Of a stretch of DNA of 64,000 nucleotides, positions 1 through 64,000 are shown piece by piece. Numbering within the stretch: the stretch's first letter is position 1; each line of letters starts with the position of its first letter. The position numbers and the translations under genes were made by a program. A model generated the notes under the pieces. The model was not told the DNA's origin, searched no databases, and was given only the letters and a program-made list of their open reading frames with translations. The DNA is from Ehretia macrophylla (lineage: Eukaryota > Streptophyta > Magnoliopsida > Boraginales > Ehretiaceae), in contig CM075770.1 of NCBI GenBank assembly GCA_037974665.1, positions 8,258,501-8,322,500 of the forward strand, written 5' to 3'.

Positions 1-310
1 GCACAATTGAACGAAATCAAAAGTTAAAGTAAAATATGTTACAGACAATTTTTCGTAATCCAATTCTGTATAATCTTGAAAAGCCACTGCACTCAAGACA
101 GAGTATCAGCAATCAAGAGATAAGTTGGAATGAATTTTACATCAAGTAGACTACAAAAACATTTTTTCCCAAAAGTGAAGGTATATCAGGGATATTATTC
201 GAAAAAGATCAACAAAAAGCTTAACGATGATTTCACAATCAGGTACAAACAAAGTTTTCATAGTACTTTTTATTTCGTCATTATAGGAGGTAGAGCCAGC
301 CTTTTGCAAT

Positions 311-1803
311 TTAACCCTCCAATGCTGATGCTCCAGATATAATTTCAATAAGCTCCCTTGTGATGGATGCTTGACGGGTTCTGTTGAAGAGAGAGAGAGA
401 ACAAATGCCGATCAGATTGTCGAATGAATAGCGCTATTCAAAACTCAATGCAGCTTATGACCTTAAAACCGAACACAGCTAGTGACCTTGAAACTAAAAA
501 TGCAGCTAATGACCTTGAAACTAGAGTACTAGTACAATTTAAGTCATCATAATCATTCTTATCCACTTAAAATACGATAATTGAAAGATAGACTTGTGAA
601 TTTGAAAAGTAAACATACACGAGAACTGGAATTCAGCAAGATTCTGAAGGATTTCTGACTTGGTCTCACCACCTTCTATTTCATAAGAGTCTAACTCACC
701 AAGCTTTCCACCAGATTCAGCTTCTCTCTCCACAATCTGGATAGGCATCACATCAAATTAGAAAATACAACTGAAGCATTTCCACTGAAACTCAATCAGC
801 AGAACTGTTCGAATTTACTTACCTCGGGGGACAACACAGTAGCTGTTGTTGGCACAAATGAGACAACTGACTGGAACTTGTTGAAAACAATCCTCAGGGC
901 GTCATACTCTACATTCTTCAGAATCTCATCTGCAAGAACAGAAACCTGTAAGGGCGCAACTTATATAGTCTAAGGGAAAAGAGGAGACAGGAAAACAATA
1001 TGGAGAATGAGCTAGCATTTTAGTTTTAGTAGACAGACTGCTGTCAATTTGACCAAAACATTCGTTCACCTAACAAAAAATTAGAAGGCTAGATTAAAGA
1101 AGATATGGTATATGATTGTTCCACAAGGATATCATTTTCTTCAATAAACCAAGGCTGATATCTATTTTTAGGTCACCTTGACAAGGGCAAGGATAGCGCT
1201 AGACACAGTCTTAAACTTTTTTATGGTCAAGTCTGGATGAACAAAAATTAGACATACTTCATTATTGGACCGCCATTTGTAAGCCAGTCCCAATCTAATA
1301 ATGCATGATTTAACAGCCAAAACCAGTCCCACAGTTCATCTTGACAGCCATCCACAGGTCTAGATCATACAAACAAGGGCTAAGAATACTGCAAAGGACT
1401 TAAAAGACAATGGCTGCAGAAGCACATCCAAATGCAAAGGTCTTTATTTTTATGCGGCAATTGGCAGAAGTAACCAGGGTATAGTTCAAGAAATTCTTCT
1501 GCAATTCAGTAATGAATAACTCAATGTCTTTCTTTGAGTCGCGCACCAACTGGGCCTTTGCCTTTTCTCCTAACATAACATACCAGTTTTCCTTTTCAGG
1601 TCCTGTAGAATGGTGCAATCATCAATAATCAATAAGCAATCCCGAAACATGGAAATAGAACTCAGCAGGACATCAAGCTTGAAAATTACCAGAATTCAGC
1701 TTATGAAGGGCCCTGCTTACTTTCACAGCTGTAGAATTAATTCCACCACATAGACCTTTGTCTGAAGAAATGGTAACAATAACATTCTTCTTGACATCAA
1801 CAC
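311..1803 (-). pseudogene. ATP3: Mitochondrial ATP synthase gamma-subunit gene, broken copy (C-terminal exons only)
   Basis: The gamma subunit is the rotating central stalk of mitochondrial F1-ATPase. Five exons can be read on the minus strand: 1690-1803 (SSDKGLCGGINST), 1475-1602 (GPEKE...GEKAKA), 823-945 (VSVLADEILKNVEYDALRIV), 619-736 (GGKLGELDSYEIEGGETKSE) and 311-380 (TRQASIT...SGASALEG, stop at 311-313). Each has plausible GT/AG borders and phases that agree with the plant gene. The exons for the N-terminus (targeting peptide and first helix) are absent. So is the penultimate exon (AMDSSSRNAGEMLDRLTLTYN), which should lie between 619 and 380 and does survive in the second copy near 28350. 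Some residues also depart from the conserved sequence (for example TREL for TTEL in the last exon). A POLAR-like 5' end sits upstream on the same strand. Family assignment is firm. That it is dead is inferred from the missing exons. Confidence 0.88.
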
Positions 1804-2783
1804 CTAACCCAACCCAAAGCCAATTTAGACGTAACTCCCAGATAAGCAAAAGGCTAGAAGACTGTAATATTAACTGACAAGAAAAAGTTATCTAAAGGAA
1901 AAAGTTGAAGGGCAATTAACAGCACAACACAATATGGTGAGGAGATATTAAGCTAATATTCCTTGGTACAGTAGATTCTAAAGCATATCAAATAAGAGGA
2001 TAGGACATTATCTTCTTCAAAAGAGGTGCAATTCTAGCAAAAAGAAGACATTCAACACTCAACTCAGAAATAGTAGCATAGTCAAAACCTCACACTCAAA
2101 AGAGTCCTCAATTTATAAAAGCCACTAAGCCCGTAGTCTGAATCCAGATAGATAAAGAAAATTTGAGCTGAGAGGAAAAGACTGAAAGTGTTTGCATTAG
2201 ATGTGAACCCTTAGGCAACACAAGTGAAATATTTAAACACAATTACAACGACAAAAAATTCAAATAAAAAAAATTCCATGAAATCTGGTTGGTTCTAGTT
2301 TGACTGCCAAAGTGATCTTCATTTGTTACGTTGGACAGCTTGCTTGATAACAGAGAATCTCTCATTAGTTGGAGTTTGTTGGATCATCATGCTAATTTTC
2401 CTTGTTTGAAGGCTCAAGTGGATTATCATTTTGGTTTGAATTTGTTGCTATTAGATCTCCAAGATCACTCAACTTCTCTCTACTGATTGAGGCTAGATCA
2501 TGAGAGTCTTCACCCTTTTTCTTCCAAGAATTTCAAGCATCCTTATCTCTCCATAGACTCTCATGATCGTTAGACACGCCAAGCAATGATATGTTGCTAG
2601 TAATAGAGAACATGAAAGATAAGGGAGAAGAAATAAGAATAGAAAAGACAACAAAAAACAAGAAAACTGGCAGACACAAAACAAAGAATAGGAAAAAAAA
2701 AAAAAAAAACGAAATTGCAACACTCTTAGCTCTAGAAGTCTGTCAGTTGGTGAACCAGCTAACGGTTTAGATTTTCTCTTTCG
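1804..2783. other. Spacer between POLAR-like and gamma-subunit pieces
   Basis: No exon I can name. On the minus strand about 2400-2515 there is a short asparagine-rich open stretch (LGDLIATNSNQNDN) that might be a degraded exon of the upstream gene, but nothing confirms this. An A-run lies at 2694-2709. The N-terminal gamma-subunit exons expected here are missing. Confidence 0.4.
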
Positions 2784-3224
2784 TTATTCTAGAAGTTTAG
2801 CTCTTCTTTGGAAATTCAAATCCTTGATTTTGGGCAGTTGAGAAACTCCATATACGGTCTTCCCTTGTGAATAAGTTTTCATATCCGGCTGTTCCTCCGC
2901 AGCTTCAAGAGGCAAACTCAAACAATCACCACTTCCTCTGCTGATAATTCTGCTTCCATCAGACACAAGAAATGGCCTTATAGTTGGTGTTCGTGGTGAA
3001 TGAACAGAACTAAATACATAATCTTCTATTTCAGCATGTTCCTTGTACAACTGGGCCATGAGACAACTTGAAAACTGCTAAAGTAGTAGTACTCTTTCAG
3101 ATACAGCTAAAGTAGGACTCTCAGTAAATGAACTTGAGAAATCCTGCCTACCCCTCAAAATATTCTTCCAATGCTGAGCTATATATCCAGCTCCAGCAGC
3201 TGCAGCAACAATCCAAACATCCAT
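2784..3224 (-). pseudogene. POLAR-like plant protein, 5' part, internally shortened and interrupted
   Basis: ATG at 3222-3224 opens MDVWIVAAAAGAGYIAQHWK, a hydrophobic start that I associate with a plant family related to POLAR (stomatal-lineage polarity protein). Further on in the same frame come SCLMAQLYKEHAEIEDYVFS, then TPTIRPFLVSDGSRIISR, segments I recall from the same family. The frame is interrupted by one TAG at 3078-3080 (codon 49) and ends at TAA 2784-2786. Compared with full-length relatives, most of the segment between the N-terminus and SCLMAQLY is missing, and so is the long C-terminal coiled coil. The second copy (28461) keeps only the first 24 codons, fused to gamma-subunit exons. 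The family name is from memory and moderately sure; that this is one broken gene is well supported by the shared frame. Confidence 0.62.
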
Positions 3225-3639
3225 TTTCCAACTCCCTTCACTGGAAAACTGCTAACTAATTCCAGACGACAAACCTTCTACTTCAGTTCTTAGCATCAAA
3301 GTCCCATAGGATAGTCCTTATCAAACTCAAACGACACAAGGCCGAGAAAATCCAACAGCCAAAACATAACCTCAATAAAACCAATAGTCAAATGTAAAAC
3401 AAATTGAATACTGCCCTATAATGCAGTTATGCTCCACAGTCAAAAATCAAGAGACAAGGTGAAATAAAGCTTCTAGCTATCAATCGAAGCCAAAAGCTTG
3501 AATCTTTACCCAACTTCTCACAAAATCCATTGCCAAAAAATAGAAATTTTCTCACACTGCAATAATCAAGAACCCGAGAAGACTACCTTGTTCAATCAAA
3601 TAACTTTCAGATAACAAAACTCTCTCAGAAACATCAACC

Positions 3640-4060
3640 CCCAAAAACCAATCGCTGAAATGACAACAAAAGAATCTAAAGCATAGCTATTTTCTGACAA
3701 TACCTGAACTGCAAAACCATTCACCACCAACTCATTTTTCTCTAAAACTCCATCTTATTACCGTAATCAACAACTCAAAAAACCAATGTTTGAAATGACT
3801 CCTAAAGAATCAAAAGCATACACATTTTCTGGCCATGCCTGAACTGCAAAACCATTCACCACCAACTCATTTTTCTCTAAAACTCCATCCTATCACCATA
3901 ATCAGCAACCCAAAAACCAATTTTTGGAATGACACCAGAAGAATCTAAAGCATACCCATCTTTTGGCCACATCTGAACTGCAAAAGCCATTCATCAAGAC
4001 CCAATTTTTCTACACAACTCCACAGTATTACCTCAATCAGCAGGCGCCCAATAAGGCCAT
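3640..4060. repeat. Minisatellite of about 130-bp units upstream of POLAR-like gene, copy 1
   Basis: Three to four imperfect units follow one another, each with the marks CTGAACTGCAAAACCATTCA, then a CTCATTTTTCTC-like tract, then AATCTAAAGCATACCCAT. The array lies just upstream of the POLAR-like ATG and is therefore 5' flank or 5' UTR. It recurs at the same place in the second copy (about 28875-29275), so it predates the duplication. Confidence 0.75.
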
Positions 4061-4849
4061 TAGTAAATTAATGAAGATAAACTTTGTAAAATAAAGGCAT
4101 CAATCGAAAACACCCATTTTCTTTACCAGAAAATCTCCTAATCCAACTAGAAATGCTTACTAGTAAAGAAAGAAACTGTTTGTGTGAAAAAGGTCAGAGC
4201 TTTTGTAAAAAGGTTGGTGAGAAATGTCATGTGCAGGCAAAATCTAAAGGGCCATTTTTCTAAAGGGTTTGTTTCTTATTTTTGAGAGTACAAGTTGTAG
4301 TTTCTGTATGTCAAGAGTACTAATCAATGGGGAAAAAAAAAGAAAAAAAAAATGAGAAAAGAACTGAAAAAATGATAATGTTAAATTGAAAAGTCTCCTG
4401 AAAGTGATGTCAATTTGTGTAATTTATAAATTTGACATTTATCCCCGTGTTAAGCTAACTTCAACAGTTTCTTTATTTTTGTTATATTTAAGGGATTTGA
4501 AGCATTTTTTCTATTTTTTGTAGATTTTCTATTTCAATTTTACTCTAACAACTCCTTTATTTTTAACCAATATCTTATTTTATAGAATCTCTATTTTAAT
4601 TTTACTCCAATAGCTCTCCTATATAAAAAATTTATACTTCTATAACATTAAAAATTATGGAGGATGAGATAGGAGAGGGATTTGATCTCCCAGCAATGAG
4701 GGATCCAAACTTCAAATCATTTATTTCCTAAAATATAAGGGATCATTTAGGAGAACTGTTGGAGCTATATAGCACCAACAACTTTATCAAATTTAATGAT
4801 TATAAATTATTGATAACAATATAAAAAATGATATAAATAATTTATAATC

Positions 4850-5384
4850 TGGTAAATAGCATCTCGGCCCCCTGTGGTTTACCATAAGTGCAAGTCGAGT
4901 CCCTGTGGTTTCATAATTGACTTATAACCCATGTGCTTTTGAAAATTGAAGCACACGTGCCCCTTTGGTCCAAGTCCGTTTAAAATTTTAACGGCAATAT
5001 CAAAATAACACAAATGCCCCCGAGGTACTGTCAGCATGTCGAATATCTTTAAAAACACAAGGGGCCATTGCGTACTATCATTAAAAACACAGGGGGCCAT
5101 TGCGCACCATCATTAAAAATACAGGGGGCTATTGCGCACCATCATTAAAAACACAAGGGGTCATTGCGTACCTCATACATATTGGTCAATCGTGTAAAAA
5201 ATACAACCAGTTGCGTTACTAGCACGTGCATAACAAATTCTGTTAAAATTGACAGATTGTTTGACGGAGGGGGCATGCATGCTTCAATTTTGAAAAACAC
5301 AGGGGGTTATAAGCTAATTATGAAACTATAAGAACCCAACTTGCACTTATGATAAACCACAGGAGGCCGAAATACTATTTACCC
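4850..5384. mobile_element. MULE-type MITE with 9-bp target duplication
   Basis: The terminal inverted repeats run about 80 bp: left GGTAAATAGCATCTCGGCCC, right arm reversed GGGTAAATAGTATTTCGGCC, and both continue through GTGGTTTA.CATAAGTGCAAGT. The 9-bp direct repeat TTTATAATC flanks it (4841-4849 and 5385-5393), which is the Mutator target-site length. Copies b and c of D1 lack the insertion. Inside, about 5050-5175, four tandem units of about 38 bp share CATCATTAAAAACACA and CCATTGCG. No transposase: a non-autonomous element. Confidence 0.88.
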
Positions 5385-6326
5385 TTTATAATCATTAAAT
5401 TTTGCTCATAGAATCATGATTCATTCTACTAGAATGTTGTAATTTTGAATCCTCGTTTTTACATCAATGCAATATTTTGACTAAAAAAAATCAAGGCTTT
5501 GACCTTTTTATTAATTAGAAAATATTCGTAAGTTAATATCTTATTTTCCCTTTAAATTTATATGGCCGGAAGTAGTTTTGAAATACAAAAGTTATGAATA
5601 TCTTTGACATATTAAGATTTTTTTGTAAAAATTATCGTCGATGATGTTTTGACTTATTCTATTGTACATTAAATAAATTTTATAACAATATAGCTAAAAG
5701 GAAAATTTCGAGTTTCATAATGTCAATTCCTTATTTTTTTTAACGATCTAATCACTCATCTTTGATAAGTAATTCTTGATAAATAAATAACCAATCAACT
5801 TTACATTTCTGTGACTAATAATGGTTTAGTCAAATAGGTTTGAATGTTAATTTATAAATGCTATTGGATATTGGTTACCAATCACTATTATGCGAACATA
5901 TAGAAAAAAATAAAAAAAATAAAAAGTAGAAGAAGAATATGACAACTAGCTTCTTGGTATATGCTTGGATGATCTTGAAACTATTAAGGAAATCCATTAT
6001 TAAATTAACGTTTCATTATCGACTTAAGCTCTTAGTGTGAAATTTATTATTTTTAACATATATAAAGGTGAACGTTATATTCAACAATTATTTCCAACCT
6101 TATAGAAATGGTCAATTTAAAATGTTTTAAATATTTTTAAAAATGACAAAGAAAAGGTCTTGTAGAGAACAAGAAAATAGTAAGTATTCACCATTTTATT
6201 AGCACAGGACATAACTAGTTGTAGTTGAGGACTTGAGGCTGTTAAGTTATAAGATGCATTTTGCCATTGTCTTGCTTATTACATAATCTCCATGTGGGGC
6301 TTTAGAGTATAAAACATAATAAGAAT

Positions 6327-6851
6327 GGGAAAAAGACATGCACACCCTAACTTTTTCACTTTGGACCAAATAGGTCTCTGAGTTTTTTTTTTCCCTCCTC
6401 TTAGGTCCTCTATTGGTTAGAAGCTGGTCAAATTTAACAGAAATGACATTGACTGTGCAAAAAGTCTTTTATGCCCTTAATGAAGGTCTGATAAGGCAAG
6501 GGCAAAATGGGGGGTTTTTTTTTATTACCTTAGCAACATTACACATCACTGAATCCCAAAAAACAAAATTTATCCCAACTTTGCAACATCCATTGGCATG
6601 ATTTGTTTCGAATGATTACCAAAAAAATAAAAAGAATTAAAAAATAAAAAACAAAAAACCAGAGGATAGTGTTTTCTTGTTAAAATGCTTTTTTTTTCTC
6701 TTTGTGATAAATAAAATGACTAAAATATCCCTAAATAGTTAAATTTAACTAACTTTTGACTAATAGAAGGACTTGGGAGGGAAAAATAAATAAACTCAGG
6801 AACCTAATTGGTCCAAGACAAAAAATTAAGGGACTTATATGTCTTTAACCC
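6327..6851. mobile_element. MULE-type MITE with about 9-bp target duplication
   Basis: Long inverted ends (left GGGAAAAAGACATGCACACC, right reversed GGGTTAAAGACATATAAGTC, both continuing through GGACCAA.TAGGT..CTGAGTTT). Flanked by TAATAAGAA (6317-6325) and TAATAAGAC (6852-6860). Copy c of D1 has the empty site at about 61017-61035 (ACATAATAAGAATATTGG). No coding capacity. Confidence 0.85.
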
Positions 6852-7439
6852 TAATAAGACTGTTGGTTGCTGGACCTCGTGTACCCAATAAATCCGTAAA
6901 AGAAATATAATAATACTATTAATTTATGAAATATATATAACATATCTATCTCTCCAAAACATACTCTCACCATCTTTTAACTCCACGAGGTTAGTTTAAT
7001 AACGAAGTATTTAAAATATAGGGAAGAGATTTATTTACATTTTAGGTGTGAATCGGTAAATAAGTTTTCAGTAGACCATGTATTTAATTAATCTGAATTA
7101 TGTCTTTTCCAAACATATCATGAATCTCGGAGTTTGACATCATGTATAAGCTCTTAAAAATATTTCTCATCAACAGAAACCAAAAAGAAAAAAAAGAAAG
7201 AAGAAAAGCCTATCATCACCAATGGGGAAGCTGTTCAAAGATGAGTAGGAAGTATAACCTTTACTTTAAGTCTATTATAAATATTTTTTAATTAAGTTAT
7301 ATATGTTAATTTTACTGAACAAGAATTTTAAATCCGGCCTTAATCATCACCTTTAGTAAGTAAAAAAGCTTGCCCCACGGACTCAAGTGTACTAAATGGT
7401 ATTATGTGATTATTGTGCTCGTGTGAACTTACTATCTGG

Positions 7440-9081
7440 TGCCGAGCTTGATGCCTTCCGCGAGCCTCCCCTCCTGACCCTAACCGAGAGGCTTATGACC
7501 TCTTTTATTCTCCGCCGAGCTCGTCCCATGCGTGGGGATTCCTTCCTGACCCATGAAGCCATATTAGCCTTTGGGCCTTCATGATCGGCCGAGGGCTATT
7601 GATGCCGTAGCAAGGCCTTCGGATACTGTTCGCTCTCCATCAAGACGAACTTTTGTAGTCAAAGTCCTATCTTCTCCCATAGGCGACCCTCACGCCGATG
7701 CTCCGATCCACAGTGGGGATGAAGGTAATGAAAATTTCTTTACATGTATTGTCATTTTAGACTTCTTTTTCTGCCTAGCTGACCTTTTACTTTCCTACTA
7801 TAGGTATTGCCGAGCCTCCGACGCCCCCCGACAATTCCGAGGCTGTCAAGGTCCGCATCGTTGGCACCGATGGTATTATTCCCATACCCGTTCTTCTTGC
7901 CGAGGCTCCAGAGATTGATCCTGTTGATGCTATTGCTGAAGAGGCTTGAGCCGAGGCACGCCAAGCTTAAGCTGAAACTCGACGAGCCTGAGCTGTTAAA
8001 CGAGCTAGAAAGAAGAAGGTTAAAAGGGGTCCTAGCAAGAGACGAAAGAGGGTTGTCCCGTCAGAGACTTCGTCCGAGCCCACTTGGTCCGAACTTCCTG
8101 CCCTGCAGGATTTCTCTTCGCCAACCCCTAAGAGAGCCGCTCGCAGATTGGAAGCCTTCAAGGAAGTTGTCGCTCACCGTGAACCTCATTCTTATGAAGA
8201 GGTAGTTGGCGTTATGCCCGAGGACAATGGGTTGGCGAGATACGCATCGCTTTTCGTTGCTAGGGCCTCGACTCAGTCTCCTGTTGGGGCCTTTGCTTAG
8301 TCTCGTTCGAGGTCTTCGGCTCCCGAGGGTTCTACTCACACGGCGAGTTCTCTGAACGAGTTTCTAAGGGAACAGTTACACCCCATCGAGCAAGAGGCCT
8401 TTGAAAGGGCTCGTCTCAAGGTATTTTCTATCTTTCCTTAGCTCATCATTCACTTTCATTTCATTTGGGTTGTGTTTTTCTGACCTTGCTTAGTTGTTGC
8501 AGATGTCCGTGGGTCTCAACGTGGCCTATCGCTTTGTGGGTGAATACGAGCAGTGGCCTGCTAAGGTGGAGGTTGCTCTTAGAGAGTTTGAGGAGTACAC
8601 CAGGAGCTCAGAGGCTGTTATCCAGGCTGAGCTTGCTGCTGCCTGCGAGGCAGCCAGGATGGCTCGGGAAGAGGCCACTATTGCAAACTCCGAGTGTCGC
8701 CAACTCTAGACTGATTAGGAGGCCTCCCTGAAGGCTCAAGAGGAGGCCAGGGTTGAACGTGAGAGGCTCCGCTCCGAGTTAGAGGCTTCTCGCATAGCCC
8801 GAGGTTCTACTGAAGCCCAACTCAAAGATTTAGAAGCCTCGCTGGAGAATATGAAAGCCCAGGCAGTGGAGGATTTTCATCGCGAGCAAGGCTACAATGA
8901 AGATTTGAAGAAGCTATATGCCTGTTCCGCTGCCAATACCACTGCCGATATCACCACTACGTTTCAGGAGAAACTTGATCGTTATGCTCAAAGGCGTAGT
9001 TTAGTTATTAAGGAAAATCTACTCACCGATGACTCCTCGAGCTCTGAGGACGTGTCCGAGGATAGTGAGGATAAGGCCTAG
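7440..9081 (+). pseudogene. Plus-strand ORF region within the gypsy element (possible extra antisense ORF)
   Basis: Coding-like, GC-richer sequence runs opposite to the pol genes, at the 3' end of the element. It ends in an alanine/glutamate-rich coiled-coil stretch (EAARMAREEATIA, about 8630-8690) and an acidic serine-rich tail (DDSSSSEDVSEDSED, stop about 9079). Intron-like stretches with ordinary GT/AG borders appear to separate the coding blocks. Tat/Retand elements are known to carry extra antisense ORFs here, so I read it as part of the element; a captured host gene is the alternative. Product and function unknown. Broken. Confidence 0.55.
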
Positions 9082-10132
9082 GCATTGTATTTATCTTTTG
9101 TTGTTCCTTTTGTAAAGAAAATTTTTGTCTTTAATGAAAAAGCTTTTCCTCTCTTTCTCCTTCTTTTAATTTATCATTTTTCCTTTCGTATTTGGTTCAT
9201 CTGTCAGGTTTTGTCCTTGTCATTTCCCTTAATCTCATGTTCTTTGGCTTCGGGGGTTGTACCCCCGTTCTCATTCCTCGGGAATAGTGCTCTTAGGCTC
9301 GGACTTCAGGAGTCGTATCCCCAGGCTCGGACTTCGGGAGTTGTGCCTCCCAGTCTTTATGTCTTGTGGGTCATGCCCCCAGTTTCATGCCATCCTGGGA
9401 AGATCTCGTTTCCGCAGGAGGTATGTCTCTCTTTCGTTAATTTTGGAAGTTGACATTCCTCATTGGGATTTGGCTCTCTTCCATTACAATCATCAACATA
9501 ACTTTGGATGAAAACATCAATTTTATTGCAGAGACATAATCTATCTCGACACTAATAACACCTGAAGGCATGATCTGCCTTTATATAAACAACGCCTAGA
9601 GACATAATTTTCCTCGATATGTATAACATTTTAATAATCAAAGAAAAATATAAATCAAAACTAGATATTCAAAGAGATGGTTACATGTAATATTTTTTTA
9701 GATGCTCTACGTGCCAAGCATTTCTCAATTCCTTGCCGTTGAGGTTTTCGAGCCTGTAGGTACCCGGCTTGACCTTTTTAACTATCTTGTACTAGCCCTC
9801 CCAATTTGGTCAGAGTTTTCATTGATTTTGGTCAAGTCTGAAAATTTCATTTCTGAGGACCAAATCTCCTTCTCGAATCTCTCTGTTTCTTACTTTCTTT
9901 TTGAAATATCGGGCCATGCCTCTCTTGCCTTCGAGTATTTTATTCTGGCCTTCTCTCTGAATTCTTTTACTAAGTCCAGGTCTTCCCGTAGACCCTGGTT
10001 ATTAACTTCTTCTTCGTATTTAGCAACTCTTTGGCTCGTCGAGCCAATTTCTACAGGCAGAACAACATCTACCCCGAATGTCAGGCTGAAGGGGGTCTCG
10101 CTCGTTGACTCGTTTGGTGTCGTTCTGCATCC
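9082..10132. other. Untranslated 3' part of gypsy element
   Basis: No coding sequence recognised. About 9245-9375 holds short direct repeats built on GGCTCGGACTTC(A/G)GGAGT and GTTGT(A/G)CC. Part of the gypsy fossil. Confidence 0.5.
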
Positions 10133-10774
10133 CTACAGCACCTCAGGCAAAACCTCAGCCCATAGGCCTTTGGGTACTACCAGCTTCTTTCTCAGACCCT
10201 GCAAAATAGATCTGTTAGTATTTTCCACTTGGCCATTAGTCTGTGGGTACGCTACAGAAGCAAATCTAAAAGAGATGCCTAATTCCGAGAATTGCTTCCT
10301 GAAATAATGGCAATCCAACTGGGTCCCGTGGTTTGTCACTATCACCCTTGGAATCCCAAATCTGCACACAACAGACTTCTACACAAAATTCCAAACATTT
10401 CTATCTATAGTCTTGGCTACGAGCTTGGCATCCACTCATTTAGTAAAATAATTCACTGCCACGAAGCACTTGACCCTCTGACATGTGCTCATCGAGAGAG
10501 GACCCAATATATCCAAACCCCACTGGGCAAAGGGACAGGGGCTCATCATCACAATCAAGTATGCTGTTGGTTGCCGTGGGATTCTCGAGAACCTCTGGCA
10601 TATATCATATTTCTGCACCAGGCGCTGAGTATTTTCATTCAGGGTCGGCCAGAAATACCCATACCTCAGTATCTTCCGAGCCAATGTTCTATAGCATCTA
10701 TGATTACCACAGATTCCTTCATGCATTTCCCTGAGTATATAATCTCCTTCACATTTATCTACACACCTCAACAT
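10133..10774 (-). pseudogene. Integrase region of gypsy element
   Basis: Two open blocks carry the integrase zinc-binding area (HEGICGNH...YFWPTL) and the core (GPLSMSTCQRVKCFVAVNYF and, beyond a gap, YPQTNGQVENTNRSI, the conserved QTNGQ.E core signature). Fossil, broken. Confidence 0.85.
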
Positions 10775-10904
10775 AGGCCAAGTATACTCTTTTCAATACA
10801 ATTGCTTTCTGAGCATTACATACTTTGGGGCTCATATTTTCACCTTCCTCGCCTCTTCACTGTCTTTTTGGTAAGGTTTCCTTTTCCAGGAAATCAACCA
10901 TAGG

Positions 10905-12399
10905 TTACATCCAGGATTCACTGTGCTCCACCTGGGCTACCTCTTTGTGCTCTCGAGCAATGCTCAGCTCGGACACCTTCCCTGTTAGCTTCTGAATATC
11001 TTTTACATTCCTGGGTGGCTCAAGATCTTGCACTTTCTCTGGATTGGCCTCGATCTCCCTCCGAGTAACCATGAAACCTAGGAATTTTCCTGCTTGAACC
11101 CCAAAAGCACATTTTTCAGGATTTAACTTGATGCTGACCTTCCTCATTATTGAGAATGCCTCAGATAGATCCTTAATGTGAGTCTCTGCCCTTTTACTCT
11201 TCACCAACATGTCATCAATATAAACCTCCATATTTTGCCCTAACTGCCCCTTGAATACCTTGTCCATCATGCGCTGGTAACAAGCCCCTGCGTTTTTCAT
11301 ACCAAATGGCATCACCGTATAACAAAACACCCCTCGGTCTGTTATGAATGCTGTCTTTTCCTCATCTTCTGGTGCCATCTTAATCTGGTTGTACCCTTTG
11401 AAGGCATCCATGAATGACAGCATCTCAAACCCTAAGGTGGCATCCACCATCTGATCTATCCTAGGCAAAGGCTAGTAGTCTTTCGGGCAGCCCCTATTCA
11501 AATATGTAAAATCTACACACATCCTCCAAGCTTTAGAAGGCTTAGGGACCATCACTATATTTGTCAACCAAGTAGGGTATTCCACCTCACGAATATGTCC
11601 AGCCCTCAACAGTTTGCTCACTTTTTCCCTGATTGCTCGGTTCTTTTCTGCAGGGAAGACCCATCTCTTTTGCTCCACAAGCCTGAATTTTGGGTCTACG
11701 TTCAGCCGATACATAACTATCTGCGGATCTATTCCTGTCATATCATGCATAGACTAAACAAATACATCTCTATTACAAGATAAGAAATGAGTTATACCTT
11801 CAGCTAGGCTTGGAGGAAGCTTTGTTTTGATCTGAACCTCTTTATCTACTGCTAATTCGACTTTATGTAACTTCTCTACAAGCTCTGCTTTTTTTTTCTC
11901 CCACCCTTTCTTGGCCTTTTTCTCGGGAATCTCAATTAATTCTCTCTCTTCTTTTTGCAACCTCAGGCAAGCTGCATAGCATTCTTGGGCTCTCCTCTGG
12001 TCCCCTTTTACTGTTACTGTACTAGCCTCTGACTGGAACTTCATCGCTAAATGATAGGTGGACACTACTGCCCTGAACTTTTCTAGTGCCACCTTTCCCA
12101 ATATCCAGTTATATGGTAACTCGCAGTCTACTACAATGAAATCCAACATCTCACTCCGGCCCTACTCATTCCGCCAGAGGGTCACCTTCAATGTTATCAT
12201 ACCCTCGGGTTATATTTTTCTGCCATTGAACCCTGACAAGGTTCCCTTCATCGCTCTCAGATGTTCGTTTCTCAAATATACTCAAGAACAGGACCTCTGC
12301 TGAGCTCCCTGTATTGACCATGATTTTGCGCACCACAATCCCACTGAAGTCCACTGCAATCACCACCGGATCATCATGGAATAACACCAAACCATCCAA
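10905..12399 (-). pseudogene. Protease and reverse transcriptase region of gypsy element
   Basis: An aspartic-protease-like block (VNTGSSAEVLF, about 12166-12399) is followed by RT blocks with SFMDAFKGYNQIKMAPED, YTVMPFGMKNAGACYQRMMD and the catalytic YIDDMLVKS. These are typical of plant Ty3/gypsy RT. Fossil, broken. Confidence 0.9.
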
Positions 12400-12945
12400 A
12401 TCCTCATCCCCAAAGGTGATATTTTCTTATACCCTTGGTCTTTTCATGGTGGTCTCTGCGAACTGCTCTGCGGTAACTTCTCTTGGCTTGTAGGTTCCCC
12501 CCCCTTCCCCGAGGCCATGCCCCCTGTTATCATGTCAATCTCCACCTAAGCGCGCACTATCTGAGTATGCCTCGTGCTCTTTTCCCTCTGCCTTCCCCCT
12601 TGGTTATCTCTCCTGACATAGGCTTGTAAGTGCCTACGCCTGATCAGAGCTTCAATCTCATCCTTCTAGTTCCTGCAAGCTTCAGTGTCATACCCAAAGT
12701 CTGTGATATCTGCAATACTGCCCTTTGTCTTTACGGCGTTCCTTCTCTGTCTTCATTTTTGGTGGATCCAGGAGGTTTATTCGTGTCCGGATTTCTGCCA
12801 GGATTTCAGATCTGGGCTTCACCAAAGGGGTATAGTTATGAAACCTCTGTAATCTAGGCGGTTCTCTTTTTTCCCTTCCTCTATGCTTCTGCCTACCCAC
12901 TTCTGCCTTTCTCTCTCTCTGGGCCACATGAGCTTGGTTGTTATG

Positions 12946-14049
12946 TCATTTCTTCCTAGGGTCTTCATCTTTCTCCGCTATCACTACCTCTTCTACCTTG
13001 ATGTACTTCTCCGCCCTGGTCATCAACTCTATCATGTTCAGGGAGGTCTTCTTGGCTAAAGAAGCCTCGAGCAACTCGTTCGTTACTCCCTTTGTGAATG
13101 CTTGTATCATGAACCTCTGGTCAAATTGCGTATACTGGAGGGTGGCCTCATTAAAGCGAGTTGCATACTGACGAAGAGTTTTCCCTTTTCTCTGCTTTAG
13201 ACCAAGCAAAGAAATAGTGTGCCGAGTCGGCCAAATGGCTGAGAAAAATCTTCCAACAAACAAATTTGCCAGCTGCGTATAGGAACTAACTGAGCCCTCC
13301 TTCAATTCATCATAGCATACCCTAGCCGCTTCCACTAAATTTCCAACAAAAGCCCTACACACCCAGGCCTCTGGCAGCTCTGTAAACTCTATTTTGTGCT
13401 TGAAAACCGCCAGATGATCTTTAGGGTCACCATGCCTATCATAGATGGGCAGATAGGGCAATTTTTACTGCGCGGGCTTTGTAACTTTGTTGATGGCATG
13501 GTTAAACGGATTTAGGCCTCTGAAAGTTCCTGCCACTGAGGCAGTACAAGTTGTACCTCCTCTTCGGACACTTTGTGATGGGCCTCGCTCTGTCGTGTTG
13601 GTTATATTTCTGGCTGATTGGGTTTTCTGATGTGAGGGATTTTATGGAGGTGCTTGTTGTGGCTGATTTTCTGAGTGGTGTGGTGCGGGTTGAGGTGCTG
13701 GGTTATGAATGTCTTTCTTTAATTCTTCCAGAGTTTGAAAAATATACCCTAAATCTGCCGGTGGGTTAGTTTGTGGGACTGGGGTTGGGGTGGTAAGATA
13801 TTGCCACCCTGCATACAACGCATGCCCTTGTGGATAGTTTTGAGAATAAGTTGGCAAATAATTTAGGTACAAATTTGTGTATGGGTTGATGTATGGTGGT
13901 CGGTTTCCCGCTGGAACCTCCACTCTTGGTGGCGGTGGATCGGCCTGCCTGGGGTTAGAGGTTTTCCCTAAACAGAACTGCATATTAGGCTGTTTTACGG
14001 CCTCTTCTTCATGTACACTTGCTACGCTTCGACTCCTTGTAGTAACCAT
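12946..14049 (-). pseudogene. Gag region of gypsy element
   Basis: The block 12946-13461 has the plant retrotransposon gag pattern (DPKDHLAVFK, RFFSAIWPTRHTISLLGLKQ, GKTLRQYATRFNEATL). The upstream block 13642-14049 is proline- and asparagine-rich, as N-terminal gag often is. Fossil, broken. Confidence 0.82.
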
Positions 14050-14110
14050 GATGCAATCTTGTGAAAACTCAGTAGGGAACCAAGAATCGGCCCCATAGTA
14101 GGTGCCAACC

Positions 14111-14706
14111 TGTTAAGGTAAAAAAATACTGAGTAGTGAATGGTCTTCACGCGCAGCCAGACGTCTGCAAAATAGAGAGGGCTTGGTGGGTCGTGCCCGT
14201 GTTAGCACTCCGATGCCTAAGTTAACTTGGTGCTTTAATGGAGGAAAATATAGACAGATTATATAGGTGCAAGTAACAAAAATGCAATTACCTTTTTCCT
14301 GTTGAATCTACTCATACTTATAGGCATGTGCCGGTTGAATTAGGTGGGGAGTAGTGGAGTAGTAGGGTGTTAGCGGAGGAATAACCACATGTACCCACTA
14401 TCTATGCTTACTAATGGGCCATAACTGATTACAACTGCCGAACGTGTCCTGTTACCGTAGAACATTACTGTCTGTAACGTATCCCAGTTCGAGGCCTCAA
14501 AACGAGAGCCTTGGATGCCCCGATGCCACGTCCGACCCCCCAGAGGTTCTTGCCTTGCCTCATTCGAACCCTGGGTGTAGTTCTTGAATGACCGGATTTG
14601 TCTGACCTCTCATCCGAGGTCCCCAATGTTTTTCCCCTGTCCTCATTGACCCCTCATAGGGGTCATTCTGTAATTTCTACAAGCCCTAGGGGTCTTACTT
14701 ATATCA
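14111..14706 (-). repeat. 5' LTR of gypsy element
   Basis: On the minus strand this begins TGATATAAGTAAGACCCC and ends ACCTTAACA, the TG...CA form, followed by GGTTGGCACCTACTATGGGG as a candidate primer-binding region. About 596 bp. The sequence just right of it (CCTAGCATCTAAAATCTT) matches D2, which marks the outer edge. No partner LTR is present for comparison. Confidence 0.65.
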
Positions 14707-15782
14707 CCTAGCATCTAAAATCTTCCTTTAAAATTAAGGGCATCTCAACTGGTAATACATTCTGCAACAGCTTTTCTAGCAACAGTGAAACTCTACAGGT
14801 CCAACAATACACTCATTTTCTTTTTTGGTGAAAAAAAAACTAAAACAGTGTTTCAAATTCAAAACCTTTGAATACAACATGTGACTACTTGATCATTTTA
14901 CTTGGGTAATATATGGCCGGTCTAAAATCCTATATTAGTACTGGCTATAATATGATTTGTGTAATGCCCGTAACTTTTGTACTTATCTTAATTAAATTAT
15001 TTTATTTAGAATAAAGTTTGAAATTAAAATTTGCATTGAATCATACATCTTATTAAGTCAACAAGATATAACAACCAACTTTAAAATAATCTGGAAGCAC
15101 CATTTTGACATTCTTTAGAAGTTAAAGAAGAAGGAAGCCGTCGGAGAACTCAAACTCATACGTCATCAACACGACCTTTCCAAATTCACCATTTTTCGAA
15201 AAAGGGGCCGTAGCCAACACTCAAACTCATAACTCATACGTCGGCAAAACTACTTATCTAACTTTTTACCTTGGAAATCTTTTTGCAAGAAGCTTTTTTA
15301 ATTTTGAAGAATTCAAATTGATAGTATACAATTCTTAACAATTTAAATTTTTAAATGAGACAATAATTAAGATGGTATCAGATTCAAGTTATTCTATAAT
15401 ATATCTTTATTTCAATGGATTGTCATAATTTTCTATCACTCGATTTTTAGGGGGCCAGCTTAGGGGCCAGGCCTCTCTTTGACCTTATATCTAGTATAGT
15501 CTCACCGGTATGTTATCGTATAAGACCATAATATCGCCTCACTTAAAAGGACTTGATGAGTTAATAAATAAATAAAGTAAATCCTTCCCTAATAATTTAA
15601 ATTGCCTAACAACCAATGCTTCTTCGGAAAGAAACGAACCACCCATGTCCCTGGCAATGTCGACATGGAAAACTGAATACCATATTACGACTAACAACTA
15701 AAATATTTCTTTAAAATTAAGGGCATTACTGGCAATACATTATGATAGCTATTCTAGCAACAGGAAACTTCGCAGGTCCAAC
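14707..15782. repeat. Segmental duplication D2, fragments
   Basis: Blocks match 40850-41400, 41560-41966 and 53043-53383: the ACCTTGGAA...TTGCAAGAAGCTTTTT block (about 15260-15290), GGGGCCAGCTTAGGGGCCAGG (about 15450-15475), and the AAAATCTT.CTTTAAAATTAAGGG motif, here present twice (14717 and about 15700). No gene seen. Confidence 0.7.
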
Positions 15783-16676
15783 CAAAAGCGGAGCTAGGTA
15801 CCGGAGGTCAGGGTAGGCATTACAATGGAACAACTAGTAGTCAAGAGTTCGAGAAAACTCATTTATACATAAACTAATACTTAATTTACATACATTATAA
15901 CAATTATGAAATGTTAGCAATAAAGCATATATAGAGTATTGAAGACATGACTCTTCTTATATAATAATGACATAACATATAAACGAGAAAAAAAATAAAT
16001 AATTATAATAATACAAAAAGTATTTTTTATTAATTTTCCTGAACGTGACTTCATATTTTAAAATTGTTTAATAATCAATTTATTGTCGATGTTTAATTAG
16101 TCATAAGTACTTACACATAAGAATAATAATTGCATTAATTAAAATAAACATATGAAAATGAACGAAAACAAGATCTAACAATTACACACCCCTAAAAAGA
16201 ATAATTAGCACACATTATACTTTTTACATCAAGATATGAACAAAAACTTTGGAATATTCATTCTAAACCATAAGAATTTGAATTACATTATCAAAATAAA
16301 AAAGAAACAGAAAATTATAAAGCCATTATTCAACTCATGATGATGGAAAACTTAATTGTTTAGAATTGGATCACATAGACCGCATAGTTTATATTTAATA
16401 TCAACAAAAGCTTATCTGAGCTAAGAAACTCAGCAATCACGGTCATTTTCTATTTACCCTTTTATTGGTTTCCTCTCTATTCAAAATTCGCACGAGCAAG
16501 AAAAACTTTTAGTTATGGCATCAATAATTTTATTACCCCAAAAACTAATAATACTAAAAAATTCAATGGTTAACAATCACTACTATTTGTTTTCTCATCC
16601 AAATTATGGAAGTTGATACAACATATTGTTGACACCTAAAAAATCCAGTGTATGCAAATTGGCCACAGAGCTCCGC
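15783..16676. mobile_element. GCGGAG-family DNA transposon relic (hAT-like?)
   Basis: The inverted ends are short (left GCGGAGCTAGG after four As, right reversed GCGGAGCTCTGTGG). CCAAC flanks it at 15778-15782 and 16677-16681, and joining the flanks restores the D2 sequence GGTCCAACAATAT seen at 14797 and 41387. The interior is AT-rich with no ORF. Three similar-ended insertions lie at 20383, 38650 and 52492. The superfamily is a guess. Confidence 0.6.
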
Positions 16677-17541
16677 CCAACAATATGCTTTTTTTTTTTT
16701 TTTTGGTATAGTGGAAATCATTTATTTTAAATGTATTGTTATCCGGATAGGTTGGTTGGTGGAAAGCATTGAAAAGTCAATACTTCGAAGATTTTTGATT
16801 GTCATGGTAGGATGAAGGGTAAACAGGGAAACCAAGAATGTGGAATATGGTAATCTGAATTTGGAAAATTTGTGTGATGGTGATGGATGAAGGCAAACCA
16901 AGAATGTGGAATATGGTAACCTTTTTTTTGGGAAAACTTGTGCATAGATTTTAATTGGATAGTGATCGACAATGTAAATGGCAAGCCATGGTCTTCCACT
17001 ATAAGTGCATTTATGTACGAATAAACTATTGTCACGGTACGTATTAATTAGAATGTTAGATGTTAATTTATTTTTATTATTTAATTATTATATAAGAGTT
17101 GAAATTTGGGTGATATAAATAAGGTAACATTTATTATTATTCTTTATTGTTGTCGTGTTGTCTAGCAAATTTTAGTTACATTTTTTTTTTTTTTTTACTA
17201 AACAGGTAAGTGACTCATTCATTAAAACTAAATAACGGTAGAGCAAAAGAAATCTCAACTAATGTACGATCCCCTCATACAAATAGATTTTGGCTATATT
17301 CTGCAAGGGGTCCCTCTCGGCCTCTCCACACAAGTCAAAAGATGGCGGCAACACATGAGGGCAAAACCTTACCACATTGAATTTCAAACATTGAAGCTAT
17401 TAACGGAATCTTCTTCTGATCACTATATATTTGACCATATTTCCTCGTGGTTGCCTTGATCCATTTCACAAGAGTATATCACTCATAGTTAACTCTCATC
17501 CTCTCCCAGCGTAAAACTGATCTCTTCCTCATCCTAAAAAC
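16677..17541. other. Upstream region of membrane gene; LINE-tail-like tract
   Basis: From 17179 a T-run is followed by AAACAGGTAAGTGACTCATT, like a reversed poly-A LINE 3' end (weak). Nearer the gene, CTATATATTTG at about 17422-17432 is a possible TATA box about 115 bp before the ATG. About 16800-16925 contains a duplicated motif (AACCAAGAATGTGGAATATGGTAA, two copies). Confidence 0.35.
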
Positions 17542-17991
17542 ATGGCCAAGTGTTCCACGTCGTCGGATCTTGAAGCTGCAGCAGCTGAAGATGAGCCACA
17601 AGCCGATAATCATCCTCAACGTAACCAGCTGCAATGGGCAGCACTAGTTGTAGCCTTTTGTCTCTCTTCAGCTGTCCAAAATCCTCATCAAACCAACCAA
17701 ACAGGTATTAGGGTGTCGTCGTCCTTTATCTCCTTACAATTCCACTTATTTCGCCTTACCCTAGTCTTTGCTGTGTCTGCCATGTTCATGGCAACACAAC
17801 TATCTCTCAAGTTTCCGAATACAGCGCGTTTTCTGGAGCATTTAGTGGTCCTTTTTGGGATCACGGCCTTCTTTCTCATTGTGAGCGACTCATTTCCTCT
17901 GGGTTTTAAGATCGCAACTTGGACGATTTACGGTATCCTTCTTTCGGCAGCTTTCTTCTGCAAAATCTACGAATATAAATGCAAACCATAG
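17542..17991 (+). CDS. Small multi-pass membrane protein, unknown family, member 1
   Basis: An intact single-exon ORF of 149 codons. The first third is hydrophilic and acidic (SDLEAAAAEDEPQADN). Four hydrophobic segments follow: about residues 32-47 (ALVVAFCLSSAVQ), 65-88 (FHLFRLTLVFAVSAMFMAT), 98-118 (HLVVLFGITAFFLIVSDSF) and 122-143 (GFKIATWTIYGILLSAAFF). A short charged tail ends it. I do not recognise the family and assign no function. Closely related sequences lie at 63194 (most of the membrane part shared) and 57698 (dead fragment). The 3' flanks also match (ATGAGC.GACTCATAATAATTAAAA here and at 63740), so the whole unit was duplicated. It starts MAKCSTSS, unlike the MGNTTS start of the other two. 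ORF confidence is high because the protein sequence is conserved between copies. Confidence 0.8.
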   Translation: MAKCSTSSDLEAAAAEDEPQADNHPQRNQLQWAALVVAFCLSSAVQNPHQTNQTGIRVSSSFISLQFHLFRLTLVFAVSAMFMATQLSLKFPNTARFLEHLVVLFGITAFFLIVSDSFPLGFKIATWTIYGILLSAAFFCKIYEYKCKP

Positions 17992-18539
17992 GGTCTTGAT
18001 CGTATGAGCAGACTCATAATAATTAAAAGTTCTGGGATTTAATGGTTTTTTACATGCAGTGACGTCATCCAAGATCAGAAACAAAGGAGCAATCCATGGT
18101 TTGTGTTACTCCTTCGCTTTTCTTACGTACGTAAAAGTTTATGTATTATATGTGTTTTCATTTTCGATCTGTCGTATGTATTGTGTGAGAAACAATAACT
18201 TTTGTTTTTGGATTGTATGTACTCTATTGTATTGAATCTTGTTGAATAGTGCACGTACACAATTTAAATGTTTTAAATACAGTATATGGCGTTTAGACTT
18301 GAAATGTTTTAATATTTTAAATGGTTTAAACTTGAAATGTTTTAACATTTTATATGGATGGACATCAAAACCTGAACCCAAATCATTTGACAACACTTTT
18401 GTTCTGATACCATGTTAAATTATCACATCATTTAAAAACTTAAATTGTTGAAGAGATATTTATTATATTTATTTATTGGCTCAACATAATCACAATTCTA
18501 TCAAACATAAAAAGGTGTAGGGATATATAATATATAGTA
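17992..18539. other. 3' flank with LTR/TRIM-like remnant
   Basis: About 18396-18412, read on the minus strand, gives TGGTATCAGAAC, like a primer-binding site for initiator-methionine tRNA. It directly follows TTTAACA, a possible LTR end that would extend to about 18500. This would be a small LTR fossil (TRIM or copia-like); no partner end is seen. A run of TTTTAA/GTTTTA motifs occupies 18265-18360. Confidence 0.35.
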
Positions 18540-19330
18540 AAGGGTAAAAAACTCAAGAATATGTTTTTGTTTTTTTAGAAAAAAAATGCCTCGGTACCTC
18601 AATTAAAAGATTAGAATAAAATTGTGTTTTATATGTGGTCCGGTGATGTAAAACTCTTGTTCTATCTTTTAACAAACCAAAAACAAGAGGACTCAATCTA
18701 AATGAATCAGATAAAAAATTTGGGTGTATGTTTGCAGAGAAGAATAATTGATTAGGTTTTGGTCTAGTAGTAAAAGTAAGATATTGAGAAGTTTCAAATT
18801 ATAGTTTCATCCCAACTTTCTTTTTTGCAAAAACTAAAATTACCTTTGTTACAATACTCTTAATCTCTTATGTATTCTTATATCACAATTTTCTTCCTTA
18901 ATAATTTGACACCTAAACATGGTCCTATTTGCACAATGCGCCACTTGACTCGCACCCCGGCCCGTCCCCCTCCATGATGAAAATAAGGTGGTATATAACA
19001 TTTCTCAATGATTTATGCTTACATTCTATTGTTGTAGCCAATTATTCATTTAGTTTTGAAATTACAAAAGATGGAAGGAAAAATATTTTTGTTGGGTGAA
19101 ATTAAATATTTTGATCTAATGACTACATTTCAGTTATTTGAGTGAAATGAATAACTGAAATGTAAAGTTAAAATATAGGAAATGATTCCAATCGGCCAGT
19201 TTCCGCCCTGGTGAAAGGTTGGGAAAACTTGTTGCGTATGATGAAAAATCCTACCAAAATTATTCTCCTTGCAATCTCCGGCAATTTGACTTATTTATAT
19301 TTTCATTGCAAATAAACAAAAAGATATAGT
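18540..19330. repeat. Dispersed repeat D3, copy 1
   Basis: Matches 20200-21520 in order: AGAATAAAATTGTGTTTTA, then the AACAAGAG block, then GATGAAAAATCCTACCAAAA, then TTATTCTCCTTGCAATCTCC. Shorter matches lie at about 26870-27065 and 61725-61935. No gene seen. Confidence 0.65.
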
Positions 19331-20199
19331 ATGCTCCATATTCAACAACCTTAATGGGACAGAAAAGTAATCGTTGTTATATTTGAAGGTTACACATTTA
19401 AATCGTAAAAATAGTCTCTTATAAAATCACAATGTTAGACTACATATAATAGATCCTATACATTTTTAAATCTTTTGTATAATAAGAGTTTCGTATATTA
19501 AATTGTTTTTTACATAATTAACAAAAATAAAAATAAAAATTAAAGAACTGGCCATATCGTAGGAGTTGGTGATTAGCCGACGACACTAGCAAATGAGTCA
19601 AACAAGAGTGCTTCTCGAAACAACAGAAAATGTGAGATTCTGTAAACTGAAAACTTATTCGAGGACTTGCTCGGTCTCTCACTCAAATCACAAAAATGGG
19701 GAACGCAGCGAGCCACGTCAAGCAATATGTTACACAGATTTTAATTTTAATTTTTTTAATAATTCATACGACACTTAAGTTATTTTACATCACTTTAAAA
19801 TATTATATACAAAAATTAATATCAAGACCTCTCGCACCTAAAACGAAAAATACCAAATTTAAAATTTAAGTGCATAATTCCTGCAAGAGGGAGTTAGTTG
19901 ACGATCCGTATATTACGGCAATTACCATAAATATAGTACTCGACAACCTTATGTATTCAAATCTGAATAACCCACCAGGTGTCTACAAGAACTTTGCAAC
20001 TGTTTTTAATGGTTGCGGGCTGGTACATTCATCGACGTCAAGATAATAATATATCGAATCTTAAATGAAACAAGGGACGGACTTACGGAATCCGCATTGT
20101 GGATGGGAAATGCAAAAAGTGAGCCCACACAATCTTTCATTTTCAATCATTATATCATTAATTACGGTAAAAAATAATATATCGAATCTTAAATTTTTT
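19331..20199. other. Non-coding; contains a 22-bp direct repeat around a 106-bp insert
   Basis: The same 22 bases (beginning AATAATATATCGAATCTT) occur at 20045-20066 and 20173-20194, enclosing about 106 bp. This looks like a long target-site duplication or a local tandem copy. Otherwise I see nothing in this stretch. Confidence 0.5.
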
Positions 20200-20382
20200 A
20201 TGTATATCATCAAAAATTTTCATTTTTTTCTTTTTGTTTTTGAAATGCTAGTGTGTCTCAATTTAAAGGATTTAGAATAAAATTGTGTTTTAAATGTGGT
20301 TCGGCGACTCAAAAATATTGCTTTTATCTTTCAAGAAAAGAGAAACAAGAGAGTTGCTATTAGGCTCTTGGTCTAGAAGTTG

Positions 20383-20630
20383 CAGGGGCGAAGCTACATT
20401 AGAGTAAATAGAGGCTGCAGTTTTTACTAACTCAGAATAATATTAAAAATTTTATGTATTTTTGAGAAAAAAAATTAAAATATCTATATATTTTTAATTA
20501 AAAAAATTAATTAGTTCCTACTGAAAGAAAAAATAAAGTTATATAGTTAAAAAATTATTATTTTTAATCCTCACTAAGAAAAATTATTTATTTTAGCCCC
20601 CACTGAAAAAAATTCTTAACTCCGCCCCTG
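20383..20630. mobile_element. GGGGCG-ended MITE relic (hAT-like?)
   Basis: Starts CAGGGGCGAAGCTAC and ends AACTCCGCCCCTG, a clear inverted repeat around an AT-rich core. TCTAG occurs on each side a few bases away (20372 and 20632), an imperfect target duplication. About 250 bp, non-coding. Confidence 0.65.
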
Positions 20631-20722
20631 ATCTAGTGGTATGATTCTCTTTTTTTTTTTTCACTAAGCAATTCTCATTTTAATTACAAGAACTCTCGAG
20701 ATTGATTCTCAAAATTAACATT
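20631..20722 (+). repeat. tRNA-Pro-like fragment, possible SINE head
   Basis: ATCTAGTGGTATGATTCTC matches the start of plant tRNA-Pro (TGGTCTAGTGGTATGATTCTC), and CTCGAGATTGATTCTC further on resembles the B box. The anticodon region is replaced by a T-run and no cloverleaf is possible. A remnant only. Confidence 0.35.
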
Positions 20723-21094
20723 TTAAACTTCTATCACTTAACCTTGATTTTTGAGGTTGACACTTGACACCTATAAAAGGTCCAACTTGCACAGACCGCG
20801 TGCCACCTGCCAACACACCTCCCCCTCCAAACGAGGATTAGAATATTGTCTTAATTAATATTTTATTTTAACATTTATCATTACATTCCAATTATTTAAT
20901 TAATTTTTAAACTATAAAAAAAATAAAAAATATTTTTATTCAGTAAAATTAGATATTTTGATTTAATAACTAAAAGTTATTATAGCCATTAAGTGAAGTA
21001 AATACGTGATATGTCATGTTAAAATATTATAATAAAGCATTACCTAGGAAATGAGTGCTAATCGGACAGTTTTCACCTTGGTGTGGACAACTTG

Positions 21095-21422
21095 TTTTTT
21101 CGCTTGGAAAAACAATGCATTTCATTGGTAGTTCAAAAACTTCACATAATGGTTACATTAGTCAAACTCCAAAAAGTGAAAACAAGCTATTCTAAGATTT
21201 TAATGAGGTTCCAATTTCTACAAAGACCAATGTTTTGCTCTATACTTTCTACCAATACTAGTCTTTATTCTAAGTTCTAACTGACTAGATGATACCTTCG
21301 CTAATGTGCTCCTCAGTTTCAAAATTGTTTCAATAGATTTTGTAATCCTTAGTTTCAAAATTGTTTCAATAAATTATGTAATTACTATCTTTCCAAATAG
21401 CATAGATCAATGTGATTTCTAG
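21095..21422 (-). mobile_element. LINE 3'-end fragment with target-site duplication
   Basis: Flanked by GTGGACAACTTG (21083-21094) and GTGGGACAACTTG (21423-21435). The plus strand starts with a T-run, that is, a poly-A tail on the minus strand, as in a 5'-truncated LINE insertion. Comparison with D3 copy 1 (about 19220-19235) shows the uninterrupted site. No reverse transcriptase remains. Confidence 0.7.
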
Positions 21423-21520
21423 GTGGGACAACTTGTTGCTAAATAGTCAAGTATGATGAAGATCCTACCAAAACTATTCTCCTTGCCATCTCCAGCAAAT
21501 CAACACGTTTATATTTTCAC

Positions 21521-22517
21521 TGCAGAAAAACAAAAACAAAATAGAAAGGAAAGCATTATTAACATGATTGATTGTGCCCGTCGATCACTGAAATCAAAAA
21601 GGAAAAAGAAAAAGAAACTATTAACTTTTGTTTTTCATGTCAAGGAAATTGTGCTTATGGCTGCTAAATGTACAAGCGTTCAGTTGTGAATAGCAACAAC
21701 ATGAATCTGAATTAGGAAAATTCTTCAAAATATCTACTGTTTTAAAACGGTTGTAAAATAATGATGTAAATAGATTTCACATGCGGGTTTCACCCGCGCT
21801 ATGAAGGTTTTGCAAACTCTCCCTTTAAATTATAATGACATTCGTGCAGTACATGAACGTTTTCAACTGTTTCCTCAGCTTCACTTGAACATCATTCAGT
21901 GGAAAATTCGACTAAGACCACAGTCCCATCCACCTGTGGTCTAAGTCCAATAATTTACCATGGTTAATCGTCATTAATGCAAGTCTAACAACAGTAATCA
22001 ACGCCGCATTTTTTTTATTTTTGGTCAATTATGAATATGATTTTTAAAAGTTTGGTGTTGAGAAATTAAGAAGAGTTATTGGGGTGGCTCGTAAAGAAAA
22101 ATTTTACTAAGCTCAATTTGAATGTATAAAAAGTTCAAATATAAGAATAATACAATGAAATTTCAACAGGAAAATAAAAATTAAGATAGTTCTTGCTAGT
22201 TAATTAATACTTTGAGAGCTACAAACACATTTATAGACCAATTTTAATGTGATAATTTTTTTATATATGTGTTTTCTTGCATGATTTGTAGATCAATGTC
22301 AATATAATGACCAACACATAAAAAAAGATTCAATCAATTATGTTGATGAAACTATCACATAAAATTTCTTTTGCAAAAATCAATAGTACGAACTTTTAAA
22401 ACAAAATTTTGATAAGCTGCTTGTTCAACAAGCCTCACAATCTGTCACTTACCTACAATTAGCCAACTAAAGGTATTCAAAGTGGATACAATTCCTGTTT
22501 CACATGATAGCCACTAA
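21521..22517. other. Non-coding stretch
   Basis: AT-rich with no gene, repeat edge or regulatory site that I can support. Confidence 0.5.
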
Positions 22518-22824
22518 GGGCAAGTTCAATAGGGGTTCTAAAATGTAAATTTTTTTATTTTTGGGTATTTTTGTATTTTTTTAGAGCTCTATACTCTAAA
22601 AAGTAATACTATTCATGGAAAAAAGACGTAGGGTCTACCACTTTTGGGTGCTGAACATTTTGGAGCCCAGAGCACTATTTTGGTATTTTTTAACCCAAAA
22701 GTGGTAGATCCCACGTCTTTTTTCCATAAATAGTATTACTTTTTAAGGTATAGGGCTCTAAAAAAGTATAAAAATGCCAAAAAATAAAAATATTTACATT
22801 TTAAAGCCCCCACTAAAAATAGCC
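22518..22824. mobile_element. PIF/Harbinger (Tourist-like) MITE with TAA target duplication
   Basis: Begins GGGCAAGTTCAATAGGGGTT and ends CCACTAAAAATAGCC. The arms are inverted copies through most of their length (CTAAAATGTAAA, CTACCACTTTTGGG and their reversals), so the element folds into one long hairpin. TAA flanks it at 22515-22517 and 22825-22827. Related to the element at 37398. Confidence 0.85.
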
Positions 22825-22984
22825 TAACCATTACACAAGAAACAAATTCAGCACTACAAGACCACATCGCTATTTTCCTCCACCTGCTATCTGCAAGATC
22901 ATTGCCATTGCACTTGGAAGCTACACAAAGAACAAAACAAAAAAATAATAAATAAATAAATAGAACCAAAAGTTTAATACCAAC

Positions 22985-23182
22985 AAAGGGTGCACATAGA
23001 AGGCCATATTTATTTGTGCGAAACTTAGTGTCAAAGGAAACATCTCCAAAACAATCACAATCAATTTTTGACCTACCGTCCCCCCAAAAGTTATTAGCTA
23101 TCCTCCTATCTTGATCAAGTTGCAAATCCTAGTAAAACAATCCATTCTCACTGGCCTTGTTCTTGAAATAATTTACAAGACT
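22985..23182 (-). pseudogene. FAR1-related / MULE-transposase-domain fragment
   Basis: The minus strand reads YFKNKASENG, then LDQDRRIANNFWGDGRSKID, CDCFGDVSFDTKFRTNKYG and APFVGI. These match the core of FAR1/FHY3-type proteins (typically FWAD.RSR.DY..FGDVVSFDTTYRTNKY). FAR1 proteins are transcription factors derived from Mutator transposases. Only about 65 residues survive, with an in-frame stop upstream of the LDQD segment and no zinc-finger or SWIM region nearby, so it is a dead fragment. It could come from a host FAR1-related gene or directly from an autonomous MULE; the sequence is too short to tell. Confidence 0.75.
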
Positions 23183-23395
23183 CTAAGCATCTCCTACCTC
23201 AATTAGAAAATTTTTGTGAGTGTTGACATAATTTTTTTTATTTAAATCGGTGGGTATTCAAATTTTGTCCAACTAATCTCACGGAATCTTGAAAGTTAAC
23301 GGTCGGATAAACCTCTAATGACCTTTAAAGAACTCTTGTACTGGTGACCTTTAGGTTATATTCTCCTAAAATCTTTACCAATTGAACTACCCTAA

Positions 23396-24194
23396 CAGTG
23401 TGTTTGGATTGAGGGGAGAAAATTTAATAAAGGAGAGAAGAGGAGAGTATCATAAAGGAGAAGAGAGGAGATGATTAAATCATATTTGGATTGAATAATT
23501 TGAGGAAATGAGAGTATTATAGAGTATGAGTGTTTGTTATTTGGATTGAAAAGAAAATAGAAGGGAATGATGAATTTTATGCATAAAATGACTTTTAAAC
23601 CCTTTTCTTATTTTATATAAAATTTTATCAATTTTAAACATTATCTTCTTTATTCTTTGTTGTTTTTATTTTTTTCCATCTTTTCCTCCATCTTCTTCAC
23701 GCAGCAGCAGCAGCTTTTGTCCCAAAAAAAAATAATAATAAAAAAAGAACAACAAAAACTTGCAGCAGCTTTATGGCCATGTTTCATTTTTATTATTTAC
23801 TCATCTTCTTCCTTCCTCACACAAACACAACTGTACACATTACACACACATTTGCACACATAAAATCAAACGGACACACACCAAAGCAAGCACATAGAAG
23901 CTGCACACATGAAAACACAAGCACACATAGTTGCACACATACACACAGTTGCACGTTTTCAGTTGAGAAGATGAAAGAGATGAGGAGGTCAAAATTGGTA
24001 TCAAATTTTTTTTGGCTCCCCTCCCTCCATTTTTCCTCAAATTGGAAGAAAAGAAAATTTGAGTGTATGAGGGTTGTTTTGACCCCTTCATTTCTCTCCT
24101 CCTTAATAACCTTTCAAAACAAACAAGGGAAAAACTAAATCCCTTTTTTACTAAACCTCCCCTTCTCCCCATTCCCCTCAATCCAAACACACCC
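23396..24194. mobile_element. PIF/Harbinger-type non-autonomous element with TAA target duplication
   Basis: The left end is CAGTGTGTTTGGATTGAGGG and the right end reversed is GGGTGTGTTTGGATTGAGGG. TAA lies on both sides (23393-23395, 24195-24197). GGGTGTGTTTGG is a typical plant PIF/Harbinger terminus. The interior contains a CACA-rich tract (23815-23955) and chance ORFs on both strands. Confidence 0.78.
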
Positions 24195-24214
24195 TAAGGG
24201 TTGAGTGTTGACAA

Positions 24215-24535
24215 ATTGTAATTCATTTATTTATTATTTTATTTTATCTTATTATTTATTATTTATTTTTTATCTTTTCTATTTTATTTTTATTTTTATT
24301 TAATTTTATCTTATTTTATTTTATTTTATCTTATTTTAATATATTTATTTTCTTATTTTATTGTAACTATTTTTTATTTTATTTTTTATTTTATTTTATT
24401 TTTTATTTTTTATTTTATTTTTTACATTATTTTATTTTATCTTATTCATATTTATATTTTTATATTGTATTGTATTTATTATTATTTTATTTTTTGAATT
24501 ATTGTATTGTATTTATTTTAATTTTATATTTTTTA
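24215..24535. repeat. Pyrimidine/A-rich low-complexity tract (TTTTA-type)
   Basis: About 320 bp made almost entirely of TTTTATTTTA and TTATTTATT units with no G on the plus strand for long spans. Simple-sequence expansion next to the Harbinger-type element. Confidence 0.8.
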
Positions 24536-25459
24536 AGATGGGTATTTATGTCTTTTATTTTCTAAAAAATATTTTCATAACTTGGGAATGTGAGATTCTC
24601 ATTCCTTCACTTGAGAATAGAAAATGACCAAATTATGGAAATATTGTATTTCAAGGAATGTAATATTCTTAGGAATATTTTTTTATTCTACGAACCAAAA
24701 ATATCATATTACAAACTTTATATTTTCAAAAATCTTGTAAAATTTCGCAAACTGAATGTCCCCTTAAGTTAATGCAGTTCCATGAATCGAACACATGACC
24801 TTAAAATATATAAAACTCGTACTCTACCAACTTTACCACTATATAGTACAATATATATGGTTTTGTCAATACAATAGATTGATTATCTACTTTGACAAAA
24901 GTCACTCAAGTTTACCCCGCACCAGCCCATTTCCTTTACAAACCCTAAACTTTTCTCATCCCTACTACCAGAATACTCTGTCGCCTTCCTTCCATCTCAA
25001 TAGAAAAGTTTTATTTCTTTGTTTTTTTGGGGTGGAGGTTTTATGGAGTGTGGGCACAATGAAGTAGATCTAGAGAAGCTTTGTTTCTTTATTCCTCTTT
25101 GTCTATTTATTCAATATAGCATATGATTTTTAAGTATTTTTATTTTTAATATATATTTTTTACTTTGAGCTATGCAAATCTCATAGGTTGTATTTACGTT
25201 TTTTTGCTTTCTCTAAACAGTTTCAGTTTCAGTTCGGATACCTACAATTTTTTCAATGTTTGTCAGTTTCAATTTTGGTTATCAAATTTCAAATCCATTC
25301 AATTTCGATTTTTAGTTATTTTAAATGGTTTTGATTTTAACTTTTTTAAAAATTTCAATTAATCGAACCGTTATTATTCTTACACAGTGATAAGATCAAT
25401 ATCTATTTAAACGCGGGCCGGGGCTTTCTTATCACCTTCGTTTATATTAGAAACTATAA

Positions 25460-25959
25460 GAGCAAATTGGACAAATAGTCCCCATTGTTTATAAATTTTG
25501 GACAAATAGTCCCTATTGTTTCACAAGTCATTCCGTTAGTCCCTATTGTTTGCAAAAGTCCCACAATTAGTCCTCATTGTTTGCAAAAGTCCCACAATTA
25601 GTCCCCATTGTTTGCAAAAGTCACTCAATTAGTTCCCATTGTTTGTAAAAGTCACTCAATCAGTTCCCATTGTTTGCGAAAGTCACTCAATTAGTCCCCA
25701 ATGTTTGTTGCAAAACCTTAGGGACTGATTGAGTGACTTTTGCAAACAATGGGGACTGATTGAGTGACTTTTGCAAACAATGGGGACTAATTGAGTGATT
25801 TTTGCAAACAATGGGGACTAATTGTGGGACTTTTGCAAATAATGGGAACTAACGGAATGACTTGTGAAACAATAGGGACTATTGGTAAAATTTTTACAAA
25901 CAATAGAGATTATTTGTCAAAAATTTATAAACAATAGGGACTATTTGTAAGATTTGCCC
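25460..25959. mobile_element. MULE-type MITE built of two opposed arrays of about 32-bp repeats
   Basis: The 9-bp direct repeat AAACTATAA flanks it (25451-25459, 25960-25968). Ends: left GAGCAAATTGGACAAATAGT, right reversed GGGCAAATCTTACAAATAGT. Each arm holds about seven units of AGTCCCCATTGTTTGCAAAA plus a short linker, and the second arm is the reverse complement of the first, meeting near 25710. The whole element can fold into one large hairpin. No ORF. Confidence 0.85.
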
Positions 25960-25968
25960 AAACTATAA

Positions 25969-26869
25969 CATATAAAGTGCGTCCACACCCAGCACCCACG
26001 ACCAACAAATAAGAAATGGTGACCATTGGGTCCCATAATGAATGTGAAGTTTTCAAAGTGCCTGAAATGTGTCGTGTCTGATAGAATTGTAGTGTTTTAC
26101 ACTGTTTATAAATGCTGGGGAAGTGATAATACTGTATAATGATGTGATTTTTATATTAGATAGTTCAAATTATTTTATTATAATTATATTATTAATAATT
26201 TATTTTGTAATATTATAATGTTATGAATGAAAGTAATTATTTACTTTGAGAAGAAATTGTGTTCTATACGCGAGCCGAACATATTTTCTAAGATCTACAG
26301 TTGAAAAAAATTGGAAAATTAAGAACCTATACAATTGGCAGAGAGGAGTTTGAACAAGATTAGGATTGAGCTAACATGATTAGATGATGTATCCGTCTCA
26401 TTTCTCAGATTGATCAATTTAATTTACTCCACACAAAGGTTATGCCTACGTAGTCAAAGGCAACCAAGGATTCTTTCACTATCAATATTCCTGTGCCTCA
26501 TCTTAGGGAAATTTAATTTGTTGTACACTAAGGTTATGACTTTCAGATAACGAGGAATAAAATTAATCGAATATCGTGGGGTTGGGGTAGACAACCTCAT
26601 GTGGACCAAAAGCTTAGATTTACTTCGATGGGTGATTTAAGACTATTTCGTTTGAGTGACTTTAGTTCCTTGTATGTAATAAATTTCGAAGCCTACTTTA
26701 TCTGATTTAGAGACTTGAACCATTTGATGAGTTCGTGGTCACTATGAAGTATACCACCTTATTTATGGTGTGTTCATATATGTTTTGCGCCTTACAAAAG
26801 GTTAATCCTTCTCAAATTTGCGACAGTAACGTTTTTGGAGTTCGTTTTTGAATGAATTTTGGGAGTACG
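25969..26869. other. Non-coding stretch
   Basis: I see no gene here. The only notable structure is AT-rich sequence around 26160-26230. Confidence 0.45.
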
Positions 26870-27065
26870 ACAAATTACGTTTCCAATTTATTGACGCAAA
26901 AATCTTGTTCTATCATTTAAGAAAACATAAACAAGAGAGCTCGAAAGGATTTAAATATAAATTTTGTGTGTACTTCGAGTAGTAATGTACAACTACTTGA
27001 GTTTTGTTCTAATCGTCAAGATTGAAATATTGTAGATTTCAAATTATATTATTGTCACAATTTCT
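26870..27065. repeat. Dispersed repeat D3, partial copy 3
   Basis: Carries the AATCTTGTTCTATC.TTTAAG block with AAACA.AAACAAGAGAGCTCG and the TTTCAAATTATA block also present near 18655-18800 and 61860-61910. No gene. Confidence 0.55.
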
Positions 27066-27921
27066 GTGTGTATTTCTTCAACTCTATATAAGTGTTCTCT
27101 TAATTATGTATTTTCTCTCTCATTGTAAGATTATTGTGGAAAATCATTTTCTCTCTTTTACCCAATGAAAGTTAAATAGCAACGTCAACGATTTTTCACT
27201 TTCTCTTGGCATTTGACTTAGAAATGAAAAACTCTTCAGTCAATCTATACTATTGTCAACATCTCACCTATTAGTAATCAAACAGTCTAGACTGATATCA
27301 ACCTCTCACATATTAATAAAATTCATACGTATAAATTTCACCAACAATGTGATAGAATCTGATTTTTCCCCTAAATATTAGCTTTTACTGTCCTCGAAAA
27401 AAGTATGCTACTTTTATGTGTGCTTTCTTCACAACTCTCTTCCTAATTAGTAATTTGACATGCTCTTATATTTTTCTTTCTTATTTTTGAGAAAGCACTC
27501 AACAATATCGGTCGTGCTTTTCCATTTTTTATGTTTGAAAATGAAATCCTATTAAGAAATTCAAATCGAAACATATATTTGGATACAACAAATCAAGAAC
27601 AATTTCTGCTTAACAGATTATAAAAATGCACAATAGAACGAATTGAAAAGTTAATAAGTAAGAAAAGTTATAGACAATTTTCTGTAATCTTGAAAGAGTC
27701 TGCATTCAAGAGAGAGTATCATCAATCAAGAGATTAGTTAGAATGAATTTTACATCATGTAGACTACAAAAGCATTTCTCCCAAAAGTGAAGGTATATCG
27801 GGGATATTATTCGAAAAAAAGATCAACAAAAAGCTTACGATGATTTCACAATCAGGTACAAACAAAGCTTTTATAGTACTTTATTTCGTCATTATAGGAG
27901 GTAGAGCCGGCCTTTTGCAAA

Positions 27922-28461
27922 TTAACCCTCCAATGCTGATGCTCCAGGTATAATTTCAATAAGTTCCGTTGTGATGGATGCTTGACGGGTTCTGTTGAAG
28001 AAAGAGAACAAATGCCGATCACATGGTCGAATGGTTAACGCTATTGAAAACTCAATGCAGCTTATGACCTTAAAACTGAACACAGCTAGTGACCTTGAAA
28101 CTAAAAATGCAGCTAATGAGCTTGAAACTAGAGTACTAGTACAATTTAAGAACAGTAGACATTCTGCGTTCAACACCGTCAAGTTCACTCAATAGGTATT
28201 GACAACTAATAACATGTCATGGAAGCATCAACCAGTTGTCACCAAAAAGAGGACGTAGTTCCTGAGAGCGAGTGTGTGTGTATGTGCATACGTGTGAGAG
28301 ACAGAGAGAGAAAAAAACCTGTTGTAAGTAAGGGTGAGGCGATCAAGCATTTCACCAGCATTTCTGCTGGAGCTATCCATTGCAGACATCCTCAAAATAT
28401 TCTTCCAATGCTGAGCTATATATCCAGCTCCAGCAGCTGCAGCAACAATCCAAACATCCAT
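27922..28461 (-). CDS. Chimeric gene: POLAR-like N-terminus fused in frame to ATP synthase gamma C-terminus
   Basis: Exon 1 is 28319-28461 and exon 2 is 27922-27991, separated by a 327-bp intron. Exon 1 opens with the 24 POLAR-like residues (MDVWIVAAAAGAGYIAQHWK, NILR) and passes without a break into MSAMDSSSRNAGEMLDRLTL, TYN of the gamma subunit. The donor AACAG|GTTTTTTT joins the acceptor TTCAACAG|AACCCG in the phase of the parent gene and restores NRTRQASIT...GASALEG and a stop at 27922-27924. Exons total 213 nt, exactly 71 codons, so the product would be 70 residues: a short hydrophobic lead followed by the C-terminal helix that in intact gamma sits inside the alpha3beta3 ring. The fusion point lies at AGG, shared by both parents. 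The upstream flank is that of the POLAR-like gene. Expression and function are unknown. It could be a young chimeric gene, or a deletion product that happens to stay open. Confidence 0.6.
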
Positions 28462-28874
28462 TTTCCAATTCCCTTCACTGGAAAACTGCTAACTAATTCT
28501 AGACGACAAACCTTCTACTTCAGTTCTTAGCATCAAAGTCCCATAGGATAGTCCTTATCAAACTCAAACGACACAAGGCCGAGAAAATCCAACAGCCAAA
28601 ATATAACCTCAATAAAACCAATAGTCAAATGTAAAACAAATTGAATACTGCCCTATAATGCAGTTATGCTCCACAGTCAAAAATCAAGAGACAAGGTGAA
28701 ATAAAGCTTCTAGCTATCAATCGAAGCCAAAAGATTGAATCTTTACCCAACTTCTCACAAAATCCACTGCCAAAAAATAGAAATTTTCTCACACTGCAAT
28801 AATCAAGAACCCGAGAAGAATACCTTGTTCAATCAAATATTTTTCAGATAACAAAACTCTCTCAGAAACATCAA

Positions 28875-29275
28875 CCCCCAAAAACCAATCGCTGAAATGA
28901 CAACAAAAGAATCTAAAGCATACCTATTATCTGACCATACCTGAACTGCAAAACCATTGGTGAACAACCCATTTTTATGAAAAAATCCATCTTATTACCA
29001 TAATCAACAACTCAAAAAACCAATGTTTGAAATGACACCTAAAGAAACAAAAGCATACCCATTTTCTGGCCATGCCTAAACTGCAAAACCATTCACCAAC
29101 AACTCATTTTTCTCTAAAACTCCATCCTATCACCATAATCAGCAACCCAAAATCCAATCTTTGGAATGACACCAGAAGAACCTAAAGCATACCCATCTTT
29201 TGGCCATACCTGAACTGCAAAAACCATTCATCAACAACCAATTTTTCCACACAACTCCACAGTATTACCTCAATC
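28875..29275. repeat. Minisatellite of about 130-bp units, copy 2
   Basis: The same array as at 3640-4060, upstream of the chimeric gene ATG. Units share CTGAACTGCAAAACCATT and AAAGCATACCCATTTT. Confidence 0.75.
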
Positions 29276-31254
29276 AGCAGATACCCAATAAGGCCATTAG
29301 TAAATTAATGAAGATAAACTTAGTAAAATGCAGACATCAATCGAAAACACCCATTTTCTTTACCAGAAAATTACCTAAATCCAACTAGAAATGCTTAGTA
29401 GTAAAGAAAGAAACTGTTTGTGTGAAAAAAGGTCAGAGCATTTGTAAAAAGGTCGGTGAGAAATGTCATGTGCAGGCAAAATCTAAAGGGCCCCAAGTTT
29501 TTTCTTATTTTTAATGGTTTTTGGGGTGTGGAATCTTTTACAGCCTCTGCTGATTTGCCGTTATCTACAAAGAGTGGGGAGAGAGTACAAGTTGAAGTTT
29601 CTCTATGTCAGAATACTAGTGAAGGGTTATTCTTCTATAAAGTATATGATAAATTTATTATATTTATATAGATAAAAAATAATTTAATTAGTTAATAAAT
29701 ATTAATCAATTATTATAAGTAAAAATATCATAATAATTTATTTAAAATTGTGTAAGGCTAAATTAGTAAAAAATTTTTTTTGAACATTTTGATATAATAT
29801 ATTTGTACGATACAGATTAATGTGGATTAATTTTATAAAATAACAACTTAACATATAGTTGTGACAGATTTACCACATGTCTCATAGAAGAATTAATCAA
29901 TGCAAAAAAAGGAAAAAAAAAATGAAGATGAAAAGAAGAATGGGAAAAATGATAATTTCTAATTGAAAAGTCTCCTGGAAGCGATGTCAATTGTGTATAC
30001 AAATTTGACATTTACCTTGAGTTAGGGATAGATATAACGATTACAAATTATTAATATTTATATAAAAAATTTATAATTATTAAATTTTGTTCTAGGTAAT
30101 TTTGTATCCTCATTTTTGCATCAATGCAATATTTTGACTAAAAAAAAGAATCAAGGCTTTAACCTTTTTATTAATTAGAAAATGTTCGTTAGTTAATATC
30201 TTATTTTCCCTTTAAATTTATATGGACGGGGAGTGGTTTTGGAATATAAAAATCATGAATATATTTGACACATTAAGTTTTTTTTTTTTAAAATAATCGT
30301 CGATAATGTTATGACTTATTATATTGTATATTAAATAAATTTTATAACAATATAGGTAAAATGTAAATTCCGAGTTTCATAATGTCAATTCCTTATTTTT
30401 TAACGATCTAATCACTCATCCATCTTTGATAAGTAACTAGCATTGTCCCTGTGCGATGCACGGGTGTGGTAGTAATATATAGTGACTCTAAGTAATTTAT
30501 CAATTTATCAATTTTTTAATTACGTTATTTAAAAACTATAATATGTAGTTATTCTGAATAATTTACCATTACTAAAGAAACCAAATAAAGTAAGCAATAG
30601 CATACATCGAACTTTTTACTTCAGTAAAAAAAAGATCGAACCTTTCAAATGACACATATATCTCCTTTCTTCGAATTGTTATTTTTACAAAATTCACGAT
30701 GACACTCTTACTCTTTCTACATGTGATCTACTTGTAAATAATTTATCTTTTATCATCAAAAGTTTGAATGTTCCAATGGCTAAAAAATATGTTGTGACCT
30801 TACATAGATATGCTTCTTAACAAAAGATACTGAGATACATCGTACTATGCAAAGAATTATTATTTTGATCAACTTGAACATACACTCAAAAAATATCATG
30901 GACTACCTAGCAAATATTATAATTGATGGTTGTAATGTATTCAAATCTACATAGATTTGTTATCGCTTTCAATTGACAAATATGTCTCATTAGTTTGAAA
31001 TGCATTAGTAATATTTAAAGTAGATTTGTTTTTATGACCTAAGTGAAATTTAAATAACTGAACAAATCACCTGAGAAGTCACATGGTATAAGACTTTATT
31101 TTTATTGCTAACATCACATTATAAGATAAACAATAATGAATAAGGAACATAAACATATTAAATCGAATCTATGATCAAAATAATAAGAGATACATATTTG
31201 GCTAATTTATTATTTAAGATTCTTCTTTGAAAATCATATTGGTTGTAGTCTTTA

Positions 31255-31395
31255 ATACTTTGTCATTATCAAAATCGTTAATCTTTTCTTACTTGTCACT
31301 CTTAGAAGTGCAACATATAGTAATTCATGACTGAAAGCAGGCATTGTAAGACATAATCCGATGTGAGAAAGAGTTTGATCCTGACTTTTATTTAA
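31255..31395 (-). pseudogene. Helitron helicase remnant, C-terminal motif
   Basis: The minus strand reads NKSQDQTLSHIGLCLTMPAF, then SHELLYVALLRVTSKKRL. This is the PIF1-type helicase end of plant Helitron proteins (usually NKSQGQTL...FSHGQLYVALSRVTSKKGL). No longer part of a long ORF. Confidence 0.85.
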
Positions 31396-31607
31396 ACCTA
31401 TGGAAAAACTTACAACCAAACAAAATTGTTTTCGCTAAAATTTAACGAACAAACTTTGATTAGATGAGATTATAGTTGTCTGAGGTATATCACTCCAATA
31501 ATCGATATTTAACAAATGAAATATTTCAATAAATTATAAAATATTTAAATATTAGTGTGAAGAGCAAAAATGTTTATTTTTAGTACATATGATTGGAAAA
31601 CATACTC

Positions 31608-31860
31608 TCTTTTTTTTTTTGTAAAAGGGAATCTTTCATTAAAATGAAAAACTGAGATTACAAGATGGTTTATCCTACCCCCTCAGGGTGGATGTCATTT
31701 ACAAAAATATCAGTCAAAGACGAAGTTGCGTTAGAAACCCAGTCAAATGCTAACTTATTCGATAGCATACTCTTAGTTCTTGTCAGTTTAGAACATCATC
31801 AATCATTTTTATCCAACTCTACCATTCATGTTCTAGTCTGCTCACATTATTCTATATAAA
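31608..31860 (-). mobile_element. LINE 3'-end fragment nested in the Helitron
   Basis: A T-run at 31610-31621 followed by GTAAAAGGGAATCTTTCATT is the reversed form of a plant LINE tail. Upstream on the minus strand a short open stretch (FDWVSNATSSLTDIFVNDIH) resembles the last residues of plant LINE ORF2. 5'-truncated, non-functional. Confidence 0.5.
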
Positions 31861-32079
31861 TAGAGTTGCAAAATTCTTTTAATATATAACTATGATTATC
31901 AAGTATTTGTTCCATTTATTCCGTCATTATTCTCTATACATCTTCTAATAAATCGAGTACAAAAGAAAGCTTCATTGAATCTAGAGTACTAAGATAATAA
32001 TCCTCCCAATTGGCTAGAGGCACGTGTGATATTATTCTAATAACAAAGCTTTTTTGTTTTCTTGGATATCAATTATGCT

Positions 32080-32434
32080 CACATTCTTTGTAAACAAAAT
32101 TTTGTTCGGAAACTCTAAAAACATCATCTTATCAGCTTCTTCATACTATTTTTTGCATTCATCTAAAGTTTAAACATTAATTTCTTTTAATTTCTCCATT
32201 TGATTTATTATCCTTATAGATAACAATGTTTTTTAAGGAAAGATGAAATTATAGCTTTGTACAATTGGATATATAAAATGAATATAAAAGAGAAAAAGCT
32301 CCCAAGCAGCCTCACAAGGGGATATTTGTATGCAATCATAATAAATCTTAATTTTATTAGCAAGCTGAGATTAATCTCCATTTACATGTCTATTATATAG
32401 AACTGTTGTCACTTGGTAATGACCCTTAGAAATA
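32080..32434 (-). pseudogene. Helitron Rep/helicase remnant, linker region
   Basis: The minus strand reads YYDCIQISPCEAAWELFLF (32239-32434) and then FLEFPNKILFTKN (about 32080-32170), matching the conserved YYDCRYIS.CEAAWR.F and (T)Y.EFP.KFVW stretches of plant Helitron proteins. Short open blocks only. Confidence 0.8.
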
Positions 32435-34252
32435 TATTTGAATGAATATTTAAGTACAATCGTCTTACATATGTAGTCAATATTGGTTGAGCACGATATT
32501 TTAGGGGAAACATTGAGTGATAAAGGATGATATGTCAATTATCGAGCTCAATCCCTTTTCTTATAATAGTTCGTCCATATTCTTTTATTCTATATTGAGG
32601 AAATACTTCGCCATCAATATTGAAGAGAAATTTTAATTTTGTTCTTAGCCAAAATAGATACACTAAAGAAAGAAAAAAAGTAAAAGTGAATAACAACATA
32701 AAAAATAAAGTCAATATAAGAAGACAGTGATACAAATGATAATTTTTTATAATACCATTTCTTTTGCAATCGGAATTCTTTCATCAGACTCAAAAATTGA
32801 CACCTTTATTTAGTTAACTCAAGTGTCAGAAAGATTTTTTTAGAGATTAATATAATAGTAGATATTTGAGATTTTTTTTTATTTTTTTACCACATAGCAT
32901 CATATATTGATATTTATAAAAGATCAAACAAATCAAAGTATTCATATATAGTTTCATACATTCACCAATTGAAATTTCTTTTCATAGAGTTGTAACATTC
33001 GTCATGTCATTAATTGGATAGACTAACGACTAAAATAGTATGCCAAGACATTAAAAAGATAAATTAGATTAGGTTATCATTCTGTTTCACAAACGCTTTT
33101 CTAGCACTATAGATTTTCTTCTCACCCCTTCATTAATCATACCCCATTGGTCTCTATTTCTGAGTTATCCATGACTAAAAGTAAAATATAAAATGGTGAA
33201 ATTATAGTATTCAAAAGTGAAATATAAGATAGTGAAATTATATTACTTAAAAATATATGATGACAATGAGAATTATGAAGAGTCTCATCGCAATGGAATT
33301 ATATATTCCAAATAAGTTGTATTTCATTAAACTCACCATATGCATTTTTTTTTTTCATTCCAGTTTGAAATATAACAAACGAAATCATAAAATAGAAATA
33401 TACTCATATAGCAATTTATGAATTTGAAAAATATTATCCAAGGAGATAAGTTGGATTAAATTAGAAAGATTGCATTATTTATCCCAAACTATATACAAAA
33501 TATTGACTAACTCCCCATTGCCCTACTATTCTATGTCTTTTATTGTAGATTGATAAATTAGAAGTCTGGATATCTCATTCAAGCAATAGGACTATATGAA
33601 CTTTCAATTGATTATTGAACGACAAATAATGATTTTTGAATTCACTATACTGTTTCAATACTAGGTATCATAAAATATGTGATTTAGAATTATAAAATTA
33701 AAATTAACACAATTAGAGCAATGATCAAGTCAAAATAATTATATTTTACATGGTTATTTATCATATATGGAGGAATATTTTCAGCATTTAAAATATATTT
33801 TAGAATATTTTATCCCATTTTCTAGTCTACATTGCATACTCAAATTGCAATTATTCATCCTATTTAAAGGATTTCGCAATTCTTATCCTTACAGGTATCA
33901 TCAAAGTTACAATCATCAATGTGAACAACATTCGTTGAACCTTAAAAAAATAAAAAAATAAGTTATATTTTTTGATGTCTAAAGTTACCATTATTAATAT
34001 CCATAATTGGATATATATAATTGATCAAGATTAGTACATTTAATATGTCATTTAATAAACCATCCCTTTGAAATGATTAGATATATAAAAAGCAATTGTA
34101 ATTTTCTTTTTATATTTTGTGGAAAGTTTATTGGCTTAATGGAAAGTTTATTTCATAAACATTCTCCAAAAATAATATGTAATATTATATAAAAAATAAA
34201 AAAAATAAAGAACAGAAACAACTTTGTAGCATATAAGAAAATATCACATGAT
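32435..34252. other. Degraded Helitron interior
   Basis: AT-rich. By position it should hold the Rep part, but I cannot recognise the HUH motif by eye. No host gene seen. Confidence 0.4.
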
Positions 34253-34382
34253 GCCAAAGACTTGTTGGTCTAACGGCATGACACTCGCAGTATTTGCGAG
34301 AGGTTGCGAGCTCTAGTTTTGATAGTTACATATCAATGTCTGTGCGGTTTAGGCCTCCTTTTGAATCAAAAAAAAAAAAAAA
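34253..34382 (+). mobile_element. SINE with exact 10-bp target duplication
   Basis: Flanked by ATCACATGAT at 34243-34252 and 34383-34392. The body has a tRNA-like head (TTGGTCTAACGGCATGACAC as A box, GAGAGGTTGCGAGCTCTAG as B box) and ends in an A-run of about 15. About 130 bp. It sits inside the Helitron and is therefore younger. The perfect target duplication and intact A-tail suggest a recent insertion. Confidence 0.87.
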
Positions 34383-34392
34383 ATCACATGAT

Positions 34393-36300
34393 ATATATAC
34401 CATCAAATAACAAAAAAAAATCAATAAATGATTCTTGACGACTAATTCTTCTATTCCTTAATCAACTTCCTCATTTTAGTAGGATACATTTGCATTTTCT
34501 CTATCCATTGCTTATCCCAAACCCTTTTTCTAGGGTGTGATGCACAAACTTGAACTCCTCGACAATTTTTTCAAAGTACTGGAATATTACACCAATTTCC
34601 TACAACACCAAAAAATTAACAACGATAAGTAAAAATAATAATCAAACAGAATTAGTATTAGTAATAATTATGAAATTGGTTCCACTGTTGTTATATCAAC
34701 AATCGTTTTATCAACAAGGTTTGCAGAACTTGATCGAATTGCATTAACATCAAATAGTTTGACAAAAACTAAAAACGAAATAAGTGAGTAATAAATTAAT
34801 TAAAAATTAAATAACAATAACTTGAAATTACCTATTTTACAAATGTAGAAGAAAAAAAAATACAGATCATATATATAGGGGCATTTGATCAATCGCATTA
34901 GCATTATCAATTCCATAATAGCATGTCATGCATATGCCTTCATGACTACTTCGAGAATGTTTTCGACTCATGGAATAAATGTTTGCATATTTTGCTAATA
35001 TAGTTTATATCTCTGGAATGCCAACACAATGTTACGATGATGATATTTTCCCAGTTCATGTAAAAATGATCTAAAAAAGAAGCTCTTTGGCATGTTAAGA
35101 TGAATGTGTTCTTTTTCTCAGTTCAGACATATGCTTATGCATTCCTACTACTACAATTAATAGAACGTGTTTAGCTGAACAACTTTTTAAACAGCAAAGC
35201 TCTATCAACATATAAGCTGCTTATGTATAAGCTCCTAAAATTGTCAATGGAATTCTACCCTGGTACATCCGTGTCCCGAATTAATCACTTCAGATCGAAG
35301 GTTTGTGATAATTATATTAGAGGATATGTATATAATCCACATACGTAATTGAAAACGTATATAGATAACGATATACACATGCATGTATTTCTTTATAATT
35401 ACGCATACTTGTCTTCTCCCTTTTGGTATACCGGAGGTACGTCCTTCACTAAATCGCGTTTAACACATGCACACTAAATTAAAAAAACTACATAAAATTC
35501 ATTAAATCTAAAATCTCATCATTCCAATTTCGCTAATTTACCACCTCATTCCAATTATTCCTTGTTGCCAATGGATAAGAAATTAACACATACCATATAC
35601 AACAAATATAAATGCATGCATTCAACCCCACACATTCCACCACTTATAAACCCTGATGCACGCTTGCGCGCACACACACATACACATATATATATATGTG
35701 CACCTTGAAATAAGTGATGAGGTTTTTCTACTTGGTACAACACGTGTGACAATCCAAATGATTCAAAAGATGAAGGCCGAACTGTAGAGACCAAAATAAA
35801 GTAAAATCGGATATAGAGAAAAAGAAACCAAAATAAAGTAAAAACAATTATAGAGAAAAAGAGAAAATTAGGAGACATGATGGAAAAATTAAAAAATAGT
35901 TGCAGCAAAAGCAGAAGATAATACAATCAGTATACACTAACCTGCAGTTGGAGTTATCAATGAGAACTGTAAACCACTCAAAATCCGAATTTAATAACGT
36001 TATTAATAAAAAGAATTCTACTGATAGAGATTAACTTAATTTAAATCTTAAATTAAGATTTGATAGAATCCTATGATAGATAGGAAGTCTTACATAAATA
36101 TAAGTTATAAAATTGAATAATATGATTAGGATAATTGTAGGTAACATTAATCTATAAAAGTCTTTTTCAAAATTCAAAATTGATTTTGTAGTATATCAGC
36201 ATATAAATATATCTACATATAATAATATGATTATTTAATTTTTAGAAAAAAAATGTTTGTAGATGCTCATAATGCGACATATGGCAAAGCGGTTGTTCTC
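34393..36300. other. Helitron 5' region without recognised genes
   Basis: AT-rich. Contains a CACACA/TATATA tract near 35668-35700. The terminal 35 bases up to 36316 are the Helitron 5' end. Nothing else supported. Confidence 0.45.
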
Positions 36301-36316
36301 TTAGAATATATAATGA

Positions 36317-37790
36317 TTCAGGATAAATAAATAACCAATCAACTTTATGTTTCTATAATTAGTAATGGTTTAGTCAAATAGGTTTGAATGTTAATTTATA
36401 CGTGCTAATGGATATTGGTTACTAGTCATTATTATACAATACAAACAAATAAAAAGAACAAAAGAAGAAGAAGAAGAATATGGCAACTAGCTTCTTTGTA
36501 TATGCTTGGATGATCTTGAAACTATTAAGGAAATCCATTATTAAATTAATTTTTCATCTAATGATTTAAGTTTTAAGTGCGAAATTTATTATTTTCAATA
36601 TATATGAGGGGAACGTTGTATTAAGTAATTATCTCCAACCTTATAAAGAGGGCCAATCTAAAATGTTTTAAATATATGACAAGGAGAAAGTCTTCTAGAG
36701 AACAAGAAAATAGTAAGTATTCACCATTTTATTAGCACAGGACATAAATAGTTGTAGTTGAGACTGTTGAGTTATAAGATGCATTTTGCCATTGTCTTGC
36801 ATATTACATAATCTGCATGTGGGGTATCGCGACAAAACAGGCTCTCACTATCTTTTAACTCAACGAGATTAGTTTAGTAGCGAAATATTTAAAATACGAG
36901 GGAGAAATTTGTTCACATTTTAAATGTGAATTGGTAAATAAGTTTTCAGTACACCTTGTATTTAATTAATTTGAATTATATCTTTTCTAAACAAATTATG
37001 AATTTCGGAGTTTGACATCTTACATAAGCTCTTAAAGAAATTTTCAATCAACAAAAACCAAAAAAAAAAATGAGAAGAAAAGCCTGTTATCGCCAATGGG
37101 GGAGATGTTCAAAGGTTAGTAGGGGCTGTAACTTTCACAGTAATTTTTAATTTTTTTTGAAAATATGTGGATCATAAATATTTTTAGTATGAAAAGTCAA
37201 TTTAACTCCTGGTGCTTGACGAAAGGATCCAGATTCCACAATATGCTGTGGGCTGGCTAAAAAAAAATTATCCATATATAAATATTAAATTGTATATTTT
37301 GACTTTATTGAACAAAAATTTTAAATTCGTCCTTAATTATCACCTATAGTAAGTAAAGAAGGTTGCCCCACAGGCCCAATTGTACTAAATGGTATTAGGG
37401 CAAGTTCAATGGAGTCTTTAAATTTAGAGACTTTCCAAATTTGGGTGTTCCAAACCTATTTCTAGAGCCCCAAGCCTAAAAAGCAACACTATTCATGACA
37501 AAAGTACGTATGGTCTACCACTTTTAACTTAAAAGATGTCATAATAGAGCCCCAATCTAAATTTTGGGCTCTAAATTTGTTGAACAGGGATCTATTTTGG
37601 CATCTTTTAAGTCAAAAGTGATGGACTCCACGTACTTTTATCATAAATAGTATTACTTTTTAAGTTTAGGACTCTAAAAATAGGCTTAAAACACCTAAAT
37701 TTAAAAAGTCTCTAAATTTGAAGCCTCTAGAGAATGGCCTTATGTGATGATTGTGATCGTGGGTTGTGTGAACTTACTCGAACAAGAGGG
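36317..37790. repeat. Segmental duplication D1, copy b (right part)
   Basis: Continues copy b to the right of the Helitron and matches 5775-7432 and 60515-61690, interrupted by the Tourist-like MITE at 37398. It lacks the segment around 6310-6950 of copy a. No gene. Confidence 0.82.
37398..37739. mobile_element. PIF/Harbinger (Tourist-like) MITE with TTA target duplication
   Basis: Starts GGGCAAGTTCAATGGAGTCT and ends CTAGAGAATGGCC. The arms are inverted copies (TTTAAATTTAGAGACTTT at both ends). TTA flanks it at 37395-37397 and 37740-37742. D1 copies a (7397) and c (61625) have the empty GGTATTATGTGAT. Same family as 22518-22824. Confidence 0.9.
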
Positions 37791-38649
37791 ACCATATCAC
37801 TGCAAATGGGCTCATGGAGTAGTATATCATTGTCACCTTATTTTTGTAGGTGAATGGTCCCCGAAATGGAGAAGAAAGGTGCTTTCTAGCACCAAAGTTT
37901 ATGTCATCTGCCATTTCTTTCATGAAAAAGGCTACTACTAATGATGAATTGACCCTTTCATTAATTAGAGTATATAAATAAGTCCCTCTTGATCAATAGG
38001 CAAACTTCAGACTGTCTATTGAAAAGTTAATAGATGAGGAAACTAGCTTTAAAATTTTGGTCTGTAATCTTTGGACAGTCACACGGTGGACCAAATTCCA
38101 ACAACTCTCTTGTTATTAGAGAAAAGCAAAAGGGTTGAGACATCTCTCAAATTAATTATTAGATTATCACATTATCTAAAAATTTAAATTATATTAGAGA
38201 GGTGTATATTACATTTATTTATTTTATTCAGCACGCGTCTCATGTGCAAACATGATTCATGTTTTAGCCTTACACATAAATAGTTTTAACATATTTTTTT
38301 TAAATAAATGACATTGAGACTTGAATCCAAAACCACTTAATAAACAACTGGACTACAATGCCACATATTAAATGATGTGTTCACTTAGTAACATAATTGT
38401 CGAATAACCCTCATGGACTGCAACATTTTAGACTTTTCTTTATAAATCCGCTCTACTTCCTTGTAAAGAGGGAAACCAAAAGATTCATAACATCTACTAA
38501 TGAATCTACTAATCGAATTAGTTGTAGAATAACGTTAATAATCAACAAATGAAATTCACGTGCTCGAATACCAGTTCAATAGTCAACGCTTGACCAACAC
38601 CATTGACAAAGTAAAATTGTTTATAATATATTTTCTTCACTCATGGTGG

Positions 38650-38940
38650 CGGTCCCAGGGGGGACCAGGGGAGCCCAGGTCCCCCCAACCTCTAGCCAAA
38701 AAAACAAAATTGAGTATAATTTTTTTAAAAAAATGTATTTGGCCCTCTCTCCCCCAACGTCTAACAGCTAACCAAATTTTTTAATGATTAATGTATGTGT
38801 ATATATAGCTAAATGAAATTTTTTACACTTATTTATGTTTAAAATATTTGTTATCATTATTCTTTCTAAAAAACACATACCCAAATTTTCTTAATTAAAT
38901 TTTGGCACCCCCAATACTAATTTCTTGGATCCGCCCCTGC
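38650..38940. mobile_element. GGCGG-ended insertion (hAT-like?)
   Basis: CTCATGG lies on both sides (about 38640-38646 and 38941-38947), enclosing about 290 bp that starts GGCGGTCCCAGGG and ends GGATCCGCCCCTG. Copy B of D2 lacks it. Non-coding. Confidence 0.6.
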
Positions 38941-40114
38941 TCATGGCTTCATGGGCAGCATGAAGGTGATTGCAATAGGTATTCGAGGAATCACGGGATA
39001 CTCCATACAAAGCAAGCAAGTTTTAAGGAAGAGACACTCGCATAAGGGCCTATTTATTGATTTAGAAACTAGATTTATCCTGGAAAATTCTTCTTTTGAA
39101 GAAGCCAATTGACTATTTTTAACCCGACAAAAATCTATCTAATTGACCGGCCAAACCTTAGGCTTGAAAACCCTACTCTACTCCAGGGACCTTTGAACTC
39201 CCACAAGGTGAGAGATTACTGAGGTTAAATATCACAGATTGTAGTATAAGACATTTACTATTATTGCTGCTCATATCTCAATAATTTTCCCTCTAGCAGA
39301 TATTTAAATGCATTATTATGCCTCTTTTTGTAAATAAAAGCACAAAAATCAGATTTTTTTTTTTTTTTTTGTGTCGAATAAAAAATCTGAGATAAACAGT
39401 TAAAGAATGCAACAATACATGTACTTTCTCATATATCAGCAGTCATAAAAAATAAAGGAAAAAACAAAAGAGCAATATTAACATCAACTTCTTCCATATG
39501 TATATGAAGATACATACTTTTAGTTTGAGAGGCATGCGCTGGAAAATGATGCTTATTCGAGTAAAACAAATAATGGAAATAGATACGAAATTTGACAATT
39601 TGTGAGACACTAATGGGACACATAACTAACATATTAGAAGATAGACAACAGAAATGAATTTAATAACTTTATAAAAGCTAAGAAGCATAATTTACTACGT
39701 TGCCTGGGCAAAGGTTTTGGTAATAGGTAAACAGTTTCACGGCCGTTTTTACTCAATAGTTTAGTAGCTCTTGAAATAATTTTTCCTTTTAACAAATAAC
39801 CAACTTTGAAATATACAAATAAAATAGGTACAGCCTTTTGGACTTTCTAAACAAGTAAATTAGATAATAATAACCATACAAGTATATGTCTATTGGGCCT
39901 ACTTGCACAAAGTACAGCATTACTAGAATTAGACGCACCACGTGGCCCAAATTCCCATAATATATCATGTTCAGGACCAAAAGGAAACGGGCTGCAGCAA
40001 ACTTCCATTCTAGTTTTGACCACTCATACTCTTAGTCCTTAGCATTATTAGTTTTTTTATATTTTGTATTTTGTATTTTCTTTTTTTCTTTTTTTCTTTT
40101 TTTTTTGGGTTTGT

Positions 40115-40148
<34 letters not shown>
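40115..40148 (+). repeat. Uninterrupted run of 34 G
   Basis: A pure G run followed by TGGGGTTGGGGGCGG, next to a T-rich poly-A remnant. Copy B of D2 has only GGG at the same place (51431). Able in principle to form a G-quadruplex. An assembly or sequencing artefact must be considered. Confidence 0.85.
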
Positions 40149-40149
<1 letters not shown>

Positions 40150-40690
40150 GGGGTTGGGGGCGGTTTCAAATAAAGTTTCATTGCCTGAAAACAAAATACA
40201 TCACCAGCTAGCCAATCCCAGTTGGCTCCATGTCAGATTTAAGTAGAGTATACAAAGGTGGGAGAATATTAAAAAATCAATCTCCTAGCAAAGCGTTTCT
40301 TAATTTACTTTTAGCGAGTCAGTCAGCTGGCTTTTGTTACCTTTGTTGTTCTTGTTATGAAACTGCATATTAATATTGGCATCATCTCTAGGATTCAAAT
40401 CCAGAACTGAAATATTCCTCCATGAATGAGGAATGTTACAATAAAGGCAAATTATCACTAGTTTTGCACTTGATTGCCCAATCAGGATGCATTTTAACGG
40501 TTCTATAAATACACTGATATCTAATAGATGGAATTTTAATTGCAATTGTCCCGATAACCTCCACAATTGGTTTTAGTATCATTTTCAATAATAACATTAA
40601 TTTTCAATTTAAATTTGCTTCACAGAGAGGCAAAACTCCTCAGTGCTAGAGCTTTTGCGTCAAGAACTGAATTGCTCTTGGTAAGGCCTA
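40150..40690 (-). mobile_element. LINE RNase H / 3'-end remnant, copy A
   Basis: The minus strand has a degraded RNase H-like stretch and the tail ending (MQFHNKNNKGN...) before the reversed poly-A. The homologous piece in copy B (51421-52020) is clearer. The LINE therefore predates the D2 duplication. Confidence 0.6.
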
Positions 40691-41559
40691 GCTATTCATA
40701 CCCCTAGCATTATAATCTTTTTATTTTATTTATTTATAAATATATGCACCCTTTTGGTATAATTTAATGCGAAGCTACTTAGCCAAAGAAAAATAATAAA
40801 AAAATATTTCGGACAATAAACTACTAATTATTATTTTTACCTTGGAAGCCTCTTCGCAAGAAACTTTTTCATTTAAAAAAAATATTAAACTGTTAACACT
40901 TGAAACTTTTAGATAAGATAATAATTAAGATGGTCTTAGATTCTAAGTTACTATTTCACTTGCAAGGCTATAATCCTTATTTCAATGGATTAATGTAATT
41001 ATTCTACCACATGGTTTTTACGGAGGCAGCTTATGTGCCAGGCCTTTCTTTGACCTTATAATTGGTGTAGTCTCACGGATATGTTCACGTGTAAGACTAT
41101 AATCTCATCATACTTAAGAAGAGATGTTGAGTTGATAAATCAATAAAGTAAATTTCTCTCTAGTAATTTAAAGTTTTAGACGAAGTCAGTTAATTAATAA
41201 GACACCTGCAAGTGTGAAGGCTTAAACAAAGATTGCCAAGCAGCCAATGCTTCCCGGCAATGCCGACATGGAAAACTAAATACCATGCATTACACCTAGC
41301 AACTAAAATCTTTCTTTAAAATTAAGGATATCTCAACTGGCAGTACATTCTGCAACAGCTTTTCTAGCAACAGAGAAACTCCCTAGGTTCAACAATATCC
41401 TTGGTAAGGTAGTTAACCTGACAGTCGAAGCTTAAACATGCAAAACAAAGGAAAGGAAACGGGGGTTATGATCTGAGGACCTCCTCTGATGATTAAGTTA
41501 GTTAAATGGTTTGAACAAAAATATTCGTGAATTGCAGAAAGAAGATAATAAATGATCTT

Positions 41560-41966
41560 TTGTTGAGTTTTTGGAGAGTATAACAAAAGTATAGAGAGAT
41601 GGAAGCTTTTTTTTTCTTTTTATAAATAGATTCCACTCTTTTGGTGTTCTTTAATGCGAAGCTACCTATCAAAAGAAATATAATAATAAAGTATACTTCG
41701 GACAATAAAATACTAACTTTTTACCTTGGAAGTCTTTTCGCAAGAAACCTTTTTCCTTTTGAAGAATTCAAACTAATTATTAAGTATACAATTTTCAACA
41801 ATTTAAACTTTTAGACGAGACAATAATTAAGATGGTATCAAATTCTAAGTTACTATTCCACGTGCAGGGCCATAATCTTTATTTTAATGGACTGACATAA
41901 TTTTTCTATCACCAGATTTTTAGGGGGGGCCAACTTAGGGGCCAGGTCTCTCTTTGACCTTATATC
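41560..41966. repeat. D2 fragment, further copy
   Basis: Matches 52320-52490 and 53050-53200 of copy B and 15260-15490 (TTTTGGTGTT.TTTAA.GC, CTTGGAAG.C..TTCGCAAGAAA, GGGGCCA.CTTAGGGGCCAGG). Cut at 41966 by the copia element. Confidence 0.7.
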
Positions 41967-42167
41967 TGTAAAGATGTAATTTCCCCTACTATTATGGGAT
42001 TCTTTCATTCATATTTATAACAATTACAAGATAAACTTTACAGTTTGAATTGCTATTCATGATATGCGAGAATATAAGAAGATAACTACAGAAGTTACAA
42101 GCTTATGTTTCATGTGCATAGGACTCTAACTGTCCTTTGGATAATTGCGGCTGATCATCACTTAACA
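41967..42167 (-). repeat. 3' LTR of copia element
   Basis: On the minus strand GTGGGAGGG (polypurine tract) is followed by TGTTAAGTGATGATCAGC, and the LTR ends TTACATCTTTACA: TG...CA form, about 201 bp. The right-hand LTR is missing. Confidence 0.75.
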
Positions 42168-44573
42168 CCCTCCCACAAGCTGAGGGTGGAGGAAGCACCG
42201 AGAGGTTGTCACGAAGTAGCTCGAATCGCGGCTTGAAGAGTGGTTTAGTGAATATGTCAGCAAGCTGGTCGCTCGTGAGAATATACTTGATTTGTAAAAT
42301 GCCATCAATAATCTTTTCTCTGACAAAATGGACATCGATTTCGATGTGTTTGCTGTGGTTATGAACGATCGGATTGCTGGCCATGTAAATTGAACTCACA
42401 TTGTCACTCAAAATCGTGGAGCAGGTCTGTTTGAGGCGAAGAAAATCCATGACATGACGAACCCATAAGATTTCAAAAGTAAGAGCAGCAATGGCGCGAT
42501 ATTTAGCCTCGTAGGTGGATTTGGAAACCGTTTGCTGCTTCTTCGAGCTCCATGTAATAATATTTTGGCCTAGGTATATTGTATAGCCAGTGGTTGAACG
42601 ACAAGTAGTTGGGCACCCGGCCCAGTCTGTGTCACAATAACTTGTGAGACTCATGTCATGAGTTGCAGTGAAACGAAAACCAAAATCAATAGTGTGCTTG
42701 ACATATCGTAAGATCCTCTTGGCAGCCACGAGATGTGATATACAAGGAGCTTGCATGAATTGACACACAGAGTTTACAGTATATGATAGGTCTGGACGAG
42801 TCATCGTGAGATATTGTAGTGCACCTATGAGTTGTCTATATTCCATGGGATCAGCCAAAAGATCACCATCCAAAGGAGTTAAGCGTGTGGAAGCCATCAG
42901 AGTGGAGACGGGTTTCGCACCGTTAAGACCGAATTGCTGGAGCAATTGAATTGAATATTTGCTTTGAGTTAGCAGGAGATGATCATTATGATGCTTAATT
43001 TCCATTCCCAAAAAAAAATGCAACTGCCCAAGGTCTTTCATGTCGAATGAGTTGGAAAGTTGTTGAATAAATGACTGAATATTATGTATGTCATCCTCTG
43101 TGATAACTATGTCATCGACATAGATAAGAGGAATAATAATATGATCCTAGGAATGACGGACAAATAGAGATGCATCGTGATGAGAATGAGCAAAACCACA
43201 AGAAAGCAAAAAAGAGCTGAATTTATGATACCATGCGCGCGGGGCCTGTTTTAGGCCATATAATGATTTGTGCAACTTGCAAACATAGTCAGGATAATTA
43301 GAATCCACGAAGCCTTGCGGTTGATGCATGAAAACTGTCTCTGAGAGATCGCCATGCAAAAATGCATTTTTGACATTGAGTTGGCGAAGAGGCCATTGCT
43401 TTGAGAGAGAGAGACTAATAACCAATCGAATAGTTCCAGGTTGAACAACGGGGCTAAAAGTGTCCCCGTAATCATGTCCGGGTTGCTGGGTAAACCCTTT
43501 TGTGACTACTAACCAAGCTTTGAGCCGTTCCAGAGAACCATTAGATTTTTGTTTCACTTTGTAGACGCACTTGCATCCTACTACATTCATATGGGAAGAC
43601 CGATGAACCAAAGACCACGTTTGATTTTTCAGTAGCGAATTAAACTCTTCAGTCATTGCCTTACGCCATCGAACATCTTTTTGAGCTTGAGTAAAACAAG
43701 TTGGCTCAACGAGCAAGTTGCTGATAGTCGAAACTAAGCAGTGCGGAAGCGGGTATCGAGTCGAGAGAAGTACTCGAGGCTTATGAGTACTATCCATGGA
43801 GCGAGTAACTATTGTATGGGTATGATTGGGCTGAGGAGGCACAAAAGAGAGTGGCAAAATAGAGTCTGAATTTTTAATAGGAGCAACATCAGACTATGGC
43901 CTTGAATAAGCATATTTCATTTGTGAAACATCATGTTGGTGCATGAAATCAGGTGTAGTAGGTGAATGAATTGGAAAGTGTCCCGATAGAGTATTAGATT
44001 GATCATCAAGTTGGGAATTTGGAACAGCGAGCGGCAAAGAAGCGGTTGTAGATGAGGAGGGCACGAGAACATCAGATGGTGGAGTAGAAGGAGTATTGAC
44101 AAAATCTTGAGGCAACAATTTGTGAGGAAATGGTTTTATAGTTAATGTCTTTCCAGTAGAGCCTGAAGGTGCAAAAATGACTGAAGGAAACTTAGCTTTA
44201 TCAAATACCACATTGCGAGAGATGATAATTTTCTGAGTAACAGGGTTGTAACATTGAAATCCCTTATGAAGAGGGCTGTACCCAACAAACACACATGGAC
44301 AAGTCTTGAAATCCAGCTTGGTACATCAAAAAGTGTCCAGGCAGGGAAAACACAATGATCCAAAGACACACATGGAAGAATAATCTGGCACAATATTATA
44401 TAACATCTCATATGGCGACTTGTTGTGTAAAGTAGGAGTCGGCAAGCGATTGATGAGATAAGTAGTCGTAGCGAAGGCATAAACCCAAAACTGCTGTGGA
44501 AGTCAACTATGAGCTAATAAGGAAAGTCCCGTTTCTACAATATGCCGATGTTTTCTCTCTGCGACCCTGTTTT
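41967..44573 (-). mobile_element. Ty1/copia element, Ale/Retrofit-like, 5'-truncated, broken
   Basis: A fossil on the minus strand. In order: end of integrase (about 44140-44573; AERKHRHIVETGLSLLAH), linker, reverse transcriptase (43147-43857) and RNase H (42103-43041), then a 3' LTR (41967-42167) preceded by a purine tract. RT and RNase H show FLHGDLSETVFMHQPQGFVD, SLYGLKQAPRAWY and KSTYEAKYRAIA. The protein reading runs into the LTR, as in Ale elements. The 5' LTR, gag, protease and start of integrase are absent where the next element begins (44574). Broken, with several breaks. No age from LTR comparison is possible. Confidence 0.88.
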
Positions 44574-44938
44574 AAAATAATCATGTTTCCACAATTCCCT
44601 CAAATCCCATGTTTTTACATAGTCATGATTCTATTACTCAGGGTTATTTTTCAAACAAAGATTTGTACTAAAATGCATATAACCCGGAGTGGTAGAATTA
44701 TCAAAATTCTTTTGGGATCAAAATAATGCATCTTTTATGCCTCAAAATTCAAAAAAATTTGCTTCTCAAAACCCTAATTCTTCTGAGTTTTATAAAAGTT
44801 TCTAAAGTGATTCTTTCCATCAAAACTTTTGCTATCCTAATTCAGTTGAATTTACTTCTCCTGAACCAAGTTTCGACGACAAGTTAGGCCAACTTGTCCA
44901 ACTCGCTGAATCCAACCACCAATTCATAGATAGGCTAC

Positions 44939-46506
44939 TGATTGCGTCGTTTTGCGCTCAAAAAATAGTAAGGTTAAATGATTGAAAATATTGCTTACTT
45001 GAATTACCTCTAGTTGTGGCAAGTAAAGGGTCGATCCACAGAGATTGGGTTATCAAATTAATTTAAGTCCTTAATTTAGAATTATTTGACTATTTCCCGT
45101 TACGGATAAGTTTGATTCAAAAGTCCAAAAGTCCAAAAGTACGGAAGTACAGAAAATTAAGTCCAAGAGATATCCACAAAATGTCCAAAGATACGCTAGT
45201 AACAAGGTCCAAAAGTGAATTAATCAAAAGTACTAAATTAAAGAATCACAACACTCAACATTAAAAATCCAAAGGGTTAATGATTTAGGGTGGTTATAGC
45301 TCAGTATACGCAAGTACAAAGTTATTAATTCAAATTAAAATTTAAGTCCTTCAGAAATAGGGCTACAAGCTCCCACTACTGAAATGAGTCTTTAATTACA
45401 TAAGTGATAAGATTAATTAATTAACAAGACTGGATGTGTTGGTACAACCTAACGATTTCTAATCTCTCAATTAATCTTTCACTTATGTAACCTGGAGGTG
45501 TCGGTACAACTAGACTAGAATCCATCCGAGGTAGTCTCGTATTACCACTGGTTTACAAAACCAGACGTATATGTATTTTCAATTAAATATAACATAACTA
45601 CAAGTATATGTATAATTAATCAAAGAATACTTAGAAATAAAAATATGAGACTTTAATAAATTTGAATCACAAAATATGTACAAGAGTAACCTTATACGTA
45701 CCACCACGAATCTCGGGTCTAGTATGCTATGATAAACTTTAAAGTACAAGAAATCATAATGAAAACCGAAATAAAAGAATACTTATCATGTTGAACCGAT
45801 TTCTGTAGACCAGTATGATTTCGATATGTTGATGGCTTACTAAACCCTTCCCTCGGGATTAAAACTTTGCACACAACTAAGAATAATAATTAAAACACTC
45901 AAAACTCACTTCACAAATACTTGAGTAGGAGAAATTGAGCTAAGAAGAGAAAAAATGGTACAAGCAAAATGAAATGAGGAATTGAGTATTTATAGAAGAA
46001 ATCTGACTCTATTCACATGTACTATTCACGTAGTGATGTCATCAATGTGTCAGCATGATGTCAGCGCCAAAGTCAGCATTGTGTCAGCACGATGTCAGTG
46101 CTAAGGTCACCATTGTGTCAGCATGATGTCAACGAAGATACTATTCACACGTTGACTTTACTATTCATGCATTGACTTTGACTTTTACTATTCACCTGTT
46201 GACTTTGACTTTGACCAAAAAGTTGACCAAGGCTACTTCAAAATTTTTCAACGTCCTGAATCCGTTTTCGCACTCCGTTTGACCAAATTCAATCTCGATT
46301 TGTTCGTGTCAAGGTCGTTCTACCTTCCTCCTTCAGTATTGCGCAGAAAATTCGCTTCGAAAGTTGGTTTTTATGGCCGTTTTTGCTCTTTCTTTTTTAA
46401 AACCTAGATTGCATTAAATTTGTGTAAAATATACAATTAATCTTGAAATAATAATACAATATACATGATTTAATGGATTAAAGTTACTAAAAATATAGAT
46501 TTATCA
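44939..46506 (-). mobile_element. Solo LTR (gypsy type) with 5-bp target duplication
   Basis: GCTAC flanks it exactly (44934-44938, 46507-46511). On the minus strand it begins TGATAAATCTATATTTTT and ends ACGACGCAATCA, the TG...CA form, 1568 bp. Near its 3' end is the CCAATCTCTGTGGATCGACC motif common in long plant gypsy LTRs. Inside are tandem repeats (ATTGTGTCAGCA.GATGTCA, about 46040-46135; TTGACTTTGACTTT, about 46150-46215). It interrupts the gag-like region of the plus-strand gypsy element and is younger than it. No internal region remains, as expected of a solo LTR left by recombination. Confidence 0.9.
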
Positions 46507-46511
46507 GCTAC

Positions 46512-47106
46512 AAGACCAAATCGGTCAACTAGCCGAGAGCATAAATGGGTGGGAAAAGACGAGCACTCTATTCAACCTGTCATGAGTTCACATGACCAAT
46601 ATCATTTCGTTCATCATGAAACTATCCAAAACCAGGTTGTTGAGCAAATAGAAGTGTTTAGTGGAGATAATAAGGGTAGAGAGTGTAACCTTAAAAATGA
46701 GGTAGACAACATGTCTGAGGCACACATTCCGGAATGGCAAAGCCAACCATCACTTTGGAATCAAGAAAATTTTTCTCAGAACTTTGAAAGTCAAGTCCCT
46801 GCATCTTTTCAATATGAATCTTCTGTTGACCCTATCCTTAATCTTTTCAAACAAAATGATCAACAAGATGATTTGATTGACTCTGCTCCTCCCGAACCCA
46901 ATGACAAATATGACCAACTTTATCAACTTGCCGAATCTAATGCTCGCGTGCTTCAATATTTAGATCAACATATTCAGTCTGTTATGAACCCCTTTGATGA
47001 AACAACATGTGAACAGACTAATGAAATGAGCGAGATTATTTGGGAAAAATTTGATAGGAAAAATGAATTTGAGGAAAATAATGAAATGCTTCGTTTAGAA
47101 GGGTAG
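46512..47106 (+). pseudogene. Gag-like region of gypsy element
   Basis: An open block with QDQIGQLAES just after the solo LTR and an LAESNARVLQYLDQHI repeat-like heptad further on. The LAES motif also occurs before the solo LTR (about 44905). Acidic and glutamine-rich. No zinc knuckle seen. Assigned to gag by position and style; fossil. Confidence 0.5.
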
Positions 47107-47277
47107 GATGGTCTTAGTAATGTCATGACTCAACCCGACTCTAATTCCATTTCAAGAAAGATGAGTGTACATACTTCCTTAGAGTCTTCACTCTTTTAGG
47201 ACGAGTCTATTGAGTTTACTTTCATTCCTACATCATTTTGGACACCTGAAGAAGATGTTAATGAGATTGACCGACCT

Positions 47278-47751
47278 TTGTATCTAATTGACCGAGAGAA
47301 TGAGTCCAATTCTTCTATGCCCTTTTCATCTGCTTGTAACACTGATAAGGAAGCTTCGACATCCATCCTCTTTCCCATTGAAAGTCATCTCAATTCTTCA
47401 TCAAATACATCTTCTCCTATGGTACAACTCACAACATTGCCCATGGAGGCACAATTTGGTTTTGACCCATTTATGAACAATATGTTGCATACATCTTTTA
47501 ACTTATGGGTTGACCCAATGGGACACACTTATTTACAACACAAAATAGCCCCTGTTGACATAACCATGAACATTCTCACACACATCACATTGGGATGGGA
47601 TTTGTCACCTTTTCATGGTGACTTGGAAAATGCATGTTCTGCAGGAACAATGAACCATCATCTGTTGCATGATCATTTTCCTTTCAAGAACTGTGCTGAC
47701 ACGATTATCAGGCAATATGTGCCGAAGAGCTTTAAACATAGATTACTCTAA
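47278..47751 (+). pseudogene. Unassigned open block near 3' end of gypsy element
   Basis: 157 codons with no motif I recognise (for example TIRQYVPKSFKHRLL at its end), immediately before the conserved 3' untranslated stretch. Could be the end of a polyprotein or an extra ORF of the element. Fossil. Confidence 0.4.
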
Positions 47752-48258
47752 CATTGGCGTCTGGCTGAGGGCGTAAAACTCAGCGCTTCTAGGAAGCAAC
47801 CTAGATTTTTAAAATGCTTTTGTGTGATTTTAATTTTGTCTGTGTGATTTTCATTCTTTCTTTAGTCCTCCGTATTTGTTTTTGCTAAATGTATTTATAG
47901 GAATTTTGTTGAAATCCAGTCGCTTACTTGTAGCAGCATGTTCATAATTGATTGAAACTGATGATAATCTTAAACTGTTTTGTCTACTAATCTTTAATGA
48001 GATTGCAGAATGATTCATCTTTGGACAAAGATTAATAGACACATTCTTTTTCATCAAACATTTAATTGCTACAAATCAGCTGATATCTTTCCTTAACTAC
48101 TACATTTCCCTTTATACCTGATCAACATGTGCTACAGAGTAAGCAAACCATATGTTTGGGGATATATCATTTGTCATTGTGTTGTTACTTACTTATTGTA
48201 CTCTCACTTGTTTTACATTGCTATTTGCTTGAGGACAAACAAGGTTTAGGTTTGGGGA

Positions 48259-49999
48259 TGTTGATGGGATGATATTTGCACCACTCAAACCACTGTATTT
48301 CTCTACATTGCATCTTAACTTGTGGAATAAATACAATACTTAATACACTTTTGATGCAATGTAGGTTGATCCTTAAAAGTGAAGAAACCGGTCTTAAAAT
48401 GATGAAATACAAGTCAACGAGTTGTGCGATGGCATAAACCCGAGCACCATTGGGAAAATGAAGCTTACAGAGTTGGAATTTGCCCGAAACTAGCACGTAA
48501 TCAGACTTGGAACGCTGAAAATAGTCCAAAAACGCCTTGGTGAACGCTCAGTCAAAGTAAAAATTGGAAAAAGTCAAAATTGCAAAAGGACGCTCGAGCG
48601 CGCCCTCAACGGTGCTCAAGCGCCCCTTAGAAATTCTCGCGCTCTAGTGTCCCTTAGAAATTCTCGCGCTCGAGTGCGCGATCCTCGGTGCTTGAGTGCG
48701 CTTGCCGGAAGCTTCCACATGTGCAGATTGGTCCACGTGGATCGCCAAATGTCTCTGATTGGTCCACGTGAACACTAAGTGGCATAATTTAATTGGACCG
48801 CACTAGACGCGCGCTCGAGCACACCTAAACTAACCCTCGAGCGCCCTACACAATATGTTCCACAACGTTCCGGAAAGGCCACGCGGCGCGCTCCTATTCG
48901 ACGAGCGCGCCTCTGAATCTCAGGCCTATAAATACCCCCCAACCCTAAAGAAAAAAATATAGAAAATTAATTTAGGATTTTATTTTAATTTTTTTAATTG
49001 TTTTTTTAGTATTAGTTTAGGGTAGTTTAAATATGGTAGTATAAATAGTTAGTAGTTAGGGAAAAATACGGCGGAAGTAATGCCTGAATTTCTGGGGCAT
49101 GGGAAAAGGAGGAAATCTTGGAGTTGTGCTACGGAGTCCGAACTCGGACCTCGACTTCATTTATAGGGGAGCATCTCTTTAATCTCTTTTATATTTGAAT
49201 GTCGTTATAATGCCCGTGTTAATTCGGGATTTTGATTATATATTAATGGTCTTTTAATTTACCGATTTTCATGATTTGGACTGATTTAATTCATATGCAA
49301 TATAAGACTTGTATTAATTAAGTATTGTCTTTCATACATAATGCTTTTAAGTAGATATTATGATTGCTTTATTTTTGTGTCATATATCCATGCTTTAATA
49401 GTGAATTAATAGCTTGACAACCTTAAAGATTCCAAAAGACTATAGGTAATACTTTTAAGTAGATCATAGTTTCTATACTAGAAATGAGACGTTAATTACT
49501 TAGTTGAAACAAACCTTTTACACCCGGTTGTAAGGACAGTTCCATACTATGGCTCCAATGCTCGTAGATGGCACAACACCTACATCAAAGTTAGTAATCG
49601 GGATTTTAATAGACTAAGATAATTGACTAGGTTAATTCTTGTAACTTAACCTCTTGCATAGAATTAGAAAATCCTATTTCCGAGCCTAGATTAACTGCCT
49701 TAATATTAATCCGAGCTTAATTACTACCTTCCCATATTTATACTCCCAACTCTAACTTTAGTTTTGTTAACTTAGTTTAGTTTAGTTTTAATCAAAACCC
49801 ATCAATCTATCTGTCTTTACTTTTCAACACTCACTTAGAACACTTGCATACGCATTTATTCAACCGAACTAAACTTAGGAGCCTCCCTGTGGAATTCGAC
49901 TCCGCACTCAGAGCATACTAAACTACGAAGATCCGTACACTTGCGGGTTATTAAAACTTGGTCATTTTGTACCTAATTATAACGTACCATTTAATCGCA
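48259..49999 (+). repeat. 3' LTR of plus-strand gypsy element
   Basis: Starts TGTTGATGGGATGATATT right after the polypurine tract and contains the CTCCCTGTGGAATTCGACTC motif near its end (49883). It stops before D2 copy B begins at 50007; the exact last base is uncertain by a few. About 1.74 kb. A likely promoter TATA is CTATAAATACC (48926). A GC-rich part (48590-48910) repeats the GCGCTCGAG motif. Confidence 0.72.
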
Positions 50000-51420
50000 T
50001 TAGGTATTCACTTAGCAAAATAATTGTTGAATAACCCTCATAGACTGCAACATTTTAGACTTTTCTTTATAAATCGGCTCTACTTCCTTGTAAAGAGGGA
50101 AACCAAAAGATTACATCTACTAATGAGCAAAAACACATTATTTATTTATTTCAAAACCAATTTCACCGTGGGACTTCGTTTCACCAACCATCAAGACTTG
50201 CCTAGCTCAATTATCTGAACAAAAGCTAAGAATTGAATTAAATACCAACAATGCCGAGTAGGTGACAATGCCAAGCTGGTAGAACATATTGAAACAATAT
50301 TTATGCACAAAGGTGATTGTAGCTGGCACTGGAATAATCACGGGGTACTCCATACAAAGTAAGCAAGTCTTGAAAAAAAAAAATACCCGTACAAGGGCCT
50401 CCTTATTGATTTAGAAACTAGATTTGTCTCGGAGGATTTTTCTTTTGAAGAAGCCCATTGACTACTTTTAACCAGATAAAAATCATCTAATTGACTAGGC
50501 AAACCTTAGGCTTGAAAGTCATGCTCTTCTCCAGTTTGACGAAATGGACCTTCGGACTTCCACAAGGTAAGAGATTATGAGGTTAAATATCCGTGGCAGT
50601 TAATAATATAGATTGTTGTATAAGATATTTACTATTATGCCTGCTCATGTCTCAATAATTTTCCCTCTAGTAGATATTTAAATGCATTGTTATGCCTCTT
50701 TATGTAAACAAAAAGGAAAAAATCAGATATAAAACAATTAAATAATGCAACAATCCGTGTACTTTCTCAGACATCAGCAGTCATCAAAAGAAAGAAAAAA
50801 AAAGGAGCAATATTAGCATCGACTTCTGCAAATATGTATACAAAGATGCATGTTTTTAGTTGCGAGGCATGCCCTTGAAGAATGGAAAAAGATGCTTATA
50901 CGAGTAAAACAAAGTATGAAAATAGATACCAAATTTGACAATTGGTGAGACACTAATGAGACACATAACTTACATATTAGAAGATATACAACAGAAATGA
51001 TACTGAATAAATATTGAAGAAGCTAACAAACATAAGTTACTACATGCCCGGGCAAAGGTTTTTTAAATAGGTAAACAGTTTCATTTTCACTCGTCTATGA
51101 CGAATAATTTAGTAGCTCTTGAAATAACTTTTCCTTTTACATCTAGCAGACTTTTCTATGTATAAATAAAATAGGTACAACCTTTTGGGCTTTCTAGACA
51201 GGTAAAATAGATAATAGACATGTATAAACATACAAGTATATGTCTATTTGACCTACTAGCACAAAGTACTACTACTAGAATCAGACGCACCACATAGGCC
51301 ACATTTGGAGAATATATAATATCAGGCCTAAGGAAACGGGCTGCGGCATACTTCCATTCTAGTTTTGACCACTCAGACCCTTGGCATTATTAGTTTTTAT
51401 TTGTTCTTTTTGTCTTCTTT

Positions 51421-52020
51421 TTTTTTTTGGGTCAAAATAAAGTTTCATTGCCTGAAAACAAAATACGTCATCAGCTAGCCAATCCCAATTGGCTCCATAT
51501 TCCGGTTTAAGTAGAGTATACAAAGAGTGGGGAGGGGGGAGGGGGATTAAAGAATCAATATCCTAGCAAAGCATTTCTTAATCTACTTTTAGTGAGCCAG
51601 TCAGCTAACTCGTTACCTTTGTTGTTCTTGTCATGAAACTGCATATTGGCATCGTGTCTAGGATTGAAATCCAGAACTGAAATATTCCTCTATGCATGAG
51701 GAATGTTACAATACAACTTAAAATCAAATTATCACTAGTTCTGCACTTGATTGCCCAATCAACATGCATTTTAGCAAATTAGCAAAAAAAAACATGCATT
51801 TTAGCAGTTCTATGAATACATTAAAATCTAATAGATGGAATTTTAGTTGTAATTGTCCCGATATCTTCCACAATTGGCTTCGTGGTCCAGTTGTTGGTTT
51901 GATCGATTGCAAGATTGCTTCAATATCATTTTCAATAATAACGTTTTCAATTTAAATTTACTTGACAAAGAGGCAAAAACTCCTTAGTGCTAGAGCTTTT
52001 GCTTGAAGAACTGAATTGCT
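51421..52020 (-). mobile_element. LINE RNase H / 3'-end remnant, copy B
   Basis: The minus strand reads VLQAKALALRSFCLFV, ENVIIENDIEAILQSIKPTT and, near the end, MQFHDKNNKGNELADWLTKS. This is the order and style of the C-terminal RNase H domain of plant LINE ORF2 (usual A.ALR.GL, NVIIESD, R..N..AD.LAK). A reversed poly-A tail follows at 51420-51430. Degraded. Confidence 0.72.
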
Positions 52021-52491
52021 CTTGATAAGGCCAGACCATTCCTACCCTTAGCATTATAGGAGTGAATTTGGTTTGTCGAATACTCATATGTATCTCGACA
52101 AATACGAACTAAATCTTGGCATAAACTTGGTGTTAACTAAGAGGTCAAAAGAGGGATTTGAATATAAATCAGTCACAAATAAGAGACAGTTGGAGATAAA
52201 TTAAATAAAAATTTAAAGTCTTTGAAACTCTTTAAGACAAAGAACAAAGTCACTTCCGAAAAATAAATGAAAGACAGGAATTGGAACAAAATTCCAATAA
52301 TTGCTGTAAATTTTTGGCTGAGTTTTTGGTCAGTATATATACAATTGTATAGAGATGAAAATTTGCTTTTTTTTTTCTTAATAAATAGTTGCACCCTTTT
52401 GGTGTTTTTTAACGCAAAGCTAGTTAACAAAAGAAAAATAATTAAAAAAATACTTCGGACAACATTAAACTACTGATATTTTACCTTGGAA

Positions 52492-53040
52492 ACAGGGGCG
52501 AACCCAGAAATCTAACATTGGGGGACCATTTTTTTTTGTACATTGTTTTTTATATAATATTTTTTGATCTAGTAGAAAAGAGACTCAATTTTTACATTTT
52601 TAATTTTTTTTTACAATTTTATTAAAAAAAATTTGGTTATGATTTCATTTTACGGTAATTTAAAAGATTTGATAAGCAAAATAATTAATAAATATTAAAA
52701 GATCTGGTATAATGCAATAGATAATAGTTTTAGTTTAGTGGTTAGATATTAAATAAGATGTTATGAATTCGAAACTAATTAGAAGTCATGTTCTTTAGAT
52801 ATTAATTCTTTTTCATTCATAACTAAAGCTACAAAAATAAATGCAATTATGGTAACTTGAACCCCCAACCATCAACATAATACTATTTGTAATTAACCAC
52901 CAAGCCAACTTTATATTTTTGAAAGCTTTTATCACTTTTTAAATATTTATTGGGGGGCCAAAATCTGATTTTTAAAAAAAAATTCATTAAATTTTTTTTT
53001 TTTTTGGAGGTCGGGGGGCCGGGGGCCCCATCGGTCCCTC
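52492..53040. mobile_element. GGGGCG-ended transposon relic (hAT-like?)
   Basis: Starts CAGGGGCGAACCCAG and ends CCTAAATCCGCCTCTA. Flanked by CTTGGA / CTTAGA, and removing it restores ACCTTGGAAGCCTCTTCGCA as in copy A (40850). About 550 bp, non-coding, with a G-rich patch at 53008-53030. Confidence 0.68.
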
Positions 53041-53392
53041 CCTAAATCCGCCTCTACTTAGAAGCCTCTTCGCAAGAAACTTTTCCATTTTTGAAAATAT
53101 TAAACTGATTAAGTGTACACTTTCTAATAGATTAAACTTTTAGATGAGAAAATAATTAATATTATATCAAATTCCAAGTTATTATTCCACATGCAAGGCC
53201 ATAATATTTGTTTATTGATAAATGATCAATAAAGTAAATTATTTTATAATAGTTTAAACTTTTAGACAATGTCGTTAATTAAGACACTTACGAGCGTAAA
53301 GGCTTAAACAAAGATTGCCTAGCAAATAATGCTTCCTCGAGAGGAAACGAACCACCCATGACCCTGGCAATGTCGACATGGAAAAAACTAAA

Positions 53393-53724
53393 GGGTAAAT
53401 AGCACTACAACCCCCTATACTTTAGCAAAAATGCATAGCACCCCCTATGGTTTCAAAAGTGCACCGAAATTCCCTGTGGTTTTAAAACCGTGCACACGCA
53501 CCCCCTCCCTAATTTTTCGTCAACAAATTTAACTGAATTATATAAAAAGACTTAAATGCCCTTCAATTTTTATTTTTTTTCCTCATTTCCTTTTCTTTTT
53601 TGTTTACAAACACACAGACACACACACACACAGATACACATACACATACACACACACAGACACACACACAGAGACACGCACACAGACACACACACAGACA
53701 CATGCACACAGACACAAACAGAGA

Positions 53725-53766
<42 letters not shown>

Positions 53767-54235
53767 AATATATATATATATATAATATACACACACGTGT
53801 GTACGGGGATAGAGAGGTTGACGGGGAGGGTGTGACGGTGGAGTTGGGGCGGGGGGTTAGGGGGGGGGTGGGGATGGTGAGGGTGGGAGGGAGAGGGGGG
53901 GGGGCGGAGGGGGTGGTTTGAGGAAGAAGATAGGTTTTTATTTTTTATTTTATTTTATTTTTGTGAAAATTGCATTGAGAGAAAAGAAAAGAAAAAAAAA
54001 ACTATATATAAGGGCATTTTTTGTCTAATTAAGTAATAATTTAAGCCTAAAAACATGAAAAATCGCACCAAACGTGCGTGTAATGCACTCTCCGTTAAAA
54101 GTAACGGTTTTTTTAACGGAGGGGGCTGTGGTGCTACATTTTTAAAACCACGGGGGGTTCTGGTGCACTTTTAAAACCACTGGGAGGTCTTATGCACTTT
54201 TGCTAAAGTATAAGGGGTTGTGGTGCTATTTACCC
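53393..54235. mobile_element. MULE-type MITE with 9-bp target duplication and embedded CA microsatellite
   Basis: AAAACTAAA flanks it (53384-53392, 54236-54244). Inverted ends are GGGTAAATAGCACTACAACC and, right end reversed, GGGTAAATAGCACCACAACC, continuing through CCC.TATACTTTAGCAAAA. D2 copies A and C show the empty site (GGAAAACTAAATACC, about 41271). Inside are an interrupted CA repeat (53610-53764) and a G-rich tract (53800-53917). The ORFs across the repeat are chance. Confidence 0.9.
53610..53764 (+). repeat. Interrupted (CA)n / CACAGA microsatellite
   Basis: About 155 bp of ACACAC with regular CAGA interruptions, then a pure CA stretch, followed by (TA)n. Lies within the MULE MITE. 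Confidence 0.9.
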
Positions 54236-54284
54236 AAAACTAAATACCATATTACGCCTAGCAACTAAAATCTTTCTTTCAAAT

Positions 54285-54640
54285 AAGTCAGCAAACAAAC
54301 TATATTCAGAGGCAAAGTTGTCCCGATATAACCTGTTGTTCCTCGCCTTCCAAACAGTATACACCATACCGCAGACCAAAAGCCTAGCAAGAGTGGCTTG
54401 AAGATCGTTTGCTCTTCACCACTTAGTACTCCAGTCAACCAACGCAACACAGTTTGAAAATTGCTCAGTGATCATAACACAATCCAGTCTTCTAGGCCAA
54501 AGCCTTCTACTCAAACCGCAGCCAAAAAGAAAGTGCTCACTGTCTTCATCCACCATATTACAGAAAATGCATCTAATGTCAAATGTGACACCCCAAGCGA
54601 ATAAGCCATCTTTAGTTGGCAACATGTTAAGAATTACTAA
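54285..54640 (-). mobile_element. LINE reverse-transcriptase zinc-binding (zf-RVT) fragment
   Basis: The minus strand reads MLPTKDGLFAWGVTFDIRCI, then CIFCNMVDEDSEHFLFGC and LSRRLW, followed in another frame by WSAVWCILFGRRGT. This is the zinc-binding domain that follows RT in plant LINEs (L.TKD.L..WG......C.FC....E...HLFF.C). One frame change separates the two parts. It is the domain that should precede the RNase H remnant at 51421-52020 on the same strand, so both may stem from one old LINE now split by later sequence. Confidence 0.8.
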
Positions 54641-57600
54641 CCAAGTGATAAAGTTATATTTAGGGATCCTAACTTGACTATTAAATACTATTGAAGTATG
54701 AGGTGCGATTTACTCTGTTGACCATTGAAAATTGAATAATTACTTGTTAGAAAGTTGCACTTTATTTGTTGTATTTTGATAATGTTATGGACTCTTAATT
54801 AGGCGACAATGACTTGCTAGTCGAGAGCCCGCATGGGTACCATGTAATTAGACCCTTTTGGTCTATTGACAAAGAATTTCATGACGAGTTGCATGGGTCA
54901 TATATTTGGTGTACTACAGTTGGCGTACAATCATAAGGGATATAAGTGTTTGTGTTTGAGATTAATATGGTAGCAGAGGCATGTTTTTAACAAATCAAAT
55001 AGTATATCCTCATTAATTACGTATTTTTTACCTCTATAAATATAAATTTATAGAGATTTTTACTCTTACAATCTCTTTTTTGGTGGACGCTAGTAACTCC
55101 ACAATTCTAGAAGATGTTGAGAGTATAGGGTAGAGGCCAAAACCCTAGGGTTCCTCTTAGCACAACTATTTATAAGAATCTCCTAACTTGTCACTCAAGT
55201 TGAACCTATTGTTATTTGAGCTTAAACTGACAGAAACATAATAAGCTATTAGAAAAATAGGGCTAAAGGTGAGGCTATATTATAATTAGGCTCTGTTTGG
55301 CCTAATTGTAAAATTTCATATTTTGAGCTGTAGAACTTTTAGAGTAGAATTTTTATAAGAAGTGCTGTTAAATAAAAGTCATTGACTGTTTGGCCTGTAT
55401 TAGATAACGTTGAGTTTTTAAAAATTTTAAAGGTAATATCGGACTTTAAAAATATAGAATGGTATATTTGAGAAAAAAAAACTTCCCGCATTATATAAAA
55501 CAGTTTTGCAAAAACTTTTTTTGGAAAGTTCCAATTTAGAGATTCTCAGTTTTTAATTTTTTTCAGCTTCAGTTTTTAGCTAAAAGTATTTTTAAAAGTG
55601 AGTCAAACAATTTAGTTCAACTTTTAAACTCACAAGAAGTATTTTTAAATATCTAAAAATTAAGTCAAACAAAATCTTAGTATTTTTTAAGTTAGAGAGT
55701 AGCTGGTCGAATTTCGACCGATCCTTTGGTCGAATTGATTATATTGGAGCCTTTGTCCACTGTTTAGACTTGAATCGAAATAGGAGTCTGTGGACTCGTT
55801 GAAGTTCTATGTTTGACCTGTGTGCCCGTAGGCTTAATATGGCATGATAGGCTTGATATGGCCCGTAGGCTTGTTGTGGCCCGTAGGCTTGAAACACACA
55901 CAGCACAACTTCCCAGTATTTTATAGCTCACTATGTGTATTTATAAATGTCACAAGTGAAATTAACCGGTAACAAAGAATGATGAGAGATAGTAAAAGCT
56001 AAGACAATAATATTTTTTGAATAGGAATGATTTTGGTTACAAGGGTTTCGGATAGAAAGAATTTTGTTATAATATGACGTACTGGCGCTTTACCTTTGTA
56101 TGTATGAAAATTTGACATGGGCTAGTGGCTCACTTCATTTGGTTTGTAGTATGTGAATATGATTTAGAGGTTTATTTACTTCAATGAGATTTATCCTGTC
56201 GTCAATGATCTGACATGTATCCGGAATCCGGAAAGGTTGATTCAGGCCTCAGGGCATGAGTTAATATATTTTATACAAGGAGTCGTTGTGGATGGTGATA
56301 GGTTGCTTTTGGGGCATGAGTTAATATATTCGTCAAGTCTTCCCCCGTGGATGGTATAGGTTCTTTTTTTTTTTTTGCTAAAAGGGATGGTATAGGTTCT
56401 TTGGTGTTGTTGGTTTGGCATTTTTGGGGCAATCCCTGATGGTGATAGGTTTACTTTTGTGTCATCCCCCGTTAATGGTGGTATGTTTTTTTATTTTTTG
56501 TGTGTCAAAGGTTGGTTTTTGTGTGTCAAAGGTTGGTTTTTGTGTACACCCCGAGGATGGTGATAGATTTTCTTTTTTTGTGTAGAAGGTTCGTTTTTTT
56601 TTTTTCCACATCTTGAGCTTAAAAATTCATTGACCCAAAAAAAAAAAGCTTAAAATTTCATACCCAAAGATAAGATTGGTGTTGTAAACTTAAGAAAAAA
56701 ATACTTAAAACTCTTGTCCACTGACTTAAAATAATTCACTCAAGTTATTTCTTATACTCAAAATATCTACTTATAAACCACTCAAAGTTATCTCTTGTAC
56801 CATGACATTTACGTTCAATTGACTTTGGTATAAAGTTCTTGCAAATTAGTTACTTCTTCAATTAGTCAATCATGGGTGTCATGTAAAGGTATTGGAGAAT
56901 CCAATTGTCCTACACATATATATATATATATAAGGAGTATATTCAAAATCAGTGTTTAATATCTTGAGCTATCTATATAACACTAATTGATTTAAGATGA
57001 AACCTCAAGTTATTTGACATGGTATTAAAATTGGGTCTTAGTCCTATATTAACCATCCATATGCAATATGTTGTGGTTTGACTTGTTGTGCATCAATTTT
57101 GATACATAGTTTTCAATTTCACTGCTCTTATACTACATAATTTATTAATTGTGTCTCTGACAAATGTTATATTAATTAATTAATCATGGGTCACACATAA
57201 AGACGAGTGTAAAATTTAAATATTATCCTATATTAATAAATCAAGATATCAGAATATCAAATACCAGTATATAAAACCGTAAGCCACTTCACTTAACACT
57301 ATTGATTTTCCTATACATTCCTGGTTAACTATGTGAACTCACTAGCGTTAAACGAGGAATGTTGAATAGTCAACCTCAATTTTATTAATTGAGGAATGTT
57401 GTTTTCGCATGAACAATGGTGGGATCTCATTGTAGCAGATTCTTTACCAAGAAAAAAAAAAAATTGTAGAAGCAGATGGCTACGGGGCTTAATGCATTTG
57501 TGGCTATGTTTTTCTTTAATTTGACACTGTCGATTTTGATGCGATGTGCCTTCTCTCCTTTTTTGTTCTTTTCTGGGTCATTACAGGTTTATGGTTAGCA

Positions 57601-57697
57601 TATTTGATTGCAATCCCTGATGGTGATGCGTTTACTTTTCTGTCATCCCCCGTTAATGGTGATTGTTTTTTTGTTTTTATTTTTTTTGTGTCAAAGG
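54641..57697. other. Gene-free stretch with local repeats
   Basis: No ORF that I can support. Direct repeats: CCCGTAGGCTTG (about 55824-55890, three close copies); GATGGTGATAGGTT-like units alternating with GTGTCAAAGG (56280-56590), of which 56430-56520 recurs at 57605-57697 just before the membrane-gene fragment. The block 55915-55990 matches 62385-62455. TGGTAGCAGAGGCATG at 54969 resembles an LTR-element primer-binding site but no LTR pair is seen. A (TA)n run lies at 56916-56932. Confidence 0.45.
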
Positions 57698-57890
57698 ATG
57701 GGCAACACTACAAGTCAGATTAAGCAATTTATTCTCTCCATGAAAACAAGCTAGAACCTCTTTTTCCCACCTCTAACCAGCCACAGTCATCAACTAAAGA
57801 AACTGCACTCGACCTTGAAGCTGCAATAGCCGAAGATGATCATGAGCCCCAAGCCATACCACCCATCGATAATGATCCTCAGCTTCCACT
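57698..57890 (+). pseudogene. Membrane-protein family, dead 5' fragment
   Basis: ATGGGCAACACTACAAGTCA begins exactly like the gene at 63194 and follows it through the hydrophilic N-terminal third (LSMK..., CCACAGTCATCAACT, AGCCATACCACCCATCGATA). After MGNTTSQIKQFILSMKTS it meets a TAG, and small length changes break the frame. The similarity ends near 57890, before the first membrane segment. No membrane part follows. Confidence 0.78.
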
Positions 57891-58059
57891 TCACCACTTG
57901 CACTTCATCTTTAATTGGGTAATTACTATATATTGCAAAGTGTCACTCGCAATTTGTGAATTAATTAAAAAGAGTTCTAATTTAATTAATTAATTGGATT
58001 AATTTTTCGTTACCGATTAATTATGAACCTGAGAGGTCACTCACAAAAGAGATTTATGA
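57891..58059. other. Short non-coding stretch
   Basis: AT-rich, with TTAATTAATTAATTGG at about 57980. Nothing else seen. Confidence 0.4.
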
Positions 58060-58742
58060 AATGCTACCCCCTTTAAGCTATTAAATGACGTTTTTACCCT
58101 TTTATAATACATATATATTTTTTTCTCTTCTTCTCTGCCTATTTTTTTTTTTTCTACTTAATAAAAAAAATAAAAAAAGGTCATCTTCACAACACCCCTC
58201 CCCCTTATTCCCCTGCCCCCCACCCCCACCCCCACCCTTGCCACCCTTCCCCACCTCCACTCCCTACGCTACGCCACGTTCTCGTTATTGCACCGGATCT
58301 AGCAACAATAGCAAGAACTCACTACTGAGCCGAATCTTGCAGTAGTAGCGAGAACTCGCTACAACAGCAGCGCCGACAACAACAGCGAGAACTCGATGCT
58401 ACTGCCAGATCTGGCACAACAACATGAAGGGTGGGGGTAGGGAAGGGTGGCGGGGCAGGGTGGATGGGTAGGTAGGGAGGAAAGGGTTGGGATGTTGGAG
58501 AAGATGACCTTTTTAATTTTTTAATTTTTTTATTTAATGGTAAATAAAAAAATAGGTAGAGATAAAGAGAAAAAAAGAAAAAAAATTATGCATTATAAAA
58601 GGGTAAAAACGTCATTTAATAGCCTAGAAAAGGGTAGTGCAAAGACTTTTAATAATGCATGAGTCTTTCTTGAAGTTTTATGAACACAGGGGGTAGAGTG
58701 ATCGTTTCACATATCACAGGAGGGTAGCGTGATATTTATCCA
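58060..58742. mobile_element. MITE-like inverted-repeat element, left end eroded
   Basis: The inner arms are good inverted copies: GCTATTAAATGACGTTTTTACCC (58077-58100) and GGGTAAAAACGTCATTTAATAG (58601-58622). The right outer arm continues GGGTAGAGTGATCGTTTCAC, AGGAGGGTAGCGTGATATTT, resembling the MULE-type MITE ends elsewhere in the window; the left outer arm cannot be recognised. No target duplication seen. The middle holds a C-rich tract (58195-58260) and GCAAC/AGCGAGAACTC repeats (58270-58400). Confidence 0.6.
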
Positions 58743-58943
58743 AAGATTAAATTAATTTTACGGTTGTCCTAATATTAATTTAATTGGACTTGTAGTAATA
58801 AGATATTTGATCTGGTTATTAAGGAGTCTGAGTCTGATCAATTTAAATAGATTAAATTATTATATGCTTTAAATCTGCGTAAATAATTATGAACGGATAC
58901 ATGTAATTATTCTGTTGCATAATTAAATTTTTAATTATCATGT

Positions 58944-59246
58944 ATGTTTCCTAACAGTAACATTGTTAAGCAAATATCTTCTAAAGTTCTTACGTTTATA
59001 AGGGATCCGAACACTAAGGCAGAAAAGTCTCTTAAGAGTTTGTGCAAAATTTTGCATGGCAAGTCGAGATATCACCCTATCATCCGTAAAACTCTATGTT
59101 GTCCACTTCATGATGTACCCAAGATGATAATCACGGGTTGGCTTTGGATTGAGGACTATAAGCCAATACACAAAGAATGCAATGACTATCTATGTGATGT
59201 ATACATTATGAAATTGTTTCATCTTTATTATCTTTTAATCGTCTAA
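58944..59246 (+). CDS. Unrecognised ORF, doubtful
   Basis: 100 codons, preceded by TTTCCTAACAG, which could be a splice acceptor. It is cysteine-bearing (CKILHGKS, LCCPLHDV, HKECNDYLCDV). I recognise no family, and nothing around it supports a gene: the flanks are AT-rich and no second exon is evident. It may be a degraded exon or chance. Confidence 0.15.
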   Translation: MFPNSNIVKQISSKVLTFIRDPNTKAEKSLKSLCKILHGKSRYHPIIRKTLCCPLHDVPKMIITGWLWIEDYKPIHKECNDYLCDVYIMKLFHLYYLLIV

Positions 59247-59789
59247 TTAAATGTAACAAATATTACACATTTTGTTTTATAATATGTCAAAATTCGAATT
59301 TGTACTCTTTTTTTTTTTCTAGTAGAGGCTTAAGGCCAAACATATATTGTTATATTTTGTGAATTGTTACGTTAAGAAGATAGCAAAAACACTCACAATT
59401 CGGAACCCATTTTAGTAATTTTTCATGCCTAAAGGCTACTTTTATCTTTTCTCACAACTCTCATTTTTTTTTTTAGAAAAAAAAGATAGCACAAGCTAAT
59501 TGTTTATCGTTGAGGGGTGTTTTAGACTTTTGCAATGCTATTTCTTTTTTTCTTTTTTTTTGTTCAGTGGTGCATGTATTGGTCTTTGACAATGCCACTT
59601 TTGTCTTCATTCAATAATATTTTATATACATAATCTTATTATTAATACAGGAGTAAAATGGCCATTCCGTTTTTTAACATGCCTGACCCACAATAATCTT
59701 TGCCACGCGTCGAGCGTCTATTGGTTTGCTTGTCTTGTCTCACGCGGCTGAAATGATGCAGATGGATGGAAGATTTTTGCTGAAGTTTC
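59247..59789. other. Non-coding stretch
   Basis: T-rich runs at 59309, 59468 and 59540. No gene or repeat edge supported. Confidence 0.4.
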
Positions 59790-61690
59790 TGTATGTCAGA
59801 ATACTAATCAATGAGGAAAAAAGAAAAAAGAAAAACAAAGGATGAAAAAGAGAATGGAGAAAATGATAATGTTTAATTGAAAAGTCTCCTGAAAGGTGAT
59901 GTTTTTGTGTAATTTATAAATTTGACATTTACCTCGAGTTAGGAATGAATTTGTTTATAATATTATAATATTATGAATAAAATTTAATGATTATAAATTA
60001 TTAGTATTAATATTAAAAATGATATAAACAGTTCGCTGTAAATTATTGGTACCAATATAAAAAAAATTAGTTAAACAATTTACAATTATTGAATTCTCTT
60101 CATGGCGTAATGATTTAGTCTACAAGAATGTGGTAAGTTTTTTTTTTTGGTCATTAGAATGTGGTAAGTTTGTATCCTCGATTTTGCATCAATGCAATTC
60201 TCATTTCGACCAAAAACCAAAAAATCAAGGCTTTGACCTTTTTATTAATTAGAAAATGTTCGTAAGTTAGTATCTTATTTTTCCTTTAAATTTATATAAC
60301 CGATTGCGATAGGTTTTGGAATATAAAATTTATGAGTATATTTGACATACTAAGATTTTTTTTGAAAAAAAAAATTATTGTTGATGATGTTTTTGACTTT
60401 TTCTTTTGTACATTAAACAAATTTTATAACAATATAGATAAAAGGTAAATTTCGAGTTTCATAATGTAAATTCCTTATTTTTCTTAACGATCTAATTGCT
60501 CATTCATCTTTGATAAGTAATTCATGATAAATAAATTACCAATCAGCTTTACATTAGTCAAACAGGTTTGAATGTTAATTTATATGTGCTAATGGATATT
60601 GGTTACGAGTCATTATTATACGAACATATAAAAATAAAATAAAAGAAGAATAACAATATGATAACTAGGTATATGTTTGGATGATCTTGAAACTATTAAT
60701 TGAATACATTATTCAATTACTGTTACATTTAACGTTTTAAGCTCTTTGTGCATAATTTATTATTTTCAACATATATGAAGTTGAACGTTGTATTAAGCAA
60801 TATCTCCAATCTTATAGAGATGGCCAATCTAAATGTTTTAAATATTTTTAAATGACAAAGAGAAAAGTCTTCTAGAGAACAAGAAAATAGTTACCATTCA
60901 CAATTTTATTAGCACAGGACTTAAATATTTGTAGTTGAGACTGTTCAGTTATAAGATGCATTTTGCCATTGTCTTGCATATTACATAATCTCCGTGTGGG
61001 GCTTAGACTATAAAACATAATAAGAATATTGGTTGCTGGACCTCGTGCACCCAACATAAATCGTAAAAATAATATTATAATACTATTAATTTATGATAAC
61101 AGATCCATCGCCCCAAAACAGGCTCTCACCATCTTTTAACTCTACGAGATTAGTTTAGTAGCGAAGTATTTAAAATTTAGGGGAGAGATTTGTTCACATT
61201 TTAAATGTGAATTGGTAAATAAGTTTTCAGTAGACCTTGTATTTAATTAATATGAATTATGTCTCTTCTAAACAAATCATAAATTATAGAGTTTGACATC
61301 CTACATAAGCTCTTAATAAAAAAATTTCAATCAACAAAAACTAAAAAAAAAGAAGAGAAGAAAAGCCTATCATTGCCAATGGGGGAGCCGATCAATGATG
61401 AGTAGGGGCTGTAACCTGCACTCTAATTTCTATTTTTTGAAAATATGTGTAATATAAGTATTTTTAGTCTAAAAAATTAATGTAACACCTACTAAAAAGG
61501 AATTATTTATATATAAATATTAAATTATATATTTTAACCACACTGAATAAGAATTCTGAATTTGCTCTCAATCATCCCCTTAGTATGTAAAGAAGGTTCC
61601 CCCATGGACTCAATTGTACTAAATGGTATTATGTGATGATTGTGATCGTGGGTTGTGTGAACTTACTCGAACAAGAGGGGAATCTTATTA
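59790..61690. repeat. Segmental duplication D1, copy c
   Basis: Collinear with 4299-7432 and with copy b but free of the insertions found in those copies. It therefore gives the empty sites for the Helitron (60508), the Tourist-like MITE (61625) and the MULE MITE (61017). No gene. Confidence 0.85.
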
Positions 61691-61724
61691 TGCTAAGTTC
61701 ACAAGGGGCGGAAGCGCAAGAATA

Positions 61725-61935
61725 TGTTTTTCTTTTCATTTTTGGTATGTATTTTTTCTAGAAAAGAACCACTGAATTTCAATTTAAAGGATTTAGAATG
61801 AAATTGTGTTTTAAATTTGTTTTTCTTATGTTCATGTTTTAAATGTGACTAGATGACGCAATAATCTTGTTTTTTCTTGTAAGGAAACAAAAACAAGAGA
61901 GTTCGATCTAAATGATATAAATATAAAGTTTAGAT
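61725..61935. repeat. Dispersed repeat D3, partial copy 4
   Basis: AATTTAAAGGATTTAGAAT.AAATTGTGTTTTAAAT and AAACAAAAACAAGAGAGTTCGATCTAAATG, as at 18590-18710 and 20255-20355. Confidence 0.6.
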
Positions 61936-62560
61936 ACGGTGTACTTATAATAGAAATATATGACAAAAAGTATTATTATATATTACTTCATTTTCATCAT
62001 AACTCATTTATCACCCTATGTTTTTAGAAATCTCTAGGAGGGTTCCTGGACTAGCGGGACAGTGTGTTGTTATTTCTCGATGATCAATCAGTATTTTAGT
62101 TTAACAGTTAAAGCTTTGATCTTGCTAAATGTCTAAAATGTCCACAAAGTCATTTTGGAGCTAACTCTTGGGTAAGACATGGTCTAGATAGAATTGTAGT
62201 TATTTTGGATAACATACTATGGAAATCGAAACCATGCATGATTAGAATTTAAAATTTTTAATTATAATATGTCACTACTTCACTATTTTACTTAATTCTT
62301 CATATTGGTACTAGTTATCATATGTTTTGTTATTGCTTTGATAAATAAAATTAATTTTTAGAAATACACACTAACTAACAATTTTATAGCTCACTACGTG
62401 CATTTATAAATGTCACAACTGCAATTAATGTGTAACAAGATGATGAGAAATATTTTTGGAAAGCCGCCATGTTTGAAATTTTAGCGTATTTGCGCGTTTC
62501 TATTTGACCTACGGCACAATTCAGCCCACTTTTTCATTTTATGGGACGATGATCATTCCG
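61936..62560. other. Non-coding upstream stretch
   Basis: The part 62385-62455 matches 55915-55990, upstream of the dead family member, so the duplication of this gene included flanking DNA. Otherwise nothing seen. Confidence 0.4.
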
Positions 62561-62589
62561 AGGTAGAAGCAGATGCTTTATGCTTCTCT

Positions 62590-62830
62590 TTGGGGAGAAA
62601 GGGAATCCCATTTACAGTAACCGTAGATATTGGGAGAGAGAATGATTCTCTTGGATGATTAAGGAGAATCCATTTATGTGTATTCTCTTGGAGAATTAAA
62701 GAGAACCATTTATGTGTATGATCACTTCGGATGAACCCGGCTACATATGATGCACCCACTTGGAGAAAGAGAATCCATTTATGTGTGTGTCATTCAAAAA
62801 TGAATTCTCTTTTCTCCCATCTGACCACCC
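62590..62830. repeat. Imperfect tandem repeat upstream of membrane gene
   Basis: Three to four units of about 40 bp share TTCTCTTGGA, GAGAATCCATTTATGTGT and related words, 370-600 bp before the ATG at 63194. Possible promoter-region repeat; no function shown. Confidence 0.65.
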
Positions 62831-63074
62831 AGTCATCAACTGAATTAAGAAATTTAGTGTTACTTTTAGTCTCCTGTTAAATAGTGCCGCACCATGTTCC
62901 ACAAAAAAAAAAAAAAAAAAAGTGCCGCACCAAATGAATCTATATATGACTCAACTCGATCGTCATGAAATTCTTCATCATGAAGTTCTCAATTACTACT
63001 TAAACGCATTATCTCCATGAGAGAATGAAATTTATTGATACCTTATGCTTTAGTCTGAATAGTTGTGGTCCACG

Positions 63075-63120
63075 AGTCATCAGCTGAAGCAATATATTCT
63101 CTCCATGAGAGAATGAAAAC
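63075..63120 (+). repeat. Partial duplication of the gene's own start region
   Basis: GAGTCATCAGCTGAAGCAATATATTCTCTCCATGAGAG at about 63076-63113 repeats the coding sequence at 63207-63244. It precedes the gene and lacks an ATG in the right place. Another shorter copy of ATCTCCATGAGAGAATGAAA lies at 63010. Confidence 0.7.
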
Positions 63121-63193
63121 GCATTATCTCTTTACAATTACTACTTAAACGCATCGTATATCGCCAGGTTCATTCTCCCAGTAAGATTAAAAG

Positions 63194-63682
63194 ATGGGCA
63201 ACACTACAAGTCATGAGCTGAAGCAATATATTCTCTCCATGAGAGCAAAACTTGAGTCTCTGTTTCCCACATCTGACCACCCACAGTCATCAACTGAAGA
63301 AATTGATCATGAGCAGCTCCAAGCCATACCACCCATCGATAGTCATCCTCAACAACGTAACCAGCACCTGCAATGGCCAGCAATAGTTGCAACCTTTTGT
63401 CTCTCTGCAGCTCTCCAACAACTTCCTCGAACATTTATCTCCTTACAACTCCACTTATTTCGGCTTGCCCTAGTCTTTGCTGTGTCTGCAATGTTCATGG
63501 CAACACACCTATCTCTCAAGTTTCCAAACCAAGCACGTTTTCTGGAGCGTGCTGGGGTCCTTTTTGGGATCACAGCCTTCTTCCTCATTGCCAGCGACTC
63601 ATTTCCTCTCGGGTTTAAGATCGCAACTTGGACCATTTACGCTATCCTTCTTTCCGTTTGCTTTCTTCTGCAAATTCTTTGA
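63194..63682 (+). CDS. Small multi-pass membrane protein, unknown family, member 2 (C-terminus altered)
   Basis: A single-exon ORF of 162 codons. It starts MGNTTS, which fits an N-myristoylation signal (Gly2, Ser6). A hydrophilic N-terminal region with an acidic stretch (STEEIDHEQLQ) is followed by four hydrophobic segments like those of the gene at 17542: AIVATFCLSAALQ, LFRLALVFAVSAMFMAT, GVLFGITAFFLIASDSF and GFKIATWTIYAILLS. After ILLS the reading departs from member 1 (AAFFCKIYEYKCKP) into VCFLLQIL and stops. The neighbouring frame continues AFFCKFFEYWKP...GLDIYIS to a TAG at 63732-63734. One extra base near 63657 (GTTTGC against the expected GTTGC) explains this. So the gene is either newly truncated or the base is an error. 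The 3' flank matches member 1. Function unknown. Confidence 0.72.
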   Translation: MGNTTSHELKQYILSMRAKLESLFPTSDHPQSSTEEIDHEQLQAIPPIDSHPQQRNQHLQWPAIVATFCLSAALQQLPRTFISLQLHLFRLALVFAVSAMFMATHLSLKFPNQARFLERAGVLFGITAFFLIASDSFPLGFKIATWTIYAILLSVCFLLQIL

Positions 63683-63734
63683 ATATTGGAAACCATATAT
63701 AGCTACGTACGGTCTTGATATATATATATCCTAG

Positions 63735-64000
63735 CTAGTATGAGCGACTCATAATAATTAAAATTAAACCTCTGGGATTTAATGGTTGTCTACATGCAAT
63801 ATTGATCCCCAAGAGGGTGCAGTTGTGAAAATAAAATAAGAGTATTGTTATATCTCACTTTAATTTTCACACTCAAATACCACTTCTTATGTGGATACTT
63901 ACTTGGCATGCTATAATAACTAACTTTTTGATTTCTCTCTCTTCTTTTAATATGCCAACTAAGCATACACATGGAAAGTGATATTTGAGTGTGAAAATTA
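63735..64000. other. 3' flank of membrane gene
   Basis: 63745-63800 matches the 3' flank at 18005-18060 (GACTCATAATAATTAAAA, CTGGGATTTAATGGTT, CTACATGCA). After that, nothing seen. Confidence 0.5.

Follow-up and report, generated by a model that had tools for sequence, protein, structure and literature searches.

A chimeric gene, in which the start of a POLAR-like gene is joined in frame to the end of a gene for the mitochondrial ATP synthase gamma subunit, is located on the minus strand of the analyzed window, a stretch of 64,000 nucleotides (C7:8258501-8322500). The chimera probably represents a head-to-tail junction from the tandem amplification of a block carrying both parents, sealed at the four bases GAGG, with a product that is most likely inert. 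On this reading it falls, as an ordinary case, within a well-known class, the chimeric genes formed by tandem duplication, and is not a new kind of gene. The gene content of the window was read by us as plant-type, and homologous sequences were searched for in the 1.58 Gb genome (20 contigs).

Positions 28461-28319 spliced to 27991-27922 give a frame of 213 nt, i.e. 70 codons and a single stop at the end, made up of 24 POLAR-like codons followed by 46 codons of the gamma tail. Coding exon 1 (28319-28461, 143 nt) starts with the ATG at 28461 and contains the POLAR-like codons (28461-28390), followed by sequence of the penultimate gamma exon as far as the donor. It is followed by the last gamma intron (27992-28318, 327 nt, GT-AG) and by coding exon 2 (27922-27991, 70 nt), which is the last gamma exon including the stop. 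The 71 codons including a stop that were given in an earlier note on this DNA were recovered when the frame was recomputed across the 28319/27991 splice. Its description of 24 POLAR-like codons running unbroken into the penultimate gamma exon was likewise borne out, by the matches of both parents on C7 and by the Pfam and PDB gamma matches. The gamma-derived segment, including 3' flank, extends over 27620-28393 (minus strand, 92% identity to C7:8446161-8446946), and the POLAR-like-derived segment, consisting of a leader of about 1.16 kb and 72 coding nt, over 28390-29618 (minus strand, about 93% identity to C7:8242679-8243905). Residues 23-68 matched the Pfam family ATP-synt (PF00231; 2.3e-20) and also PDB gamma chains, and residues 1-24 correspond to the N-terminus of a protein of 310 residues whose coding sequence runs on C7 from 8242750 downwards. 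Homology of both halves is certain.

For this 310-residue parent, which we take to be a member of the POLAR-like family, no Pfam family was found at E-values of up to 1. Its relatives on C15 (300 aa) and C4 (a 327-aa open stretch) resemble it at the start and share a conserved central region, which is FIKPLSSLESCLMAQLYKE in the C7 copy and is present in related form in the C15 and C4 proteins. The chimera itself could be assigned to neither parental family: it covers profile positions 240-285 of the 285 of the gamma family and has a POLAR-like N-terminus, and the conserved central region of the approximately 310-residue C7 copy is absent from it.

The fusion point (28390-28393, minus strand) consists of GAGG, a 4-bp microhomology common to both parents. 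The POLAR-like parent reads ...TTTTGAGG and then GGTAGG, the gamma parent ...GGAGC and then GAGGATGTC, and the chimera ...TTTTGAGGATGTC across the junction. In the predicted product, the residues at the junction are NILRMSAMD. The AGG closing the 24-codon lead is an AGG codon of gamma as well (A-R-M in gamma, L-R-G in the POLAR-like parent), and since it is an in-frame codon in both, the frame was kept, for which a join inside two exons has a chance of one in three. The break lies within a coding exon of both parents. In gamma it had been placed at the start of the penultimate exon; it is actually inside this exon, of which the first 50 nt or so are gone, a rough figure because the exon start was read by eye from CAG. 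An exon-exact or retrotransposed fusion was ruled out, as the break falls within an exon of each parent and the gamma intron has been retained. The preservation of phase by donor and acceptor, also pointed out earlier, is intact, but it does not stand as independent evidence, because gamma supplied the splice sites, the stop and the 3' flank. Single substitutions that break the frame number 40 of the 639 possible, and, over the range of rates assumed, the open frame would survive neutrally at the observed divergence with a probability of approximately 0.22-0.85. That the frame is open is unremarkable.

The parents had been proposed to be neighbouring genes, and they do adjoin on C15, where gamma (24261-24256k) is located upstream of the POLAR-like gene (ATG 24244634) on the same strand. 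No extra gamma tail or POLAR-like copy was found beside this pair among the matches listed. The same order is seen for the outermost full-looking copies on C7, gamma at 8450-8446k, judged from its open exons without a formal gene model, and POLAR-like at 8243-8241k. A plain deletion between two single neighbours, the origin suggested in the earlier note, is excluded by this order, since it would give the reciprocal fusion of gamma 5' to POLAR-like 3'. With gamma upstream of POLAR-like, the chimera requires a tandem duplication, which may have been the entire event or have preceded a later deletion.

On C7, a block of gamma, a small membrane-protein gene and POLAR-like is repeated over about 200 kb in full, partial and broken copies. 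The pieces span 8241k-8450k, with copies 91-96% alike, in an array for which the sequence read leaves out most of 8332k-8442k. Gamma pieces are located at 8381k, 8378k, 8350k, 8330-8326k, 8286k (the chimera) and 8261-8258k. POLAR-like pieces are found at 8383k (3' flank), 8320-8318k (promoter), 8296-8287k (promoter pieces and the chimera) and 8266-8261k (promoter and pseudogene), and membrane-protein copies at 8444k, 8426k, 8378k, 8360k (other strand), 8345k, 8322k, 8276k and 8256k. In our reading, these pieces would be the debris of tandem amplification of the gamma - membrane-protein gene - POLAR-like block. A second POLAR-like copy within the window (2793-4283, minus strand) is a pseudogene with in-frame stops and an internal deletion. 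Its 3' coding part runs into the intron of a broken gamma copy (1-2794, minus strand), which is without the penultimate exon and runs off the window start; the two shared bases at this second POLAR-like-to-gamma junction (2793-2794, minus strand) are TT. The intron of the broken gamma copy also carries an insertion (2156-2602) with query bases 1826-1833 on both sides, resembling an 8-bp target-site duplication. A further POLAR-like promoter copy is located at 59781-61309 (minus strand, 89% identity to the parent over 1573 aligned columns), and no POLAR-like body was matched behind it when the POLAR-like 5' region was used as query. Outside the window, the POLAR-like 3' flank at 8383.4-8383.6k is followed by gamma at 8381k.

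The membrane-protein genes of the block (17542-17991 and 63194-63682 in the window, both on the plus strand) may have been the driver of its amplification. Matches with at least 51% identity over at least 129 residues were found at 12 places on C7, including the query, in 8256k-8530k and 9321k-9328k; 11 of the 12 are stop-free within the match. Neither of the two copies tested against Pfam reached the cut-off.

The probable course of events would be the tandem duplication of a segment from inside the penultimate gamma exon to POLAR-like codon 24, with the duplicate ends sealed by end joining at the GAGG microhomology. The outcome would be gamma upstream, POLAR-like downstream, and in between POLAR-like 5' joined to gamma 3'. 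The in-frame join would be due to chance (one in three), splice sites, stop and 3' flank would come from gamma, and the damaged POLAR-like promoter may drive transcription. A single tandem duplication with these two ends gives the chimera directly and leaves both parents outside, and both do flank it on C7 in the order predicted by head-to-tail duplication (3' donor upstream, 5' donor downstream, same strand). As expected of a chimera derived from tandem duplication, both parental parts are identifiable and further units of the duplicated block are present. Divergence from the parents is alike in the two halves, with 58/1142 (5.1%) in the leader and 12/278 (4.3%) in the gamma intron. The two junctions differ in their breakpoints and both show short overlaps, which fits end joining during repeated duplication, and we infer a single-step duplication rather than a duplication followed by a deletion. 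The second of these routes is a possible but clearly less probable origin. It would require that a duplication put POLAR-like upstream of gamma and that a later deletion removed the sequence from POLAR-like codon 24 to the penultimate gamma exon, again with a product that is most likely inert. An adjacency of the needed kind is present at window position 2793, C7 8383-8381k holds another trace of one, and arrays of this type often undergo deletions with short overlaps. However, this route takes one extra step, and the pseudogene copy at 2793 is nearer to the parent (33/1050 leader differences) than to the chimera (53/1061), so that the junctions seem not to derive from one earlier junction, although these distances are not decisive. 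The private leader sites of the three POLAR-like copies (36, 17 and 16 of 1050, with 36 in the chimera) make the copies nearly equidistant, and several of those in the chimera are grouped within internal repeats, at leader positions 636-662. Rooting of the copies with C15 was dropped as uninformative: of 213 well-aligned sites, one grouped parent with pseudogene copy and one grouped chimera with pseudogene copy. The order of events is not proven, because of the part of the array outside the sequence read. It is highly improbable that the junction is an assembly error or a collapsed repeat. The locus is rich in repeats as similar as those of this array, where assemblies can err, but the chimera has private differences on either side of the junction, and homologous sequence continues for hundreds of bases in both flanks.

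The claim that the gamma helix came under another gene's promoter holds in part. The POLAR-like leader is retained in the chimera, but a dispersed repeat of about 290 bp (29620-29910) interrupts the proximal promoter, and the next homologous promoter piece follows after a gap of 5.9 kb. An upstream promoter piece at 30095-30436 (minus strand) is 84% identical to C7:8244218-8244576, and its continuation is displaced to 36310-36824. Owing to this split and gap, transcription is possible but not assured. For the repeat, 42 genome matches were obtained, namely itself, 40 others (at least 239 bp, 82-89% identity) and one short match; as 40 of 818 candidates were scored, its copies are more numerous. 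The leader contains 26 ATGs if unspliced and a plausible GT donor at 29374. Its ends are better conserved towards C15 than its middle, which suggests that a 5' untranslated intron may be present.

Changes private to the chimera in a three-way comparison amounted to 36/1050 in the leader and 0/72 in the POLAR-like codons. In the gamma part, where a site was scored strictly, only if all other copies agree, there were 3/276 in the intron, 1/72 in the 3' flank and 1/145 in the coding sequence; the simple-repeat part of the intron (4/49) was left out of the expectation. One private coding change was observed compared with about 4.1 expected (P approximately 0.085). This change, TCT to CCT in coding exon 2, is non-synonymous (Ser to Pro at residue 63, in the gamma tail); the aligned codon is Ser in all six other copies and in two PDB sequences, and Ala in two chloroplast-type gammas. 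In pairwise comparison with the C7 gamma gene, the chimera differs at 0/75 and 2/70 exon sites and at 12/278 intron sites, and one of the two exon differences is a synonymous change of the C7 gamma gene itself. The partial copies at 8326k (exon 1/145, intron 11/267) and 8350k (last exon 1/70, intron 10/168) are as conserved in their exons as the chimera, and the broken copies at 8259k (last exon 3/70, intron 13/175) and 8378k (exon 6/112, intron 31/214) are less so. With the four controls divided in this way, the low exon divergence of the chimera says little either way. A reading of selection from it was not accepted in view of this P value and of the equally conserved copies at 8326k and 8350k. 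Weak constraint would nevertheless be compatible with the deficit of private coding changes and with the more changed exons at 8259k and 8378k.

The predicted product of 70 residues is without the gamma N-terminal helix, the globular part and a transit peptide, and its hydrophobic lead, with a maximum of 0.84 in the 19-residue Kyte-Doolittle mean, is weak for a membrane span. As a loose tail fragment outside the mitochondrion, it would be unlikely to matter and is most likely inert. No sign of chimera function was seen in the sequence analysis, and nothing in it supports translation or an encounter with F1, which the earlier note had raised as conceivable. That the chimera is instead a functional young fusion gene, maintained by selection and combining a POLAR-like expression pattern and lead with the gamma tail as cargo, seems unlikely. 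The open frame, inherited splice sites and retained leader would agree with it, as would the deficit of private coding changes and the more than 44% of fusion genes that are expressed in rice (PMC9199173). On the other hand, the deficit reaches a P of just about 0.085, the lone change introduces a proline into the helix tail, the two partial gamma copies named above are as conserved in their exons towards the C7 gamma gene, the promoter is interrupted and the transit peptide is absent. Very unlikely, in its full form, is a nuclear gene with an age of perhaps a few million years that would yield a POLAR-like-led gamma-tail peptide in POLAR-like-expressing cells and be retained through an effect on F1 assembly or membrane attachment; this age is rough, being derived from the 4-5% noncoding divergence and a general substitution rate.

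In Drosophila yakuba, chimeric genes have been described that arise from tandem duplications ignoring gene boundaries (PMC5460883). The present chimera is alike in that one gene's 5' part was joined to a neighbour's 3' part through tandem duplication, but it is in a plant, older and embedded in a decaying multi-copy array. Type I fusion genes of Oryza are those with both parents detectable; 35 of 69 expressed fusion genes in japonica were of this type, and two of the 35 had both parents in the same region (PMC9199173). As in that type, both parents of the present chimera occur in the genome, within a single region, and duplication preceded or accompanied the fusion. In contrast to that type, the join is a breakpoint inside exons and not a changed splice site. 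A narrow literature search found no fusion genes or chimeric duplications of the plant ATP synthase gamma gene, which does not imply their absence from print. In cytoplasmic male sterility, mitochondrial chimeric ORFs hold pieces of ATP synthase subunits. These likewise are fusions containing part of an F1Fo subunit; the present chimera differs from them in being nuclear, in carrying the gamma tail and not a mitochondrially encoded subunit, and in having no transit peptide and no phenotype attached.

With both parents present, readable junction letters and a second junction in one array, the locus illustrates cleanly that tandem amplification can yield an in-frame chimera with no need for selection. 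An open and splice-competent frame says little for a new gene if one parent supplies every downstream signal. Should the chimera be expressed, copy-by-copy comparison within the array would make it possible to date the first stages in the life of a fusion gene.

Pieces of the gamma 5' region, comprising an early exon and the part upstream, were also found on other contigs with 86-93% identity, at C14:43064814-43065795 and C1:119073819-119074950. Further fragments of this region are located at C15:26182126-26182880, C15:26170248-26170710, C1:92710417-92710632 and C1:94168735-94168949, and the scattered pieces look as if they had been captured by a mobile element. Two ORFs on the minus strand of the window (10436-14049 and 42103-44480) resemble, by eye, gypsy-type and copia-type retrotransposon polyproteins, respectively. 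A large inverted repeat at 25502-25948, with about 78% identity to its own reverse complement, is built of short tandem units.
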